NCBI GenBank assembly: GCA_947643665.1
Contig: CANRWW010000016.1
Span: 1-59,687, forward strand
DNA length: 59,687 bases
Source of the DNA: an uncultured Porphyromonadaceae bacterium
Lineage (GTDB): Bacteria > Bacteroidota > Bacteroidia > Bacteroidales > Muribaculaceae
Direction: 5' to 3'
The stretch's first letter is position 1; every line of letters begins with the position of its first letter. Both the position numbers and the translations under genes were made by a program. The notes under the pieces are model-generated. The model was not told the DNA's origin, searched no databases, and worked only from the letters and a program-made list of their open reading frames with translations. Shown here piece by piece: positions 1-59,687 of the stretch.

Positions 1-1
1 G

Positions 2-43
2 AAGCGCCCTGGCACAGGAACTGTGCCGGGGCGCTTTGTTTTT
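2..43 (+). terminator. Intrinsic terminator of a gene left of the window
   Basis: A perfect 16-bp stem (2-17 with 21-36, one G-U pair) closes on a GAA triloop and is followed by TTTGTTTTT. This is a classic intrinsic terminator. The gene it serves lies outside the window to the left. Confidence 0.85.
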
Positions 44-83
44 GCCCCCGGGCGGGGGCAGCAGGGTGATGGGGGGAAGCCGA

Positions 84-220
84 GGGGGGAGGGGTATCAG
101 AGATATCAGAGGAATCAGCTCTCTTAGAGAGATATCAGAGGCACCACCACTACCGCCGGTAGATCAGAGGAATCACCTATCTTAGAGAGAGGGATCAGCT
201 GAATCACTGGGGGGGAGAGG
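84..220. repeat. Degenerate ATCAGAG-type intergenic repeat, two units
   Basis: Two imperfect direct copies of a unit beginning ATCAGAGGAATCA and containing CTTAGAGAGA lie at 105-141 and 163-207, 58 bases apart, flanked by G-rich runs. There is no open reading frame and no clear hairpin. The role is unknown. Purine-rich ATCAG motifs also occur in the gaps at 35230-35290 and 42990-43045. Confidence 0.5.
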
Positions 221-257
221 GGATCTATTAAATTCTTAACTGGTTATTATATTGTTT

Positions 258-656
258 ATGGAAATTAATTTGGAGAATGAGCGCGTGAGATGTGCCGTGG
301 AGAATAAGAATAGCGGTAAGTATAATTGTGCCCAGTCGGTAGCGTGTGCTTTTGCCGATGTGGCGGGAGTTGACGAGGATGTGTTGTATCGGCTTACCGG
401 GGCTTATGGGACTGGAATGGGGTGCCTGGAAGGTACGTGTGGTGCCCTTGTAGGGGCAGGAATGGTGTTGGGTGCGGTGTCTAAGGACAGGATTGAGGCG
501 ATGAAGCGGATGAAGGTTGTGATGGATGGTTTCTATTCAAGGAATGGCGCTACTGTGTGCAAGTATCTTAAGGGTATAGAAACCGGACAACCTCTCAGGC
601 CTTGCATCGGTTGTGTGGCTGATGCGGCAGAGTTGCTGTGTGATGTTATAAAATAG
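258..656 (+). CDS. C_GCAxxG_C_C family redox-type protein
   Basis: A 132-residue cytoplasmic protein of the C_GCAxxG_C_C family, small cysteine-rich proteins thought to be redox active or metal binding; no reaction is firmly established. The spaced cysteines are visible: NCAQSV near residue 25, GCLEGTCGALVGAG near residues 55-68, a lone Cys (CKYLKG) near 98, and CIGC near 117. An in-frame TTG lies two codons upstream at 252, but the ATG at 258 gives the normal family N-terminus and is preferred. There is no signal peptide. The gene converges on folA with only 12 bases between stop codons. No good promoter is visible in the repeat-rich upstream region. The family call is fairly secure; the function is not. 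Confidence 0.8.
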   Translation: MEINLENERVRCAVENKNSGKYNCAQSVACAFADVAGVDEDVLYRLTGAYGTGMGCLEGTCGALVGAGMVLGAVSKDRIEAMKRMKVVMDGFYSRNGATVCKYLKGIETGQPLRPCIGCVADAAELLCDVIK

Positions 657-668
657 TTCTGGGTCGGT

Positions 669-1166
669 TTATGGCTTTCTTCGGAATGTTATGAATCTGT
701 AGGGCACGGAGGTGCGGGGATCAGTGTGGGTGGGGCTCATGTCTGATATCTCCCATTTGCCCGGGTCAATGGGTGGAAAGAAGGTATCTGCATCTTCCGG
801 TTCCGGACCTTCTATGAGTGTTATGGAAAGTTGATCTGCAAGTTCCAGTGTATCATTGTAGACACGTCCTCCTCCGATTATGAATATTTCTGGGTCGTTT
901 GCTGCGAGGCTGATGGCTTCTTCTACGGAATGTGCGGTTTCTGTTGATGGAGCTTTCCAATTGGGATCGGATGTTATTACGATGTTACGCCGGTTTGGAA
1001 GTGCTCCTTTGGGGAGTGATTCGAATGTACGGCGTCCCATGATTACGGTATGCCCGCTGGTAAGTTCCTTAAAATGCTTTAAGTCGTCGGATATATGGTA
1101 TATGAGGTTGCCTTTGCGCCCGATGGCTCCACGTGAGGCTGTTATGGCTGCTATAATTGTGAGCAT
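669..1166 (-). CDS. folA: Dihydrofolate reductase
   Basis: Reduces dihydrofolate to tetrahydrofolate with NADPH, regenerating the folate that thymidylate synthase oxidises. The 165-residue protein is of normal bacterial DHFR length. It shows the N-terminal strand with SRGAIGRKGNLIYHISDDL (substrate-side acidic residue in the DDL region), the HTVIMGRRTFESLP NADPH-binding segment, and the late IIGGGRVYNDTL glycine motif. It starts 22 bases after the thyA stop on the same strand, so the two are almost certainly cotranscribed. This is the usual thyA-folA pairing. It is probably the last gene of a leftward run that begins with the ferredoxin genes at 4132. Confidence 0.97.
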   Translation of the reverse strand: MLTIIAAITASRGAIGRKGNLIYHISDDLKHFKELTSGHTVIMGRRTFESLPKGALPNRRNIVITSDPNWKAPSTETAHSVEEAISLAANDPEIFIIGGGRVYNDTLELADQLSITLIEGPEPEDADTFFPPIDPGKWEISDMSPTHTDPRTSVPYRFITFRRKP

Positions 1167-1188
1167 TGTATTTCTGTGTTATGTATGT

Positions 1189-1983
1189 TCAGACTGATAC
1201 TGTGCCTTTGATGTGTGGCAGCGGATCGTAGTCTACAAGTGTGAAGTCTTCGTATTTGTAGTCGAAGATATTTTTTATTTGGGGATTGATGAGCATGCGC
1301 GGGAGTGGGCGCGGTGTGCGTGACAGTTGTTCCCGCACTTGCTCGAAGTGGTTTTTGTATATGTGTGTGTCGCCAAGTGTGTGTACGAAGTCGCCAGGGC
1401 GCAATCCGCATACTTGTGCCACCATCATTGTGAGCAGGGCGTATGATGCGATGTTAAACGGCACACCAAGGAATGTGTCGGCACTGCGCTGGTATAGCTG
1501 GAGTGAGAGCCGCCCGTCTGCAACATAGAATTGGAAAAATGCGTGACATGGCGGGAGGTTCATATTGTCAAGATCTGCCACATTCCATGCGCTTACTATA
1601 ATCCTGCGTGAATCAGGATTGTTTCTGATCTGGTCTATGGCTTGCGAAATCTGGTCTATGAATCCGCCGTTATAGTCGGGCCATGATCTCCATTGATAAC
1701 CGTATATGTGGCCTAGATCGCCGTTTGTGTCTGCCCATTCGTTCCATATGCGCACCCCGTTGTCCTGGAGGTATTTCACATTGGTGTCTCCTTTCAGGAA
1801 CCAAAGCAATTCATGTATGATTGATTTGAGGTGTAGCTTTTTTGTGGTCAGAAGCGGGAATCCTTCTTCGAGATTGAAGCGCATCTGGTATCCGAAAACG
1901 CTACGGGTGCCGGTGCCTGTACGGTCTCCTTTTTGCACTCCGTTGTCCATTATATGCTGTAGCAAGTCTAAGTATTGGCGCAT
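1189..1983 (-). CDS. thyA: Thymidylate synthase
   Basis: Converts dUMP to dTMP using methylenetetrahydrofolate as both carbon donor and reductant, yielding dihydrofolate. The 264-residue protein matches the E. coli-type enzyme in length. Visible motifs include the N-terminal [15 protein letters not shown], the phosphate-binding [10 protein letters not shown] loop, the catalytic cysteine in [31 protein letters not shown], and the C-terminal IKGTVSV closing segment. The start lies 44 bases after the stop of the polyferredoxin gene on the same strand. No TAnnTTTG promoter was found in that gap, so readthrough from the upstream electron-transfer genes is possible. Confidence 0.98.
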
Positions 1984-2027
1984 GCTCTGGGGTATTATTT
2001 TTTAGTTACAGTTTGAAATTATCCAAA

Positions 2028-3635
2028 TCAGACTACGCCATTTATAACTATGGCTTTTATGGGTGTGGCCGGACAGATATACTCGCAGGCTCCGCATCCT
2101 ATGCATGCTGCCGTATCAACCGTGGCTATTGACCGGCTATGGCCGGGTGATGTGGCTGTCCGTGGCCTTAACGCTATTGCTTTGCGTGGGCAGCGGCTTA
2201 CACAAAGCCCGCATCCGATGCAGTTTGCGGGTTCCACTTGCGCATGTCCGATTATGAATATATGTTTTTCTTCTATGGTAAGAGGCAGAAGTGCCCCGGT
2301 AGGGCACACTTCGGTGCATCGTGTACAGTTGTAACGGCAATATGAGGACTCGAAATCCATGACTGGGTGGAGTGGATGCAGCCATCCGAATTCATTGGAC
2401 GAGGGACGGAGCACTTTTGCCGGACATCGGGCTACGCATAGTCCGCATCCGGTGCATTTTTCAAGGAACCGGGTCATTGAGTGCCGTCCCGGAGGAGCCA
2501 CGTATCGTGATGGAACAAGCGGCTTGCTCCCTCGTTCAAGGGCTTGTATGCGTTTCGCTCCATGTGCTATCGCAGTCAGTGCCGGAGTGGTTGCGACGAT
2601 CAGGCCGGTGGCAAGAAATTTCCTGCGGTCAATCTTTACCGGTGTTGTTTTTTCCGGTTTGTTTGTGTGTACGGAGCAGGTGTCGTTTACTTTCGGGGAA
2701 CTTTCTTCCGGTTTTATGGCTGGTGCTGGTGCAGCTGTGTTTTTAATATGCTGCATCATTGGTATTGAAAGTTTTTTTCGACGTGTGGTGTACCGCAAAG
2801 CATTGCTGTCACAGGCATTTACACAATTGAAGCAGTTTATGCACCGTGAGCCGTCAATTACATGATCGGCAGTATTTATACACCCGGCTTTGCATGCATG
2901 TTCACATTTGCGGCAATTTATGCATAAATCGGTGTCAATATCGAAATGAAATAGCGACCAGCGGCTGAAAATACCGAGGGTGGCTCCTATGGGGCATACG
3001 GTGTTGCATATGAGGCGTCCGTTCCGGGCGGCTACCAGACCGACCGTGAACAGTGTGGCAATGGCAATGAAGAATGCCAGCCATGATGCTATAAAGACAG
3101 GATTTCCGGTGATCCATTGTGTTACAGGCATCAGTATTTCTGATCCGATGCGTGTAAAGGCGCTGTATGGGTCAAATATCAACGGGAAGAGTATCAGCCC
3201 CATTATGGCACTTCCTGCAACGAGTACAAATATGGTATAACGGGTCTTGTTGCGTGGTGCGGAATAATGGAAGCGGTTGCGTATGCGTCTGTGGCGCGTC
3301 AGACGTGCCAACCTGATGAATATATCCTGCAAAGCTCCCATTGGGCACACGGTGGAGCAGTAAATGCGCCCGAAAAGAAGGGTTATGCCTAGCCATATGG
3401 TAACGGCAGTGGCTGCTCCTGACAATGCCAGTGGGAAGATTTGTATTTTGGCAATCCATCCGAAGGCTGTTGCGATTCTGCTTTCCAGTGTGACCAGTAG
3501 CAGTACCATGGCCGCGAATAGCAGCATGCTTACTGTGACGCGTGTCATTTTCAGCATGCGCCCCATAGTGAATTTATATTTTTTGCGTTTTGTTTCTAAT
3601 GACATGTGGGTTTCTGTGAATGGTCTGTATGACAT
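2028..3635 (-). CDS. NapH/NapG-like membrane polyferredoxin with internal Tat motif
   Basis: A 535-residue membrane iron-sulfur protein for electron transfer between the quinone pool and the periplasm (role inferred). The N-terminal half is NapH-like, with about five membrane segments, two CxxxCP motifs (CSTVCPMG near 93 and CNTVCPIG near 210), then two [4Fe-4S] motifs (CINCRKCEHAC and CINCFNCVNAC, 238-275). After a low-complexity linker comes a twin-arginine-like stretch, DRRKFLATGL, at about 336-345. Four more [4Fe-4S] motifs follow, as in NapG/MauM ferredoxins (cysteine sets near 394, 433, 472 and 511). It looks like a NapH-NapG fusion. The start at 3635 is chosen because its ATG overlaps the upstream TGA (TGATG), suggesting translational coupling; starts at 3650 and 3605 are possible. 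The redox partner is unknown. Confidence 0.8.
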   Translation of the reverse strand: MSYRPFTETHMSLETKRKKYKFTMGRMLKMTRVTVSMLLFAAMVLLLVTLESRIATAFGWIAKIQIFPLALSGAATAVTIWLGITLLFGRIYCSTVCPMGALQDIFIRLARLTRHRRIRNRFHYSAPRNKTRYTIFVLVAGSAIMGLILFPLIFDPYSAFTRIGSEILMPVTQWITGNPVFIASWLAFFIAIATLFTVGLVAARNGRLICNTVCPIGATLGIFSRWSLFHFDIDTDLCINCRKCEHACKAGCINTADHVIDGSRCINCFNCVNACDSNALRYTTRRKKLSIPMMQHIKNTAAPAPAIKPEESSPKVNDTCSVHTNKPEKTTPVKIDRRKFLATGLIVATTPALTAIAHGAKRIQALERGSKPLVPSRYVAPPGRHSMTRFLEKCTGCGLCVARCPAKVLRPSSNEFGWLHPLHPVMDFESSYCRYNCTRCTEVCPTGALLPLTIEEKHIFIIGHAQVEPANCIGCGLCVSRCPRKAIALRPRTATSPGHSRSIATVDTAACIGCGACEYICPATPIKAIVINGVV

Positions 3636-4132
3636 CAAAGATGCTGGCATTCCCAGTCGCGGAGCTCGTCAACGATGGCTGTCAATGCAGCAAGTTCGTT
3701 GACAATGAATATTCTTTCGCGACATTCCTTTACGCAATGGAAGCATTTTGTGCAACGCTGGCTCTGATGGCTGTCAGGTATCGTACGATCATATTTACGG
3801 AGAAAATTTATTGCTTTTGAGCGGAATTCCATGGAGGTACGGTCTGTAGAACTTAGGTCTGGTATAGCGCCCTCCTGTAGCATTTCATCGTAAAATTTGA
3901 AATTGGCTGGGATATCTACCCCATATCCGCAAGGCATGCAGGCGTCGCATTGAGCACATGCCACAGCTTTTCCGGAGGCGATGCGACTGACTTTTTTCGG
4001 TGCCGCTCCGGTAATATGCTGCTCTAAAGGTTGCTTTCCGTGTGTATTTGCCATTGCTCCTCCGCAAAGCCCTACGATCATGGTCTTGATCCAGCTGCGT
4101 CGTGTGAACTGTGGCGTATTGTCTGAATGCAT
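3635..4132 (-). CDS. Tat-exported ferredoxin-like protein (aldo/keto reductase C-terminal type)
   Basis: A 165-residue protein with a twin-arginine signal (TRRSWIKTMIVGLCGG, residues 10-25), so probably exported folded across the inner membrane. Two cysteine clusters are visible. CAQCDACMPCGYGVDIP (about 60-76) and CTKCFHCVKECRERI (about 128-142) have the arrangement found in the ferredoxin tail of iron-sulfur aldo/keto reductases. The TIM barrel that normally precedes this tail is missing and is not encoded in the 440 bases upstream, so this is a stand-alone cluster domain. It overlaps the polyferredoxin gene by one base and is led by a good promoter at 4158-4188. It probably feeds or accepts electrons from that membrane protein; this is inference. 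Confidence 0.72.
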   Translation of the reverse strand: MHSDNTPQFTRRSWIKTMIVGLCGGAMANTHGKQPLEQHITGAAPKKVSRIASGKAVACAQCDACMPCGYGVDIPANFKFYDEMLQEGAIPDLSSTDRTSMEFRSKAINFLRKYDRTIPDSHQSQRCTKCFHCVKECRERIFIVNELAALTAIVDELRDWECQHL

Positions 4133-4157
4133 ATTATTCTCCTGTTATATGGTATGG

Positions 4158-4188
4158 CAAAGTTAACCATAAAATGTATGAAAAGCAA
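4158..4188 (-). promoter_or_regulatory. Promoter of the ferredoxin-thyA-folA run
   Basis: Reading leftward, a -33 TTG (4188-4186) and a -7 TAACTTTG (4165-4158) are separated by 20 bases, matching the Bacteroidetes sigma-70 consensus. The 5' leader to the ATG at 4132 is about 20 bases. Confidence 0.7.
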
Positions 4189-4431
4189 TTATAGCTGTAT
4201 CAGACAGGTGGATTATGTGAGCCGTATGATAACGGCGTGTATGGTGCGGGATGTTGCCTGGTGGCTATAACTGAACTTTTGAGTGGGCAATGTGTTCCGG
4301 TAATGAGACGTTACTTCATTACAGTTATAAAACATGTGCCATAGGCCATAATAGGGGCAATGAAGCCGGTTTGAAACACTGCAGATATATGCTGGCGACA
4401 TGAATAAAAATCAAAAGAGTCTAAAATTTTA

Positions 4432-4457
4432 TTATTACGGAAAAATTTCCGTAATAA
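4432..4457. promoter_or_regulatory. Candidate operator palindrome upstream of pckA
   Basis: A perfect 12-bp inverted repeat, TTATTACGGAAA / TTTCCGTAATAA, with an AA centre sits 4 bases upstream of the pckA -33 element. The position, about 50 bases before the likely transcription start, suits an activator or repressor dimer. The regulator is unknown. A factor for carbon control of gluconeogenesis would make sense but is inference. Confidence 0.5.
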
Positions 4458-4461
4458 GGGC

Positions 4462-4490
4462 TTGCAATTCAAAAAAAGTGAGTAACTTTG
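4462..4490 (+). promoter_or_regulatory. pckA promoter
   Basis: A -33 TTG (4462-4464) and a -7 TAACTTTG (4483-4490) are spaced by 18 bases. The leader before the pckA ATG is about 80 bases. Confidence 0.7.
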
Positions 4491-4574
4491 CATTCGGATT
4501 ACAAGGCAGCGACGTGAGCATGCCGTTTTTCCCCGACAATTCAAAAATAAAAATACCTTTAATTATAACTGACA

Positions 4575-6179
4575 ATGAGCAAAATTGATTTGACCCAGTA
4601 TGGCATCAAGGATGTCAAGGAGGTGATCTACAATCCCACTTATGAGCAGCTTTTCGAAGCTGAGACCGATCCTTCACTTGAAGGCTTTGAGAAAGGTGTA
4701 GCAACCGAACTCGGCGCTGTGAATGTGATGACCGGTGTATATACAGGCCGTTCGCCCAAAGACAAATTCATTGTACTTGACGACAACTCCCGTGATAAGG
4801 TATGGTGGACAACAGAGGAATACCCCAATGATAACAAACCCGTGACTGAAAAGACATGGGATGCTGTAAAAGAGATCGCTATCAAAGAACTCTCTGGCAA
4901 GAAGCTCTATGTGGTAGACCGTTTCTGTGGCGCTAACAAAGATACACGTATGGCAGTGCGCTTCATTGTAGAGGTGGCATGGCAGGCTCACTTCGTGACC
5001 AATATGTTTATCGCCCCCACAGCAGAGGAGCTCGTTGATTTCAAGCCTGATTTTATTGTCTACAACGCTTCAAAGGCGAAAGTAGAAAACTTCAAGGAAC
5101 TTGGCCTCAATTCAGAAACTGCCGTGGTGTTCAACACAACTTCACGCGAACAGGTAATCATCAATACATGGTATGGCGGTGAAATGAAGAAAGGTATGTT
5201 CTCCATGATGAACTATTACCTTCCCCAGCAGGGTATCGCTTCCATGCACTGCTCTGCAAACACAGATAAGAACGGCGAAAACACAGCTATCTTCTTCGGA
5301 CTTTCAGGCACAGGCAAGACTACTTTGTCAACCGACCCGAAACGTCTCCTTATCGGTGACGACGAGCACGGCTGGGACGACAACGGCGTGTTCAACTTCG
5401 AAGGCGGCTGCTATGCAAAGGTTATCAACCTTGACAAAGAGAGCGAGCCCGACATCTACAACGCTATCCGTCGCGACGCACTTCTTGAGAACGTGACCGT
5501 TGACGCAGAAGGCAAGATTGACTTCAAGGACAAGAGCGTTACAGAGAACACCCGTGTAAGCTATCCTATCAACCATATCGAAAGCATCGTTGAGCCTATC
5601 TCTGCCGGTCCTGCAGCCCAGAATGTGATCTTCTTGTCAGCTGACGCTTTCGGTGTGCTTCCTCCTGTATCTATCCTTACTCCTGAGCAGACCAAGTACT
5701 ACTTCCTCAGCGGCTTTACTGCAAAACTCGCCGGTACAGAGCGCGGTATTACAGAGCCTACTCCTACCTTCTCTGCATGCTTCGGCCAGGCATTCCTCGA
5801 ATTGCACCCCACCAAATATGCGGAAGAACTTGTTAAACGTATGGAGAAGAGCGGTGCCAAGGCATATCTCGTAAATACAGGCTGGAACGGTTCCGGCAAG
5901 CGTATCTCTATCAAGGATACACGTGGTATCATTGATGATATCCTTGACGGCTCTATCCTGAAGGCTCCTACAAAGAAACTCCCCATCTTCGACTTCGAGA
6001 TTCCTACTGAACTTCCCGGTGTAGATCCTAAGATCCTTGATCCCCGCGATACTTATGCAAATGCAGAAGAGTGGACCAAGAAAGCAGAGGATCTTGCAGC
6101 CCGCTTCATAAAGAACTTCAAGAAGTACGAAAACAACGAGGCTGGTAAGGCACTTGTAGCTGCCGGTCCCCAGCTCTAA
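4575..6179 (+). CDS. pckA: Phosphoenolpyruvate carboxykinase (ATP)
   Basis: Interconverts oxaloacetate plus ATP with phosphoenolpyruvate, CO2 and ADP. In gut Bacteroidetes the enzyme often works in the carboxylating direction during succinate fermentation as well as in gluconeogenesis. The 534-residue length is normal for the ATP-type enzyme. Visible motifs are TGRSPKDKF (about 56-64), the kinase P-loop [11 protein letters not shown] with Lys248, the metal-binding LIGDDEHGW segment, and [15 protein letters not shown] near 390. The ATG at 4575 follows a strong promoter and a palindrome (4432-4457). The gene is monocistronic, with hairpins downstream. Its codon use looks optimised for high expression, with few rare codons, like rpsA in this window. 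Confidence 0.98.
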
Positions 6180-6192
6180 TTGATTCAATCCT

Positions 6193-6224
6193 ACCTTTAA
6201 ATGATGCATACGCGCATTTAAGGT
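6193..6224 (+). terminator. Hairpin just downstream of pckA
   Basis: ACCTTTAAATG (6193-6203) pairs with CATTTAAGGT (6215-6224) with one bulged base. It lies 14 bases after the pckA stop and is followed by only TTTG, so it is a weak terminator or a 3' stabilising hairpin. Confidence 0.4.
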
Positions 6225-6314
6225 TTGTGATATTGAGAGTGTGCCAGTAGGATGGCTTTTGCTGTCTGAACCATATCTGCATAATAGATACGGCATCCTC
6301 TTGCCAGTAATAAA

Positions 6315-6346
6315 GCGATGTGCCAGTTTTATGGCACATCGCCTTT
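6315..6346 (+). terminator. Intrinsic terminator downstream of pckA
   Basis: A perfect 11-bp stem, GCGATGTGCCA / TGGCACATCGC, is followed by TTTT. Its GCGATGTG core recurs in the hairpins at 8803-8841 and 50221-50291. Confidence 0.75.
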
Positions 6347-6436
6347 TAATTTGTCTGCATAAGTTTTTTCCCGGAGATTTGTGGCTCATACACTTAGCAC
6401 CCGGGACGTTTAATTAAGAATTTTTCATAACCAATC

Positions 6437-8749
6437 ATGGATTTAATGATGAAAAAACTGATAGCTCTGGCATTTGCTATGGCGTCGGTTTTATTGGCAT
6501 GGGCAGATTACAATCCTGTAGCCCGTGATAAAGCCGTGGTAACCGAGGGTAATGCCCGATTCACGGTACTGACGCCTGAAATGATACGTATAGAATACAG
6601 CCCGAACGCGATGTTTGAGGACAAGGCCACATTTTCTGTAATAAACAGGAATCTTCCTGTGCCGAAATTTTCAAAAACGGAAGACGGTGAATTCCTGACA
6701 ATTACAACTGAAAAACTGTCGCTCAAATACCGGAAAGGCACAAATCCAGTGTCGGAACCTGCTTCTCCCGGCAATCTGACAGTGACAATGTCGCTTAACG
6801 GCAAGCCTGTCATATGGTATCCCGGAATGAAAGATGACCGGAATTTGCGTGGCACTTACCGTACACTTGACAATAATAATGGCGACGCTTTCCGTGACAG
6901 GCTTGAAGAGGGGGTGATATCGCGTTCCGGGTGGGCTGTCATTGATGACTCCCCGTCGGCAGTGCGGCCTGACGGTAGCCGTTCGTTGGCATTCACACCG
7001 GAACCGGATGGAGTGGACTGGGTGGCAGAACGTGCAGATCCTGCTGCTACAGATCTGTATTTCATGGGATATGGGCATGATTATAAAAAAGCCCTTAAAG
7101 ATTTCACACTTATAGCCGGCAAAACACCTCTGCCTCCTGATTACGTGTTCGGTTACTGGTACAGCAAATATGAGAATTATACGGCCGATGATTTCCGCAA
7201 CATAATCAAGTCGCTGAAAGACAATGATGTGAATGCCGACGTGATGATCCTTGACATGGACTGGCACTGGAACGGGGAGCAGGGGGTGTCTGACGGTCGT
7301 GGCGGATGGACCGGATGGTCGTGGAACACCAAACTGATTCCAGATCCAGACGGCCTGCTTAAAGACATCCATGACAGCAACCTGCATATATCACTTAACC
7401 TGCACCCCGCCGACGGTGTGGCTCCGCATGAGGACTGTTATCGTGCCATGGCTGAGGATCTCGGCATTGATGCCGGTAAAAATGAGGTTATACCCTGGAA
7501 ACTTGAGGACAGGAAGTTCTCAAAGGCCTTTTTCAAGAATATAATCAGGCCACTCGAAAAGCAAGGCGTGGATTTCTGGTGGCTTGACTGGCAGCAGTAT
7601 CTTACAAGTCCGCACATAGATGGACTTGGAGAGACATTCTGGTGCAACCATGTGTTTTTCAATGAAATGAAAAATAGCCGTCCTGACCGGCGTCCACTTA
7701 TCTTCCACCGCTGGGGAGGTCTTGGAAGCCATCGTTACCAGATAGGTTTTTCAGGAGATACTTTTATCAATTATCCGACACTGGCTTTCCTTCCGTATTT
7801 TACCGCGACGGCCTCTAATGTCGGCTATGGCTACTGGGGCCATGATATTGGCGGACACCAGTCTGACCACCGGCATGATGTCAATGATCCGGAACTTCTG
7901 TTGAGATGGATACAATTTGGTGTGTTTACCCCCATTTTCCGTACCCATGCTACCAAAGGCACATATATCAACCGCCTCATCTGGACATATGATAATTTCC
8001 CGACAATGAATGAGGCAGTGAAACTGCGTTATGCCATATTCCCTTATCTATACACCATGGCGAGGAAAAATTATGATACCGGCATAGGTATCTGCCGTCC
8101 TTTATATTATGAATATCCTGAACTTCAGGAAGCATATGACAACGAAGGGGAATATTTCTTTGGCGATGACATACTTGTAGCTCCTATAGTGGAACCTTCG
8201 GCAGATGGTATAAGCAAGAAGAAAATATGGTTTCCTGAAGGAAATTGGTGGTCTGTGGCACACAATCGCATGATAAAGGGTAATTCTGTTGAAGAACTTG
8301 ATTTCACTCTCAGCCAGATACCTTTCTTCTATCGCGAGGGTTCAATAATTGTCAATAATCCTCCAGAAGTGAAAAGCACGACTGAGCGTCCTGGCCATCT
8401 GATTCTGAATGTTGTTTCGGGTAAGGATGGTAAGACAATGTTCTATGAAGACTCCGGTGATTCCAACGACTATGACAAGGAGTATGCGTTCACTGAGATC
8501 TCACAGAAGTTAAAAAACGGAAATGGGTCTTATGTCATATCTGCCCGTAAGGGTAGTGCAGACCGTCTTCCCTCTTCCAGGTCATATGAACTCAGGATAT
8601 TCAACACAAGCGAGCCTGTGGAGGGGAAAGTAAAGGTAGACGGCAAGGCAACCGATGCCAGATATGATGCCGGTGCACGCTGTACAATCATAAATGTCCC
8701 CGAAGCATCATGTGGCAAGTCGCGTAAGATCACGGTAGCATATAAATGA
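6437..8749 (+). CDS. Exported glycoside hydrolase family 31 (alpha-glycosidase)
   Basis: A retaining alpha-glycosidase of family GH31, which includes alpha-glucosidases and alpha-xylosidases; the sugar specificity cannot be read from sequence alone. From the 6437 ATG the protein has 770 residues. ATGs at 6446 and 6449 would give a cleaner signal peptide (MKKLIALAFAMASVLLAWA), so the true start may be one of these. Domain order is an N-terminal beta-sandwich (about 25-225), a catalytic barrel (about 235-560) and C-terminal beta domains. The nucleophile is probably the Asp in WWLDWQQ (Asp384), and the acid/base the Asp in GFSGDT (Asp441). The signal peptide places it in the periplasm or on the cell surface. 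It stands alone, with no SusC/SusD pair nearby, and ends at a bidirectional terminator. Confidence 0.93.
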   Translation: MDLMMKKLIALAFAMASVLLAWADYNPVARDKAVVTEGNARFTVLTPEMIRIEYSPNAMFEDKATFSVINRNLPVPKFSKTEDGEFLTITTEKLSLKYRKGTNPVSEPASPGNLTVTMSLNGKPVIWYPGMKDDRNLRGTYRTLDNNNGDAFRDRLEEGVISRSGWAVIDDSPSAVRPDGSRSLAFTPEPDGVDWVAERADPAATDLYFMGYGHDYKKALKDFTLIAGKTPLPPDYVFGYWYSKYENYTADDFRNIIKSLKDNDVNADVMILDMDWHWNGEQGVSDGRGGWTGWSWNTKLIPDPDGLLKDIHDSNLHISLNLHPADGVAPHEDCYRAMAEDLGIDAGKNEVIPWKLEDRKFSKAFFKNIIRPLEKQGVDFWWLDWQQYLTSPHIDGLGETFWCNHVFFNEMKNSRPDRRPLIFHRWGGLGSHRYQIGFSGDTFINYPTLAFLPYFTATASNVGYGYWGHDIGGHQSDHRHDVNDPELLLRWIQFGVFTPIFRTHATKGTYINRLIWTYDNFPTMNEAVKLRYAIFPYLYTMARKNYDTGIGICRPLYYEYPELQEAYDNEGEYFFGDDILVAPIVEPSADGISKKKIWFPEGNWWSVAHNRMIKGNSVEELDFTLSQIPFFYREGSIIVNNPPEVKSTTERPGHLILNVVSGKDGKTMFYEDSGDSNDYDKEYAFTEISQKLKNGNGSYVISARKGSADRLPSSRSYELRIFNTSEPVEGKVKVDGKATDARYDAGARCTIINVPEASCGKSRKITVAYK

Positions 8750-8802
8750 CGCGATTTGCTTTATAAGTAAGTGGCTTAAATTGTTTTGAGCACTTATTAT
8801 AA

Positions 8803-8841
8803 CTAAAAATGCGATGTGTGTATCACACATCGCATTTTTAG
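8803..8841. terminator. Bidirectional terminator between GH31 and the LRR gene
   Basis: A perfect 18-bp stem (8803-8820 with 8824-8841) closes on a TAT loop. It carries TTTTTAG on one side and its complement on the other, so it can stop both converging genes. The core is GCGATGTG / CACATCGC. Confidence 0.85.
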
Positions 8842-8857
8842 TTGTTTAAGGGTGCGG

Positions 8858-11800
8858 TCAGCGTACGGCTACTGTAGATGTGGATGTGCCGTAAGCAGTG
8901 GCTACGCGTACAAGATAGAGGCCTGCCGGAAGGGCGATGGTCTCAGATCCTTTCACACGAAGGTTTGCTACTTGACGGCCGTCGGTGGAGTATATATCAA
9001 TAGTGGCGCTTTCAGTGGCGGATATTGCAAGCTGTCCGCGGCCTGCTGCTATTGAGGCGCCTGTGCCGTTGCCATTCACATTGTCAATTCCTCCGGTATT
9101 CTTGAATACGACGTGCAGTTTGGTGTATACACCCGGCATTTCAAATGTGTTTCCTTCGCGTGGTGCCTCGTCATTGAGTGAGAAATGAGCCATAGTGTAT
9201 CCTTCTGCCGGAGTGGCGGTGATTGTAAGCGGTTCATATTTGGGCACTTTCGATCCGTGGGTGTAGATATTTCCAGCAGCGTCAGACACTGTGTATGTGC
9301 CGTTGGGGTGGGTGTACATGTCAAGATATACGACATCGCATCCTCCGTTGGTGCCGGTATGGCTTGGTGTCCAGCCGCGGTCTTCCGCTATTGTGGAATC
9401 GGCACGGTTGCCATCGTTTTCCTTGGTATCTCCACCTTGTATTACTGCAAGGTTATATGAAACTTGTCCTACTCCGGGGTTCCCTTCGTCAGGTGTGTCA
9501 GGTGTGCGCTGCGGGAGTATGTAATAGAGGTCGTTGAGCTCTCCGGCGGTCATACCGTTGCCGTTTATGTAAAGCTGTCGCAGGCCTGTGAGCATTGATG
9601 TGTCAAGGGTGTGTATGTCGTTGTTGGACACGATCAATTCTTTCAGCTGAGTGTTATGGCTGAGATCTACTGAGGTTAGTTTATTGTTTTCTACGTTCAG
9701 AGTTGTCAGGAACGGGTTGTTGCTGAGATCTATGGCAGTAAGTTTGTTCTTACCGATGTTCAGTTGCTCAAGGTCGTTGTTTTTGCTGAGATCAATGCTT
9801 TCGATAAGATTGTCGTTCAGGAATGCCCAGGTGAGCATTTCGTTTTGTGTCAGGTCAATATCGGTGAGGAGGTTCCCTTTCACGTCAAGATACTGCAGAT
9901 ATGGCAAGTTTGTGACGTTGATAGAAGTGAGCTGCGCGATGCCTTCCTCTTCGTCTCCGAATCCATCACTGTATGCCTTGAGGCAGAACAGGTTCGGTGT
10001 ATGGCTCAGATCAAGATCCTTGATGGCGGTATAGCTCACGTCAAGTAATTCGAGATTGCCGTTATGGCTCAGGTCAATGGTTTTTACAGGATTCCAGTAG
10101 AGGGCAAGATATTTGAGGTCGGGGGCGTTGGTTAAATCGATTGCGTCCACTGCATTGTCCCAGAGTCCGAACATTTCTGCGGCGTCGCCGAATCCTGAAA
10201 GATCTATTCCGGCGAGATCACCGTAGATTGTGATGGTTTCACCGGCGGCTTTTCCGTCAATTCTCGCGCCTTTAAGCTCTTCTGATCCTGAAATATATCC
10301 GTTGACTCCTGTTACCGGAATACGGCTGCCGTTACCCCAGTCAACATATATTGTCCCGTTATTGTCAATGGTGTTTACCAGGAATGAAAGTTCCTGGCCG
10401 ACGGTGGTATTGAATTTTACGGATGACTCTTCGTTCACGAAGTTAACTTTTACGGTTGCAGGACCGGATACCATGAACCATGGGCTGAATATTTCTTCCC
10501 CGTTGACTGTAACGCTGCGGAAACGTTTCCCTTCTGCAGGATATGCATATACATGCATGGGGACGCCTGGGTATGCCTGATCGGTTACACTTGCGATTGT
10601 CTGGAAATATACAGGTTGCCATTGTGCGAGCAGGAATTCTCCTCCGTCAGTGGAGTAGCGGTCAAGATCGTATTCAAGTTTCAGGCCGAAAAATGGATAC
10701 AGTCGGTCTAGAACTCCGGTTACGTTGGAGCCTGTGTCTGTAGCGCCTTCAAGTGTCACCGGCACTTTGGTATGGCTGGATGTGCCACTGCCGGTTATGT
10801 CGCATTTCCATTGCATATCCGTGCTGGTGGCATAGCTTATGTCGGCAGTTTCGCCATTTGAACCGCTGAGAAGCAGGTTTTCGGCGGGGTTGTAGCTCTG
10901 TTTGGCAACCGGGAGTGTATGTATTGTATAGTCTACGCTTTCCCCTGTCATGCGTTTGTTGTCGCGCAGGTCAACAAGAGACAGGTTAGATGGCTGCACG
11001 CCATTGAAATCCACAAATTCTAGAAGTGTGTTGCTGGCCTTGATTTCGGTAAGGTAATATGCTTCCAGCAGATCAAGGCGGGAGATGCGTGTATCGGAGA
11101 TGTACAGGCGCCGCAGTTGCGGGAACAGGCGGGTGTTAAGCTCGGAGATAGGATTGCCGGTAAGGTCGATCGTGCTTAATTTCTTGTTGTTGTCAAGGTT
11201 GAGAACCGGTATTTTGTTACCAGCTGCGTTGAGTGATATAAGTTCCGGACAATAGCTGAGGTCCAGCGATTTGAATCCGCATCCTTTAATATCAATGGAT
11301 TCAAGTTCGGGGCAGCCTGTCACATCAGCTTTTTCCACTTGTGGATTTCCGGAGAGGTTAAGGGAGGTGAGTTTTGGATAATCTCCCATCATGAATGGAT
11401 CCACGTCGTCATCGGTTGTCATCAGCGCGTTGTTGCTTAGGTTCAGCGAACTTAGCTGCGGCATGCTGATAGGGTAGAAGTGTGCGAGCGAACAGTTGCT
11501 CAGATTTATGCTCCGCAGATTGTCGTGGCTTTCTTCAGGTGCGCAGATAAATACGGATCCGAGCTGTGGACAGTCGGTTGCTGTAAAATACTGGAGGGCT
11601 TTAAGGTGACGCATATCCAGGCAAATGAGATTGTCATTTTCACTGATATTAAGGCTGGTAAGCGTCTCTCCTGCGTTTTCAAGCGATAGGGTCGGATTTT
11701 CGGCAGTATTGTTGCGCAGGTGGTTTTGGCTTAGGTCAAGTATTGTTAGAGGTGTAGTGCCTGAAATCGTGAAGTCAGTCAGGGCATTTTTTTGCAGTTC

Positions 11801-12139
11801 CAGCTTGCTGAGGTTTGACATGCCCTCCACTTTTGCAGTGGTTAGCTGTGCATCGTTGATGTTAAGCTCTGTTACTTCACCGGAAATGATTATTTTGTCG
11901 CCTTCTACAGTCCCTTCTATCCATCGTTGGTATGCCGGTGAGGATGGATTGACGGTATGTTTTGTCACGATTCCGTTTCCGAAATCTATGCTTAATGGAG
12001 TGGTTGTGGATTTTACATTGGGCAGTATCCTGATCTTTGTGCCTGCCGGAGCTGATGTCGTCAGCGTGATTGTGCCTTGGGCATAAGATCCAAAAACACA
12101 GGCTGCTGCGATAAATGCTGATGTGATAATTCTCTTCAT
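8858..12139 (-). CDS. Secreted leucine-rich-repeat protein with T9SS-type sorting tail
   Basis: A 1093-residue exported protein, probably surface-attached, with no enzymatic motif. The signal peptide is MKRIITSAFIAAACVFGSYAQ. Two blocks of roughly 21-residue leucine-rich repeats (LxxLxLSxNxLxxLDLS type) occupy about 85-400 and 640-880. They are separated by beta domains carrying WGNGSRIPVTG-like strands, and a Bacteroides-type repeat domain lies near 960-1025. The last 70 residues (IDIYSTDGRQV ... LPAGLYLVRV ... TVAVR) resemble the C-terminal sorting domain recognised by T9SS. Its promoter is at 12188-12219. It converges on the GH31 gene. The likely role is binding host or bacterial surfaces (inference). 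The LRR and sorting calls are firm; the ligand is unknown. Confidence 0.88.
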   Translation of the reverse strand: MKRIITSAFIAAACVFGSYAQGTITLTTSAPAGTKIRILPNVKSTTTPLSIDFGNGIVTKHTVNPSSPAYQRWIEGTVEGDKIIISGEVTELNINDAQLTTAKVEGMSNLSKLELQKNALTDFTISGTTPLTILDLSQNHLRNNTAENPTLSLENAGETLTSLNISENDNLICLDMRHLKALQYFTATDCPQLGSVFICAPEESHDNLRSINLSNCSLAHFYPISMPQLSSLNLSNNALMTTDDDVDPFMMGDYPKLTSLNLSGNPQVEKADVTGCPELESIDIKGCGFKSLDLSYCPELISLNAAGNKIPVLNLDNNKKLSTIDLTGNPISELNTRLFPQLRRLYISDTRISRLDLLEAYYLTEIKASNTLLEFVDFNGVQPSNLSLVDLRDNKRMTGESVDYTIHTLPVAKQSYNPAENLLLSGSNGETADISYATSTDMQWKCDITGSGTSSHTKVPVTLEGATDTGSNVTGVLDRLYPFFGLKLEYDLDRYSTDGGEFLLAQWQPVYFQTIASVTDQAYPGVPMHVYAYPAEGKRFRSVTVNGEEIFSPWFMVSGPATVKVNFVNEESSVKFNTTVGQELSFLVNTIDNNGTIYVDWGNGSRIPVTGVNGYISGSEELKGARIDGKAAGETITIYGDLAGIDLSGFGDAAEMFGLWDNAVDAIDLTNAPDLKYLALYWNPVKTIDLSHNGNLELLDVSYTAIKDLDLSHTPNLFCLKAYSDGFGDEEEGIAQLTSINVTNLPYLQYLDVKGNLLTDIDLTQNEMLTWAFLNDNLIESIDLSKNNDLEQLNIGKNKLTAIDLSNNPFLTTLNVENNKLTSVDLSHNTQLKELIVSNNDIHTLDTSMLTGLRQLYINGNGMTAGELNDLYYILPQRTPDTPDEGNPGVGQVSYNLAVIQGGDTKENDGNRADSTIAEDRGWTPSHTGTNGGCDVVYLDMYTHPNGTYTVSDAAGNIYTHGSKVPKYEPLTITATPAEGYTMAHFSLNDEAPREGNTFEMPGVYTKLHVVFKNTGGIDNVNGNGTGASIAAGRGQLAISATESATIDIYSTDGRQVANLRVKGSETIALPAGLYLVRVATAYGTSTSTVAVR

Positions 12140-12187
12140 TAAATAAACTGATTTATAATAGTATTACGTAATATCTAGTAAGTGGGG

Positions 12188-12219
12188 CAAATATATTTTA
12201 AAGCAGTGTATTTGCCAAA
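12188..12219 (-). promoter_or_regulatory. Promoter of the LRR protein gene
   Basis: Reading leftward, a -33 TTTG (12219-12216) and a -7 TATATTTG (12195-12188) are separated by 20 bases, a full match to the Bacteroidetes consensus. Confidence 0.72.
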
Positions 12220-12297
12220 TAATTTGGAGAGGAAAAAGCTGGAAACCGGGAAATTAATATTGTTTGTGTCTTTGGTTGGTTCGGTCATCCATATCGC

Positions 12298-13650
12298 CTA
12301 GTTAGTCAGTAGGATTGAAGCTATGAGTATAGGTGCCACCCAACGCAGGATGAAGAAAATAACTCCAGCCAGTGGCGACCGCAGCTTGCCTTTGTTGCTA
12401 AGTTGGGAGTGCAGGAGGCGCCTGGGGCCGAACCATCCTATGTAGAGGCATGTGCCGATTGCCACGATGGGGAGGAGCATATTTGTGGCAAATGTATCAA
12501 GCAGGTTAAAGATGTTCATGCCGAAAATTTTTATCCCTGAGAGCGGGCCCATGGATAATGCGCAGATCGGACTTAGGACCAGCATTGGAAGCAGGGTGAT
12601 GAGCACTCCTTTGCGTCGGGACATGCCGAATTGGTCTATAAGAAATGCTATTGACACCTCTGCAATTGATACGGTGGAGGTTATGGCTGCCACAAGCAAC
12701 AGGAGGAAAAACAGCCCCGACCATAGCCACGGGAGATACATCTGGCCGAATACTTCCGGCAGTGTCATAAATATGAGTGTGGCTCCATGCATGTTTTCCC
12801 CTTGGAGCCCGAATGTCATTACGGCAGGAAATATGAGAGCGCCCATAAGCAGTGCCACCATAAGCGAGAGGAGCGCGACTGTTATTGACGTTTTGGGCAG
12901 GTTTGTGTCAATGGGGTAATATGAAGCATATGTCACGAGAATCCCCATCCCCAGGCTAAGCGAGAAAAATGTCTGCCCTAGGGCGTTGACAACAACTTCC
13001 GGGGTTATTTTAGAAAAATCCGGTTTCAGAAAGAATTCCAGTCCGGCATCGGCACCGGGAAGCGTCATGGCTACGATGAACAGTCCGATGAGTATGAGGA
13101 ACAGCAATGGCATCAAAACGTTGGAAAGTCTCTCTATGCCTTTTTGTACTCCTCTGAGCAGGATGAATATGTTCAGTATTATTACGGTTGCCGTAGCTGC
13201 CAGCGGTTTCCACCATCCGCTTATAGAGCTTTCCATAACAGCGGAGAAGTGCCGGTGGGATATATCTCTTACACCGGAAGGGTAGAGTGTGCCGGTAAAA
13301 GACTGGACGAGATACTCAAGTGTCCATCCGGCTACCACCATATAGAATATGGTGATAAGGTATGATGCTATTATCCCTAGGGCTCCCACAATCCACCACC
13401 CGGTTCCTGGCGAAAGGCGTTTGTACACACCTACAGAGTCTCTGCGTCCGCCCCTTCCGAGCACGAATTCTCCGAGCATCACCGGCACTCCTAATATGAA
13501 AACGCATGCCACATAAAGAAGCAGGAAAGCGGCTCCTCCGTTCTCCTGTGTCTCTGCAGGAAACCTCCATACGTTGCCCAACCCTATTGCTGAACCTACG
13601 GTGGCTGCCACAAGACCTATTTTTGTTGCGAATTCGTTTTTTTTAGCCAT
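12298..13650 (-). CDS. Sodium-dependent transporter, NSS/SNF family
   Basis: An inner-membrane symporter of the neurotransmitter:sodium symporter family (LeuT/MhsT type), which in bacteria usually takes up amino acids with Na+. The 450-residue protein has about 11 membrane segments. The first, unwound segment with its sodium and substrate site is clear: ATVGSAIGLGNVWRFP (residues 15-30), followed by NGGAAFLLLYV. The C-terminus has the short form seen in many bacterial members. The substrate cannot be inferred. It is transcribed alone from a promoter at 13752-13785. It sits between exported-protein genes with no obvious functional link, and no clear terminator is seen after it (12140-12297). 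Confidence 0.93.
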   Translation of the reverse strand: MAKKNEFATKIGLVAATVGSAIGLGNVWRFPAETQENGGAAFLLLYVACVFILGVPVMLGEFVLGRGGRRDSVGVYKRLSPGTGWWIVGALGIIASYLITIFYMVVAGWTLEYLVQSFTGTLYPSGVRDISHRHFSAVMESSISGWWKPLAATATVIILNIFILLRGVQKGIERLSNVLMPLLFLILIGLFIVAMTLPGADAGLEFFLKPDFSKITPEVVVNALGQTFFSLSLGMGILVTYASYYPIDTNLPKTSITVALLSLMVALLMGALIFPAVMTFGLQGENMHGATLIFMTLPEVFGQMYLPWLWSGLFFLLLLVAAITSTVSIAEVSIAFLIDQFGMSRRKGVLITLLPMLVLSPICALSMGPLSGIKIFGMNIFNLLDTFATNMLLPIVAIGTCLYIGWFGPRRLLHSQLSNKGKLRSPLAGVIFFILRWVAPILIASILLTN

Positions 13651-13751
13651 TATGCAGATGGTTTTATGGCAATATAATTATGCTATTGAAATGCATGATT
13701 ATACATTGTGGTGATATTCCAGATATCTCTTCCCGGCTATGTCGGGTATAG

Positions 13752-13785
13752 CAAATTTAGGCATTATTTTTATTAATATCGCAAA
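13752..13785 (-). promoter_or_regulatory. Promoter of the NSS transporter gene
   Basis: Reading leftward, a TTTG (13785-13782) and a TAAATTTG (13759-13752) are separated by 22 bases, slightly longer than usual. Confidence 0.6.
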
Positions 13786-13874
13786 TCGGTGTCAAAAAGT
13801 TGCATAAAAAGAATACAGAGGGTTTGAAATGCTGCATCTGAATGTGACGTTGAAGAAATTTTGTGTTAAGGCGA

Positions 13875-13905
13875 TTTGGCATTTTTAGAAAAATGCTTAA
13901 TTTTG
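13875..13905 (+). promoter_or_regulatory. Promoter of the 14025 exported protein gene
   Basis: A TTTG (13875-13878) and a TAATTTTG (13898-13905) are separated by 19 bases. The leader to the ATG at 14025 is about 115 bases. Confidence 0.72.
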
Positions 13906-14024
13906 CGAGGCGTTACGCTTGAAAGGAATCAATTGCGGCGAAACCTTTGCTAAGATATAATAAAAATAGCATATCGCTGTGCCGTAATGCATATTGCCAA
14001 TTATTAATTAATCATGTTTGTTGT

Positions 14025-16196
14025 ATGAAGAAACTTTACACGATCTTTTTGTTGTTGTTTTTGGGGATTGTCGGTTTTGCTGCCCGGGCAGTGAATGTGA
14101 CAGTGACCTGTAATAATTACTGGGATAAAATTGAAGTGCGCGACGGCGGGGCTGAAGGCCGTATCGTCGAGCTTACCGGTGAGCAGACAGCTGTTTTGAT
14201 AGAAGAATCCCTTTATATCGCTGTCGCAGACGATGAGCTTATAATGAGTTCCGTGCAATATGGATGGAATACGGCAAAGGTGGAAAATAACACTTGCAAT
14301 ATTCCTGTTTCAGAGCTTACGGAGGATATGTATGTGAATGTATCGGTGCAGGCTCCTAAGTATGTGACTTTCAATGTGCCTGATCCTTCGCTTGTCAGAA
14401 TAAAGAAAGGGCAGTATGCCGACGATGAGTTTGAGTTGTCGCAAGGAGCCAACCGCTTGAAGCTGGGGCAGTATGACGGGCTTTTTATTGAGGTAAAAGA
14501 CCGGGATAATTACCGTCTTACCCGTGTATATCGTATTTCAGACAATAAAAGTTTTGATATCAAGAGTTTCCGTGAATGCGCGATATACAGCTATGATATG
14601 TATGCCGATGATGTGTTTGCATATGTAGTAGTTCCGGCATCTGAATTTGAAGCCCCGATGTTTAAAATGCGTGTGGATAATCCCGGACAGGCACGCATTT
14701 CCGTGGATTATAATTCTGTGGAAGGGCTTGTAGCCAATGAGTGGAAAGAAATTGAAATGAGCGGCGGCCAGGCAAGTGTATCAATTTCACATGTTGATTA
14801 TGGCACCGATATATTTTCAGTGAAAAAGAACGGTGTTGAGCAGAGCGGCTCGTATGGCTCTTATTATTTTCAGGCTGCCGAAGGAGATGAAATAGATGTC
14901 AAAGTGAATTATCCCGATGAGGATTATATAGTGACGGTTTCCACGGATCCTGTTGAAAATATGGGTGCTATAACTTCGGTAACTCTTAATGGTGAGGATT
15001 TTGCAGATTGGCGTGAGGAGATGTCCATTCATTGCGGCGATAAGTTGAAATTCACCTTTAATAAGGATATGTATATTCTTAACGCCATTAAAGTAAACGG
15101 TATTGAGCAGGATATACAATTTGTGTATGAGACATGGGAATACAAGGCTGTGGAAAATGCAGACATTGTATTTGTTATAGAGAAAAAGCCTACTTATGAA
15201 GTGGCGCTTACAGTGAATAACGCCGCCGCCGTTGTTGCCAAACTCAATTATAAGGATGTGCAGTTGAAAGACGGTGGGAATGTGATAGAGTATACCAGTG
15301 ATGCCAATAATTTCCAGATAGAACCGGCTTTCGGTGCCACGATTGATAAGGTGGAAGTGACAATGGATGGCGAGGTGCTCACAGGGGAAGGCAAATACAG
15401 CCTTTACCTTGACCAGAGTGTGACGTCAATTAATGTCACCGCTACCCCTCTTACGCGTGACAAACAGTTTGTGATATATCTGTCATATGACGATGGTCCA
15501 GATCTGTATTATTTCGATTTGTTCCGCCAGAATGATCCTGCCCGTGTAAAATATTCCAATGCGCAGGGCTACAGCCTTATCAGTTTTGGTTCGGCAGAGA
15601 ATCCGTTTGCATTCTCCTGGTATCCCAGAAACCTGAGTCTCGGATATCTCAATGGCGAGGTTGCCGAGCCAGGTGTTTACGGTGGTTTTGAGATCAGTTT
15701 CGAAGACGGTGATGTGTTCAAACTCTTTGATGACAAAGAGCCCCAGACATACACGGCTACGATAAATGTAGACGGAGACTGCCATTTTACCGTGAAAAGG
15801 GATATTATAGTACCGGTGGAGGATCTCACCCAGCCGCTTGCTGCCCTTGAAGGAACCGCGATCACTTTTATTCCAGATAAAGAATATACGCTTGATGTAT
15901 ATGTGAAGAATGCAAGTGCTGCCGCTGCTGCAGAAAATGATGAGAAAAAGGGCATAAAGGTAGAGGCCAATGAAGATGGCACATATACTGTGGTTCTTGA
16001 CAGTGATATGGAAATTACAGCCGGTGACGCAGATAAGGATGGTATAGTATCGGTAAATGGCGCCAATGTATCATCTGATAGGGATGTCTACACTATGACA
16101 GGAATGCTTGTGCTCCGTAATGCGACTTCCGAACAGCTCAAGGCTCTGCCTGCAGGTATATATATTGTTGGCGGTGCCAAATACATCCGGAAATAA
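14025..16196 (+). CDS. Exported protein of unknown function with T9SS-like tail
   Basis: A 723-residue protein I do not recognise as a named family. The ATG at 14025 is chosen because it begins a normal signal peptide (MKKLYTIFLLLFLGIVGFAARA); the frame is open for 26 codons upstream, but those residues would precede the signal. The body is acidic and rich in beta strands, aromatic residues and short repeated units such as VTVxxDP and VNGxEQ, suggesting tandem immunoglobulin-like or BACON-like domains. The end (VYTMTGMLVLRN ... LPAGIYIVGGAKYIRK) looks like a sorting tail, though without the canonical YPNP motif. The gene has its own promoter and terminator. It is probably an outer-surface or secreted protein; the role is unknown. 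Confidence 0.75.
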   Translation: MKKLYTIFLLLFLGIVGFAARAVNVTVTCNNYWDKIEVRDGGAEGRIVELTGEQTAVLIEESLYIAVADDELIMSSVQYGWNTAKVENNTCNIPVSELTEDMYVNVSVQAPKYVTFNVPDPSLVRIKKGQYADDEFELSQGANRLKLGQYDGLFIEVKDRDNYRLTRVYRISDNKSFDIKSFRECAIYSYDMYADDVFAYVVVPASEFEAPMFKMRVDNPGQARISVDYNSVEGLVANEWKEIEMSGGQASVSISHVDYGTDIFSVKKNGVEQSGSYGSYYFQAAEGDEIDVKVNYPDEDYIVTVSTDPVENMGAITSVTLNGEDFADWREEMSIHCGDKLKFTFNKDMYILNAIKVNGIEQDIQFVYETWEYKAVENADIVFVIEKKPTYEVALTVNNAAAVVAKLNYKDVQLKDGGNVIEYTSDANNFQIEPAFGATIDKVEVTMDGEVLTGEGKYSLYLDQSVTSINVTATPLTRDKQFVIYLSYDDGPDLYYFDLFRQNDPARVKYSNAQGYSLISFGSAENPFAFSWYPRNLSLGYLNGEVAEPGVYGGFEISFEDGDVFKLFDDKEPQTYTATINVDGDCHFTVKRDIIVPVEDLTQPLAALEGTAITFIPDKEYTLDVYVKNASAAAAAENDEKKGIKVEANEDGTYTVVLDSDMEITAGDADKDGIVSVNGANVSSDRDVYTMTGMLVLRNATSEQLKALPAGIYIVGGAKYIRK

Positions 16197-16230
16197 CTGG
16201 TTCCGTCGTTTCCTGTAAATATATGATTCA

Positions 16231-16275
16231 ACTCCTCCGTGTCAAACAATGGTTTTTGACACGGAGGAGTTTTTT
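16231..16275 (+). terminator. Terminator after the 14025 gene
   Basis: A perfect 16-bp stem (16231-16246 with 16255-16270) is followed by TTTTT. Its CGTGTCAAA core is shared with the hairpin at 25103-25140. Confidence 0.85.
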
Positions 16276-16406
16276 GTCCCGGTAGATTTTTAGTACGATA
16301 TGGCTGGAAAATTGGCAAAAAGGATGGTTTGTTGGCGTTTTGTCGCGAAAAGCTATATAGTCTGTAGCCAAATGGGAGGTTAAAGACTTTTTTTAAATTC
16401 AAAATG

Positions 16407-16438
16407 TTTGTGAAATATAAATATAAGCATTATCTTTG
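16407..16438 (+). promoter_or_regulatory. Promoter of the 1151-residue adhesin-like gene
   Basis: A TTTG (16407-16410) and a TATCTTTG (16431-16438) are separated by 20 bases, a full consensus match. Confidence 0.75.
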
Positions 16439-16625
16439 CTAATGCACATTCCCCGCAGAGGAAATCTTGATACCTTATCATTGTTTATACATGTATTGAT
16501 GATAAATAATTGGGTTGTCAGGGGAGTTGGTCAAGATATATTCATTCATAAGTAATAGTTGTAAATATTGCATATAACAGAGTGACCATAAATCATTCAT
16601 TATTCACCTTTAAAAAACAACCAAG

Positions 16626-19600
16626 ATGAAGAAATTATTACTTCCATTAGCTTTGGCTGCGATTGGTTTTACATCATCTGCTGCCTCAGGTGATCTTCTC
16701 AGTGAAGATTTTGAAGGGATGAGTATTTCAATCAGCCCCGCCTATGCGGAATTGCAGTTTCAGGACAGCTGGCAGATTGTCAACCACAGTGATGCCAATA
16801 ATGTGCCTAACCGTTGGTGCCTTGCCCGTGATACAAATAAGGATGCCAATGTGATCCTTAACAAAAAGGCATGGATTGATGCCGGTAAGTCTTCCTCGTC
16901 ATCGCCCGGATATGAGCCGGAAGCCGGAGTGGACTATCTTATCACTCCGGTGCTGGATCTTACGGACCAGTGTGAACTTTCGTTTCAATGGGCCAGTTCT
17001 GGAATGGCGTTGGAGAAAAAGCAATATGATTTGCGTGTGTATGTGACCGAAGAGGGTGGCCAGATCAATGAAGAACAATTCGTATTCTCTTTTCTGGATC
17101 CCGACATGGTGCTTGAAAGCGGCATCCAGCCTACGGTTTACGACTGGTATTCCGTGCCTTGGGTAGGATGGCAGAAATATGTGTCAAAGATAAACCTTGC
17201 TCCCTGGCAGGGCAAAAAGGTGCGTGTGGCTTTCGCCTATGTGGTTACAGGCGTCACCGGTAGTTATTCCGGCAAGATTGACGCTGTCAACAGTGTCGAG
17301 ATTGATGACGTGCGTGTATATCCCAAGCAATCGGCAACAACCCCCGAGCCTACCATGTCTGCAAATTCATGGGATTTCGGAAAGGTTTATGTCGGTGCCA
17401 AGGTGCGCTCTGACGTGCTTACCTTGACCAATACAGGTACTGCCGGTCTTAAGATCACCGGTGTGGAGGCGCCTGCCGGTTTCGGTGTGGTCTTTGACCG
17501 TCCTATGGACCAGGTGAACCTGAAGAAAAACGAGGGTATGAATCTGCAGATCACGTATGAAGCGGGCCTGACTTCTGCAGCAAGTGGCAATGTTGTCATC
17601 AAGACAAATGGTTCCGATGCCGTGATAGCTGTAAAGGCTGTCAAGGAGATGCTTGCCTCCGACGAGGTATATGAAGGCTTTGAGGGTGAAGTGTTCCCTC
17701 CCGCCGGTTGGACAAGCCAGAAATGGAGGGCCGTAGATGCCAATATAGAGGGTGACAAGGCTGCTGCTCCCAATGCGTTCTACCAGGAAAAGAACTATCT
17801 GCGCACACCGCGTATAGATGCGTCTAAGTCTGCCGCAAAGATCTCTTTCACATATGCGGACATATACAATGGCGAGACGTTGCCTGATACTGAGGTGCAG
17901 CTGCAATTCTCTTCCGACGGCGGCGCTACATGGAAGACTGTGGATGTGTTTGACTACAATGATGAGTTGAATGCCATAGTCCAGAAGAGTTATACTGAAA
18001 ACGCCGCTTCTGACAACTGCTATTGGCAATTTGTATGGAATCTTACATATTACGATCCCGAAACCGGAGCTGAAGTAAGCCTGTTCTATCTAGACCAGGT
18101 GGTACTTAACAATATTTACGGTGCAAGAAACGCTCCATCTGCGACTTCGGTCGTATCTCCTGCCGACGGAGCCACAAACGTGTATTACCGTGGTGTGAAA
18201 TTGCAATGGGAACCCGCCCAATTTGCCACCGGTTACCGTCTGTATGTCGGTTCTGACGCCGGCGCTACCAATCTGGTGAACGGTGAGGATCTGGGCAATA
18301 AGTTAAGTTATGATCTTCCGGAACTGAAATATTCCACAACATATAACTGGAAGGTGGTTCCTTATAATGCCAAGGGTGACGCACCTGTGGTTCAGACATG
18401 GGCGTTCCGTACCATTGACGATCCCACAGTCACTTCGCTGCCATATGCGGAAGGTTTTGATACCGCTGTACCTCCGATGGGATGGAACATGGTGGTTGAG
18501 GGTGGCACCCGTTGGGCAATGAATGAAATAAGCCCTTACGGCGGCAAAGCATCTGCCATGGCAAATCCCAGAGAGAATGGTAAGAGCACAGCTCTGGAGA
18601 CACCCGGTATCCAGATCACCGAGCCTGCGTTTGCATCTTTCTACTGGGGCGACGGTGTGGCTGTGACATTGCAGAAGGATGACAGCGGCCAGGTTACCAA
18701 CAATACCAAAGGTTATGACGGTATTTCTAAGGTGACTTTTGAAATTTTTGTTGACGGCGAATGGCAGGAGCTTGCCATGCTGTCTGACAAGAAAAACAAG
18801 TATTGGATTCGTGAGCGTGTGGATCTGTCACCATATGTGGGCAAGACCATTGTACTCCGCTGGGTATACACCTATACTGATTATATGCAGGCGTCAGGAG
18901 CATGTATCGATGAGTTCGCGATAGAGTCTGCCACACCGGTCAAGCTGTCATTCAATACCGACGGTTATGATGCCGGAAAGGTAAACCATGATGAAGTGTT
19001 CACAACAGAAAATACCTTTACACTTTATAACGACGGTTCCCAGGATGCTGAAATAAAGTCTGTGACTTTCGGCAAAGGTGTATTCTCCACTTCTCTAAAA
19101 GAGGGTGACAAGATAGGAGCGGGAAAAGCCATAAACTTCTCGTTTGGGGTAAACGGCAATGACGCCAATGAGGCTATAGAGGATGTCATGACCCTTACGA
19201 CAGCAGACGGTACCATTGCCACTCTTCCGGTCAAAGCCGAAGTGCTCCCGTCCAATGTACGCTTCTATGGATTTGAGCGCGACGCTTACGGCTCGCTTTC
19301 TCCTGCCGAGATGAAGACAGTAGATGTGGACCGCAGAAGTACAGTGCCTCTGCTGATGGTGGATTACGCCCATCGTGGTGAACCTTTCGCCTTTGTGGTG
19401 ATGAATTATAAGAAGGCCGACTGGAATATATGCTATCCCAGCACGGGAGACCAATGCCTTGTTACTTTCGGTGCTGATGCCGATGGTGTGTCTGTTGAAG
19501 ACTGGATTATTTCTCCCGCCATGACTGCTACAGACCAGTCAACGTTCGAGTTCTGGTGCCGTGATTATCTCCATGCCGATGATGACCGTTTCGGCAAAGG

Positions 19601-20081
19601 ACGTGCTTCCATAATGGTCAGCACCGAAGGACCGGATGACCTGTCTAAATTTGAGCTGGTCAGAGGTTATGATGTTCCCCAGCCTGAGGTCGGCAGCGAC
19701 AGCTATTTCAAGTTTGTCACCGATCTTAAGAAATATGCCGGTCAGAAGATCTGGGTCGCTATTCGCCATACAGCGACCGACGGCCTCGCATATTTCTACG
19801 ATGACTTTACTTTCAGCAATTTCAACAGCTTTGAGGCTGGTGTAATGGATGTGGTCAGCAACAAATCCGGTATAGACATCTATCCTACCATGGCTACGGA
19901 TGTAGTGAATGTAAGCGGTGTTGATGCCGCCTCACTCACGGTGACATCTATGTCAGGAGCCACTGTGGCTGCAGCTGAGGGCGTGACATCAATCAATGTC
20001 GCCGATCTTCAATCAGGTGTTTATGTCCTGACAGTAAAGACTGGTAACGGCATTGTCTCAAAACGTTTTATCAAGCGTTGA
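16626..20081 (+). CDS. Multidomain choice-of-anchor J protein with T9SS sorting tail
   Basis: A 1151-residue secreted protein. The signal peptide is MKKLLLPLALAAIGFTSSAA. Repeated modules starting with an EDFEG/EGFEG/EGFD motif and ending in an IDDV or LDQV strand are choice-of-anchor J (cleaved-adhesin-like) beta-sandwich domains, at roughly 20-230, 345-500, 605-765 and 880-1075. Between them lie DUF1573-like segments with WDFGKVYVG and LTLTNTGTAGLKITGV (230-340, and again near 775-875) and a fibronectin type III-like domain (505-600). The tail IDIYPTMATDVVNVSG ... KRFIKR matches a T9SS type A sorting domain. No protease site is visible. Its neighbour at 20222 is built of the same modules and probably arose from the same family. 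A likely surface adhesin or glycan-binding protein, by inference. Confidence 0.87.
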   Translation: MKKLLLPLALAAIGFTSSAASGDLLSEDFEGMSISISPAYAELQFQDSWQIVNHSDANNVPNRWCLARDTNKDANVILNKKAWIDAGKSSSSSPGYEPEAGVDYLITPVLDLTDQCELSFQWASSGMALEKKQYDLRVYVTEEGGQINEEQFVFSFLDPDMVLESGIQPTVYDWYSVPWVGWQKYVSKINLAPWQGKKVRVAFAYVVTGVTGSYSGKIDAVNSVEIDDVRVYPKQSATTPEPTMSANSWDFGKVYVGAKVRSDVLTLTNTGTAGLKITGVEAPAGFGVVFDRPMDQVNLKKNEGMNLQITYEAGLTSAASGNVVIKTNGSDAVIAVKAVKEMLASDEVYEGFEGEVFPPAGWTSQKWRAVDANIEGDKAAAPNAFYQEKNYLRTPRIDASKSAAKISFTYADIYNGETLPDTEVQLQFSSDGGATWKTVDVFDYNDELNAIVQKSYTENAASDNCYWQFVWNLTYYDPETGAEVSLFYLDQVVLNNIYGARNAPSATSVVSPADGATNVYYRGVKLQWEPAQFATGYRLYVGSDAGATNLVNGEDLGNKLSYDLPELKYSTTYNWKVVPYNAKGDAPVVQTWAFRTIDDPTVTSLPYAEGFDTAVPPMGWNMVVEGGTRWAMNEISPYGGKASAMANPRENGKSTALETPGIQITEPAFASFYWGDGVAVTLQKDDSGQVTNNTKGYDGISKVTFEIFVDGEWQELAMLSDKKNKYWIRERVDLSPYVGKTIVLRWVYTYTDYMQASGACIDEFAIESATPVKLSFNTDGYDAGKVNHDEVFTTENTFTLYNDGSQDAEIKSVTFGKGVFSTSLKEGDKIGAGKAINFSFGVNGNDANEAIEDVMTLTTADGTIATLPVKAEVLPSNVRFYGFERDAYGSLSPAEMKTVDVDRRSTVPLLMVDYAHRGEPFAFVVMNYKKADWNICYPSTGDQCLVTFGADADGVSVEDWIISPAMTATDQSTFEFWCRDYLHADDDRFGKGRASIMVSTEGPDDLSKFELVRGYDVPQPEVGSDSYFKFVTDLKKYAGQKIWVAIRHTATDGLAYFYDDFTFSNFNSFEAGVMDVVSNKSGIDIYPTMATDVVNVSGVDAASLTVTSMSGATVAAAEGVTSINVADLQSGVYVLTVKTGNGIVSKRFIKR

Positions 20082-20130
20082 GCCTAACCGGTCACGTGCC
20101 AGATTGCGTTGACCGTAATATCGGATAAAA

Positions 20131-20175
20131 AAGGATGCCCCCTAAGGCGCATATGCCTCCCGGGGCATCCTTTCC
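20131..20175 (+). terminator. Terminator between the two anchor-J genes
   Basis: AAGGATGCCCC (20131-20141) pairs with GGGGCATCCTT (20162-20172), with an inner AGGC/GCCT stem, and is followed by TTTCC. It ends only about 47 bases before the next ATG. No consensus promoter is seen in that space, so the downstream gene may depend on readthrough or on an unrecognised promoter. Confidence 0.75.
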
Positions 20176-20221
20176 TATCTTTTAGAGAGTTTATCGAATC
20201 AATCATCATCAAAGTAAAACT

Positions 20222-23200
20222 ATGAAACATTCTATTACAAAGTTTCTGATGTTTCTGGCGATGGGTGGAGCTTCCGTCATGGCATATGCGGTTCCGGGGC
20301 TTACAATCACTGAGGCATCTTATTCCGCTCCAGGCGATATATATGCCAATGCTGAAAACCGTATTACGGGCCATACGCTCACGGTAGCTTTGGAGAATAC
20401 CGGTGATGCCGACCTCGTTCCCGGCGATGAGGGCTACAGCCTTACACTCTACCAGACTTCAGGGTCGGTAGAGCTGCAGGTCTTTCAACTGGATACTGCT
20501 ATTCCGGTGGGGGAGACCGTGCGGCTGGAACTGCCGTGCGACTACTCTGTGGATCCCCTGTTGGAGGCAAATCCCGGAAGTGTGAAATTCTGGTCTAAAC
20601 TGAGCGTGAGGGAAAATGTCACCTCCACCTCAAAAGACATCATGCCATGGCGTGATATTTATGCCCATTCCATCGGTTACCATCTCTGTGGTATGAATAG
20701 TGGGGTTGAATATAAGGATCCAATAAGTTTCGGTTTTGTCAAAGAGCCGAAAACGCTTACATATAGGCTGCGTGCTACCGGCACTGCAGATGTGGTTGTG
20801 AATTCGGTGGAATTGCCAGAGGGCTTTGCTCTCACCAATATAGATGTTCCTTTTACAGTAAAGGGTCTCGCTAATGTGGCAGGTAGCGGTGACGCGTATC
20901 AGGCATTGGACATTACATTTACTCCTACGGTGCCGGGTGTCAAGGCCGGTGTAATTAAATTCAATGTGGATGGTGCTGAGTCAAAGGAATATACGATCTC
21001 TGCTTCTTATGTGGGGCCGGACAGCTTCTTTGAAGGATTCGACACTGAAATGGGTTATGATTATGTGCCCAAAGGATGGGTGCTTAGTGATAACTGGGGC
21101 ATAGGCTACAATAGCGTGGCCGATGATGACAAATATAATCTGGCACACGGATCTTCGGAGGATAAGAATTTCAATTTTGCAATCACTCCAAAATTACGTT
21201 TTTCAGAAGAGGATGCCATGACGTTCCAGGCTGCGCGCCGAAGCTATGCATCGCGGATGGAGGTATATTATTCATCGGACAGAAGCAACTGGCAACTTCT
21301 CAAGACAATCAACGCTTATGGGGAAGGTGGAACAGACAGGTTCCCTGCAAATGACCGGACATATGCCGATTATGTTATTGACAATATGCCTGCAGGCGAA
21401 TGGTATATCGGCTTCAAAGGCTTGTATGTGATGCTCAATAATGTGTTCGGCGGCTGTGTGGTGCCGGTGGAGCATGACGCAATGATCTTGCATTCGGACA
21501 TGCCCGCCAAAGTCACTGCCAATAACCCCTGGCAAGCTAAGGTCATGGCGAAGAATCTTGCCGATAACGATGAAACCGCCGGAAATTATACTGTAGAACT
21601 GTTTGTGGATGGAAAGAAGGTGTGCGGTGTGGAGGATACTCCGGCATGGGCATCTTTGGCAGAACAGGAATTTGTAATGTCCCATACGTTCAACGATGCC
21701 GGCGAATATGAAGTTTTCGTCCGTCTGACAGTGGGTGATGTTGTTGTTGAGACAGCTAAGGCCACAGTGGCGGTAAAAGAGGAAAGCGCGGATGAAACAG
21801 TGGAGGTCGGCAGTTGGGACGGATCACGCAAAAGTCCGTGGATACCTTTGAGGACAAACTGGTACAACTCGGAATCGCAGGTAGTGTTCACCCAGGAGTA
21901 TCTTGCCAAATATGGCATTACTCCCGGTAAGCAGCTGATGGGCCTCGCCTTTGATGCGGCGGCCTCATCAAACAAGAAAATAAACACGACTCTTACCGTA
22001 TGGCTTGATCAGGTGGAGAATGGATTTGTTGAGGCTTCCGCTCCGTATGATCTGGCAGATGTCACACCGGTGTTCAGCGGCGCTTATGTTATAGATGTGA
22101 AAAATGAGAGTGTGCCGTATGAGATTATCAACGTAAGTTTCGACGCACCGTATGTTTATGAAGGTGGCAACCTGCTTATGTCGGTGAGAAGCACTAATGC
22201 GGATGTGTACACTGCGTTGGATTTTCCTTATGATGCGGAACTTAACAACAATTCCATCTCCAGATACAATGATAAATACGAGATATTCATAACCAATCCA
22301 TGGAATGGAGCCTCCGGTACGCCCATCACAAAATTCCTTGTCTATTCCCAGCCGGCCTTGATGGCGGGGAAGGTGACCGATGCCGATGGTGCGGCAATCG
22401 CAGGCACGGAAATCCGGCTTGTGTCAGGAGATGTGGTTTACACTGGAATGACAGATGAAGCCGGTGGGTACTCCATAAACGTTTTCCAGCCGGCACTTGA
22501 TTATGTAGTTACCGTAGATCATCCGGACCATCCGGTTTATCAGGCTCCGGTATCATTTGCCGGTGGAGAACCTTCGGGCGATATTGTCTTAAAGGATTTT
22601 TCAAACGAACGCGAATTTACGCTTACCGTGAATGTAGGCAATGATGCTGGTATTTCCCTTGCGGGCACAGTGTTCACTCTTGTTTCAGAACGTTTTTCTG
22701 TAAATTATCCATCCTCGGAGACGGTTCTTGACGAAAACGGAAGCGCGGTAATTGATGTATATGGCGGCAGCCATACTCTCACAATCGCTGTGCCCGGTAT
22801 GAAGCCCTGTGCCATGCAGTTTAATGTCAACAAGCACACTGCCGTGCAGGCGGTTCTTGCAGAGGACGTGCGTCAGCCTTATGGCACTTCGTATGATCTG
22901 GATCATAACATTTTTACAGGTGAAAACACTGTGACATTGAGCTGGAATGGCGATGAAGCTGTATTTGAGGACGATTTTGAGGGTTACGACGCATTTGCCA
23001 TAAATTTCGCTCCTTGGACAGGTATTGATGTTGACAATGTTCCTGCCGCAGGAATGTCTGGCATATATCCCAACAGGGGCGTGGTGAATTATGGCCAGAT
23101 AATCAATCCAATGAAAGTGGAACCTATATGGGATCCCGCCATGTATCCTACGCTGATGGGACGTAGCGGCATGCAGTATGTAGGTTTCGTGCAGACTGCA

Positions 23201-25069
23201 AACGGCATGCCGAACAACGACTGGCTGATTACACCCGCCATGGAGATTGGGGAAGATAACATGCTCCGTTTCAGTATCAAGTCGGCCGACACTGGAAAGG
23301 CTCGTTTTACAGTGGGTGTTTCCATGGAAGAAAATCCTGGCCCCGAAGATTTCACAATGATCTCGGAGGGCAATTACATTGAGGCGGATTTCTCCGATTG
23401 GAAGACTGTGGAAATTTCGCTGGCGGAATATGCCGGCCAGACGGTGAAAATCGGATTCCATTGCATTTCACCCAGCGGTGCTTTTATTTCGCAACTTGAT
23501 GATGTTTTTGTCGGGCGTGTCGCTGCCAATAACGGCGCAAAGGCAAGAAGGGTCGCACAAAAGTCTCCGGCAAATCCGAATGAGAAATTCGTGATAATCC
23601 TTGACGGGGAGACTGTGGGTGAAACCGATGGATACGACTTCACTCTTTCCGATGTCAAACCGGGCAAACATATGGCTCAGATTGTTGCTACTTATCTTAA
23701 TGCGACCGCTGAACCGGTGGATATATCTTTTGAGATAAATGCCGATGATTATGTGAAGTCTGATTTTGTGGTCACAACCAACAACGATATAGTTCCTGAA
23801 GCGCTGAATGTACTTCTTACTTCTGCTGAAGAGAAGGTTTATGCAGTACCGGCGGCAGACGGGAAAGCCTCTGTGGCATCCCTCCCCAAGGGAGTATACA
23901 CCGTTGAAGTTGACCTGGAGTTCTTTAACCATTACAGTGCCGAGGTTCAGATTGATTCTGAGATGACGGTAGACATAGTTTTGGAGGAGGCTATTGTGGC
24001 TCCGTTCAATATATCCCACGAGGGTGTGGTGAATGGCGACAAGATGGATGTGACTGTAAGCTGGAACCGTAATTACGGTTTTGAAGACAGTTTCGAGGCA
24101 TATGATGATTTTGCTACAGGAACTTTCGGCGGCTGGAAGACGCTCAATAACAATTTGGATCCATCCTATCCTATCGGTCTTGGAAGCATGACAAATATTG
24201 TCAGCTTCCCTGGTTGCTCCACTACTGCGAATATGGCAAGTGTGCCTCCTATGGTGTTCAATCCCCATGCCACGGTTCCTGCCATGTCGGCTGACGTAGC
24301 TATTCTGGCTCCTGACGGCGACAAGAGCGTGATCTTCCAGGGTCCCCAGCAGGCAAAGGCAGACAAATGGCTTATCTCTCCGCAGTTGTCAATCTACGAT
24401 GGATATGAGATGAGTGTCTTGGCAAAGGCATATTCCATTTATCCGGAACGTCTGGAATTCATGATTTCTACAACCGGTGATTCGCCTGAGGATTTCAGCG
24501 TGCTTGATGTTGTGGAACCCTCTTATTCAGAATGGACCAAATATACGATATCACTTGACGGATATGCAGGTAATGAAGTGTATCTGGCTGTGCACTGTGT
24601 TTCAGTTGACGGCTTTATCGTGCAGGTTGATGATTTCCGTGTCGGACGTGAAGGTGGCGAGGAAGTTTCTGTTGCCGGCTTTGTCAAGTCATATGATGTG
24701 ACTCTCAACGGTGAAAGCAAAGGGTCTACAACTGATACCGAGATGGTGTTCCCGGCTCTTGGAAAGGGTGAATATAATGTAGGGGTACGCTCGGTATATG
24801 CATCCGGAGCATCGGAATACACAACATATGGATTTTCTGTTCCTGATATTTCAGGATTGGAAGATGTAAATATGCAGCAGGACGTAGTGGTTTCTGGCGG
24901 AGCCGGTGTTATTACAGTGATCGCCGGTGGTGTGGATGTTACGGTTTATACTCCGGCAGGTGTGTCTGTGGCATCGTTCACCGCTTCTGGTGAGACTTCT
25001 ATCTCTGTGGCTCCTGGTGTGTATGTGGTAAATGCCGGAGGTATGGTCAGGAAAGTTACTGTCAAATGA
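20222..25069 (+). CDS. Large modular adhesin-like protein with T9SS-type tail
   Basis: A 1615-residue secreted protein, the largest in the window. The signal peptide is MKHSITKFLMFLAMGGASVMAYA. The N-terminal part is CARDB-like beta structure (about 25-270), followed by an anchor-J-like domain starting FFEGFD (about 275-420). A carboxypeptidase-regulatory-like domain (KVTDADGAAIAGTEIRLV) lies near 715-790. Two clear cleaved-adhesin/choice-of-anchor J domains follow: FEDDFEGYDAF to LDDVFVGR (about 915-1100) and FEDSFEAYDDF to VDDFRVGR (about 1285-1480). Both contain the WLI(T/S)P and WK/WTKY strands. The C-terminal 70 residues (VDVTVYTPAGVSV ... RKVTVK) fit a sorting tail. It has no own consensus promoter after the terminator at 20131-20175. 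Function is inferred as surface binding; no enzyme motif is seen. Confidence 0.85.
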   Translation: MKHSITKFLMFLAMGGASVMAYAVPGLTITEASYSAPGDIYANAENRITGHTLTVALENTGDADLVPGDEGYSLTLYQTSGSVELQVFQLDTAIPVGETVRLELPCDYSVDPLLEANPGSVKFWSKLSVRENVTSTSKDIMPWRDIYAHSIGYHLCGMNSGVEYKDPISFGFVKEPKTLTYRLRATGTADVVVNSVELPEGFALTNIDVPFTVKGLANVAGSGDAYQALDITFTPTVPGVKAGVIKFNVDGAESKEYTISASYVGPDSFFEGFDTEMGYDYVPKGWVLSDNWGIGYNSVADDDKYNLAHGSSEDKNFNFAITPKLRFSEEDAMTFQAARRSYASRMEVYYSSDRSNWQLLKTINAYGEGGTDRFPANDRTYADYVIDNMPAGEWYIGFKGLYVMLNNVFGGCVVPVEHDAMILHSDMPAKVTANNPWQAKVMAKNLADNDETAGNYTVELFVDGKKVCGVEDTPAWASLAEQEFVMSHTFNDAGEYEVFVRLTVGDVVVETAKATVAVKEESADETVEVGSWDGSRKSPWIPLRTNWYNSESQVVFTQEYLAKYGITPGKQLMGLAFDAAASSNKKINTTLTVWLDQVENGFVEASAPYDLADVTPVFSGAYVIDVKNESVPYEIINVSFDAPYVYEGGNLLMSVRSTNADVYTALDFPYDAELNNNSISRYNDKYEIFITNPWNGASGTPITKFLVYSQPALMAGKVTDADGAAIAGTEIRLVSGDVVYTGMTDEAGGYSINVFQPALDYVVTVDHPDHPVYQAPVSFAGGEPSGDIVLKDFSNEREFTLTVNVGNDAGISLAGTVFTLVSERFSVNYPSSETVLDENGSAVIDVYGGSHTLTIAVPGMKPCAMQFNVNKHTAVQAVLAEDVRQPYGTSYDLDHNIFTGENTVTLSWNGDEAVFEDDFEGYDAFAINFAPWTGIDVDNVPAAGMSGIYPNRGVVNYGQIINPMKVEPIWDPAMYPTLMGRSGMQYVGFVQTANGMPNNDWLITPAMEIGEDNMLRFSIKSADTGKARFTVGVSMEENPGPEDFTMISEGNYIEADFSDWKTVEISLAEYAGQTVKIGFHCISPSGAFISQLDDVFVGRVAANNGAKARRVAQKSPANPNEKFVIILDGETVGETDGYDFTLSDVKPGKHMAQIVATYLNATAEPVDISFEINADDYVKSDFVVTTNNDIVPEALNVLLTSAEEKVYAVPAADGKASVASLPKGVYTVEVDLEFFNHYSAEVQIDSEMTVDIVLEEAIVAPFNISHEGVVNGDKMDVTVSWNRNYGFEDSFEAYDDFATGTFGGWKTLNNNLDPSYPIGLGSMTNIVSFPGCSTTANMASVPPMVFNPHATVPAMSADVAILAPDGDKSVIFQGPQQAKADKWLISPQLSIYDGYEMSVLAKAYSIYPERLEFMISTTGDSPEDFSVLDVVEPSYSEWTKYTISLDGYAGNEVYLAVHCVSVDGFIVQVDDFRVGREGGEEVSVAGFVKSYDVTLNGESKGSTTDTEMVFPALGKGEYNVGVRSVYASGASEYTTYGFSVPDISGLEDVNMQQDVVVSGGAGVITVIAGGVDVTVYTPAGVSVASFTASGETSISVAPGVYVVNAGGMVRKVTVK

Positions 25070-25102
25070 CAACCTTGACCGGTTAATACATATCTCAAAA
25101 AT

Positions 25103-25146
25103 GACGGCGTGTCAAAATTTACGAATTTTGACACGCCGTCTTGTTT
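25103..25146. terminator. Long bidirectional hairpin after the 1615-residue gene
   Basis: A perfect 17-bp stem (25103-25119 with 25124-25140) closes on TACG, with T-rich sequence on the plus side and AAAAAT (T-rich on the minus strand) on the other. It can terminate both converging genes. It precedes the structured element at 25162-25319 by 21 bases. Confidence 0.85.
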
Positions 25147-25161
25147 CTGTGCGGATGCTAG

Positions 25162-25319
25162 GGTGCTGTCAGTCATCGACCTGTGGTCGCTTGGCTCAAC
25201 CAAGAATGGTTCCAGATGGTAGGAGCCTGAGGGTGACGGGAGTTGGCTTTGGTCAATGACCGAGCCCGAATCCCCTCAGGCGACGACCCAGATGGGCCAT
25301 TATGAACTGCACCTTTTTT
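25162..25319 (+). ncRNA. Candidate structured RNA element, copy A
   Basis: A non-coding stretch between convergent genes. On the plus strand it folds into consecutive perfect hairpins: CGACC-TGT-GGTCG (25177-25189), CTTGG-CTCAA-CCAAG (25190-25204) and GGTTCC/GGAGCC (25208-25227). A larger hairpin, CCTGAGG/CCTCAGG (25226-25280), encloses GGCT/AGCC and GGTC-AAT-GACC. GGTGC at the start can pair with GCACC at the end, which is followed by seven T's. A related element lies at 50298-50412. No known RNA family was recognised; it is not a tRNA, SRP RNA or tmRNA. Whether it is transcribed, and from what promoter, is unknown. Confidence 0.45.
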
Positions 25320-25330
25320 TATATTGCGGT

Positions 25331-28300
25331 TTATTGCCGCACGGTGAGCTTGCGTGTCAATGGCCCCGCTTTTACAATATAGATGCCGTCAGGCAGGGGG
25401 AGCGCGATATTTCCGGTCGAACTGTGGATTGTGCGGCCAAGGAGGTCTGTGACGATTACTTGGTTTCCGGCCTCGGTGTTTACAACAATCGTTCCTGCGA
25501 TGGATTCGATAGTGGATGAAAAATTGGTGCCTTCCTCTATTTCAGGCGAGCCTGCACCGGGATCGTTCGGGTCGGTAATTTCAAGATTGTCTATGAAGAT
25601 ATAGGCATATGTGTTTATTTTGCCTTCTAAGCACACTTGTATCCGTTTTCCGGCATATGCCGATAGGTCAAGGCTTGATTTTACCCATGTGTGCAGCTCT
25701 CCATTGCCCATTATGAACGGTTCGCCGGTGTTTGCCCATCCGGTGCCGTCGTTGACGGAAATCTGCACCGTATTGAGGTCTTGCGCTCCGAGTACGTAAT
25801 AATGGAATGTCAGTTCTGCCGCAGATGCCCCTGTAAGGTCAATGCGTCCGCTGAAAAGCCTTGCCGACGTAAGAAGGTCGTTTGATCCGAGGACGGCAAA
25901 TCCGTCATCGCCGTCTTGGGCAGGCACGTTGCCGTCCATATCTTTTTCTGTGCTCAGCCACCATTCGGCTCCGTCATACGACATACCGAATGCGTGCGAC
26001 ATGTATGCTCCCGGAAATGATTCCTTGAACGGGAGGGGATCCGGAGCACCGACAGGTACCATATCGGAAGCCATGCCAGCACCGTCCTCACCTTTGCGGT
26101 TTATGGGGAATACGGCAAACTGCATCAGTTCCTGTTCAGCGTCAGGAGCAACGGCCTGGTATTCAAGGTGGCAGTCGGTAAGGTGTTCGGCAATGACGAC
26201 CTGCTCGCGGTATTCGTATTTTACAACGGTATATGTTATGTCGCCGGTTCCGAAATGAAGCCCGTTTACGTCTGTTGTGACTGGCGACCATGACAGTGCA
26301 ACCTCACCGTCGTTTTTTCCGGCAGTTACTTTGAAAGCTGTTGGCATGGAGGGTTTGGAGAATCCTGCAAATACGGATATGAGCGCGCGTTCCCCATCGC
26401 CGTTTTCATTGAAAGGTATTATTTCGTAAGTGTTTTCACCCTCTGCAGCCTCATTGTCAGTGCAGCTCATATATGCTCCGGGGTTACCGGTAAGTTCTGC
26501 CACAAGACGGTTGCCGTTGCGCACTTCAACCTTGGTAAGGCTTTGGAGTTCGTTGCCCCCGAGGTCTGTTTCGGGTGCGGTGAAACTTATCGTGGCTTTC
26601 AGGGCGCCATTGATGTCTGGCTCGGCCTTGATGCCGGTAGCCATTGCCGGAGCGGCTGTTGACAATGGTAAAGAAAGTTCGATATTGTCTACATAGAGTG
26701 CAAACTGGTCTGGCGCCGAACATGCATGGATCGCAAAATGGAAAACACCGTCTTCCGGTGCCTTGAAGTTGGCAGTGATACGGCGGCGTTCGTCCTTTAC
26801 AATTTCAGTCGGCGGCACAAGGCAGGTGGTGAATGCTTCGGGCGCGCAGGAAGTGCCTGCATAGAGGGCTACGTGCTCGGTGTATTGTGATGTCTCGAAA
26901 CCATAGGCGTCAAAAGAGACAGTATATATTTTCCCGGCCTCCAATAAAGCTCCCGGCAGCACGAGGAAATCATTGGCGGAGGAGTGGCGGGTGTCGTAAT
27001 AGCATCCGAAAAATCCGCGCTTGTCCCATTCCCATGTGTTTTTATCATTGTTGAGGTTGAACACGGTGAATGGAGCAGCGCTCTCTTCGGTGGTAAGGGA
27101 ATTGATATATGGTGGCACCACATGCCCCAGCGTGATCCTGTTGGATGTGGTTGCCTGTGCGGTCTTGCCTGATGCATTTGCAGATACTGAGTAACTTACA
27201 ACCTCAAGCCCTTCCGCCGGTGCGCTATATTTCTCGGAAAACTCTGTGGATGTGGTTGAAACAGCTGTGACAGTGCCGTCGGAGCGTTCTACCGTGTATG
27301 TGGGATTTTCAAGGTAGCCGCCGTTTTCAGGCTGTGCCGGTGACCATGTGAGGGTGAATGTGCCTCCCTCATATCTGAGATGCACGTTTTCCACAGGACG
27401 TGGTGTGTCGGCGCCTATGAAGCATCGGTCTGTGGTGGCTGGACTGTCGCCTGCGTCATTGCTTACCGAAACATTGAACATGTGCATGCCGGGAGACTCC
27501 ACAGTGACCGGAACCGCCACCCGTTTGCCGTATGCTGCCGTGCCGGTGGCTACCTGACGGTTGTCAACAGACACTTTGTAGATGGCGTCGCCAGTGGCTT
27601 CTGAACCGTTTACAAGTGTGGAGGGCATTGTAAAACCCACCTCTCCTGAAAGCGATGCTCCTTCAAATGTGATTGTCACATTGCGTGGATAGTCCGGTGA
27701 CAGATCAGAGGTGTATGCCGGAAAGTGCATGCCGAGTATCTCTTCATTATGGACCAGGTCATATACTTTGGCGGCGGCTCCTGTAGCCGGGTCAATCTCA
27801 TATAAGGCGCTCCCTTGTTCGCATGACGTGGCGTAATAAAACTTCCCGTTTCGTGGGTTGACGGCTCCTGACGACTGGTATTTTGAGGCAATGCCTGTTG
27901 ATGCTATCAGCGACGCTTCTCCTGAATCCGCCTCTATGACATACAGGTCGCCGGAAAAAGTGATGCCGTATATGTCGCCCTCAGGGGTGGCTCCCAAGGC
28001 ATTGAAATGAAGCCCGTCGGGGTAGCTTTTTATGCGGGTGGTGCTGAAGTTGTTTTTGTTTATTTTCCCGAAATAATATGTTTCGGTTCTTACGTTGAGG
28101 AAACTTCCGTAACAGTTTCCGCTTGCAGGATCCTGAACCATTGAGAAGGCTTGGAAATTGGAGTCCAGTATCCCCATCCCCGTCATTTCATATGTTTCCG
28201 CATCAATGACATAATAGCTCACTGATCTTGAGCCGTATTCGGTGTCGGCATTGGCAGTCATTATGGAACCGTCAAATACGAGGGTGCCGGCATTGCATGC

Positions 28301-28624
28301 CGCATAATCTGATGTGGCCAGTAATGTAAAAGACGGGGTTGTGCCGGTGGTGGGAATCTCATAATATCCTACCGGGGAGTTTTGCCCGGTCCACGCATCT
28401 GAGAATACTATGGCGCCCCGGGCAGGGATGGATTCGAAAACGGAATTGCCGGTAGTGTAGGGGATTGCCGGTGCCGGAGGTGCAAGGCGCACGTTGCGCG
28501 GATGCTCAAGGGCAAATGGTGCCTGCGGGGCGGTGTGTGTGGAGGTGCGCAGTCCTTGTGCTTGGCCGTATAAGGCAAATAAGGCGAAAGTGGCAACAAA
28601 AACTGCTGTCTGTAATATCCTCAT
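25331..28624 (-). CDS. Secreted fibronectin-III/choice-of-anchor J protein with T9SS-type tail
   Basis: A 1097-residue exported protein. The signal peptide is MRILQTAVFVATFALFALYGQAQ. Residues 60-310 form repeated strands like a beta-propeller (SDAWTGQNSPVGYYEI, FNALGATPEGDIYGITF, PRNGKFYYATSCEQG). Three or so fibronectin type III-like domains follow (about 315-500, 660-860). Two choice-of-anchor J-like sandwiches, with WEWDKRGFFG near 530 and FKESFPGAYMSHAFG near 890, end in VDNIELS and IDNLEIT. The tail (QVIVTDLLGRTIHSSTG ... RKLTVRQ) fits a sorting domain. It converges on the 1615-residue gene across the structured element. A minus-strand TACTTTTG at 28722-28715 is a possible -7 box without a good -33. 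The function is unknown. Confidence 0.85.
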   Translation of the reverse strand: MRILQTAVFVATFALFALYGQAQGLRTSTHTAPQAPFALEHPRNVRLAPPAPAIPYTTGNSVFESIPARGAIVFSDAWTGQNSPVGYYEIPTTGTTPSFTLLATSDYAACNAGTLVFDGSIMTANADTEYGSRSVSYYVIDAETYEMTGMGILDSNFQAFSMVQDPASGNCYGSFLNVRTETYYFGKINKNNFSTTRIKSYPDGLHFNALGATPEGDIYGITFSGDLYVIEADSGEASLIASTGIASKYQSSGAVNPRNGKFYYATSCEQGSALYEIDPATGAAAKVYDLVHNEEILGMHFPAYTSDLSPDYPRNVTITFEGASLSGEVGFTMPSTLVNGSEATGDAIYKVSVDNRQVATGTAAYGKRVAVPVTVESPGMHMFNVSVSNDAGDSPATTDRCFIGADTPRPVENVHLRYEGGTFTLTWSPAQPENGGYLENPTYTVERSDGTVTAVSTTSTEFSEKYSAPAEGLEVVSYSVSANASGKTAQATTSNRITLGHVVPPYINSLTTEESAAPFTVFNLNNDKNTWEWDKRGFFGCYYDTRHSSANDFLVLPGALLEAGKIYTVSFDAYGFETSQYTEHVALYAGTSCAPEAFTTCLVPPTEIVKDERRRITANFKAPEDGVFHFAIHACSAPDQFALYVDNIELSLPLSTAAPAMATGIKAEPDINGALKATISFTAPETDLGGNELQSLTKVEVRNGNRLVAELTGNPGAYMSCTDNEAAEGENTYEIIPFNENGDGERALISVFAGFSKPSMPTAFKVTAGKNDGEVALSWSPVTTDVNGLHFGTGDITYTVVKYEYREQVVIAEHLTDCHLEYQAVAPDAEQELMQFAVFPINRKGEDGAGMASDMVPVGAPDPLPFKESFPGAYMSHAFGMSYDGAEWWLSTEKDMDGNVPAQDGDDGFAVLGSNDLLTSARLFSGRIDLTGASAAELTFHYYVLGAQDLNTVQISVNDGTGWANTGEPFIMGNGELHTWVKSSLDLSAYAGKRIQVCLEGKINTYAYIFIDNLEITDPNDPGAGSPEIEEGTNFSSTIESIAGTIVVNTEAGNQVIVTDLLGRTIHSSTGNIALPLPDGIYIVKAGPLTRKLTVRQ

Positions 28625-28743
28625 GGGCTAAAACTGGATTAATGTGAAAATAATTGGCAAATAAAACACCGCCATCTTTACGGCGACTGGCCACATTTTG
28701 TTGTGGCATAGAGACAAAAGTACAAAAATAGTCGGTAAAAACG

Positions 28744-28773
28744 TTGAAATTCAATAAAAAAACGCTACCTTTG
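28744..28773 (+). promoter_or_regulatory. rpsA promoter
   Basis: A TTG (28744-28746) and a TACCTTTG (28766-28773) are separated by 19 bases. The leader of about 120 bases before the rpsA ATG could hold translational control, but no structure was identified. Confidence 0.7.
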
Positions 28774-28895
28774 CTGCGCTTTATTGCTCCGTGATGTCCG
28801 GCTGGCTGTGCCTATGATCGCAATATAGGGCGTAAGTCGCTTGGATATAACGGATTGAGATTATTATAAACTATATTTATTAACCATCATTTTTA

Positions 28896-30683
28896 ATGAC
28901 TGAAGAAGTTAAAACCTCTCCCATCGCAGATTTCGACTGGGATGCTTATGAGAAAGGGGAGACCAAAAGCGACAAGTCGCGTGAAGAGCTTACCCGCACT
29001 TACGACGAATCGCTGAACACCGTAAAAGACAAGGACGTAATCGAAGGTACCATCATTGCCCTCAACAAACGTGAGGCTGTGGTTAACATCGGCTACAAGT
29101 CTGACGGCATCATCCCGATGAACGAATTCCGCTACAACCCCGACATTAAGATCGGCGACGTTGTTGAGGTATTCATCGAAAACCAGGAAGACAAGAAAGG
29201 CCAGCTTATCCTGTCTCACCGCAAAGCCCGTGCGTCCCGCTCTTGGGAGCGTGTCAACCAGGCTCTGGAAAACGACGAAATCATCAAGGGTTACATCAAG
29301 TGCCGCACCAAAGGCGGCATGATCGTGGACGTGTTCGGCATCGAGGCATTCCTCCCCGGATCACAGATTGACGTGAAACCCATTCGCGATTACGATATTT
29401 TCGTTGGCAAGACCATGGAGTTCAAGGTTGTCAAAATCAACCCCGAATTCCGCAACGTGGTTGTCAGCCACAAGGCTCTTATCGAAGCCGAGCTTGAGCA
29501 GCAGAAACGTGAGATCATCGCCAAACTTGAAAAAGGCCAGGTACTTGAAGGCACTGTCAAGAATATCACTTCTTACGGCGTATTCATTGATCTCGGCGGC
29601 GTAGACGGCCTCATTCATATTACAGACCTCTCCTGGGGCCGCGTAAGCCATCCGGAAGAAGTTGTTGCGCTTGACCAGAAACTCAATGTCGTTATCCTTG
29701 ATTTTGACAACGAGAAGAAGCGCATCGCCCTCGGTCTCAAGCAGCTCCAGCCCCATCCATGGGATGCTCTCGCTGCTGACATCAAGGTCGGCGACAAGGT
29801 TAAAGGCCGCGTAGTGGTTATGGCCGATTACGGAGCATTCGTAGAAGTGGCTCCCGGTGTGGAAGGTCTTATCCACGTAAGCGAAATGAGCTGGAGCCAG
29901 CATCTCCGTTCCGCACAGGACTTCCTGAAAGTAGGTGACGAGGTAGAGGCTGTAGTACTCACACTTGACCGCGAAGAACGCAAGATGAGCCTTGGCCTCA
30001 AGCAGCTCAAGCAGGATCCGTGGGAAGACATTGAAGTTAAATATCCCGTTGGCTCACAGCATACCGCACGTGTGCGTAACTTCACAAACTTCGGTGTATT
30101 CGTTGAAATCGAAGAGGGCGTGGACGGCCTTATCCATATCTCGGACCTCTCTTGGACCAAGAAAGTTAAACACCCGTCTGAATTTACACAGATCGGTGCC
30201 GACATACAGGTTGTGGTTCTCGAAATCGACAAGGAGAACCGTCGTCTCAGCCTCGGCCACAAGCAGCTTGAAGAGAACCCATGGGATGTATTTGAGACCA
30301 TCTTCACTGTAGGTTCGGTACATCAGGGCACAATCATCGAAATGCTTGACAAGGGTGCTGTTGTCGCACTTCCTTACGGTGTAGAGGGCTTCGCAACTCC
30401 CAAGCATCTCGTTAAGGAAGATGGCTCGCAGGCTAAAGTTGAAGAAAAACTTGACTTCAAAGTTATTGAGTTCAACAAAGACAGCAAGCGTATCATCCTT
30501 AGCCACAGCCGCATCTTCGAAGATGAAGCTAAGGCAGAGAAAGCAGAAGCACGCAAGGCAGCAAAACGTCAGCCCCGCAAGGCTGAGGAGGCTCCTGCTC
30601 TCACAACCCCTGTAGAGAAAACAACTCTCGGTGATATCGAGGCTCTCGCAGCCCTCAAGGAGAAACTCTCCGGCAAGGCATAA
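28896..30683 (+). CDS. rpsA: 30S ribosomal protein S1
   Basis: Binds mRNA on the small subunit and helps load it, which matters in Bacteroidetes because they make little use of Shine-Dalgarno pairing. The 595-residue protein has about six S1 (OB-fold) repeats. They show the usual signatures VEGTIIALNKREAVVNIG, GTVKNITSYGVFIDLGGVDG, ADYGAFVEVAPGVEGLIHVSEMSW and NFTNFGVFVEIEEGVDGLIH. A charged Lys/Ala-rich stretch (about 540-575) precedes the C-terminus. Codon use is strongly biased, as expected for an abundant protein. It has its own promoter and a strong terminator at 30711-30747. The divergent neighbour is a secreted protein with no functional link. Confidence 0.98.
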   Translation: MTEEVKTSPIADFDWDAYEKGETKSDKSREELTRTYDESLNTVKDKDVIEGTIIALNKREAVVNIGYKSDGIIPMNEFRYNPDIKIGDVVEVFIENQEDKKGQLILSHRKARASRSWERVNQALENDEIIKGYIKCRTKGGMIVDVFGIEAFLPGSQIDVKPIRDYDIFVGKTMEFKVVKINPEFRNVVVSHKALIEAELEQQKREIIAKLEKGQVLEGTVKNITSYGVFIDLGGVDGLIHITDLSWGRVSHPEEVVALDQKLNVVILDFDNEKKRIALGLKQLQPHPWDALAADIKVGDKVKGRVVVMADYGAFVEVAPGVEGLIHVSEMSWSQHLRSAQDFLKVGDEVEAVVLTLDREERKMSLGLKQLKQDPWEDIEVKYPVGSQHTARVRNFTNFGVFVEIEEGVDGLIHISDLSWTKKVKHPSEFTQIGADIQVVVLEIDKENRRLSLGHKQLEENPWDVFETIFTVGSVHQGTIIEMLDKGAVVALPYGVEGFATPKHLVKEDGSQAKVEEKLDFKVIEFNKDSKRIILSHSRIFEDEAKAEKAEARKAAKRQPRKAEEAPALTTPVEKTTLGDIEALAALKEKLSGKA

Positions 30684-30710
30684 CAGAGTTATCATCATCT
30701 AAATAATATA

Positions 30711-30747
30711 AAACCGCACGAAGCTGTAGGCTTCGTGCGGTTTTATA
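30711..30747 (+). terminator. rpsA terminator
   Basis: AAACCGCACGAAGC (30711-30724) pairs perfectly with GCTTCGTGCGGTTT (30730-30743) around a TGTAG loop and is followed by T's. Confidence 0.9.
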
Positions 30748-30941
30748 TTTGCTGGCAGTTTACTGTTTGTTTCCTACCGTTTTTTCGGGTGCATGCACTT
30801 TCCCATGTAATTTTTTGATAGCAGAAAGAATCCAGGGTTGTCACCTGATTTAATGCTTTTGGGTTATAGAAACGGCCATTTTGGAATGCGTAAATTTATT
30901 GCGGTATAATGTTGACGGAGACGTTGCAGGTATAAAAATAC

Positions 30942-30984
30942 GACAAGGCTGTGCAGCGCTAATTGTGAACTGCACAGCCTTGTC
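30942..30984 (-). terminator. Terminator of the TlpA-like gene
   Basis: A perfect 15-bp stem, GACAAGGCTGTGCAG / CTGCACAGCCTTGTC, is followed on the minus strand by ATTTTTAT. Confidence 0.85.
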
Positions 30985-31020
30985 AAGCTGTTATCTCTCT
31001 GGATTTCCGCTATCTGCGGA

Positions 31021-32049
31021 TTATTTGAGATGTTTTGCGAGGGTGGTGAGTATCTGCTCGCCATGCAGGTCGCGGGCTAGGATAGTGCCGTCGGGGCCAA
31101 ACAGGATTATGCATGGGATGCCGGAAATGCCGTAGAGGTTCGTTGTGGCTTCGGTGCCGTTTACCCATATAGGCCATGTCAGTCCCATGTCGGTGGCGGC
31201 TTTGAGGGAGTTGGCGGGCTCGTCCCATACGGCCACACCTACAATCTTCAGGTTTTTGCCTTCAAATTCTTTCTGTGCTTTTCTTATATATCGCATCTCT
31301 TTGCGGCAAGGCATGCACCATGAAGCCCAGAAATCTACAAGAACGTAATCGCCATGTCCAACGAGCTCGCTCAGTTTATGGCTTGTGCCGTCATAAGATA
31401 CCTCGAAGTCGGTGAATTTTTTTCCTGGTTGAGTGGCTTTCAGGTTCCGCTGGCGGAAAAGTTGCTCGTTGACTTTCTGGTATTTGGTAATATCGGGATA
31501 ATCTCGTGCGAGTACTTCAAGGTCAGTAGACAGCCAGTTGGCTCCGAAAGATACGATGTAATACAGTCCAAGCGGGTTCTTTATATTTGTCTTGGTGTTC
31601 CGTAATATCAATTCATGGAGCTGCTCATTAAGTACATCTCCCATGGCATTGTCCTGCTGGTTTTGGGAACGGTATACTTTCTGGTTCAGTTCGTTTATGA
31701 AAGCGTTGAGGTCGTCGTTGAGTCCTCCGTTTATTTCGGTGGCTTTTAACGGGCCATTCTCGTCTGTCACGTTCATGGTCACATTGGCTCCACCTACTAT
31801 AAGCCATGCCACCTCTGTTTCTCCAATCTGGAGTGCTCCCAGATATTGGTTTGTGCCGTCGTTGGGGAAGATTGCTTTCCCGTCTTTTACGGCTACTGAA
31901 TCCACCGGTTGCCCCGTATCAACATCAGACAGTACCGCCATTTTCCCGTTGAGTGATGCGGGAAGGTTTACTGTCGTTGAGTATTCTGCTCCCCATAATG
32001 CGGCGGGCATAATTGCCGCGATGGTTAATATGTTTCTGAGTATATTCAT
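31021..32049 (-). CDS. TlpA-like thiol-disulfide oxidoreductase with DUF4369 domain
   Basis: An exported thioredoxin-fold protein of 342 residues. The signal sequence (MNILRNILTIAAIMPAALWGA) has no clear lipobox. A beta-rich DUF4369-type domain occupies about 22-110 and a helical linker 115-200. A TlpA/AhpC-TSA domain runs from about 205 (GKKFTDFEVSYDG), with the redox centre WASWCMPCRKEM near 240-251 and the cis-Pro loop GISGIPCIILFGPDG near 312. Family members act in periplasmic disulfide reduction or cytochrome maturation, but in Bacteroidetes many are tied to cell-surface metabolism and their partners are unknown. It is divergent from the DUF4199 gene, so it is likely monocistronic. An extra Cys follows the cis-Pro in GIPCII. 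Confidence 0.9.
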   Translation of the reverse strand: MNILRNILTIAAIMPAALWGAEYSTTVNLPASLNGKMAVLSDVDTGQPVDSVAVKDGKAIFPNDGTNQYLGALQIGETEVAWLIVGGANVTMNVTDENGPLKATEINGGLNDDLNAFINELNQKVYRSQNQQDNAMGDVLNEQLHELILRNTKTNIKNPLGLYYIVSFGANWLSTDLEVLARDYPDITKYQKVNEQLFRQRNLKATQPGKKFTDFEVSYDGTSHKLSELVGHGDYVLVDFWASWCMPCRKEMRYIRKAQKEFEGKNLKIVGVAVWDEPANSLKAATDMGLTWPIWVNGTEATTNLYGISGIPCIILFGPDGTILARDLHGEQILTTLAKHLK

Positions 32050-32142
32050 ATTGTAAATATGTTTGGTTATGGATTGATGCGTAAAGGTAATATTTTTTGT
32101 ACGATATATAAAATAGTTGGCCGTCTAAAAATGGTTAAGCTC

Positions 32143-32173
32143 TTTGCCGTACGATGTTTTTTTTCTACTTTTG
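32143..32173 (+). promoter_or_regulatory. Promoter of the DUF4199 operon, likely giving a leaderless mRNA
   Basis: A TTTG (32143-32146) and a TACTTTTG (32166-32173) are separated by 19 bases. The -7 box ends only five bases before the chosen ATG (32179), so transcription probably begins at or next to the start codon. Confidence 0.72.
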
Positions 32174-32178
32174 CATTG

Positions 32179-32745
32179 ATGGAACAGAACAGGCAGTCTG
32201 CCCCCAAAGGGAAAATCAAGAATATTTATGCGCGTGGAGCCGACGACGGAGCCTTGATGGGGCTGTATTTTGTTGTGCTTTTCGTGTTTATGGTGCTTTC
32301 CCCGTCGGTCTCTTTTGCCGGATTGGCAGGTATGTCAATGATACTTGGTGTGCCTTTCCTATTGTATTATTTTTTGAGGCGCACTCATCGCTGTGCTCAT
32401 GGGATGACAGTGTTTTCTGCGCTCTGGATGCAGGGGATCACAACCTTTGCTTGCGGTGCGTTGATCTTCGGATTCGCATCGTTTGTTTATCTTAAGTGGA
32501 TTGATCCGGGCTTTATACGCTCTATGCTGGAGATGGCTGTGGGATATTATCAAGACCTCCCGGATTCAGACGGGCAATATGCTATGATGGCTGATGATCT
32601 CAGTATTATTTTGAAAAACAATGCTGTTCCGTCGGCGCCCGCGATAGTGATAGCTTGGATGTGGCTGATAGTGTTCAGTGGCTCGTTGCTGTCAATGCTA
32701 GTGGCTGCTGTGGTGAAAATGCGTAAAGTCCCTTCGCGCAGATAA
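32179..32745 (+). CDS. DUF4199 family membrane protein
   Basis: A 188-residue inner-membrane protein of the DUF4199 family, function unknown. The frame is open for 40 codons further upstream, but that stretch spans the promoter. The ATG at 32179, beginning MEQNRQSAPKGK, gives the usual DUF4199 N-terminus. About four or five hydrophobic segments are visible (roughly 28-50, 53-70, 80-105 and 155-180), with a short hydrophilic loop between (110-150). It begins an operon with a GT2 glycosyltransferase (18-base gap) and two DUF proteins. DUF4199-GT2 neighbours are common in Bacteroidetes and suggest a role with lipid-linked sugar transfer, but this is inference. Confidence 0.8.
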   Translation: MEQNRQSAPKGKIKNIYARGADDGALMGLYFVVLFVFMVLSPSVSFAGLAGMSMILGVPFLLYYFLRRTHRCAHGMTVFSALWMQGITTFACGALIFGFASFVYLKWIDPGFIRSMLEMAVGYYQDLPDSDGQYAMMADDLSIILKNNAVPSAPAIVIAWMWLIVFSGSLLSMLVAAVVKMRKVPSRR

Positions 32746-32763
32746 AACTTTATTGACTGAAAG

Positions 32764-33732
32764 ATGGATATATCAGTAATAGTGCCGTTATACAACGAGG
32801 CCGAATCGCTTCCTGAGCTGGAGGCGTGGATAGAGCGCGTGATGAAAGCCAATGGCTTCAGTTATGAGGTGATTTTTGTCAATGACGGCTCTACCGATGA
32901 TTCATGGAAAGTGATTGGGCAGCTTGCAGCAGCAAATCCGGCTGTAAAGGGTGTGGGCTTCCGTCGCAACTACGGCAAAAGTCCGGCTCTCAATACAGGA
33001 TTCCGCCGTGCCAAGGGAGATGTTGTAATAACGATGGATGCGGATTTGCAGGATTCTCCTGATGAGATCCCGGAATTATACCGCATGATTAAAGAGGAGG
33101 GATATGATCTTGTAAGCGGATGGAAACAGAAGCGTTATGATCCGTTGTCGAAAACCATACCTACCAAACTATTCAACGCTACGGCACGCAAAGTAAGCGG
33201 CATAAAGAATCTGCATGATTTCAATTGCGGTTTGAAGGCATATCGTAATAAAGTCGTCAAGCGGATAGAGGTGTATGGCGATATGCACCGTTATATACCG
33301 TATCTTGCCAAGAACGCAGGTTTTACACATATCGGTGAGAAGATAGTAAAGCATCAGGCAAGAAAGTATGGCAAAACAAAGTTCGGGCTTGACCGCTTTG
33401 TAAACGGATATCTTGATCTTGCCACACTTTGGTTTACAAACAAATTCGGGGTCAAGCCCATGCATTTTTTCGGCTTGCTCGGATCGCTGATGTTTTTGCT
33501 TGGGCTTATGTCTGTGATCATTGTTGGAGCTACAAAGCTATATGCGATGCATACCGGAGGGCACTATACATTAGTCACAAATTCGCCATATTTCTATATC
33601 GCCCTTACAATGATGATGCTTGGCACCCAGTTGTTCCTTACCGGATTTATCGGGGAACTGGTAGTGCGCAATTCACCCAGGCGCAATGAGTATGAAATTG
33701 AAGAGGAGATCGGTGAGGATACAGATGTTTGA
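32764..33732 (+). CDS. Membrane-anchored family 2 glycosyltransferase (DPM1/GtrB-like)
   Basis: Transfers a sugar from a nucleotide donor, most likely to a polyprenyl phosphate carrier, at the cytoplasmic face of the inner membrane (family knowledge). The 322-residue protein starts with the GT2 Rossmann-like motif DISVIVPLYNEAESLP, has VNDGSTDDSW (about 39-48), the metal-binding MDADLQD near 90-96, and the QxxRxxG-type GRYGKTKFG region. It ends with two membrane segments (about 235-260 and 280-300). The donor sugar is unknown. It is the second gene of the DUF4199 operon and overlaps the next start by eight bases. Confidence 0.92.
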   Translation: MDISVIVPLYNEAESLPELEAWIERVMKANGFSYEVIFVNDGSTDDSWKVIGQLAAANPAVKGVGFRRNYGKSPALNTGFRRAKGDVVITMDADLQDSPDEIPELYRMIKEEGYDLVSGWKQKRYDPLSKTIPTKLFNATARKVSGIKNLHDFNCGLKAYRNKVVKRIEVYGDMHRYIPYLAKNAGFTHIGEKIVKHQARKYGKTKFGLDRFVNGYLDLATLWFTNKFGVKPMHFFGLLGSLMFLLGLMSVIIVGATKLYAMHTGGHYTLVTNSPYFYIALTMMMLGTQLFLTGFIGELVVRNSPRRNEYEIEEEIGEDTDV

Positions 33733-34333
33733 ACGTTATAAGACAAAACTTCTGGCCCGGAAGGCTCGCATGTGCGGCGGTCTCCATCACATAGTGTGGG
33801 GGATATCAGGTTTTGTGTGCGCTTCTGTTATGGCTTGCCTGTTTCATGGGTGCAATACCGACGGGTGCACCGACAACCGCAGCGCCTTGCCGCTTATGGC
33901 ATTTTATTCTTCATCCACAGATGCCCCTATGGTGCTTGATTCCATAGGCGTCGGTGGTGTGGATGCTCCTGCGGATTCACTGTTGGTATATCCGGGGCAG
34001 AGCGCGATGTCTACATACCTTCCGTTTCGTTTCGAGAAAAATTCAACTTCATTCTTCTTGCATTACGCGTATCCCCAGCAGGGGCTTGATGATCCGCGTT
34101 TCAACGACACGATCACATTCCACTATACCTCTTCTCCCTATTTCGCTTCTGAAGAGTGTGGCGCATATTATATATATACGATAAAAAAGGTCAACTATAC
34201 GCGCCACCTCATAGCTTCAGTGGCAGTGACAGATTCGGCGATAACGAATGTGGAGATGGAGCGCATACGTGTATATTTCCGCACGTCTGAGGCTGATGCG
34301 TCAGCCATAGGAAAGGAGGGGGATAGACCATGA
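33725..34333 (+). CDS. DUF6452-like exported protein
   Basis: An exported protein of about 200 residues resembling DUF6452, a Bacteroidetes family of unknown function. From the ATG at 33725, which overlaps the end of the glycosyltransferase gene by eight bases, there is a basic N-terminus followed by a hydrophobic stretch ending in cysteines (FVCASVMACLFHGC). This could be a lipoprotein signal, though not a classical lipobox. A start at 33770 (MCGG) would also work. The body is a beta-rich domain with conserved-looking CTDNRSALPLMAFYS near the N-terminus. Its stop overlaps the next ATG (ATGA), so the two are translationally coupled, as expected of the DUF6452-DUF6048 pair. Confidence 0.7.
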   Translation: MFERYKTKLLARKARMCGGLHHIVWGISGFVCASVMACLFHGCNTDGCTDNRSALPLMAFYSSSTDAPMVLDSIGVGGVDAPADSLLVYPGQSAMSTYLPFRFEKNSTSFFLHYAYPQQGLDDPRFNDTITFHYTSSPYFASEECGAYYIYTIKKVNYTRHLIASVAVTDSAITNVEMERIRVYFRTSEADASAIGKEGDRP

Positions 34334-35223
34334 AATTCGCGGCGTATATCATCTCGGTATGTATGGCGCTTACAGTCCTGGCTGCCCCCCGGCTTTCGGC
34401 ACAGAGGCGCATCAATCCTGTCCAGAACGCGTCAAAAGAGCTTCAGGGCAAAAATGAGCGTCGTCAGGAGGGGGATACCATAGATATTGATAAAATCAAG
34501 CAGATACATGACGGGCAAGGCAATGTGGTGCTTGTAGATACTGTATCGGGTAAGGAATTGCCGGATTCCGTGGCCAACGGCTTGATTCCAGGTGGCAAAG
34601 TTCCTAAAATGATCCAGCCGCTGTTTCATTCGGTTTCTGTAAGTGTGGACGTATGGGATCCGCTTATGCGTGCTTTCGGCCAGCATTACGGTCTTGTGGA
34701 GTTTTCCGCCGATTTGAATCTGCATAACCGCTATGTACCTGTAGTGGAAGTTGGTCTCGGTCAGACGGATTATACGCCAGAGGATAACAATTACACCTTT
34801 CGTGTGCCTGTCACACCATATTTCCGTATAGGTTGCAATTATAATTTTCTGTACAACAGCAATCCGGACTATCTGGTAATGGCAGGGGTGCGTTTCGGGT
34901 TCACGAGATTCAATTACGAAGTCGGTAATGTGACTCTCAACTCGGATTACTGGGGCGAAAGCACAGAGTTCGATCTGCCGCGCCAGACTTGTTCATTCAG
35001 TTACATGCAGTTGGTTTTCGGGTTGCGTATCAAAGTTTTCGGGCCGGTCTCAATGGGATGGTACCTGCGCTATAAGGCTAAACTGCATGAGTCCAAGGAC
35101 AACTATGGGAAACCATGGTATATACCCGGGTTCGGCTCCCGGAAAGGAGCCATCACCGGATCATTCTATGTGGCCTATACCATTCCGCTTCACAAGAAGG
35201 AGATGGAACCGGTAGTAGAGTGA
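34330..35223 (+). CDS. DUF6048-like outer-membrane protein
   Basis: A 297-residue protein of the DUF6048 type, probably a small outer-membrane beta-barrel. The signal peptide is MKFAAYIISVCMALTVLAAPRLSA. A polar, charged linker (about 25-100) leads to alternating strands rich in aromatic residues (about 105-290), with an aromatic-alternating pattern typical of barrel strands. The function is unknown. It is the last gene of the DUF4199 operon, with a four-base overlap with the gene before it, and may work with the DUF6452-like partner at the outer membrane. No terminator was recognised after it. Confidence 0.72.
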   Translation: MKFAAYIISVCMALTVLAAPRLSAQRRINPVQNASKELQGKNERRQEGDTIDIDKIKQIHDGQGNVVLVDTVSGKELPDSVANGLIPGGKVPKMIQPLFHSVSVSVDVWDPLMRAFGQHYGLVEFSADLNLHNRYVPVVEVGLGQTDYTPEDNNYTFRVPVTPYFRIGCNYNFLYNSNPDYLVMAGVRFGFTRFNYEVGNVTLNSDYWGESTEFDLPRQTCSFSYMQLVFGLRIKVFGPVSMGWYLRYKAKLHESKDNYGKPWYIPGFGSRKGAITGSFYVAYTIPLHKKEMEPVVE

Positions 35224-35229
35224 ACCTGG

Positions 35230-35345
35230 GAAAGTAATCAGAGAGCCACAGATCTTCTGAATTTCTATTTCCCTGATTTCCCAATTTCCCGTTTACAAAA
35301 ACAATAGCATTCTTGCTTGGCTTCTTATGCTCTAATTTCTAACTT
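35230..35345. repeat. Degenerate TTTCTAATTTC-type intergenic repeat
   Basis: The 137-base gap before rpiB holds an ATCAGAG motif, a pyrimidine-rich block ending TTTCCCTGATTTCCC, and TTCTAAC tandems at the end. The block at 35249-35290 resembles that at 43016-43053. Its role is unknown. Confidence 0.4.
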
Positions 35346-35360
35346 CTAACTTCTAAACAT

Positions 35361-35789
35361 ATGATAGCAATTTGCAGTGACCATGCCGGTTACGAATTAA
35401 AATCGATTCTTGAAGGATATCTTGAGGCAAACAATATGGAGTTTGAAGACTTCGGCACGTTCAGCTCCGATAGCTGTGATTACCCTGATTTTGCCCATCT
35501 TTGTGCCAATGCGGTGGAAGAGGGGAAATGCTATCCCGGAATTGCCATGTGCGGGTCTGGGAATGGCATAAATATGACATTGAACAAGCACCAGGGGATA
35601 AGGGCGGCACTTTGCTGGTCTCCGGAGATAGCATCGCTTGCGCGTAAGCATAATGATGCGAATGTACTGGTGCTTCCGGCGCGTTTCATCGCTCCTGAAG
35701 AAGCGATAAAAATTGTAGACACATTCCTGTCAACAGCTTTCGAAGGTGGACGCCATCTGCGTAGAATTGAAAAAATACCTGTGAAATAA
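35361..35789 (+). CDS. rpiB: Ribose 5-phosphate isomerase B
   Basis: Interconverts ribulose 5-phosphate and ribose 5-phosphate in the non-oxidative pentose phosphate pathway. The 142-residue protein is of normal RpiB length. It carries the N-terminal SDHAGYELK phosphate-binding segment, the catalytic-cysteine motif MCGSGNGINM (about 64-73), and NVLVLPARF near 99-107. Some LacAB-family isomerases look similar, but the CGSGNG arrangement fits RpiB. The ATG at 35361 lies in a gap of low-complexity repeats; no consensus promoter was found there. It stands alone and has no obvious link to the DUF6048 operon to its left. Confidence 0.95.
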   Translation: MIAICSDHAGYELKSILEGYLEANNMEFEDFGTFSSDSCDYPDFAHLCANAVEEGKCYPGIAMCGSGNGINMTLNKHQGIRAALCWSPEIASLARKHNDANVLVLPARFIAPEEAIKIVDTFLSTAFEGGRHLRRIEKIPVK

Positions 35790-35918
35790 AACTCTTTCCA
35801 GTTATACGAGCGCACCTTTTGTCATAGTTCTACTTAAAAGATGTTATCTGTGGGAACTATCCAGGAAATAAGTATGTTTTCATTTCGAGACATTAATCGA
35901 AACTAAAAACTTACTATT

Positions 35919-36299
35919 ATGGATAAGATTCAGAAAGATCAGGCTATGGCAGGTGCAGCGGCAGGAGCTGCGAAAGTGGCTGCCAAAGTAAGCGCGAAAG
36001 CCACAAAAGTTGCAGCTGAAGCCGAGGCAAAGGCTATAAAAGACAAAGCTGCGGATGCACTGTCTGATGCAAAAGACCGTGCAGCGGATGTTGTCGCAAC
36101 GGCAAAGGATAAAGCAGGTGACTTGAAAGACAAAGCCGGTGATATCGCCCACAAAGCGGCTGACAAAGCCGGCGATATAAAGGATGCTGCTTTGGAAAAG
36201 GGATCCTCAATACTTGATAAAGTGAAGGATTTCGCCGCAGACAAACTTGAGTCCGGTGCTAAGGCTGTCGGTAATATAGCCGACAAGTTACGCGACTGA
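35919..36299 (+). CDS. Ala/Lys-rich LEA-like or H1-like protein
   Basis: A 126-residue, highly polar protein with no signal peptide and no cysteine. It is dominated by Ala, Lys and Asp in amphipathic repeats: KVAAKVSAKATKVAAEAEAK (20-40), then AKDKAGDLK, DKAGDIAHKA and DKAGDIKDA near 65-95, and a C-terminal ADKLESGAK segment. The 11-residue-like periodicity resembles LEA and YtxH-like stress proteins; histone-H1-like DNA binding is an alternative. The function is unknown. A weak promoter (TTTG 35818-35821 and TATCTGTG 35845-35852, spacing 23) precedes it. The adjacent ferritin gene, in the opposite orientation, makes a stress role plausible (inference). Confidence 0.65.
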   Translation: MDKIQKDQAMAGAAAGAAKVAAKVSAKATKVAAEAEAKAIKDKAADALSDAKDRAADVVATAKDKAGDLKDKAGDIAHKAADKAGDIKDAALEKGSSILDKVKDFAADKLESGAKAVGNIADKLRD

Positions 36300-36308
36300 C
36301 AGACACTG

Positions 36309-36374
36309 ACATAAATTCCGCTCCCGGAACGACGGCGTTGTTTAAGCGCCGATTTCCGGGAGCGGAATTTATGT
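36309..36374. terminator. Long perfect hairpin between convergent genes
   Basis: A perfect 21-bp stem (36309-36329 with 36354-36374) encloses an inner GGCG/CGCC stem. The flanks are AT-rich (ATTTAT) on both sides, so it is likely a bidirectional terminator for the LEA-like and ferritin genes, although T-tracts are weak. Confidence 0.7.
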
Positions 36375-36389
36375 TGGTGCCAGTTGCTG

Positions 36390-36911
36390 TTATGCCTTGG
36401 CGGCAAGAGGTGCGGGAGTGGTATATGCACGGCTGGCAAGCTCTTTGTCAAGCATATATAGTCCGTAACCGTTGTCGCCGATTTTTTCAAGGGCGTCAAT
36501 ATACTCGCGTGCGGTTTCCTCCTCCTCTACCTGCTCCTTGATGAACCACTGGAGCATGTTCTGGGTAGCGTAGTCATGTTCGTCGGTAGCTATGGCGTAT
36601 ATTTCGTTTATGAGCGCTGTCACTTTCCGTTCATGTGCAAGGGTGGCTTTGAAAGCTGCCAGCGGGGATTCCCATTCGGTGTCAACGGCCGCGATGGGTT
36701 CAAGTGTGACTTTGCCGTCACGGGAGTTCACATAGTTCATGAAGATAGTGGCATGGTCCTGCTCCTCCTTGAACTGGATCATGAACCAGTTGGCTATGCC
36801 GGAATAACCTTTGTGGGCAAAGTGCATGGACATTGAAAGATAGAGGTATGCCGACCAGAATTCAGCATTTATCTGGGCATTTAGGGCCTTTTCAACTTCT
36901 TTGTTAAGCAT
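36390..36911 (-). CDS. ftnA: Ferritin
   Basis: Stores iron as ferric oxide inside a 24-subunit shell and oxidises Fe2+ at a di-iron site. The 173-residue protein is a typical bacterial non-heme ferritin. Visible are the N-terminal helix with the ferroxidase glutamate (QINAEFWSAYLYLSM), the EEQDHA motif of the second helix (near 50-55), and WFIKEQVEEEETA (about 120-132). The C-terminal tail (TTPAPLAAKA) is slightly longer than in E. coli FtnA. It lies 48 bases downstream of a small barrel-protein gene on the same strand, so the two may be cotranscribed from the promoter at 37555-37586. Confidence 0.96.
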   Translation of the reverse strand: MLNKEVEKALNAQINAEFWSAYLYLSMSMHFAHKGYSGIANWFMIQFKEEQDHATIFMNYVNSRDGKVTLEPIAAVDTEWESPLAAFKATLAHERKVTALINEIYAIATDEHDYATQNMLQWFIKEQVEEEETAREYIDALEKIGDNGYGLYMLDKELASRAYTTPAPLAAKA

Positions 36912-36959
36912 AGGATGTTAGGGTTAATGGTTGTTATTGATTGTTGTTGTGTCTTGTGG

Positions 36960-37481
36960 TCAGAAACGGTAGGAGATGCTGGCAAGGAACATCGCGCCGT
37001 TATATCCTTTTACAAAAGTATATCTTCCTGAAATACCCAGACGCAGGCTTTCTGAAAGTGTGACATTGGCGCCTGCTCCCAAGTTGATGCCTAAACGCGA
37101 TGTGCGGTTGCCTACGTCATGGTTGTCGTCAGCAAGGCGGAGACTGCCGTGCCGGTTCCAGCTCGAATAGTTAAGTCCAGCCAATGGAAAAATGTCCCAT
37201 CCCTGTCCGAGCATAAACGGCACCTGGGCATTTACATTGAGTTGCAATGCGTCCGTGTCGTGGTGCCGGAAGATATATGTCGCATCAGGCGCGAGCCTGA
37301 AATGGCGGGAGAAACGGTATGTAAATATGACTCCTGCCGCTCCCGACTGGTTGTATGTGTGATAACCGGCTGTAAGTCCGACTGTTTTTTCTCCTTTTTG
37401 GTAATTTTCAGCGGCATATACAGGCCACGTAAAAGCGGCAACCATAGCTGTAGCTGCGAAAATACAAGTTTTCAGTTTCAT
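36960..37481 (-). CDS. Small outer-membrane beta-barrel protein
   Basis: A 173-residue exported protein with a signal peptide (MKLKTCIFAATAMVAAFTWPVYA) and about eight amphipathic strands ending in YTFVKGYNGAMFLASISYRF. The terminal aromatic residue is what the BAM machinery recognises, so this is an OmpA- or OmpW-like eight-stranded barrel. No pore or enzyme motif is seen and the function is unknown. It is read from a full-consensus promoter and lies upstream of ferritin, with which it probably forms a two-gene unit. It is divergent from the TamB gene. Confidence 0.82.
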   Translation of the reverse strand: MKLKTCIFAATAMVAAFTWPVYAAENYQKGEKTVGLTAGYHTYNQSGAAGVIFTYRFSRHFRLAPDATYIFRHHDTDALQLNVNAQVPFMLGQGWDIFPLAGLNYSSWNRHGSLRLADDNHDVGNRTSRLGINLGAGANVTLSESLRLGISGRYTFVKGYNGAMFLASISYRF

Positions 37482-37554
37482 TTGGTAATGTCGTTTGAAT
37501 TCACAAACAATTCTTATGAGAAAAATGTTGTCGGAGAGAAGAAATGCATTAGAA

Positions 37555-37586
37555 CAAAGTTACACTATTCCGCAGGTATATGCAAA
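37555..37586 (-). promoter_or_regulatory. Promoter of the barrel-ferritin unit
   Basis: Reading leftward, a TTTG (37586-37583) and a TAACTTTG (37562-37555) are separated by 20 bases. A weaker rightward TAACTTCG (37606-37613) lies 4 bases before the TamB start. Confidence 0.72.
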
Positions 37587-37617
37587 CCGAAAGCGAAAAA
37601 ATAGCTAACTTCGCATT

Positions 37618-40600
37618 GTGAAATCGGTCTACCGTATACTACGTTCGCTATTAGTGTTTGCCATCTGCGCTACAGTGGCTTCACCGATTGTTATTTTTGT
37701 GGCTCTGTCGCTTCCTGCGGTACAGAGCCGTCTGGCGCGCCAATGCGAGAAGGAACTTTCCAGCTTGTTGGACTGCCGGGTTACCGTAGGGGATATGGGT
37801 ATAGTGCCGTTTAACCGTGCGGTACTAAGAAATGTGACTGTAGAGACGGCTCCCGGAGATACCGCCTTGACCATAAGGCGTCTCGGGGCGGGTGTGAGGC
37901 TGTTCAGCCTGCTGTCGGCAGATGAGCCTCTGACGGTCAATTATGTGGAGCTTGTCGGTATGGATGCCAGATTGCGTCGTGACAGTGCCGGGGCTGCGTT
38001 GAACATACAGCCTGTGATAGACGCTCTTTCCCCTAAAGACAAGAACAAACCTCCGACGAAGTTTGATCTGAAGATAAATACTGTGATGATCCGCTCGTCA
38101 AAATTAAGTTATGACGTAGGACCACGCCTTGAAACGGACGATGATGGAAACCGTTTCTCTCCGGAGCATCTGTCAATAGAGCATTTTCGGGCAGATATAC
38201 GGTTACCACGGTTGACAAACGACAATTTCGCGATAAACATAAAGCGTCTGGCTTTTGCAGAAAAGCACAGTGGTTTTGTACTGGACAATATTTCCGGCGA
38301 TTTCGTAGCAGCTTCCGACATGTTTTCGGCACGAAACTTGCAGATCGTGCTGCCGCAATCATATCTTCGGTTTACCGATATGGGACTTCCGCTTGAAAGT
38401 GGCATGAGGAATGTCATGGATGCTTTGAAGAGGTCGCGCGTCAAGGCTGGATTGCGACCGGGAAGCAATCTGCAGCTTGAGGATATATCGGCGTTTGTGC
38501 CGCAATTCGGGAATATGCCGGTGAATGTGGATTTCGAGCGATGTATGTTCAATGGTAACCTCAGCGCATTTGAAGTGGATATGAAATTGATTTCCGACGT
38601 TCACGCTTCGATAGAACTGACTGGTAAGGGGGGAAATCTTTTTTCGCCTGATGGCAGGCACATGTCTTTGTCAAAACTTTCGCTGGGTGTGGACGGCAAT
38701 GAATTGCAACGTCTCCTTCTGCAAAGTGGAGTGGCTGGTGAGGGGCTTCCGGTAAAGTTGGATGCACTTGGCCGCGCTGGCATTAATCTCAAAGGTGTGC
38801 TTGACGGTGTGGCTCTGAGAGGAAATATCGATGTTTTCTCAGATCAGGGAAAGGTCTCAGCTGAAACTTCGGGAAGATTCAGGGATTTTAAGGATTTTGA
38901 CCTTGCGGTACATGTAGCTACTGATGGGGCTGTGGATTTATCAGGTTTGTTTCCCAAACTTGATATAGGTGAAGTTGAGGGAGACATTGTAGGAAATGTG
39001 CTGCAAAAGGGGATTTTGACCGGTGGAAGCGCTGATCTGGAGATTGATCACGCGATCTTCCGTGGTGCATCCTATGATGCCTTCAAAGCTCATGTGACAT
39101 TGGAGGATGATGTGTTGAGAGGATATGCCAATATAGATAATCCAAACATAGCGTTTGCTATGGAGGGGGCTTATTCGCTCAGAAGCAATGACCGGTTGGT
39201 GGAACTCCACCTTGATCTTGACCGTTTTATCCCATCAATGCTTAATCTTACAGACAAAGCGCAAGGTGCCTGCTTCGGTGGGGTGGCGGATATTGCTTTG
39301 GAGGGTGACCGTTTCAGCCATATGAATGGAAAGGCATCTGTGGATGGTCTCCGTTTTACGCGTGCCGATGGGGAAGCGCTTGTATTGGATAGTTTCCTTC
39401 TTACAGCCGAACCGTCACGCATAACCGTGCGGAGTGATTTTATTGACGGGGAGTTGTATGGAGCATATGATTTTGCTTCGATAGCGGCGGATTTTCGGCA
39501 TATCGCCGGAATGGTTTTTCCGTCGCTTTTGCCCGGTAGCATATCAGGCAAGGGCGTTGGCGCTTCTGCCAATGATTTTGCTTTCAATTTTACTATAAAG
39601 GAGACCGAGCGTCCGGCACGATTTTTTAATTTGCCTGTGAGCATCGTATATCCTGTAAAGCTGTCCGGGGCGTTCTCTTCGCAAACCTCAGATATGGCCC
39701 TGAACATGGAGGCGCCCTATTTGCGACAAGGCAATAAGTTGATAGAGAATACTGCTATTGCGGCTTTTATGTCGGGAGAAGACAATATCGCGAATCTGGA
39801 TATCGCTACGGCCGTACCCACAAAGAGCGGCCCTATGAAGCTGGTTTTTCAGACAAAAGGGGAATCGGATCGGCTTTTTGCCGATGTGTCATGGGATATA
39901 GACCGTGCACAGGTATATGAGGGTAATGTTTCGGTATCGGCTTTGTTCAGCCGGGATGGTGAAGGCGGTTTATGCACCGATGTGGATATCGCAAAAAGTT
40001 CGCTTACGTTCAACGATTCCACATGGACTGTGAATCCGGCAAAGATCGCAGTGTCACCAAAGCATGAAATAAGGGTGACAGGATTGAATGTACACCGTAG
40101 CAACCAATATGTCAAGATAGAAGGGAATGTCAGCGACAATCCGTGGGATCTGCTTACGCTTGATTTGCGTAATTTTTCGCTTGATTATCTTTTCGAATCG
40201 CTTGGAATAGACAAGGTAATGCTGGGAGGAGATGCCACAGGCACTTTCTATGCTTCACGCCTTCTTTCTTCCGAGCCTGTGCTGGAAACGCCTGGATTAA
40301 GCGTCAGAGGTATAAGTTACAATAAAGTGGTGCTTGGCGATGCGGATGTGCGTTCGAGATGGGAGCCTGAAACACGTGGAATTACGCTTGATGCCACCAT
40401 TGATTCGCCGGAAGGCCGCCGCTCTCTTGTCAACGGCGCCATATATCCGCTTAATGAATCGCTGGATCTTGTTTTTACCGCAGATCGCGTGAATGTAGGA
40501 TTTATGCAACCTTATATGGAGGCGTTTGCTTCTGACATAAGCGGTTACGTATCTGGACGGGCTAGGTTGTGGGGTGCATTCAAATATATTGATCTTGAGG

Positions 40601-42252
40601 GAGATGTGTTCGCTGATGACCTAAGGTTGAAAGTGAATTTCACAAATACCTATTACACGGCTACTGATTCGGTGCATTTCCGTTCAGGGCTCATTGATCT
40701 TGACGGTATAGGCATAAAGGATGCGGAAGGGCATACCGCGCGGCTTAACGGATGGGTGAAGCATAAGTTTTTCAAGGAACCGAGGTTTGAGTTCGGGGTT
40801 ACTGACGCATATGATTTCCTCAGTTACAATACCACCGCTCGTGAAAATCCTGTGTGGTATGGTAAGATATACGGCAACGGGTCTGCATTTGTAAAGGGTG
40901 AGCCTGGCAAAGTGAATATTTCCGTGGATATGTCAACGGCTCCACGTTCCACATTCACCTTTGTGCTGTCAGACCAGGAAGTGGCAGATGAATTCTCGTT
41001 CTTGACTTTTCGTGATAAAAACACGTTGGCTGCCGGGCTGGCTGATACTGTACGTTTGGAACGGGATACATCAATGGATATAGTAAACCGGTTGCGTGCG
41101 CTGGCACAAAACCACGATACCGATACTCCGTCGGATTATGAAATTTCACTACAGATGCGTGTCACACCTGACGCGCGGTTGAATCTTGTGATGGATCCTG
41201 TGGGGGGAGACCGGATACGGGCCAACGGCAACGGGCATCTGCGTATGGACTACGGATCGGCAAACAACGACCTCCGCATGTATGGCACCTATACCCTTGA
41301 CAGGGGAAATTATAACTTCACTTTACAGGACATCATAATAAAGGATTTCACGATAAAGCCCGGCAGCCGGATAACTTTCAACGGCGACCCTTATAATGCG
41401 GGACTGGACATACAGGCTGCTTATGCATTGAACGCAAATCTCAGCGATCTTGACGAATCGTTCCTTCAGGACAAGGATCTGAACCGTACCAATGTGCCTG
41501 TACATGCCATATTGAAGGTGGCGGGCGACCTTGTGGCGCCAGAGATATCGTTTGACTTGGAATTTCCGACCCTTACCACCGATGTGTACCGCAAAGTGCG
41601 GTCAATAATAAGCACAGATGACATGATGAACCGGCAGATAATATATCTTCTGGCACTCAGCCGTTTCTATACTCCGGATTATATGGCGTCAACTACAAAA
41701 GGGAACGAGCTTGTCTCGGTAGCTTCGAGCACCATATCTTCGCAATTATCAAATCTGTTGGGGTCTATCTCCGATAACTGGAACATCGCTCCCACTTTCC
41801 GCAGCGACCGCGGGGATTTTTCAGATGTGGAAGTGGATGTGGCTCTTTCGTCAAGGCTGTTGAACAATCGCCTGCTTTTCAACGGGAATTTCGGATACCG
41901 CGACAATTCCCTTAATACCTCCCAATTTGTCGGGGATTTTGATCTGGAGTATCTTCTTGACCGTCCAGGCATGTGGCGTCTTAAGGCATACAACCGGTAC
42001 AATGACCAGAATTATTATCTGCGTACTGCTCCCACCACACAGGGTGTGGGTGTGGTTCTGAAGCGTGATTTTGACAGCTTCCTCTCGTTCCTGCGTCCGC
42101 TCTTGCGCCGTTCAAAGGGGAAATCAGGTGCGTCTGTGCCCTCTGTATCCGGTATATCGGTCCCGGCAGATACGCTATCCACCGATATACCGGCAGAACG
42201 AGATGTTGCAGTGCCGCATGTCAGGCCTGTGGCACGTCCCGGCAAGCAATAA
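37618..42252 (+). CDS. TamB-family translocation and assembly module protein
   Basis: A 1544-residue protein of the TamB/AsmA-like (DUF490) family. Such proteins span the periplasm from an inner-membrane anchor to the outer membrane, and are linked to outer-membrane protein or lipid transport. The N-terminal membrane segment (LLVFAICATVASPIVIFVAL) is followed by a chorein-like start (QCEKELSSLLDCRVTVGDM). Then comes a long beta-strand body with a conserved C-terminal DUF490 domain (about 1230-1490) containing GDPYNAGLDIQAAYAL and EFPTLTTDVYRKV. The tail after 1490 is Ser/Pro-rich. The start is GTG at 37618, beginning MKSVYRILRS; the nearest -7-like box would leave almost no leader. No tamA homologue is nearby. 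Confidence 0.9.
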   Translation: MKSVYRILRSLLVFAICATVASPIVIFVALSLPAVQSRLARQCEKELSSLLDCRVTVGDMGIVPFNRAVLRNVTVETAPGDTALTIRRLGAGVRLFSLLSADEPLTVNYVELVGMDARLRRDSAGAALNIQPVIDALSPKDKNKPPTKFDLKINTVMIRSSKLSYDVGPRLETDDDGNRFSPEHLSIEHFRADIRLPRLTNDNFAINIKRLAFAEKHSGFVLDNISGDFVAASDMFSARNLQIVLPQSYLRFTDMGLPLESGMRNVMDALKRSRVKAGLRPGSNLQLEDISAFVPQFGNMPVNVDFERCMFNGNLSAFEVDMKLISDVHASIELTGKGGNLFSPDGRHMSLSKLSLGVDGNELQRLLLQSGVAGEGLPVKLDALGRAGINLKGVLDGVALRGNIDVFSDQGKVSAETSGRFRDFKDFDLAVHVATDGAVDLSGLFPKLDIGEVEGDIVGNVLQKGILTGGSADLEIDHAIFRGASYDAFKAHVTLEDDVLRGYANIDNPNIAFAMEGAYSLRSNDRLVELHLDLDRFIPSMLNLTDKAQGACFGGVADIALEGDRFSHMNGKASVDGLRFTRADGEALVLDSFLLTAEPSRITVRSDFIDGELYGAYDFASIAADFRHIAGMVFPSLLPGSISGKGVGASANDFAFNFTIKETERPARFFNLPVSIVYPVKLSGAFSSQTSDMALNMEAPYLRQGNKLIENTAIAAFMSGEDNIANLDIATAVPTKSGPMKLVFQTKGESDRLFADVSWDIDRAQVYEGNVSVSALFSRDGEGGLCTDVDIAKSSLTFNDSTWTVNPAKIAVSPKHEIRVTGLNVHRSNQYVKIEGNVSDNPWDLLTLDLRNFSLDYLFESLGIDKVMLGGDATGTFYASRLLSSEPVLETPGLSVRGISYNKVVLGDADVRSRWEPETRGITLDATIDSPEGRRSLVNGAIYPLNESLDLVFTADRVNVGFMQPYMEAFASDISGYVSGRARLWGAFKYIDLEGDVFADDLRLKVNFTNTYYTATDSVHFRSGLIDLDGIGIKDAEGHTARLNGWVKHKFFKEPRFEFGVTDAYDFLSYNTTARENPVWYGKIYGNGSAFVKGEPGKVNISVDMSTAPRSTFTFVLSDQEVADEFSFLTFRDKNTLAAGLADTVRLERDTSMDIVNRLRALAQNHDTDTPSDYEISLQMRVTPDARLNLVMDPVGGDRIRANGNGHLRMDYGSANNDLRMYGTYTLDRGNYNFTLQDIIIKDFTIKPGSRITFNGDPYNAGLDIQAAYALNANLSDLDESFLQDKDLNRTNVPVHAILKVAGDLVAPEISFDLEFPTLTTDVYRKVRSIISTDDMMNRQIIYLLALSRFYTPDYMASTTKGNELVSVASSTISSQLSNLLGSISDNWNIAPTFRSDRGDFSDVEVDVALSSRLLNNRLLFNGNFGYRDNSLNTSQFVGDFDLEYLLDRPGMWRLKAYNRYNDQNYYLRTAPTTQGVGVVLKRDFDSFLSFLRPLLRRSKGKSGASVPSVSGISVPADTLSTDIPAERDVAVPHVRPVARPGKQ

Positions 42253-42260
42253 ATTAACGG

Positions 42261-42331
42261 GGATAAATAAAAACACTACAGTGTGCCGGAGTTTTCGCTA
42301 AAGGTACACTGTAGTGTTTTTTATTTATCTG
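42261..42331 (+). terminator. Long terminator hairpin after the TamB gene
   Basis: About 26 near-perfect pairs (42261-42287 with 42304-42331, one bulge and one or two G-U pairs) form a stem with T's at the right end. It is longer than a standard terminator and could serve both the TamB gene and slyD. Confidence 0.8.
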
Positions 42332-42338
42332 TGAAGTA

Positions 42339-42908
42339 TCAGTGGCAGCAACCTTCACCGCATCCGCAGGAATCTCCTTCGCCGCAGTGGTCGTGGTCAC
42401 ATCCGCATCCGCAACCTCCTTGGAAAGGTTTGATCTCTTCGGGAGTAGCTTCGCGCACGGTTATGATTTTGCCGTCGAAGCGCACAGCCTTGTCGGCAAG
42501 CGGATGGTTGAAGTCCATTTTCACATGGGTATCGGTAACATCTTTTACAATACCTGTGATGCGGAAACCGTCGGCTGTCATCATAGGTACGGCTGCACCC
42601 ACTTTGATCATTTTATCATCGAATTTGCCATCAATTGTGAACACTTCACGCTCAAGTTCCACAACTTGCTCCGGATCGTATTTTCCGAATGCTTCGTCGG
42701 CAGTGGCGGTGACATTGAATTGGCTGCCGGCTTCCAAGCCCTCTATGGCTTTTTCTAGGGGTTCGATCATGCCGCGTGTCACACCGAAAACGATCTTTTC
42801 GGGATCCTCTGCGTTTGTCTGGTGCACAAGTTTCTCAGTGCCGTCTGGTTCGATGGCATAGAGGTCATATCCGAGTTCTACATATTTTCCCGGTTCAATT
42901 TTTTCCAT
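42339..42908 (-). CDS. slyD: FKBP-type peptidyl-prolyl isomerase SlyD
   Basis: A cytoplasmic prolyl isomerase and chaperone of the SlyD type, 189 residues. The FKBP half-domain with its inserted flap (IF) domain is visible: the N-terminal KYVELGYDLYAIEPDG, GMIEPLEKAIEGLEAGSQF (about 49-67) and the flap region AFGKYDPEQVVEL. The C-terminal 25 residues are a metal-binding tail of Cys and His (GCGCGCDHDHCGEGDSCGCG, then EGCCH), as in E. coli SlyD, which delivers Ni2+ to hydrogenase. Whether nickel is the metal here cannot be told, and no hydrogenase genes lie in the window. Separated from mutS by 137 bases containing an intergenic repeat. Confidence 0.92.
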   Translation of the reverse strand: MEKIEPGKYVELGYDLYAIEPDGTEKLVHQTNAEDPEKIVFGVTRGMIEPLEKAIEGLEAGSQFNVTATADEAFGKYDPEQVVELEREVFTIDGKFDDKMIKVGAAVPMMTADGFRITGIVKDVTDTHVKMDFNHPLADKAVRFDGKIITVREATPEEIKPFQGGCGCGCDHDHCGEGDSCGCGEGCCH

Positions 42909-42989
42909 AAATCTATGTTTTTAATAATTTGAAAGTTCTAAAGTATAACGTCTGGCGGGTGGAGAAGTTAGAGGAAGAGTGTGACCAGA

Positions 42990-43053
42990 GGGATCAGGGA
43001 TATATGAGGAAGCAAAATCTACTGGATTTCTATTTTTTCAATTTCTCATTTCC
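42990..43053. repeat. Degenerate ATCAG/TTTCTATTT intergenic repeat
   Basis: The gap upstream of slyD holds ATCAGGG, then a pyrimidine-rich block (43016-43053) resembling that at 35249-35290. The last few bases run into the mutS coding end. Confidence 0.35.
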
Positions 43054-45691
43054 CTGTAAGTATCCCGCGAATGTCTGAGAGTTTGTTAAGGGCTTGTAGT
43101 GGAGAGAGGTTGTCAATGTCAAGATGGAGTATCTCGTCGCGGATCTGCGATAATACGGGGTCGTCAAGCTGGAAAAACGTCATTTGCATCTCCGGGCATC
43201 CCGCAGCCGTTTTCTTGCCTTTTTTTGTATTTCCCGCAGGTTCTTCTCCGGCATTGTCCAGAGGTGAATGCCGGTTGAGGCGTTCAAGTTGCCTGAGCAC
43301 TTCAGATGCCCGTTCCACTATGCTCCTCGGCATGCCGGCAAGTTTCGCCACATGTATGCCGAAGCTGTGTTCGCTTCCACCCCTGGCCAGTTTGCGCAGG
43401 AACACAACTTTGCCGTCAATCTCCTTTACCGATACATTGAAATTCACCACTCCCGGATATGAATCCTCCATTTCATTGAGTTCGTGGTAGTGTGTGGCAA
43501 AAAGGGTCTTGGGCTTCAGTGGTGATGAGTTGATATGCTCTACTATGGCCCATGCTATGGATATGCCGTCGTAGGTGGATGTGCCACGTCCGAGTTCGTC
43601 GAAAAGTATGAGAGAGCGGCGGCTCATGTTGTTGAGTATTGAGGCCGCTTCGTTCATTTCCACCATGAAGGTTGACTCGCCTAGCGAAATGTTGTCGGAT
43701 GCTCCCACACGGGTGAAAATTTTGTCTACCACACCTATGTGTGCGGAATCGGCGGCGACAAAGCTCCCTATCTGTGCCAGAAGCACATTAAGTGCCGTTG
43801 AGCGGAGCAACGCCGATTTACCGGACATATTGGGACCGGTGATCATCATTACCTGGGTGCCGTCATTGTCAAGATCAACACTGTTGGCAATGTATGGTGT
43901 GCCGGGTGGGAGTTCCTTCTCAATTACAGGATGCCGTCCCTGGCAGATATTTATTTTGAGAGAATCGTCTACTACAGGACGGTTATAATGGTTTTCCAGG
44001 GCCACACGTGTGAACGACAGTAGTGTGTCAAGCCGCGCTACAAGCTGGGCGTCGGTCTGTATCGCTCCCACATATTCAGCCAGGCCGGCTACAAGCGAGT
44101 TGTACAGCCGCGTTTCTATGATCTCTATTTTTTCCTGTGCGGTAAGTATTTTTTCTTCGTACTCCTTCAGCTCCTGTGTGATGTAGCGTTCGGCATTGAC
44201 CAGTGTCTGTTTTCGTATCCAGTCTTGCGGCACTTTGTCACGGTGGGTGTTGGTAACCTCTATATAGTAACCGAATACGTTGTTATAGCCAATTTTAAGG
44301 CTTGGTATGGATGTGGCTTCACTTTCACGCCGCTGTATGGCTAGAAGGTAGTCTTTGCCCTGGAAAGCGATGTGCCGCAATTCGTCAAGTTCGGCATCAA
44401 CCCCGGCTTTTATCACATTGCCCCGGTTTAGCAGGTTCGGGGCATCTTCTGCTATCTCCCTTCCAATGCGGTCGCTGATCAGGCAGCATGGATTGAGTTG
44501 TTCGCCGATTGCTCTCAGCGGTTCGCATTCCACGCCCTGTAGCATCTCTTTTATAGGGGATATCGCTTCAAGTGCATGGCGCACCTGTACCATTTCACGC
44601 GGGGTGATGCGGTTTACCGCAACTTTGGATATGAGTCGCTCCAGGTCGCCGATGCGCTCCAGCTGCTCGCGCAGGATGTCGCGTAATTCCGGTTCCTTGA
44701 AGAAAAACTCCACTGCGTCCAGCCTGCGGTTTATGGCTTTGGGGTCTTTGAGCGGGAATGTGAGCCAACGGCGGATCATGCGTGCACCCATGGGGCTTAC
44801 TGTCCGGTCTATTACGTCAAGGAGGCTTTTCCCCTCATCTCCGAGGCTTGAGAGTATTTCCAGATTGCGTACGGTGAATTTGTCTAGTCGTACAAATGTC
44901 TCCTCCTCTATCCGGCTAAGGCGGGAAATATGGCCTGTGTGGGTGTGGCGCGTGATGTCAAGGTAATGCAGAACCGCTCCGGAAGCGATTATTGCAGCCG
45001 GCATGCTGTGTATGCCGAATCCTTTTAGCGATGAGGTCTCAAATTGCTTGAGTAACCTGTCCATGGCTGCCTGTTCCGTAAAAATCCAGTCTTCCAGTTC
45101 AAACGACAGGTATCGCCCTGTGAAAGATTGGTCAAGGCAGCTTTTTTTTCCGCGTTCCACAAGCACCTCTTTAGGCGAGAAGTTCCCTAGAAGTTTGTCT
45201 ATATATTCCACCGGGCCTTCCGCGGTAAGGAATTCTCCGGTAGAGATATCAAGAAAAGCTACTCCTGCCACCCCTTTGGCAAAATGTACTGCGGCGAGGA
45301 AGTTGTTCTCGCGATGGTCAAGCACATTGTCATTAAGTGCCACACCGGGTGTCACTACTTCGGTTATGCCACGTTTTACAATCTTCCCTCCCTTTACTGT
45401 CTTGGGGTCTTCAAGCTGCTCGCATATTGCCACACGTTTGCCTGCGCGGACTAGCCGTGGAAGGTATGTGTCAAGCGCGTGGTGCGGGAAGCCTGCGAGC
45501 GCTACATGCGACGCATACCCGTTGGCACGCTTGGTGAGGGTTATGCCGAGTATCTCAGAGGCGGTTATGGCATCCTGGCTGAATGTCTCGTAAAAGTCTC
45601 CGACGCGAAACAGAAGCACCGCGTCGGGGTGCTTCCGTTTCATCTCGTCATATTGGATCATCAGTTTGCTGGTGGCGCTTTTTTCAGCCAT
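43046..45691 (-). CDS. mutS: DNA mismatch repair protein MutS
   Basis: Recognises mispaired bases and starts mismatch repair together with MutL. The 881-residue length is typical of MutS1. The N-terminal mismatch-binding domain carries [12 protein letters not shown] (the Phe-X-Glu contact), and the core and clamp domains lie at about 270-560. The ATPase domain has the Walker A motif [14 protein letters not shown], Walker [14 protein letters not shown] and FATHYHEL. The C-terminal helix-turn-helix region is present. It is the third gene of a leftward run with lpxB and the DUF4954 gene, 28 bases after lpxB. No mutL is present in the window. Confidence 0.98.
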
Positions 45692-45719
45692 CGCTCTATC
45701 GTAGGTTATTAGTTATGAA

Positions 45720-46865
45720 TTAAGTGATTGCCTGCAGGTCGGTGACTATGCTTTGTGCAGCCTTGTCTGGCGCCTGTGAGGTGCCGAGGCGTCCACGCAT
45801 ACGGGCGTATCCCCTCATCATCTCATCGCGGCCGGGTGCCCCTGGTACTATTTTTCCCAGCTCGGCGGCCACGGAGTCAACCGTGCATAAATGCACAAGC
45901 ATTTCGGGAACGATCTCCTTGTCGGCAATGAGGTTTGGCAGGGAAACCCATTTGCATTTTATCAGCCGTTTCATAATGTTGTAGCTGATCCGTGAACCGT
46001 TGGCACGGTAACATACCACCTGTGGAGTGCCCAACAGGGCGGTTTCAAGTGTGGCTGTCCCGGATGTGACCAAAGCGCAAGCTGAGTTCCTGAGCAATTC
46101 GAAAGTGGCTCCCTCTACCACAGGATAGCCTGAATATCCTGTGTAAAATGCCGGATCTACAGCCGGCGCGCCGGCTATTACAGGCTGTAATTTCGGGAAA
46201 CGCCGCGCAACGGCGTCCATTATCGGAAGATTGTTGCGTATTTCCCCCAACCGGCTTCCTGGCACAAGGGCAAGTATCGGTTTGTCAGGCTCAAGCCTGT
46301 GCTGTCGCACAAATTCCGCACATTCCGGCAATGCAGCCTCTTTCCGCTCAACCTCTTCTACCGACGGGTTGCCAACATACTCCACATCCATGCCGTGGGA
46401 GCGGAAAAATTCCACTTCAAAAGGCAGTATGCTGAGTACCTTGCGGCAGTAACGGCGTATTGATTTTACGCGCCATTCCTTCCATGCCCACACTTTTGGC
46501 GAGATATAGTAGTACACCGGTATGCCAAGACCATGGGCATATGTGGCGAGTTTGAGGTTAAAACTCGGATAATCAATAAGTATGAGCGCGTCGGGGCGTT
46601 CCGATGCGATTGCTTCCTTTGCCAGCCGCAGGTTGCCGAAAATCTTGCCGAGATGGCGGAACACTTCGCTGAACGCCATGAACGCCATGTCGCGGTAATG
46701 GATAATCGGGGTGCTCCCCGGAGCGCTTTCTGATGCCGCCAGAGACATTTCGTCTCCCCCCAGGTATATGAATTGTGCCGAGGGGTCGTTCTTGCGCAGC
46801 GATCTTATCAGCGGTGCGCCATGTATGTCGCCGGAAGCCTCACCGGCGGATATAAAATACTTCAA
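45720..46865 (-). CDS. lpxB: Lipid-A-disaccharide synthase
   Basis: Joins UDP-2,3-diacylglucosamine and lipid X to make the disaccharide of lipid A, at the inner membrane. The 381-residue protein is of normal length. It begins with the family motif MKYFISAGEASGDIHG and shows DYPSFNLKLA, YYISPKVWAWKEWR near 125-138, LALVPGSRLGEI (about 200-211) and the acceptor region SGTATLETALLG. It lies between mutS and the DUF4954 gene with gaps of about 28 and 21 bases, so the three are probably cotranscribed. The DUF4954 neighbour is also an acyltransferase-like left-handed helix protein, which may be more than coincidence. Confidence 0.97.
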   Translation of the reverse strand: MKYFISAGEASGDIHGAPLIRSLRKNDPSAQFIYLGGDEMSLAASESAPGSTPIIHYRDMAFMAFSEVFRHLGKIFGNLRLAKEAIASERPDALILIDYPSFNLKLATYAHGLGIPVYYYISPKVWAWKEWRVKSIRRYCRKVLSILPFEVEFFRSHGMDVEYVGNPSVEEVERKEAALPECAEFVRQHRLEPDKPILALVPGSRLGEIRNNLPIMDAVARRFPKLQPVIAGAPAVDPAFYTGYSGYPVVEGATFELLRNSACALVTSGTATLETALLGTPQVVCYRANGSRISYNIMKRLIKCKWVSLPNLIADKEIVPEMLVHLCTVDSVAAELGKIVPGAPGRDEMMRGYARMRGRLGTSQAPDKAAQSIVTDLQAIT

Positions 46866-46886
46866 TTCAAGTAAGTTAAAAGTAGC

Positions 46887-48890
46887 TTAGTTGTTAGCCT
46901 CCTCCCGTTTGCCGGGCAGACGGTTGAGCAGGTCGTGGTACAGGGCTGTTTTGCTTTCAATATGGTCAAGAACCATGCGCACGAACGGATTGCGCTCAAA
47001 GTCGCCTCGCACATGTTCGAAATCGCTGCGTCGGCTGCGGTCGGAGGAGGAGTCTACCCCGAATCCTATGCGTGCTACCGAAGAGAACTCTTTGCGTGCG
47101 TCATCGTAGAGCATGCGGTCCAGTTTTGTCACGCTGTTCCACCAGCGTTCGGCAATCTGCTCCACATCTGCCACGGTCAGCTCGCCGACCTCTTTGCCCC
47201 ACCAGTTGGAGAAGTTCTCAACTACCCAGGTCCATTCCATATCGTAATAATTTACGGCAAGGGTGCGGAGACGGTCGTTAACCTCCTCAAGTGTTTTTAT
47301 ATCACCGGAGGCTATATCCTGGCATAGTTTCTTGATTTCGGTACGTGGCGCGATTAGTCCGGACAGGTCAAGCCATTCTCCTCCTCCTGCCGGGATGGTG
47401 GCTTGCAGACGTCTGTGCATATCCTCTTCATCGGCGATAGGCGCACCTTCCAGGCGTTTGAGTATTGAGTTACCCATGAATTTGTCAATGGCCATGGAGT
47501 AGTATTTCCGTCCTTTTCTCAGGGCGGAAGATGTGATAATCATCCCCTGGTAGGAATAATGTTCGGATGTCTCTCCCGCCGTATTTTCAATGTCGTCAAG
47601 GAGTTTGGTGCCGTCCATCATCTTCTGTACGGTGTACGGGCTCAGAAGATTGAAATTAATATAGTCAAGTTTGCTTGCAGTGCGTCTTCTGTCGCGTTTT
47701 GGCCATTTCATGGCATCGCGTATCGTTCCCACGCTCTTGAGGTTTACTCCCGGCACAAGATGATGTGTGCCGGTGTTCTCGATAAGGTAGCTGAATGGCA
47801 GGCGCGATGTGTCGGGGTGGTTTACATGCCGTCCCATGACTAACGAGAATGCCCCTATGTGTGCCGGCCAGAGCACATAGCTGTCGCTGGTGGTCTTGGA
47901 TCCACGATCCACTACCCCTTGATGGATAGGGCCGAGCTTATACATGTGGTTGCTCTGGTTTGAGCCGGAACCAGCGTTGAGGAATGAGAACATTCCGGCG
48001 ATAAGCAGGCTGGATTTATGCATCGTTACGGTATATGGGCCTGCAAATATTGCGGCGGCTTCTCCGTTTTCACAAGCGCAATTGGCAAAGAAGAGGGAGT
48101 CATGTGCCGAGAAAAGGCGGGTAAGTTCGGTCGCCTGTCCCACGAAAGTGTGCACAAGGACAGACCCTTCGTCAACTGTGGCTCCGGCGCATACTATGAA
48201 GTCTTTTGCCATTACATTGTGTCCCACGCGCACGGGATCGTCCGGCTCCGACATGATGCTGCCGTTTTCAAGGCTTTTTACGCCTTCTATGGTGGCAGCC
48301 TGTCCTATATATACGTTTTTGATTGTGCCTGCATTGACCACTGTCACATCTTCTGCAATAGTGCCGGTTGAGCTGCGTCGTTTCTCTACATATTCGTCTA
48401 TTAACCCACGCAGTTTTTTTACCAGTTCTTTGTCGTGACGGTACATGGCGATGATATATGCGACATGTGCCGAAAGGCAGTCATAAATGGGCACCTCGCG
48501 CCCGCCTGTTTCATTCAACACGGAAACTTCCACTCCGTTGCCAAAGGTGGATTCTCCTGTCATGGCAATGCATGCGGTGTTCTCTATGACTGAACGGTCT
48601 CCTATACGGTAATTGGAAATATAGTTGCCTATGCGGTTTATGAGCACATCGTCTCCGATTTCGCAGTTGTGTATCATTGCGTTGTACACACCGGGGCGCA
48701 TCGGTATGTTACCGTCGCGCATGACGATTCCCTCGGTAGTGCCGAGTTTTACTTTTCCTGCGAAGTCGGTGTTGCGGTAATGTTCGGGCCTGAAAGGTGT
48801 TGAGACCTCAATATTGTCCCAGTCCTCGCAACGGCAGCCGTTGTTTTCAAGTGCCAGACGCTCGTCGGCATTAAGTTTTCTATAGGCCAT
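46887..48890 (-). CDS. DUF4954 family left-handed beta-helix protein
   Basis: A 667-residue protein of the DUF4954 family, common in Bacteroidales and without an assigned function. There is no signal peptide. Residues about 70-330 hold hexapeptide repeats of the left-handed beta-helix kind (CEIGDDVLINRIGNYISNYR, TIKNVYIGQAATIEGVKSLE, VLVHTFVGQATELTRLF), as found in sugar acyl- and nucleotidyltransferases. The C-terminal half is helical and charged. It may be an acyltransferase or a sugar-1-phosphate enzyme, but the family's activity is not established. It heads the lpxB-mutS run. A TAAATTTG box (48968-48961) without a clear -33 may be its promoter. Confidence 0.85.
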   Translation of the reverse strand: MAYRKLNADERLALENNGCRCEDWDNIEVSTPFRPEHYRNTDFAGKVKLGTTEGIVMRDGNIPMRPGVYNAMIHNCEIGDDVLINRIGNYISNYRIGDRSVIENTACIAMTGESTFGNGVEVSVLNETGGREVPIYDCLSAHVAYIIAMYRHDKELVKKLRGLIDEYVEKRRSSTGTIAEDVTVVNAGTIKNVYIGQAATIEGVKSLENGSIMSEPDDPVRVGHNVMAKDFIVCAGATVDEGSVLVHTFVGQATELTRLFSAHDSLFFANCACENGEAAAIFAGPYTVTMHKSSLLIAGMFSFLNAGSGSNQSNHMYKLGPIHQGVVDRGSKTTSDSYVLWPAHIGAFSLVMGRHVNHPDTSRLPFSYLIENTGTHHLVPGVNLKSVGTIRDAMKWPKRDRRRTASKLDYINFNLLSPYTVQKMMDGTKLLDDIENTAGETSEHYSYQGMIITSSALRKGRKYYSMAIDKFMGNSILKRLEGAPIADEEDMHRRLQATIPAGGGEWLDLSGLIAPRTEIKKLCQDIASGDIKTLEEVNDRLRTLAVNYYDMEWTWVVENFSNWWGKEVGELTVADVEQIAERWWNSVTKLDRMLYDDARKEFSSVARIGFGVDSSSDRSRRSDFEHVRGDFERNPFVRMVLDHIESKTALYHDLLNRLPGKREEANN

Positions 48891-48945
48891 TGTAATGTGT
48901 TTTCAGTCAAGGAAAGTCACGTGGAACTTCAAACCTTGATTTTCA

Positions 48946-48977
48946 TTTGTTATTATGTTGCAAATTTACTATTTTTG
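48946..48977 (+). promoter_or_regulatory. Promoter of the alternative glmU gene
   Basis: A TTTG (48946-48949) and a TATTTTTG (48970-48977) are separated by 20 bases. A minus-strand TAAATTTG box (48968-48961) is interleaved, so the two divergent genes may share one control region. The leader before the ATG at 49008 is about 25 bases. Confidence 0.7.
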
Positions 48978-49007
48978 CTCAATAAATAAAAAAATTGACG
49001 AGGGATT

Positions 49008-50210
49008 ATGAAACAGAACAATGTGATACTTTTTGATGTGCCTGCGGTGCGTGAGAATCTGCTCCCGATGAGCTATACGCGTCCGGTGGCAGACTTCCTT
49101 TTGGGCATCAATACGCTGCGTCAGAAGTGGGAATGTCTTATGCCGGGGAATTATTCCTATCTTACCGCCGACTATCTTGCCGAGAAATTTCCGGCGGTAG
49201 AGACGGATGACAACATCTACATAGCTTCCCATGTGGTGGCTACACCGGCTCTTGCCGAGGCAGTAGCCTCACTCGCGCACGGTGAGGCACTAACGGGCGA
49301 GACACGTAGCGGAGAGCATGTGCTCATAGCGATGCGTGGCACATCTGCCCATTTTGCGGAACTTTCAGCCGGAACCCCTGAGGGCATCGTGTTCCCGGAG
49401 AAGGTAGAGGCTGTTAACAGGCTTTATGATATTTTTCTGCTGAACGGCCGTCAGATAGAGGATGACTTCCAGATACTCACGCATCGCCGTGAGGGCCAGG
49501 TGATACCGCGCAGCAACACTGTCATTGGGGATCCGGAACAGATCTTCATCGAAAGCGGCGCTATAGTGGAAGGGGTTGTGCTCAATGCTTCGCATGGGCC
49601 TATCTATGTAGGGCGCCATGTGGAAATAATGGAGGGCAGCTGCCTGCGTGGACCTATCTCGTTGGGAGAGCATTCAACTGTCAATATGGGCACCCGCATC
49701 TACCCCGGCACTTCTCTCGGTCCCTGGTGCAAGGTAGGTGGCGAGTTGAACAATGTGGTGATGTTCGGTTTCTCCAACAAGGCGCACGACGGTTTCCTTG
49801 GCAATGCCGTAATAGGTGAGTGGTGTAATCTTGGAGCAGGTTGTGTGGCGTCAAACCTTAAGAACGATTATACGGAAATAAAACTGTGGAATTATCCTTC
49901 GCACCGCTTCCTCCGCACAGGGCTTCAGTTCTGCGGTCTAATAATGGGCGACCATTCAAAAGCTGGCATCAACACAATGTTCAACACTGCCACGGTGGTG
50001 GGTGTGGGTGTGAACATACATGGTTCCGGATTCCCGCGTAATTTTATCGCGTCCTTCAGCGAGGGTGGGGCTACCGGCTTCAACGATCTGCCGCTTGAGA
50101 AATTCTTTGATACGGCAACACGCATGATGTCGCGCAGAGGCCGCTGCCTGTCTGATGTTGACCATCGCATTTTCCTGGCGATCCGGAATATCGCAGACAA
50201 CTACAAATAA
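49008..50210 (+). CDS. Alternative GlmU-type UDP-GlcNAc synthesis protein
   Basis: A 400-residue protein of the Bacteroidetes alternative GlmU type, expected to make UDP-GlcNAc (acetyltransfer and uridyltransfer) for peptidoglycan and lipopolysaccharide. The N-terminal part (1-180) lacks the usual GxGTRM nucleotide signature; YTRPVADFLLGI near 24-35 appears in its place. The C-terminal part (about 185-385) is a clear hexapeptide left-handed helix (VYVGRHVEIMEGSCLRGPIS, GAGCVASNLKNDYTEIKLW) with the acetyltransferase GTRIYPGTSLG. It is divergent from the DUF4954-lpxB-mutS run, so a single region links UDP-GlcNAc and lipid A genes. It ends at the long hairpin at 50221-50291. Confidence 0.88.
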   Translation: MKQNNVILFDVPAVRENLLPMSYTRPVADFLLGINTLRQKWECLMPGNYSYLTADYLAEKFPAVETDDNIYIASHVVATPALAEAVASLAHGEALTGETRSGEHVLIAMRGTSAHFAELSAGTPEGIVFPEKVEAVNRLYDIFLLNGRQIEDDFQILTHRREGQVIPRSNTVIGDPEQIFIESGAIVEGVVLNASHGPIYVGRHVEIMEGSCLRGPISLGEHSTVNMGTRIYPGTSLGPWCKVGGELNNVVMFGFSNKAHDGFLGNAVIGEWCNLGAGCVASNLKNDYTEIKLWNYPSHRFLRTGLQFCGLIMGDHSKAGINTMFNTATVVGVGVNIHGSGFPRNFIASFSEGGATGFNDLPLEKFFDTATRMMSRRGRCLSDVDHRIFLAIRNIADNYK

Positions 50211-50220
50211 AACGGTTTTA

Positions 50221-50291
50221 ATCCTGGTGAAAAACAAAGCGATGTGCCTAAATTATCAATTTAGGCACATCGCTTTGTTTTTCACCAGGAT
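50221..50291. terminator. 34-bp perfect inverted repeat (long hairpin)
   Basis: A flawless 34-bp stem (50221-50254 with 50258-50291) closes on an ATC triloop. The core GCGATGTGCC/GGCACATCGC is shared with other hairpins in this window. T-runs on both strands let it terminate the converging glmU-like and hpf genes, but the stem is far longer than termination needs. It lies 6 bases before the element at 50298. Confidence 0.85.
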
Positions 50292-50297
50292 AGGGAA

Positions 50298-50412
50298 GGT
50301 GCTGTCAATCATTGGCTTTTGATCGCTTGACCCGGCCGGGAATGGCTCAGGTGGCAGGAGCCGGACACTGCAAGGAAAGACCTATATGAGCCATTATGTG
50401 CCCACTCGTTCT
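50298..50412 (+). ncRNA. Candidate structured RNA element, copy B
   Basis: A non-coding element clearly related to that at 25162-25319. It shares GGTGCTGTCA, TCGCTTG, AATGG, AGGAGCC and GCCATTATG in the same order. The stem GGCTC/GAGCC (50344-50362) replaces GGTTCC/GGAGCC of copy A, keeping the fold. Stem CTTG/CGGG uses G-U pairs on the plus strand. The long extra hairpin of copy A (25228-25280) is absent. It follows a 34-bp perfect hairpin and lies between convergent genes. The function, and whether it is transcribed, are unknown. Confidence 0.45.
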
Positions 50413-50445
50413 ATTTCCTGATTAGAGGAGAATGTCTGAAGCTGG

Positions 50446-50730
50446 TCAGTCTTTCTTGCGCTCAAGCTGACGCTCCAGTGCTTCAAGGCATAGGTCAACA
50501 GCTTCTTCAAATGTATCGGCGACTTTGGTTGCCACATGTTCGTCCTGAGGGACTGTCACACGCACTACTGCTTCTTTGTTTCTTGCCGTTTCAGGCTTGA
50601 CAACTGTCAGTTTCACGTCAATGGTGTTTATAGTGGTGTTATGTCGTGCGAGGCGTTCTGATTTTTTGTTTACGAAGGCGACGAGCTTTTCTGTGGCATC
50701 GAAATTGATGGCTTGAATTCTTACATCCAT
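50446..50730 (-). CDS. hpf: Ribosome hibernation promoting factor, short form
   Basis: Binds the 30S decoding region and stabilises inactive ribosomes when growth slows. The 94-residue protein is the short HPF/YfiA type with the beta-alpha-beta-beta-beta-alpha fold (MDVRIQAINFDATEKL, then VKLTVVKPETARNKEAVVRV and DTFEEAVDLCLEALERQLER). The ATG at 50730 fits the family better than an in-frame upstream start at 50772, which would overlap the recombinase gene. It begins four bases after the recombinase stop. The order rpsU, xer, hpf is widely conserved in Bacteroidetes, usually followed by tRNAs and tuf; here it is followed by the structured element instead. Confidence 0.92.
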   Translation of the reverse strand: MDVRIQAINFDATEKLVAFVNKKSERLARHNTTINTIDVKLTVVKPETARNKEAVVRVTVPQDEHVATKVADTFEEAVDLCLEALERQLERKKD

Positions 50731-50734
50731 AGTT

Positions 50735-51676
50735 TTATCCTCCTTGATTTTTTTGTGCGCGTGGATGCGCAAGTTGATAATTCTGTTTCAGTTCGCGGTA
50801 GGTTATATGTGTGTAGACCTGTGTGGTCTCCAGTGACTTGTGGCCTAATAGCTGCTGTACTCCGGGGAGATCTGCACCGTTGTTGAGCATGTCTGTGGCA
50901 AAGGAGTGCCGCAATGTATGGGGGGAGAGGCGTGAGGCGAGTGTGTGGCCTGTGAGCGCATGTTTTACAACCCGCAATACCGTGTGTGGCTTGAGGGGTG
51001 AGCAATCCGTGTTCACAAACAGGTGCTCCGGTGTCCTTACGCCGGTTGCCGTTGTGCGGATTCGCCTGTATGTATCAATCGTCGTTGCCAATTCTTCGCC
51101 GAATGGTATAAGTCTTTCTTTATTACGCTTACCGAGCACCTTTAGTTCGCGTCGCTGTGTGTCCACGTTGCAGTCAAGCATTCCGATCAATTCCCCCCGG
51201 CGTATGCCGGTTGTATATAGCATAAGGACTATCAGATGATTGCGCAATGGGATGAATGCTTTCGGAAGCCTTTCCTCAGTATCTTTGGGTGGACCAAGTA
51301 TTTCTTCCATTTCCTGGGGCCGCACGAACACCGGGAGGTTTTTCGGCACTTTGGCCAGCGTTATTTCTGCGGCGGGATTGGATTGCATGCCGTGATGGCG
51401 CATCATATAATTGAAAAGCGAGCTAAGTGCGCTTACTTTACGGTGTATGGACCGGTGCGAAATTTTGGCATCTGCCAGTGAAAGTATCCAGCTGCGTATA
51501 TCAGCCGGGGTAATGCTTATGGGGTCGAATCTATCAGGCACCCCTCCGGTTATGAAAGCTGCAAACTGACGCAGGTCGGTGCCATAAGACAAGACGGTGT
51601 GGGCCGAATAACTCAGCTCACACCGCATATATGTCAGAAATGCATTTATCATTTGCCGATTTCGTGAGGTTTGCAT
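50735..51676 (-). CDS. Tyrosine recombinase XerC/XerD-like
   Basis: A 313-residue tyrosine recombinase of the Xer type, which resolves chromosome dimers at dif; XerC versus XerD cannot be settled from this sequence alone. The N-terminal SAM-like DNA-binding domain (about 1-90) is followed by the catalytic domain with TTGIRRGELIGM (Arg I), HTLRHSFATDM (His-x-x-Arg), LLGHKSLETTQVY (His/nucleophile region) and the tyrosine in VYTHI. It is not a mobile integrase: it has no excisionase or attachment sites beside it, and its place between rpsU and hpf is ancestral in the phylum. A glycosyltransferase gene intervenes between it and rpsU here. Confidence 0.9.
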   Translation of the reverse strand: MQTSRNRQMINAFLTYMRCELSYSAHTVLSYGTDLRQFAAFITGGVPDRFDPISITPADIRSWILSLADAKISHRSIHRKVSALSSLFNYMMRHHGMQSNPAAEITLAKVPKNLPVFVRPQEMEEILGPPKDTEERLPKAFIPLRNHLIVLMLYTTGIRRGELIGMLDCNVDTQRRELKVLGKRNKERLIPFGEELATTIDTYRRIRTTATGVRTPEHLFVNTDCSPLKPHTVLRVVKHALTGHTLASRLSPHTLRHSFATDMLNNGADLPGVQQLLGHKSLETTQVYTHITYRELKQNYQLAHPRAQKNQGG

Positions 51677-51827
51677 CTGCTATGTCCTCCCTGTGGGATA
51701 TGCCGTGTCCCCCGGGATGCTCACGAAGTTAATATAAAGTTTGCGGTTTTCCAAATATTTCCAGATTTTCGTTGTAAAAATCTGATTTTTCAGAAAAATG
51801 TCCCGCTAAGTGAAAAATCGGAGTTGC

Positions 51828-52715
51828 CTAAACCTCTTTGGTTTCAGCAGCTTTTACGATCCCGTATGGTGTGCGGATGGTACGTCTCTTTTTTGTGTCC
51901 TCAAGGATGGCCACGTTGTCGGTCTTTGAGGCGACTGTTGATACCGATGTGGGATGATGGCGGTGTATGGTCAGCGCCTGATGCGGCACTTTCAATATGC
52001 GGCATCCGTTGAATCGGAGGCGGTATGCGATGTCAATGTCTTCGCCGAGGCCCGGCCCGAGATAGCGTTCGTCAAACCCGTTGATATCAAGCAGGTCTTT
52101 ACGGTATATCCCGAAGTTGCAACCGATCAGATTGCCTGTCGTGCGTTGCAGCATTCCTTTCCCCCCTATGATGGGCAGGTGGATCACCCTGTCGGGGTGG
52201 CAGTGGCCTGGAAATCGGAATATATTGCGGATGAAACGCAGCCGTTCGCGTATGAACCAGTTTGGTGGGAGTTCGGTGCGTGTTTCCATTTCTTTGCTCA
52301 TTTCAGGGGCGAATGTGGCGCGGCGTCCTGCTATTATTGTTTTCGGCCTGGCAAGCCGCAGGTGGTCTTTGAGCCAGTTTGGTGCGGGGATGCAGTCGGA
52401 GTCAAGAAAGCAGAGATAATCGCCGCTTGCTTGTGTCACAGCTTTGTTAAGTGCAATGTTTTTGCGCCATCCGTCATCTTCATGCCAGATATGGACGATC
52501 TCCATTTCGGGGTGGCCGGCGGTATATTGCCTGATATGTTTTACTGTTGTTTCATCAGAACCGTCATCGGCAAGGATGATCTGGAATTTTCTGACACTTT
52601 GGTGCCGTAGTCCTTCAAGCACGAGCCTCAGCCACTCGAAGTGGTTGTATACGGCAATGATTACGCTGGGCGTCGGTTCCGGATGGTATCCGTCATGGTT
52701 GTGTGTCGCAGGCAT
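51828..52715 (-). CDS. Family 2 glycosyltransferase
   Basis: A cytoplasmic GT2 glycosyltransferase of about 295 residues. The ATG at 52715 (MPATHNHDG) is preferred; an in-frame ATG at 52772 would add 19 residues without similarity to the family. Visible are PSVIIAVYNHFEWLRLVLEG (N-terminal nucleotide-binding strand), ADDGSDETTV, the metal-binding FLDSDCIPAPNWL (about 115-127) and GPGLGEDIDIAYRLRF near 235. No membrane segments. It resembles polysaccharide or lipopolysaccharide GT2 enzymes; the acceptor is unknown. It sits between rpsU and the xer gene, within a gene group that is otherwise translation- and chromosome-related. Confidence 0.9.
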   Translation of the reverse strand: MPATHNHDGYHPEPTPSVIIAVYNHFEWLRLVLEGLRHQSVRKFQIILADDGSDETTVKHIRQYTAGHPEMEIVHIWHEDDGWRKNIALNKAVTQASGDYLCFLDSDCIPAPNWLKDHLRLARPKTIIAGRRATFAPEMSKEMETRTELPPNWFIRERLRFIRNIFRFPGHCHPDRVIHLPIIGGKGMLQRTTGNLIGCNFGIYRKDLLDINGFDERYLGPGLGEDIDIAYRLRFNGCRILKVPHQALTIHRHHPTSVSTVASKTDNVAILEDTKKRRTIRTPYGIVKAAETKEV

Positions 52716-52864
52716 AGTGGCGATAGTCGTTTTTTTGAAACAGCAGACGCGGCATTTGTGGTGCCGCGTCATTTTGTATGTTTCGTGTTGTCTGTAAAGG
52801 CAAATGGTAAAATTGCCGGATTTATGTCTCTGGCAACTTTGTGAAGTCTTGGCAGGTAATTTGA

Positions 52865-53056
52865 TTACTCCTCAACAAGACGGAGCTTCTGCACGTAAAC
52901 GGCCTTCATCATCTTCTTGCGGTTGGTGACGGAGGGCTTTTCGAAAGCCTGACGGCTGCGGAGTTCTTTTACGATACCGGTTTTTTCGAATTTACGTTTG
53001 AATTTTTTGAGAGCTTTTTCGATGTTGTCGCCTTCTTTAACTTGTACGATGATCAT
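52865..53056 (-). CDS. rpsU: 30S ribosomal protein S21
   Basis: A 63-residue basic ribosomal protein of the small subunit, important for initiation. It begins MIIVQVKEGDNIEKALKKFK and has KRKFEKTGIVKELRSRQAFE and KPSVTNRKKMMKAVYVQ, as in other Bacteroidetes S21 proteins. The short length and Lys/Arg content are typical. It reads from a consensus promoter at 53167-53198 with a leader of about 105 bases. It is probably the first gene of a leftward unit including the glycosyltransferase, xer and hpf genes, although gaps of about 150 bases exist. Confidence 0.95.
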   Translation of the reverse strand: MIIVQVKEGDNIEKALKKFKRKFEKTGIVKELRSRQAFEKPSVTNRKKMMKAVYVQKLRLVEE

Positions 53057-53594
53057 TTTTGTGGGTAGTTATTTTTTTATGTTTTGTTTTAATTTTCAAC
53101 CTGTAAAGAGTTGTATCTATTGTTTGTATTTGATACGACACAATATATCCAGCCCATTAAGCGCGGCAAAATTACAGATATTTTTTTGAGTGACCAAATT
53201 TTTTCAATGCAATTTTTTGCCGAATTTCTTGTGATACAGCAGATACGGCAATAATACATGTCGGTTTTAATGGTAAGTGAGCCATGAAAATTATTACGCA
53301 TCAACTGTATAATAAGGCGTTATATTCTCTGTCTCATCCTTTCGCTGCTTTTAATCCTCATCCTCAGTCGTGTAGCCCGCTATACTCCTTAATCTTCGTA
53401 CAAAAATCAACTGGAAGTTATGTTCCCGGATAACTATGAAATGATTTCCACGGCTTGCTAATGCGGCAATTTGACTATGGATTTGGCGGGAATTGGCAAA
53501 AGTGTTTTGCTTATGACATTACTATACTTTGAAAAACACGGGAATCAGGACGGTTTTTGTATTTTTGCATCTGAAATATTGCGATGGAAATATT
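53057..53594. other. Intergenic region upstream of rpsU and the 53595 gene
   Basis: This 538-base gap holds the rpsU promoter (53167-53198). The stretch 53281-53510 is CT-rich on the plus strand (TTTCGCTGCTTTTAATCCTC, TCGTGTAGCCCGCTATACTC) and contains no good open frame or RNA gene I can name. It has the look of a decayed or repeated intergenic element. A TATTTTTG (53560-53567) may be the -7 box of the next gene, without a -33. Confidence 0.5.
53167..53198 (-). promoter_or_regulatory. rpsU promoter
   Basis: Reading leftward, a TTTG (53198-53195) and a TAATTTTG (53174-53167) are separated by 20 bases, a full match. Confidence 0.75.
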
Positions 53595-54209
53595 ATGGGA
53601 AAAGTAAGTAGACGGGATGTGGTGGGTGCTTTGGTGGCTGGTGGCATGATTTTCCTTACAATTGTGTTCTACGGTTGTGCGATGGGAATCCATGGAGAGA
53701 CGATTGTGGAATGGTGGATACCGGCTACGGTGGCAGTGGTGATGGCATTGGTCTCCGGAGCAGTGTCCGGGAGGTTTTGGGCGCGGGTTACAGGATCCGG
53801 GAGCATGCTGTTTAATTATCTGTGTCATGTGGTATTTTCCACAGGCTTGTTTCTCACATTGTTTTATGGCCTGAATTTTGCCTTTGCGGATAAAAATACC
53901 GAACATTATGAGAATGCGGTAGTGGAGCGTAAGTTTTCCAAAACGAGGCACCGAACACGGCGTGTGGGGCGTAACCGCATGGCGCCAGGCGAGCCCTACA
54001 AGGTATATTATCTGGATTTGCGTCTTCCAGACGGGAGGTTGAAAGAGATGTCGGCCACACTTGGGCAATATAACCGCCGGCATAAGGGCGATACGGTCGC
54101 GCTTCCGGTAGAGAGAGGATTGTTTGGTGTGCCGGTAATAAAACGTAGGGGAAGAAAAACAGAAGTGCCCCGTCCGAACCGGTATAGGGAGCATCGCCCT
54201 TACCGCTGA
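53595..54209 (+). CDS. Small membrane protein of unknown function
   Basis: A 204-residue protein not matched to any named family. The ATG at 53595 (MGKVSRRD) is chosen because upstream codons from 53529 include an unlikely stretch and the candidate -7 box. Three hydrophobic segments (about 10-32, 42-62 and 72-95) are followed by a basic, hydrophilic C-terminal region (about 105-204) with KVYYLDLRLPDGRLKEM and an Arg-rich end. It may sit in the inner membrane with the basic tail in the cytoplasm. It does not obviously belong to the gyrase operon that follows, and no terminator is seen between them. Confidence 0.65.
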   Translation: MGKVSRRDVVGALVAGGMIFLTIVFYGCAMGIHGETIVEWWIPATVAVVMALVSGAVSGRFWARVTGSGSMLFNYLCHVVFSTGLFLTLFYGLNFAFADKNTEHYENAVVERKFSKTRHRTRRVGRNRMAPGEPYKVYYLDLRLPDGRLKEMSATLGQYNRRHKGDTVALPVERGLFGVPVIKRRGRKTEVPRPNRYREHRPYR

Positions 54210-54281
54210 TTTCTTTCATATAGGGCGGTACGGATGATTGTGAAAGTGGGCCGGCGTGTTTATAATGTGGAAAAAAAATGC

Positions 54282-54289
54282 TAATTTTG
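54282..54289 (+). promoter_or_regulatory. Possible -7 box of the topoisomerase operon
   Basis: TAATTTTG lies about 30 bases upstream of the ATG at 54321. No good TTTG is present at -33 (GTTTAT is nearest), so this is a weak call. Confidence 0.45.
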
Positions 54290-54320
54290 CAGAAATACGC
54301 ATAGACCCAGCATTGACGCG

Positions 54321-57050
54321 ATGACAAAAGAGCAGAATAATACCATAGGCAACAACGAAGCTGAAAAACAAAACGAAACGTTTGTACAGGAGAGCCAGGA
54401 AACAGATGAGATGGCTTCGGAAGTGGAAGAGGAGGTGGAAGTGCTTCCTCCCACCATCGGCACCGAAGCTGCGAAACTTAGGCTTGGGGGCATGTACCGC
54501 AGCTGGTTTCTTGACTATGCTTCATATGTAATTCTGGAACGTGCGGTTCCGCATATAGATGACGGCCTCAAGCCTGTGCAGCGCCGCATACTCCACACGA
54601 TGAAGAGCCTTGACGACGGACGTTTCAATAAGGTTGCAAATATCGTGGGGAGCACAATGCAGTACCATCCCCATGGCGACACGTCAATAAAGGATGCGCT
54701 TGTACAGCTTGGGCAGAAAGAGTTGCTGGTGGACACGCAGGGTAACTGGGGCAATGTGCTTACCGGCGACGATGCCGCGGCGGGACGATACATTGAGGCG
54801 CGTCTGTCTGCTTTTGCGCTTGAGACGTTGTATAACGCGAAAATCACAGACTGGGTGCCATCATATGACGGCCGTAATGACGAGCCTGTGTCGTTGCCAG
54901 TGAAATTCCCTTTGCTTCTGTTCCAGGGTGTGGAAGGCATTGCCGTAGGTCTTTCGTCAAAGATTCTGCCCCATAATTTCAACGAACTCATTGATGCATC
55001 CATTGCTTACCTGAAAGGTGAGGACTTCACCCTTTATCCAGATTTCTCAACAGGAGGATTCGTGGATGTGAGCAGGTACAACGACGGTGAAAGGGGTGGT
55101 GTGGTCAAAGTCCGGGCCAAAATTGAAAAAATTGACAATAAGACGCTTGCCATTACGGAAATTCCTTATGGAAAGACCACCAGTGTGGTCATAGCTTCCA
55201 TACTGAAGGCTTTCGAGAAAGGCAAGATCAAGATACGCAAGGTGGATGACAATACGGCCGAGCATGCCAATATCGTAGTGCATCTGCAGCCTGGCACTTC
55301 AAGCGACAAAGCCATAGACGCCCTCTATGCCTTTACCGACTGCGAGGTGGCTATATCCCCCAATTGCTGCGTCATATGCGACAATAAGCCAGGTTTTCTT
55401 ACGGTAAGCGAGCTTCTCCGTCATAGTGCCGACCGCACGCGTGAGCTTTTGCGGCGTGAGTTGCAGATAAAACTTGATGAAGTCAAGGAGCAGCTTAATT
55501 TCGCATCGCTTGAGAGGATATTCATTGAGGAGAGGATATACAAGGATCGTGAATTCGAGCAGGGGGAGAACATTGAGGCTGTGCTCGGGCATCTGTACAA
55601 GCGATTTGAACCTTATGTGGAGCTTCTGGTGCGTGATATAACCGATGATGACCTGAAACGGCTGTTGGAAATACGTATGAAGCGCATATTGAAATTCAAC
55701 TCGGATGAGGCAGATCGCCAGATCGCGTTGTATAATGAACGTATCGCCGATTTTGAACGGAAACTTGCGGCAATGACCGAAGTTACCATTGACTGGTTCA
55801 CCCATCTGAAAGAAACCTATGGAGCGCGATATCCCCGTCGCACTGTCATACGTGGATTTGACAGCATAGAGGCGTCACGTGTGGCAGAGGCGAATGAGAA
55901 ACTTTATTTCAACCGTGAGGAGGGCTTCATTGGCACCGCTCTTAAAAAAGATGAGCCGCTTTTCAATTGCTCTATGCTCAACGATGTGATCATTTTCTAC
56001 AACGACGGGACATATAAAGTGGTACGTGTGGCCGAAAAGCTGTTCGTTGACAAGAATATACGGCATATAGGCCTGTTTACCAAGAATGATACGCGCACTA
56101 TATATAACGTGATATATCAGGATGGCCGCGGGGGAACCTATTATATGAAACGTTTTGCCGTGACCGGCATCACCCGTGACAAGGTCTATAATCTGACGCA
56201 AGGGAAACCGGGGTCGCGCATTTGCTGGTTCTCGGCGAATCCCAACGGTGAAGCTGAAGTGGTGAAGGTGACACTGAAACCCAAGCCGCGGCTAAAGACC
56301 TTACAGATAGATGTAGATTTCGGGGAACTTGGAATAAAGGGGAAGCAGAGCCAAGGCAATATCGTCACCCGCAACGATGTGCACCGATTCTCGCTCAAAG
56401 AGAAGGGCACTTCTACTTTGGGAGGGCGCAAAGTCTGGTTCGACCCTGATGTATTACGACTCAATTACGACGGCCGTGGAAACTACCTCGGGGAGTTTTT
56501 GGGAGAAGACAAAGTGCTCGTGATAACAAAGACTGGCGAGTATTATCTCACCTCTTTCGATGCCGCCAATCACTATGAGGACAACCTGTCAAGGATAGAG
56601 AAGTTCCGTCCGGGCCATGTATGGACAGCCATCCTGAACGATGCAGACCAGGGATACCCATATATCAAGCGTTTCCCGTTTGAGCCGTCGGCCAAGCGCC
56701 AGCGTTTTATTGGCGAGAATGACGCTTCAAGCATGATTCTTCTGACCGATACTCCTGGAGCACGTTTCCGCGTCACTTTCGGTGGCAATGACAGTTTCCG
56801 TGAACCGATGGAGATAGACGCCGCTGAATTCATAGGTGTGAAATCATTCAAGGCAAAGGGCAAACGCCTTACCACATGGTCGCTTGCGGCAGTAGAGGAA
56901 ATTGAGCCTAATGCCGCGGCAGCTGAACGTGAAAGTATCGAAGAAGCTGAAGGGCAACCGGAAAGTGCTGAAGAGGAAACAATAGATACGGAGGAACTTT
57001 CCGACGAGGAGGTCCGTGATCAGATAACAGGGCAGGAACGACTGTTCTAA
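54321..57050 (+). CDS. parC: DNA gyrase/topoisomerase IV subunit A (ParC type)
   Basis: Breaks and rejoins one DNA duplex to pass another, relaxing or decatenating DNA. The 909-residue protein has an acidic N-terminal extension (about 1-40, with SEVEEEVEVLPP), then the gyrase A fold with LKPVQRRILHTM, the catalytic-tyrosine motif GRYIEARLSAF (about 155-165) and the winged helix. A C-terminal beta-propeller-like domain (about 560-850) contains YEDNLSRIEKFRP, and the tail is acidic. The GyrA-box QRRGGKG is not seen, supporting ParC rather than GyrA. It heads an operon with the DUF3316, S41 peptidase and binding-protein genes. No subunit B gene is adjacent. Confidence 0.92.
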   Translation: MTKEQNNTIGNNEAEKQNETFVQESQETDEMASEVEEEVEVLPPTIGTEAAKLRLGGMYRSWFLDYASYVILERAVPHIDDGLKPVQRRILHTMKSLDDGRFNKVANIVGSTMQYHPHGDTSIKDALVQLGQKELLVDTQGNWGNVLTGDDAAAGRYIEARLSAFALETLYNAKITDWVPSYDGRNDEPVSLPVKFPLLLFQGVEGIAVGLSSKILPHNFNELIDASIAYLKGEDFTLYPDFSTGGFVDVSRYNDGERGGVVKVRAKIEKIDNKTLAITEIPYGKTTSVVIASILKAFEKGKIKIRKVDDNTAEHANIVVHLQPGTSSDKAIDALYAFTDCEVAISPNCCVICDNKPGFLTVSELLRHSADRTRELLRRELQIKLDEVKEQLNFASLERIFIEERIYKDREFEQGENIEAVLGHLYKRFEPYVELLVRDITDDDLKRLLEIRMKRILKFNSDEADRQIALYNERIADFERKLAAMTEVTIDWFTHLKETYGARYPRRTVIRGFDSIEASRVAEANEKLYFNREEGFIGTALKKDEPLFNCSMLNDVIIFYNDGTYKVVRVAEKLFVDKNIRHIGLFTKNDTRTIYNVIYQDGRGGTYYMKRFAVTGITRDKVYNLTQGKPGSRICWFSANPNGEAEVVKVTLKPKPRLKTLQIDVDFGELGIKGKQSQGNIVTRNDVHRFSLKEKGTSTLGGRKVWFDPDVLRLNYDGRGNYLGEFLGEDKVLVITKTGEYYLTSFDAANHYEDNLSRIEKFRPGHVWTAILNDADQGYPYIKRFPFEPSAKRQRFIGENDASSMILLTDTPGARFRVTFGGNDSFREPMEIDAAEFIGVKSFKAKGKRLTTWSLAAVEEIEPNAAAAERESIEEAEGQPESAEEETIDTEELSDEEVRDQITGQERLF

Positions 57051-57063
57051 AGCGAGGATAAAA

Positions 57064-57921
57064 ATGTCATTTAAAACAATTGCCCTATCGGCGCTGGCGA
57101 TCACCGCCGCTACATTCTGTTGCAATGGGGCTACTTCCGGCCTGGAGGTAATACGGCCTGTAAATTCGTCGTGGATGCTTGATGCAGGTTCCGCCCATGT
57201 GGCTGATACCTATCTCAGTCCGCTGAAATATACGGGTTGGAACGCATCGTTTGAGTATGAACGTCTGCAGGCGATGAAATTCAGTCCCGATGCTTGGAGG
57301 CAGCAGTTGCATGTAGGAGTGGAATTAAGCGATGCAACCAACCGTGCCGGCAACGGGTCAATGCTTTATGGCGGCCTTTATGCCCGGTGGGGCATGTTGC
57401 GCATGTGGCGTTTGCCATATCGCTTTACGGTCGCGGCCGGGGGATCTGCGGGAGCAACCATAGGGGGGATCTACAATAACCGTAACGGCAACAATCCGGC
57501 GGCGGCAAAAGCCGACGTTACGGCGAATCTTACAGGCTGGGCCACCTGGAGCATTGACCTGGGACGCATGCCTGTGATGTTCCGCTGGCAGACCACGCTG
57601 CCGCTTGTGGGGATGTTTTTTTCTCCGGAATATGACGAGTTGTATTATGAGATGTATCTTGGAAACCGTCATGGTCTTATACATTGTGCGTGGCCGGGCC
57701 GCTTTTTCAGGTGGGACAATCTGGTGACTGCCGATCTTGATTTCGCAACCACGAGGCTGAGGCTCGGTTTCCGTTCGCGCATATACTCCACGGAGGTGAA
57801 CCACATCACCACCCGCATATTTTCCTATTCGTTCGTGCTTGGGGTTACGGGCGACTGGTTTTCCGTGTCGCGCCGTAAAGATGTGCCTGACGACACTGCC
57901 AGATTCATTTATGCCTACTGA
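57064..57921 (+). CDS. DUF3316-like exported protein
   Basis: A 285-residue exported protein resembling DUF3316, a Bacteroidetes family of unknown function. The signal peptide is MSFKTIALSALAITAATFCCNGA. The rest is rich in alternating aromatic and polar residues (WNASFEYERLQAMKFSPDAW, RFTVAAGGSAGATIGG, FRWDNLVTADLDFATTRLRL) with the look of a small outer-membrane beta-barrel of about ten strands. It starts 13 bases after parC and is followed 14 bases later by the S41 peptidase, so it is cotranscribed with both. Confidence 0.75.
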   Translation: MSFKTIALSALAITAATFCCNGATSGLEVIRPVNSSWMLDAGSAHVADTYLSPLKYTGWNASFEYERLQAMKFSPDAWRQQLHVGVELSDATNRAGNGSMLYGGLYARWGMLRMWRLPYRFTVAAGGSAGATIGGIYNNRNGNNPAAAKADVTANLTGWATWSIDLGRMPVMFRWQTTLPLVGMFFSPEYDELYYEMYLGNRHGLIHCAWPGRFFRWDNLVTADLDFATTRLRLGFRSRIYSTEVNHITTRIFSYSFVLGVTGDWFSVSRRKDVPDDTARFIYAY

Positions 57922-57935
57922 TTACTCTGCCGCTG

Positions 57936-58958
57936 ATGAAAAATTTATTAACCATATTGTTATGTGCCGTTTGCCTGCCGGCGTTGACGGCCTGCCATGA
58001 TATTGAGGAATTTGCCGACAATCCCCAGGGAAACTTCGAACAGTTGTGGACTATTCTTGACGAGCATTATTGCTTTTTTGAGCAAAAAGATGTGGACTGG
58101 GATGAGGTGCATGCGCGTTATGCGCCACAGGTTTCCGGCCATATGACGGAAGAGGAACTTTTCGGGGTATGCGAGCGTATGCTTGATGAGTTGCGCGACG
58201 GGCATACCAATCTCAGCGCGCCGTTCAATGTTTCGTACTACCGTGAGTGGTGGAGCCTTTATCCGCAGAATTACGACAAGCGCCTGGTTGAACAGTATTA
58301 TCTCAATTTCAATTTCCGCACGGTAGGTGGCATCACATATGCCATGCTTCCGGAGAATGTGGGCTACATGCACTATTCCAGCTTCAGTTATGGGATCGGG
58401 GAAGGGAACCTTGATATGGTACTCGGCTATCTTGCCACGGCCTCAGGACTTATAATTGATGTGCGTGACAACGGTGGAGGTTCAATAACCAATGTTGAGA
58501 CCCTAGTAAGCCGGTTTATAACGGAACGGACTCTTGCCGGAAGCATATGCCACAAGGATGGCCCCGGGCATAGGGATTTTTCCAAGCCGTATGATTTTTA
58601 TTTCGAACCGGCAGCGGCAGGGCGCATATGCTGGGGCAAGCCGGTGGTGGTCTTATGCAACCGTTCTACTTTTTCGGCGGCGAATAATTTTGTGTCAATA
58701 ATGAAGTATGTGCCTGGAGTTACCATTGTGGGAGCCACTACGGGGGGCGGATCCGGCATGCCGTTCTCTTCGGAACTTCCCAATGGGTGGGGGGTGCGTT
58801 TTTCCGCCTCCCCGGTGCGTGACCCCGAGGGGCATCTTACAGAGTTCGGGGTGGAGCCTTCCGAGGGGTGTGCTGTGGATCTGGATCCTGTGAAGGCGCT
58901 GGAAGGGCATGATACCATGCTTGATTTTGCAATTTCCAAAGTGCTTGAAAACTGCTGA
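57936..58958 (+). CDS. S41 family peptidase lipoprotein
   Basis: A 340-residue periplasmic or outer-membrane lipoprotein peptidase of the S41 (C-terminal processing/tricorn) family. The signal ends in the lipobox LTAC (Cys19). The N-terminal helical domain has LWTILDEHYCFFEQK and RDGHTNLSAPF (about 85-95). The core has SGLIIDVRDNGGGS (about 167-180) and the catalytic serine in NRSTFSAANNF (probably Ser247). A PDZ domain is not obvious, so it belongs to the short form. The role and substrate are unknown. It lies 14 bases after the DUF3316 gene and 4 bases before the binding-protein gene. Confidence 0.88.
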   Translation: MKNLLTILLCAVCLPALTACHDIEEFADNPQGNFEQLWTILDEHYCFFEQKDVDWDEVHARYAPQVSGHMTEEELFGVCERMLDELRDGHTNLSAPFNVSYYREWWSLYPQNYDKRLVEQYYLNFNFRTVGGITYAMLPENVGYMHYSSFSYGIGEGNLDMVLGYLATASGLIIDVRDNGGGSITNVETLVSRFITERTLAGSICHKDGPGHRDFSKPYDFYFEPAAAGRICWGKPVVVLCNRSTFSAANNFVSIMKYVPGVTIVGATTGGGSGMPFSSELPNGWGVRFSASPVRDPEGHLTEFGVEPSEGCAVDLDPVKALEGHDTMLDFAISKVLENC

Positions 58959-58962
58959 TGCT

Positions 58963-59687
58963 ATGAAAGTATATGGAGGATATATAGGAGTTAATCCGGC
59001 ATGCGGCATGCTTCTTGTCTTGATCTTGTCGCTGTCTGTCTGCTGTGGTGCGTGCTCGTCGAAAAATGGCGGGAGCAATGTGGGCGATGCTGCAGATTCC
59101 GTGCCGTCGCTTACCTGTTATGCGCGTCTGTTGCGGATGTATGACGACATTCCCGGATGTGTGCGTGTGGATATCGTAAATCCGTGGGATACCACGGCAA
59201 TGCTCGCCCGGTACCTTTTGGTTTCAGGGGGGGATGTGCCTGACAGTGTCGCTTCAGGATACCGGCGGCTGCCGGTGCCTCTCAGGAGCAGTCTGGTTTA
59301 TTCCGGGGTGCATGCCGGTCTGCTGGCAGAGTTTGGTGTGGCCGATGCCGTTGCCGGAGTAGCGGATGGTGGATATTTTACCACAGAACCGTTCATGTCG
59401 CGCATTAAGAGCGGAGATATAGTTGATGTCGGTTCATCGGAGACTCCGTCGCAGGAGCGTATAGTGGCGCTTAAGCCTGATGCGGTGCTCGCGTCACCTT
59501 TTGAGAATGCAGGTTATGGGGTTATAGACCTGTTGGGAATCCCGGTGGTAGAATGTGCAGACTATATGGAGGACACCCCTTTGGGACGTGCCGAATGGAT
59601 GCGCTTTTTCGGACGCTTGTATGGGAAGGCTGTTGAGGCCGATTCGCTTTTTGAGGGTGTGAAAGAGCACTATGAAGAGATATGCGC
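58963..59687 (+). CDS. ABC transporter substrate-binding protein (partial, cut by window end)
   Basis: An open reading frame from the ATG at 58963 runs unbroken for about 241 codons to the end of the window, so it is 3'-truncated here. It resembles the periplasmic binding proteins for siderophores, heme or vitamin B12 (FecB/BtuF type). It has a hydrophobic signal (MLLVLILSLSVCCGAC) ending in cysteines, then LRSSLVYSGVHAGLLAEFGV, the hallmark IVALKPDAVLASPFEN (about 166-181) and GIPVVECADYMEDTPLGRAEW. A lipobox is not perfect. An ATG at 59008 would start just before the hydrophobic segment. It lies four bases after the S41 gene, in the same operon; permease and ATPase genes are expected to the right of the window. 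Confidence 0.8.
   Translation, partial: MKVYGGYIGVNPACGMLLVLILSLSVCCGACSSKNGGSNVGDAADSVPSLTCYARLLRMYDDIPGCVRVDIVNPWDTTAMLARYLLVSGGDVPDSVASGYRRLPVPLRSSLVYSGVHAGLLAEFGVADAVAGVADGGYFTTEPFMSRIKSGDIVDVGSSETPSQERIVALKPDAVLASPFENAGYGVIDLLGIPVVECADYMEDTPLGRAEWMRFFGRLYGKAVEADSLFEGVKEHYEEIC

Follow-up and report, generated by a model that had tools for sequence, protein, structure and literature searches.

A short intergenic element of Bacteroidales with a conserved plus-strand rod fold, probably a non-autonomous mobile element

The window, by which we mean the whole stretch of 59,687 nt analyzed here, contains two related intergenic elements, designated copies A and B, each of which lies between convergent ORFs. 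Copy A is flanked upstream by an ORF of 1615 amino acids (positions 20222–25069, plus strand) and downstream by one of 1097 amino acids (25331–28624, minus strand). The left end of copy A is a perfect, terminator-like palindrome with 17-bp arms and the loop TACG (25103–25140), followed by a T-rich spacer (25141–25161, plus strand, as are all further features of this copy). The core (25162–25313) consists of an outer stem, a 32-nt two-hairpin module (25173–25204) that is missing from some other copies, and a rod with an apical stem-loop. A long-range stem of the rod is formed by AATGGTTC on the 5′ side (25205–25212) and, as its partner in the consensus, GGGCCATT on the 3′ side (25294–25301). 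The apical motif GGGAG..TGACC with a GA facing a GA (25238–25261) is near-invariant in the 56 distinct sequences described below, and a T-run (25314–25320) follows 3′ of the core. The original prediction had placed the element at 25162–25319; the start agrees with that of the core, but the element also takes in the palindrome from position 25103 onward and ends near 25313.

Copy B is situated between an ORF of 400 amino acids (49008–50210, plus strand) and one of 108 amino acids (50446–50772, minus strand). It begins with a left palindrome of 34-bp perfect arms and the loop ATC (50221–50291) and continues with a core remnant that resembles copy A and has lost the apical part (50298–50402, plus strand). 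Most of what had been predicted for the pair was borne out: a perfect palindrome precedes both copies, convergent ORFs flank both, all five strings said to be common to them are present in the same order, and the extra hairpin assigned to copy A is the apical one missing from copy B. When copy A was compared with dinucleotide-shuffled versions of copy B, none of 2000 shuffles scored as high as the real sequence (local score 51 versus a shuffled maximum of 29; global score 90 versus 57). R1, a covariance model built from 17 hand-picked diverse copies, matches copy A at 25157–25316 with 92 bits, whereas the core of copy B, at only 15.9 bits, is outscored by the perfect palindromes; the E-value of this core is 0.00022 when a stretch of 251 bases is searched and 0.052 for the window as a whole. 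Because this score is weak, copy B is tied to the element family by the resemblance of its sequence to copy A and to another copy, on contig C8 (E 1.2e-8), and it is a decayed member. In old copies (window positions 50221–50291; loci L049 and L051), the left palindrome now has long perfect arms, the outer arm being complementary to the spacer side. Such arms could arise by template-switch correction of a quasi-palindrome.

Further copies are present both in the source genome of the window (G000, hereafter own genome) and in related genomes, as had been anticipated. The own genome holds 13 matches to copy A, itself included (E ≤ 0.001); in copy A numbering, five span 1 to 144 or beyond, four span 42–144, and four are partial. 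A pattern of just the palindrome core, tolerating 3 mismatches at most, is found at 23 places, and its reversed control at none. The complete element, about 160–215 bp long, thus runs from a perfect palindrome resembling a terminator through a spacer into a rod-shaped fold of ∼130 nt. Side-by-side comparison of own-genome copies shows that the core typically starts with GGTGCTGTCA and ends with CCATTATGACAC. The two-hairpin module is present in five and absent from four of the nine near-full own-genome copies, and some copies are devoid of the middle part, the junction in one of them (L022) being a CCAGATGG direct repeat.

Several loci depart from this arrangement. Copies in the genome G001 (L081, L217, and L218) carry a homologue of the two-hairpin module at a second spot within the core, with both stems altered yet paired, which looks as if the module had been inserted twice. 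Three loci of the own genome (L044, L046, and L055) carry terminator-like hairpins, which are long perfect palindromes centered on AATTCGCGAATT and lack a recognizable core. In other genera, cores stand directly after a 3′-half copy of the same core or in tandem (L272, L273, L274, L275, L281, L304, and L305; L332, L333, and L335), an arrangement that fits repeated insertion or slippage.

RNAalifold folded 17 diverse cores into a single long rod. After manual addition of the outer stem, 16 of the 43 pairs are changed on both sides in these cores, and such double-sided changes fill 38 cells compared with 9.2 in shuffles (0 of 500 as high). The larger alignment comprises 57 R1 matches from 54 chosen loci, 56 of them distinct, with a median pairwise identity of 64%; like all larger alignments it was fitted to the R1 structure, and it includes some of the copies on which R1 was trained. 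Here, 42 of 43 pairs are changed on both sides, in 460 cells versus 122.7 in shuffles (0 of 500 as high), the shuffles ignoring the relatedness of the copies. Of all paired cells, 95.1% are complementary, a value that drops to 32–39% when the 3′ partners are slid by 1–3 columns. Covariation hence exceeds both the shuffled and the slid controls, as is expected of a structured RNA family. Besides the GA facing GA beneath the apical stem, near-invariant positions include the G-U pair that closes this stem and a few internal-loop bases.

The predicted preference for a plus-strand structure is supported not only by this covariation but also by the wobble pairs. G-U occurs in 197 cells of the 56-sequence set and A-C in 22; an overlapping set gives 192 versus 18. 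Since A-C cells correspond to wobble pairs of the minus strand, the excess of G-U indicates that the plus strand carries the constrained fold. The same copies score 59–158 bits under R1 on the plus strand versus 22–42 bits on the opposite strand. This constraint applies equally to RNA and to single-stranded DNA. The prediction of three conserved local hairpins is not supported for the third, and the fold is a long-range rod. The change from GGTTCC/GGAGCC to GGCTC/GAGCC that had been taken as compensatory is indeed present, but a conserved local helix at this position was rejected, as none of its pairs is changed on both sides across the 17 diverse copies. Instead, the 5′ strand of the local helix pairs over a long range with GGGCC/GAGCC near the 3′ end.

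To follow the distribution of the element, R1 was run against genomes drawn evenly from larger groups. In the family of the window, 27 of 297 genomes and 8 of 30 genera gave matches. In the order, matches were found in 23 of 393 genomes, belonging to 18 of 206 genera and 17 families (the latter counted from the list), six of these genomes being weak with best E-values of only 9.9e-8 to 4.1e-7. Across the phylum (395 genomes), only the own genome matched. E-values refer to single genomes and derive from a short calibration, and copy counts are lower bounds, as they were taken from the best candidates per genome (up to 13 for G000 to G013, up to 11 for the family, and up to 8 for the order and phylum). 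A pattern match in Flavihumibacter is probably due to chance, because R1 detects nothing there even at an E threshold of 10. The element of G006, a genome of the same genus as the window, matched nothing in a phage collection or in a plasmid collection, and two exact element patterns matched nothing in viral contigs. Viral contigs did yield three matches to an apical-motif pattern (L370, L371, and L372). That in L372 is a strong full-length R1 match of 71 bits, near a gene that we take to encode a mobilization-type protein. The other two (L370:11941–12065 and L371:8588–8692) lie between genes in phage-like contigs and score weakly (19.4 bits, E 0.0035); the adjoining genes are presumably phage structural genes. 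Their apical motif may reflect a distant relative, convergence, or chance.

Among the genomes analyzed, G006 is the most active host. It contains at least 40 near-full copies by BLAST (the best 40 of 82 candidates were scored), and 12 copies in a sample of 396,291 bp extrapolate to about 100 per genome. For lengths and ends, one copy per locus was used, the second copies in L093 and L115 being counted only through other loci. At the resulting 38 distinct sites, all 38 copies are exactly 175 bp long, one sequence occurring 20 times and another 10 times without a single differing letter. Letter-identical copies with sharp ends at different sites indicate recent spread. Empty counterparts of four sites were sought in 14 genomes of the genus and none was found, the relatives being too diverged. 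By eye, most relatives have hairpins of their own at two gene ends, which differ from one another. At one gene, different subtypes of the element occupy the same 3′ end in two species (L249, G001:C257, and L118, G006:C5). At L198 (G011:C26:10900–12700), two identical copies point away from each other at a distance of ∼770 bp, and the ORFs that flank them are identical and mirrored; this is an inverted duplication of the locus, possibly an assembly effect.

The ends of the element differ between lineages. In G635, a one-contig genome from another family than that of the window, there are 18 distinct copies of 174–176 bp, all 18 with the apical motif, whose inverted-repeat ends GAGACTGTTGCA..TGCAACAGTCTC form a perfect 12-mer. 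They are flanked by exact direct duplications of 5 bp in 15 of 18 cases and of 4–6 bp in 17 of 18; one copy has none. The left 12-mer GAGACTGTTGCA of these copies is also that of ISPg4, a member of the IS5 family, and of MITEPgRS/MITE464 as given in Table 2 of PMC4596501.

In G006, by eye, the two element ends are only imperfectly similar, and direct repeats are not enriched at any offset tested. The left and right flanks show mutual complementarity located precisely at the element ends, with runs of at least 6 bp at 7 of 38 sites compared with 0.28% of mispaired flanks, and 0 of 20,000 shuffles showed complementarity as high. This signal comes from a minority of sites and fades without the ten best (P 0.02 and 0.08). 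Perfect zero-loop palindromes with arms of at least 11 bp occur at 3 of 38 G006 element sites, and none was found in the 396-kb sample of this genome. Thirty further copies from the family of the window (those of 38 that fit the end patterns, the rest being left out) show no duplication of 3 bp or more. Here the inverted-flank signal is weak (P 0.02–0.05 for G234 and for a pool of three genomes, P 0.06–0.10 for G234 together with G206, and P 0.11–0.27 for the own genome). As direct duplications are absent from the family of the window, one mechanism does not fit all versions of the element.

The gene context was analyzed in G006 with ORFs called by a crude script. Of 32 copies, 15 are located between convergent ORFs, 15 between co-directional ORFs, and one between divergent ORFs, with one undetermined. 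Convergent gaps are thereby overrepresented (15 of 32 copies versus 30 of 188 background gaps, element-holding gaps included; Fisher P 0.0002), and a hand count places a gene 3′ end within 70 bp of 27 of the 32 copies. Among convergent gaps, another GC hairpin is found in 3 of the 16 that contain the element and in 15 of the 25 that do not (P 0.012), the two kinds of gap also differing in length (medians 70.5 versus 102 bp). A GC-rich hairpin followed by a T-run, the sequence hallmark sought for intrinsic termination, is present, and on this basis the element probably doubles as a terminator for neighboring genes. Where the flanking genes are co-directional (15 sites), element and genes share a strand in eight cases and are opposed in seven (hand count). 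The plus-strand constraint is therefore not explained by action on the neighboring mRNA, and we infer that the fold serves the spread or mobility of the element itself. Of the three possibilities raised originally, a noncoding RNA, a 3′-UTR element, or a non-autonomous mobile structure, it is thus the last that is favored, whereas a 3′-UTR role is not supported as the reason for the fold.

No gene that could mobilize the element was identified. No cluster of ORFs spans more than three of 55 loci within flanks of 1.5–4 kb, which often end at contig ends. The Y1 transposase PF01797, present in 186 of 297 genomes of the family of the window, has no match in the own genome or in G006, so that a resident Y1/RAYT transposase was dismissed as the mobilizer in these two. 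No intact partner transposase with matching ends was recognized in the G635 end list.

The element has fixed ends, occupies many sites, occurs in letter-identical recent copies, keeps a conserved rod on the plus strand, and is placed near gene 3′ ends in the genus of the window. We think it probable that it represents a Bacteroidales family of short non-autonomous mobile elements, the fold of which is recognized in trans and which acts as a terminator in a side role. An enzyme encoded elsewhere would move the element, recognizing its ends as well as the plus strand in folded form, be it RNA or single-stranded DNA. Recognition in trans would account for a fold that persists irrespective of its orientation to genes and of the type of ends. 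In the family of the window, insertion with A-rich sequence on one side and T-rich sequence on the other would allow the left palindrome and the outer stem to act as terminators, and this service to neighboring genes may let copies persist. Copies A and B would then be old, diverged residents. A more far-reaching version, to which we give only tentative credence, is a Bacteroidales-wide transposable element whose folded plus strand (RNA or single-stranded DNA) is recognized or acts in transposition, while ends and target chemistry have been swapped between lineages; it would be a bacterial analogue of SINEs that spreads as a ready-made terminator.

A multicopy noncoding or 3′-end regulatory RNA of the host, with a fold that acts in the cell and copies that are paralogous genes, would account for the plus-strand covariation, the G-U excess, and the near-invariant internal-loop bases, as well as for the placement near gene 3′ ends. 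It accords poorly with letter-identical, sharply ended copies at 20 sites, with the lack of an orientation preference, with the patchy occurrence (23 of 393 order genomes) without a common gene context, and with the target duplications in G635, and we regard it as unlikely. In another reading, only the DNA palindrome matters, be it as cruciform, in supercoiling, or as terminator, in a plain MITE or terminator palindrome whose rod is a by-product of inverted ends. The outer arms are indeed inverted, the rod is nearly palindromic, so that the opposite strand also scores 22–42 bits, and the own genome has coreless solo palindromes (L044, L046, and L055). Yet a constraint on a DNA palindrome would be blind to the strand, which is at odds with 197 G-U versus 22 A-C cells, and a plain palindrome has no need of the conserved internal-loop letters (GA facing GA). 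This makes the explanation improbable in our view.

A repeat that spreads among terminators through gene conversion or recombination, with no transposition involved, would be in line with the missing direct duplications in the family of the window, the inverted-complementary flanks at some sites, and the terminators that differ among species at the two sites checked by eye. We consider it very improbable, given the identical 175-bp boundaries at 38 of 38 sites and the clean 5-bp duplications in G635. A mobile element with a fold recognized in trans thus remains our preferred interpretation. Descriptions of small mobile elements in bacteria usually center on the ends, whereas here the interior is maintained order-wide, 42 of 43 pairs showing compensatory changes. 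As the fold is kept in elements with different ends and insertion marks, its purpose is directly testable, and it could point to a route of mobilization that depends on a folded intermediate. For the genus of the window, the element suggests a specific mechanism for the turnover of terminators between convergent genes. The R1 model can also be used to annotate unexplained intergenic sequence in Bacteroidales.

The original impression that the element belongs to no known family agrees with Rfam, which gave no match at gathering score within the element, either in the window or at eight own-genome loci. At a permissive threshold, the matches of the element are all weak and concern unrelated families, the best having an E of 0.01. 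Among nine loci of other genomes, the only strong match is to RF04319 and lies outside the element: at L321:3142–3212, some 65 bases past a G635 copy, this Bacteroidetes sRNA family (BTncRNA_FopS) scores 69 bits. In the literature matches listed, no description of the element was recognized from titles and abstract openings, a scope that an unnamed motif in the tables of PMC3733652, PMC8040213, or PMC2864571 would escape.

Like a MITE, the element is short, has many copies and fixed ends, and is devoid of a linked gene; terminal inverted repeats, with a perfect 12-mer, are found in G635. MITEPgRS/MITE464 and BrickBuilt of Porphyromonas gingivalis, as described in PMC4596501, are likewise non-coding Bacteroidales elements with inverted-repeat ends, and the left end GAGACTGTTGCA of MITEPgRS and ISPg4 recurs in the G635 version (PMC4596501). 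Compared by description, they differ from the element in their tandem repeats of 41 or 23 nt (PMC4596501), and we are aware of no rod fold described for them. REPs and REPINs with their RAYT transposases are also short, dispersed, palindromic, and intergenic, and are thought to be mobilized in trans. REPs measure 20–40 bp and carry GTAG or CGTC at one end according to PMC3733652. In contrast, the present element is 160–215 bp long, the letters at the place of GTAG/CGTC vary, and G006 is without PF01797. RUP and BOX of Streptococcus pneumoniae are small interspersed repeats of intergenic regions, a description that also fits the element. To our knowledge, they offer no counterpart to an order-wide compensated rod fold combined with two kinds of insertion marks. 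We do not claim membership in any of these named families; the element would behave as a MITE with an additional role as a terminator.
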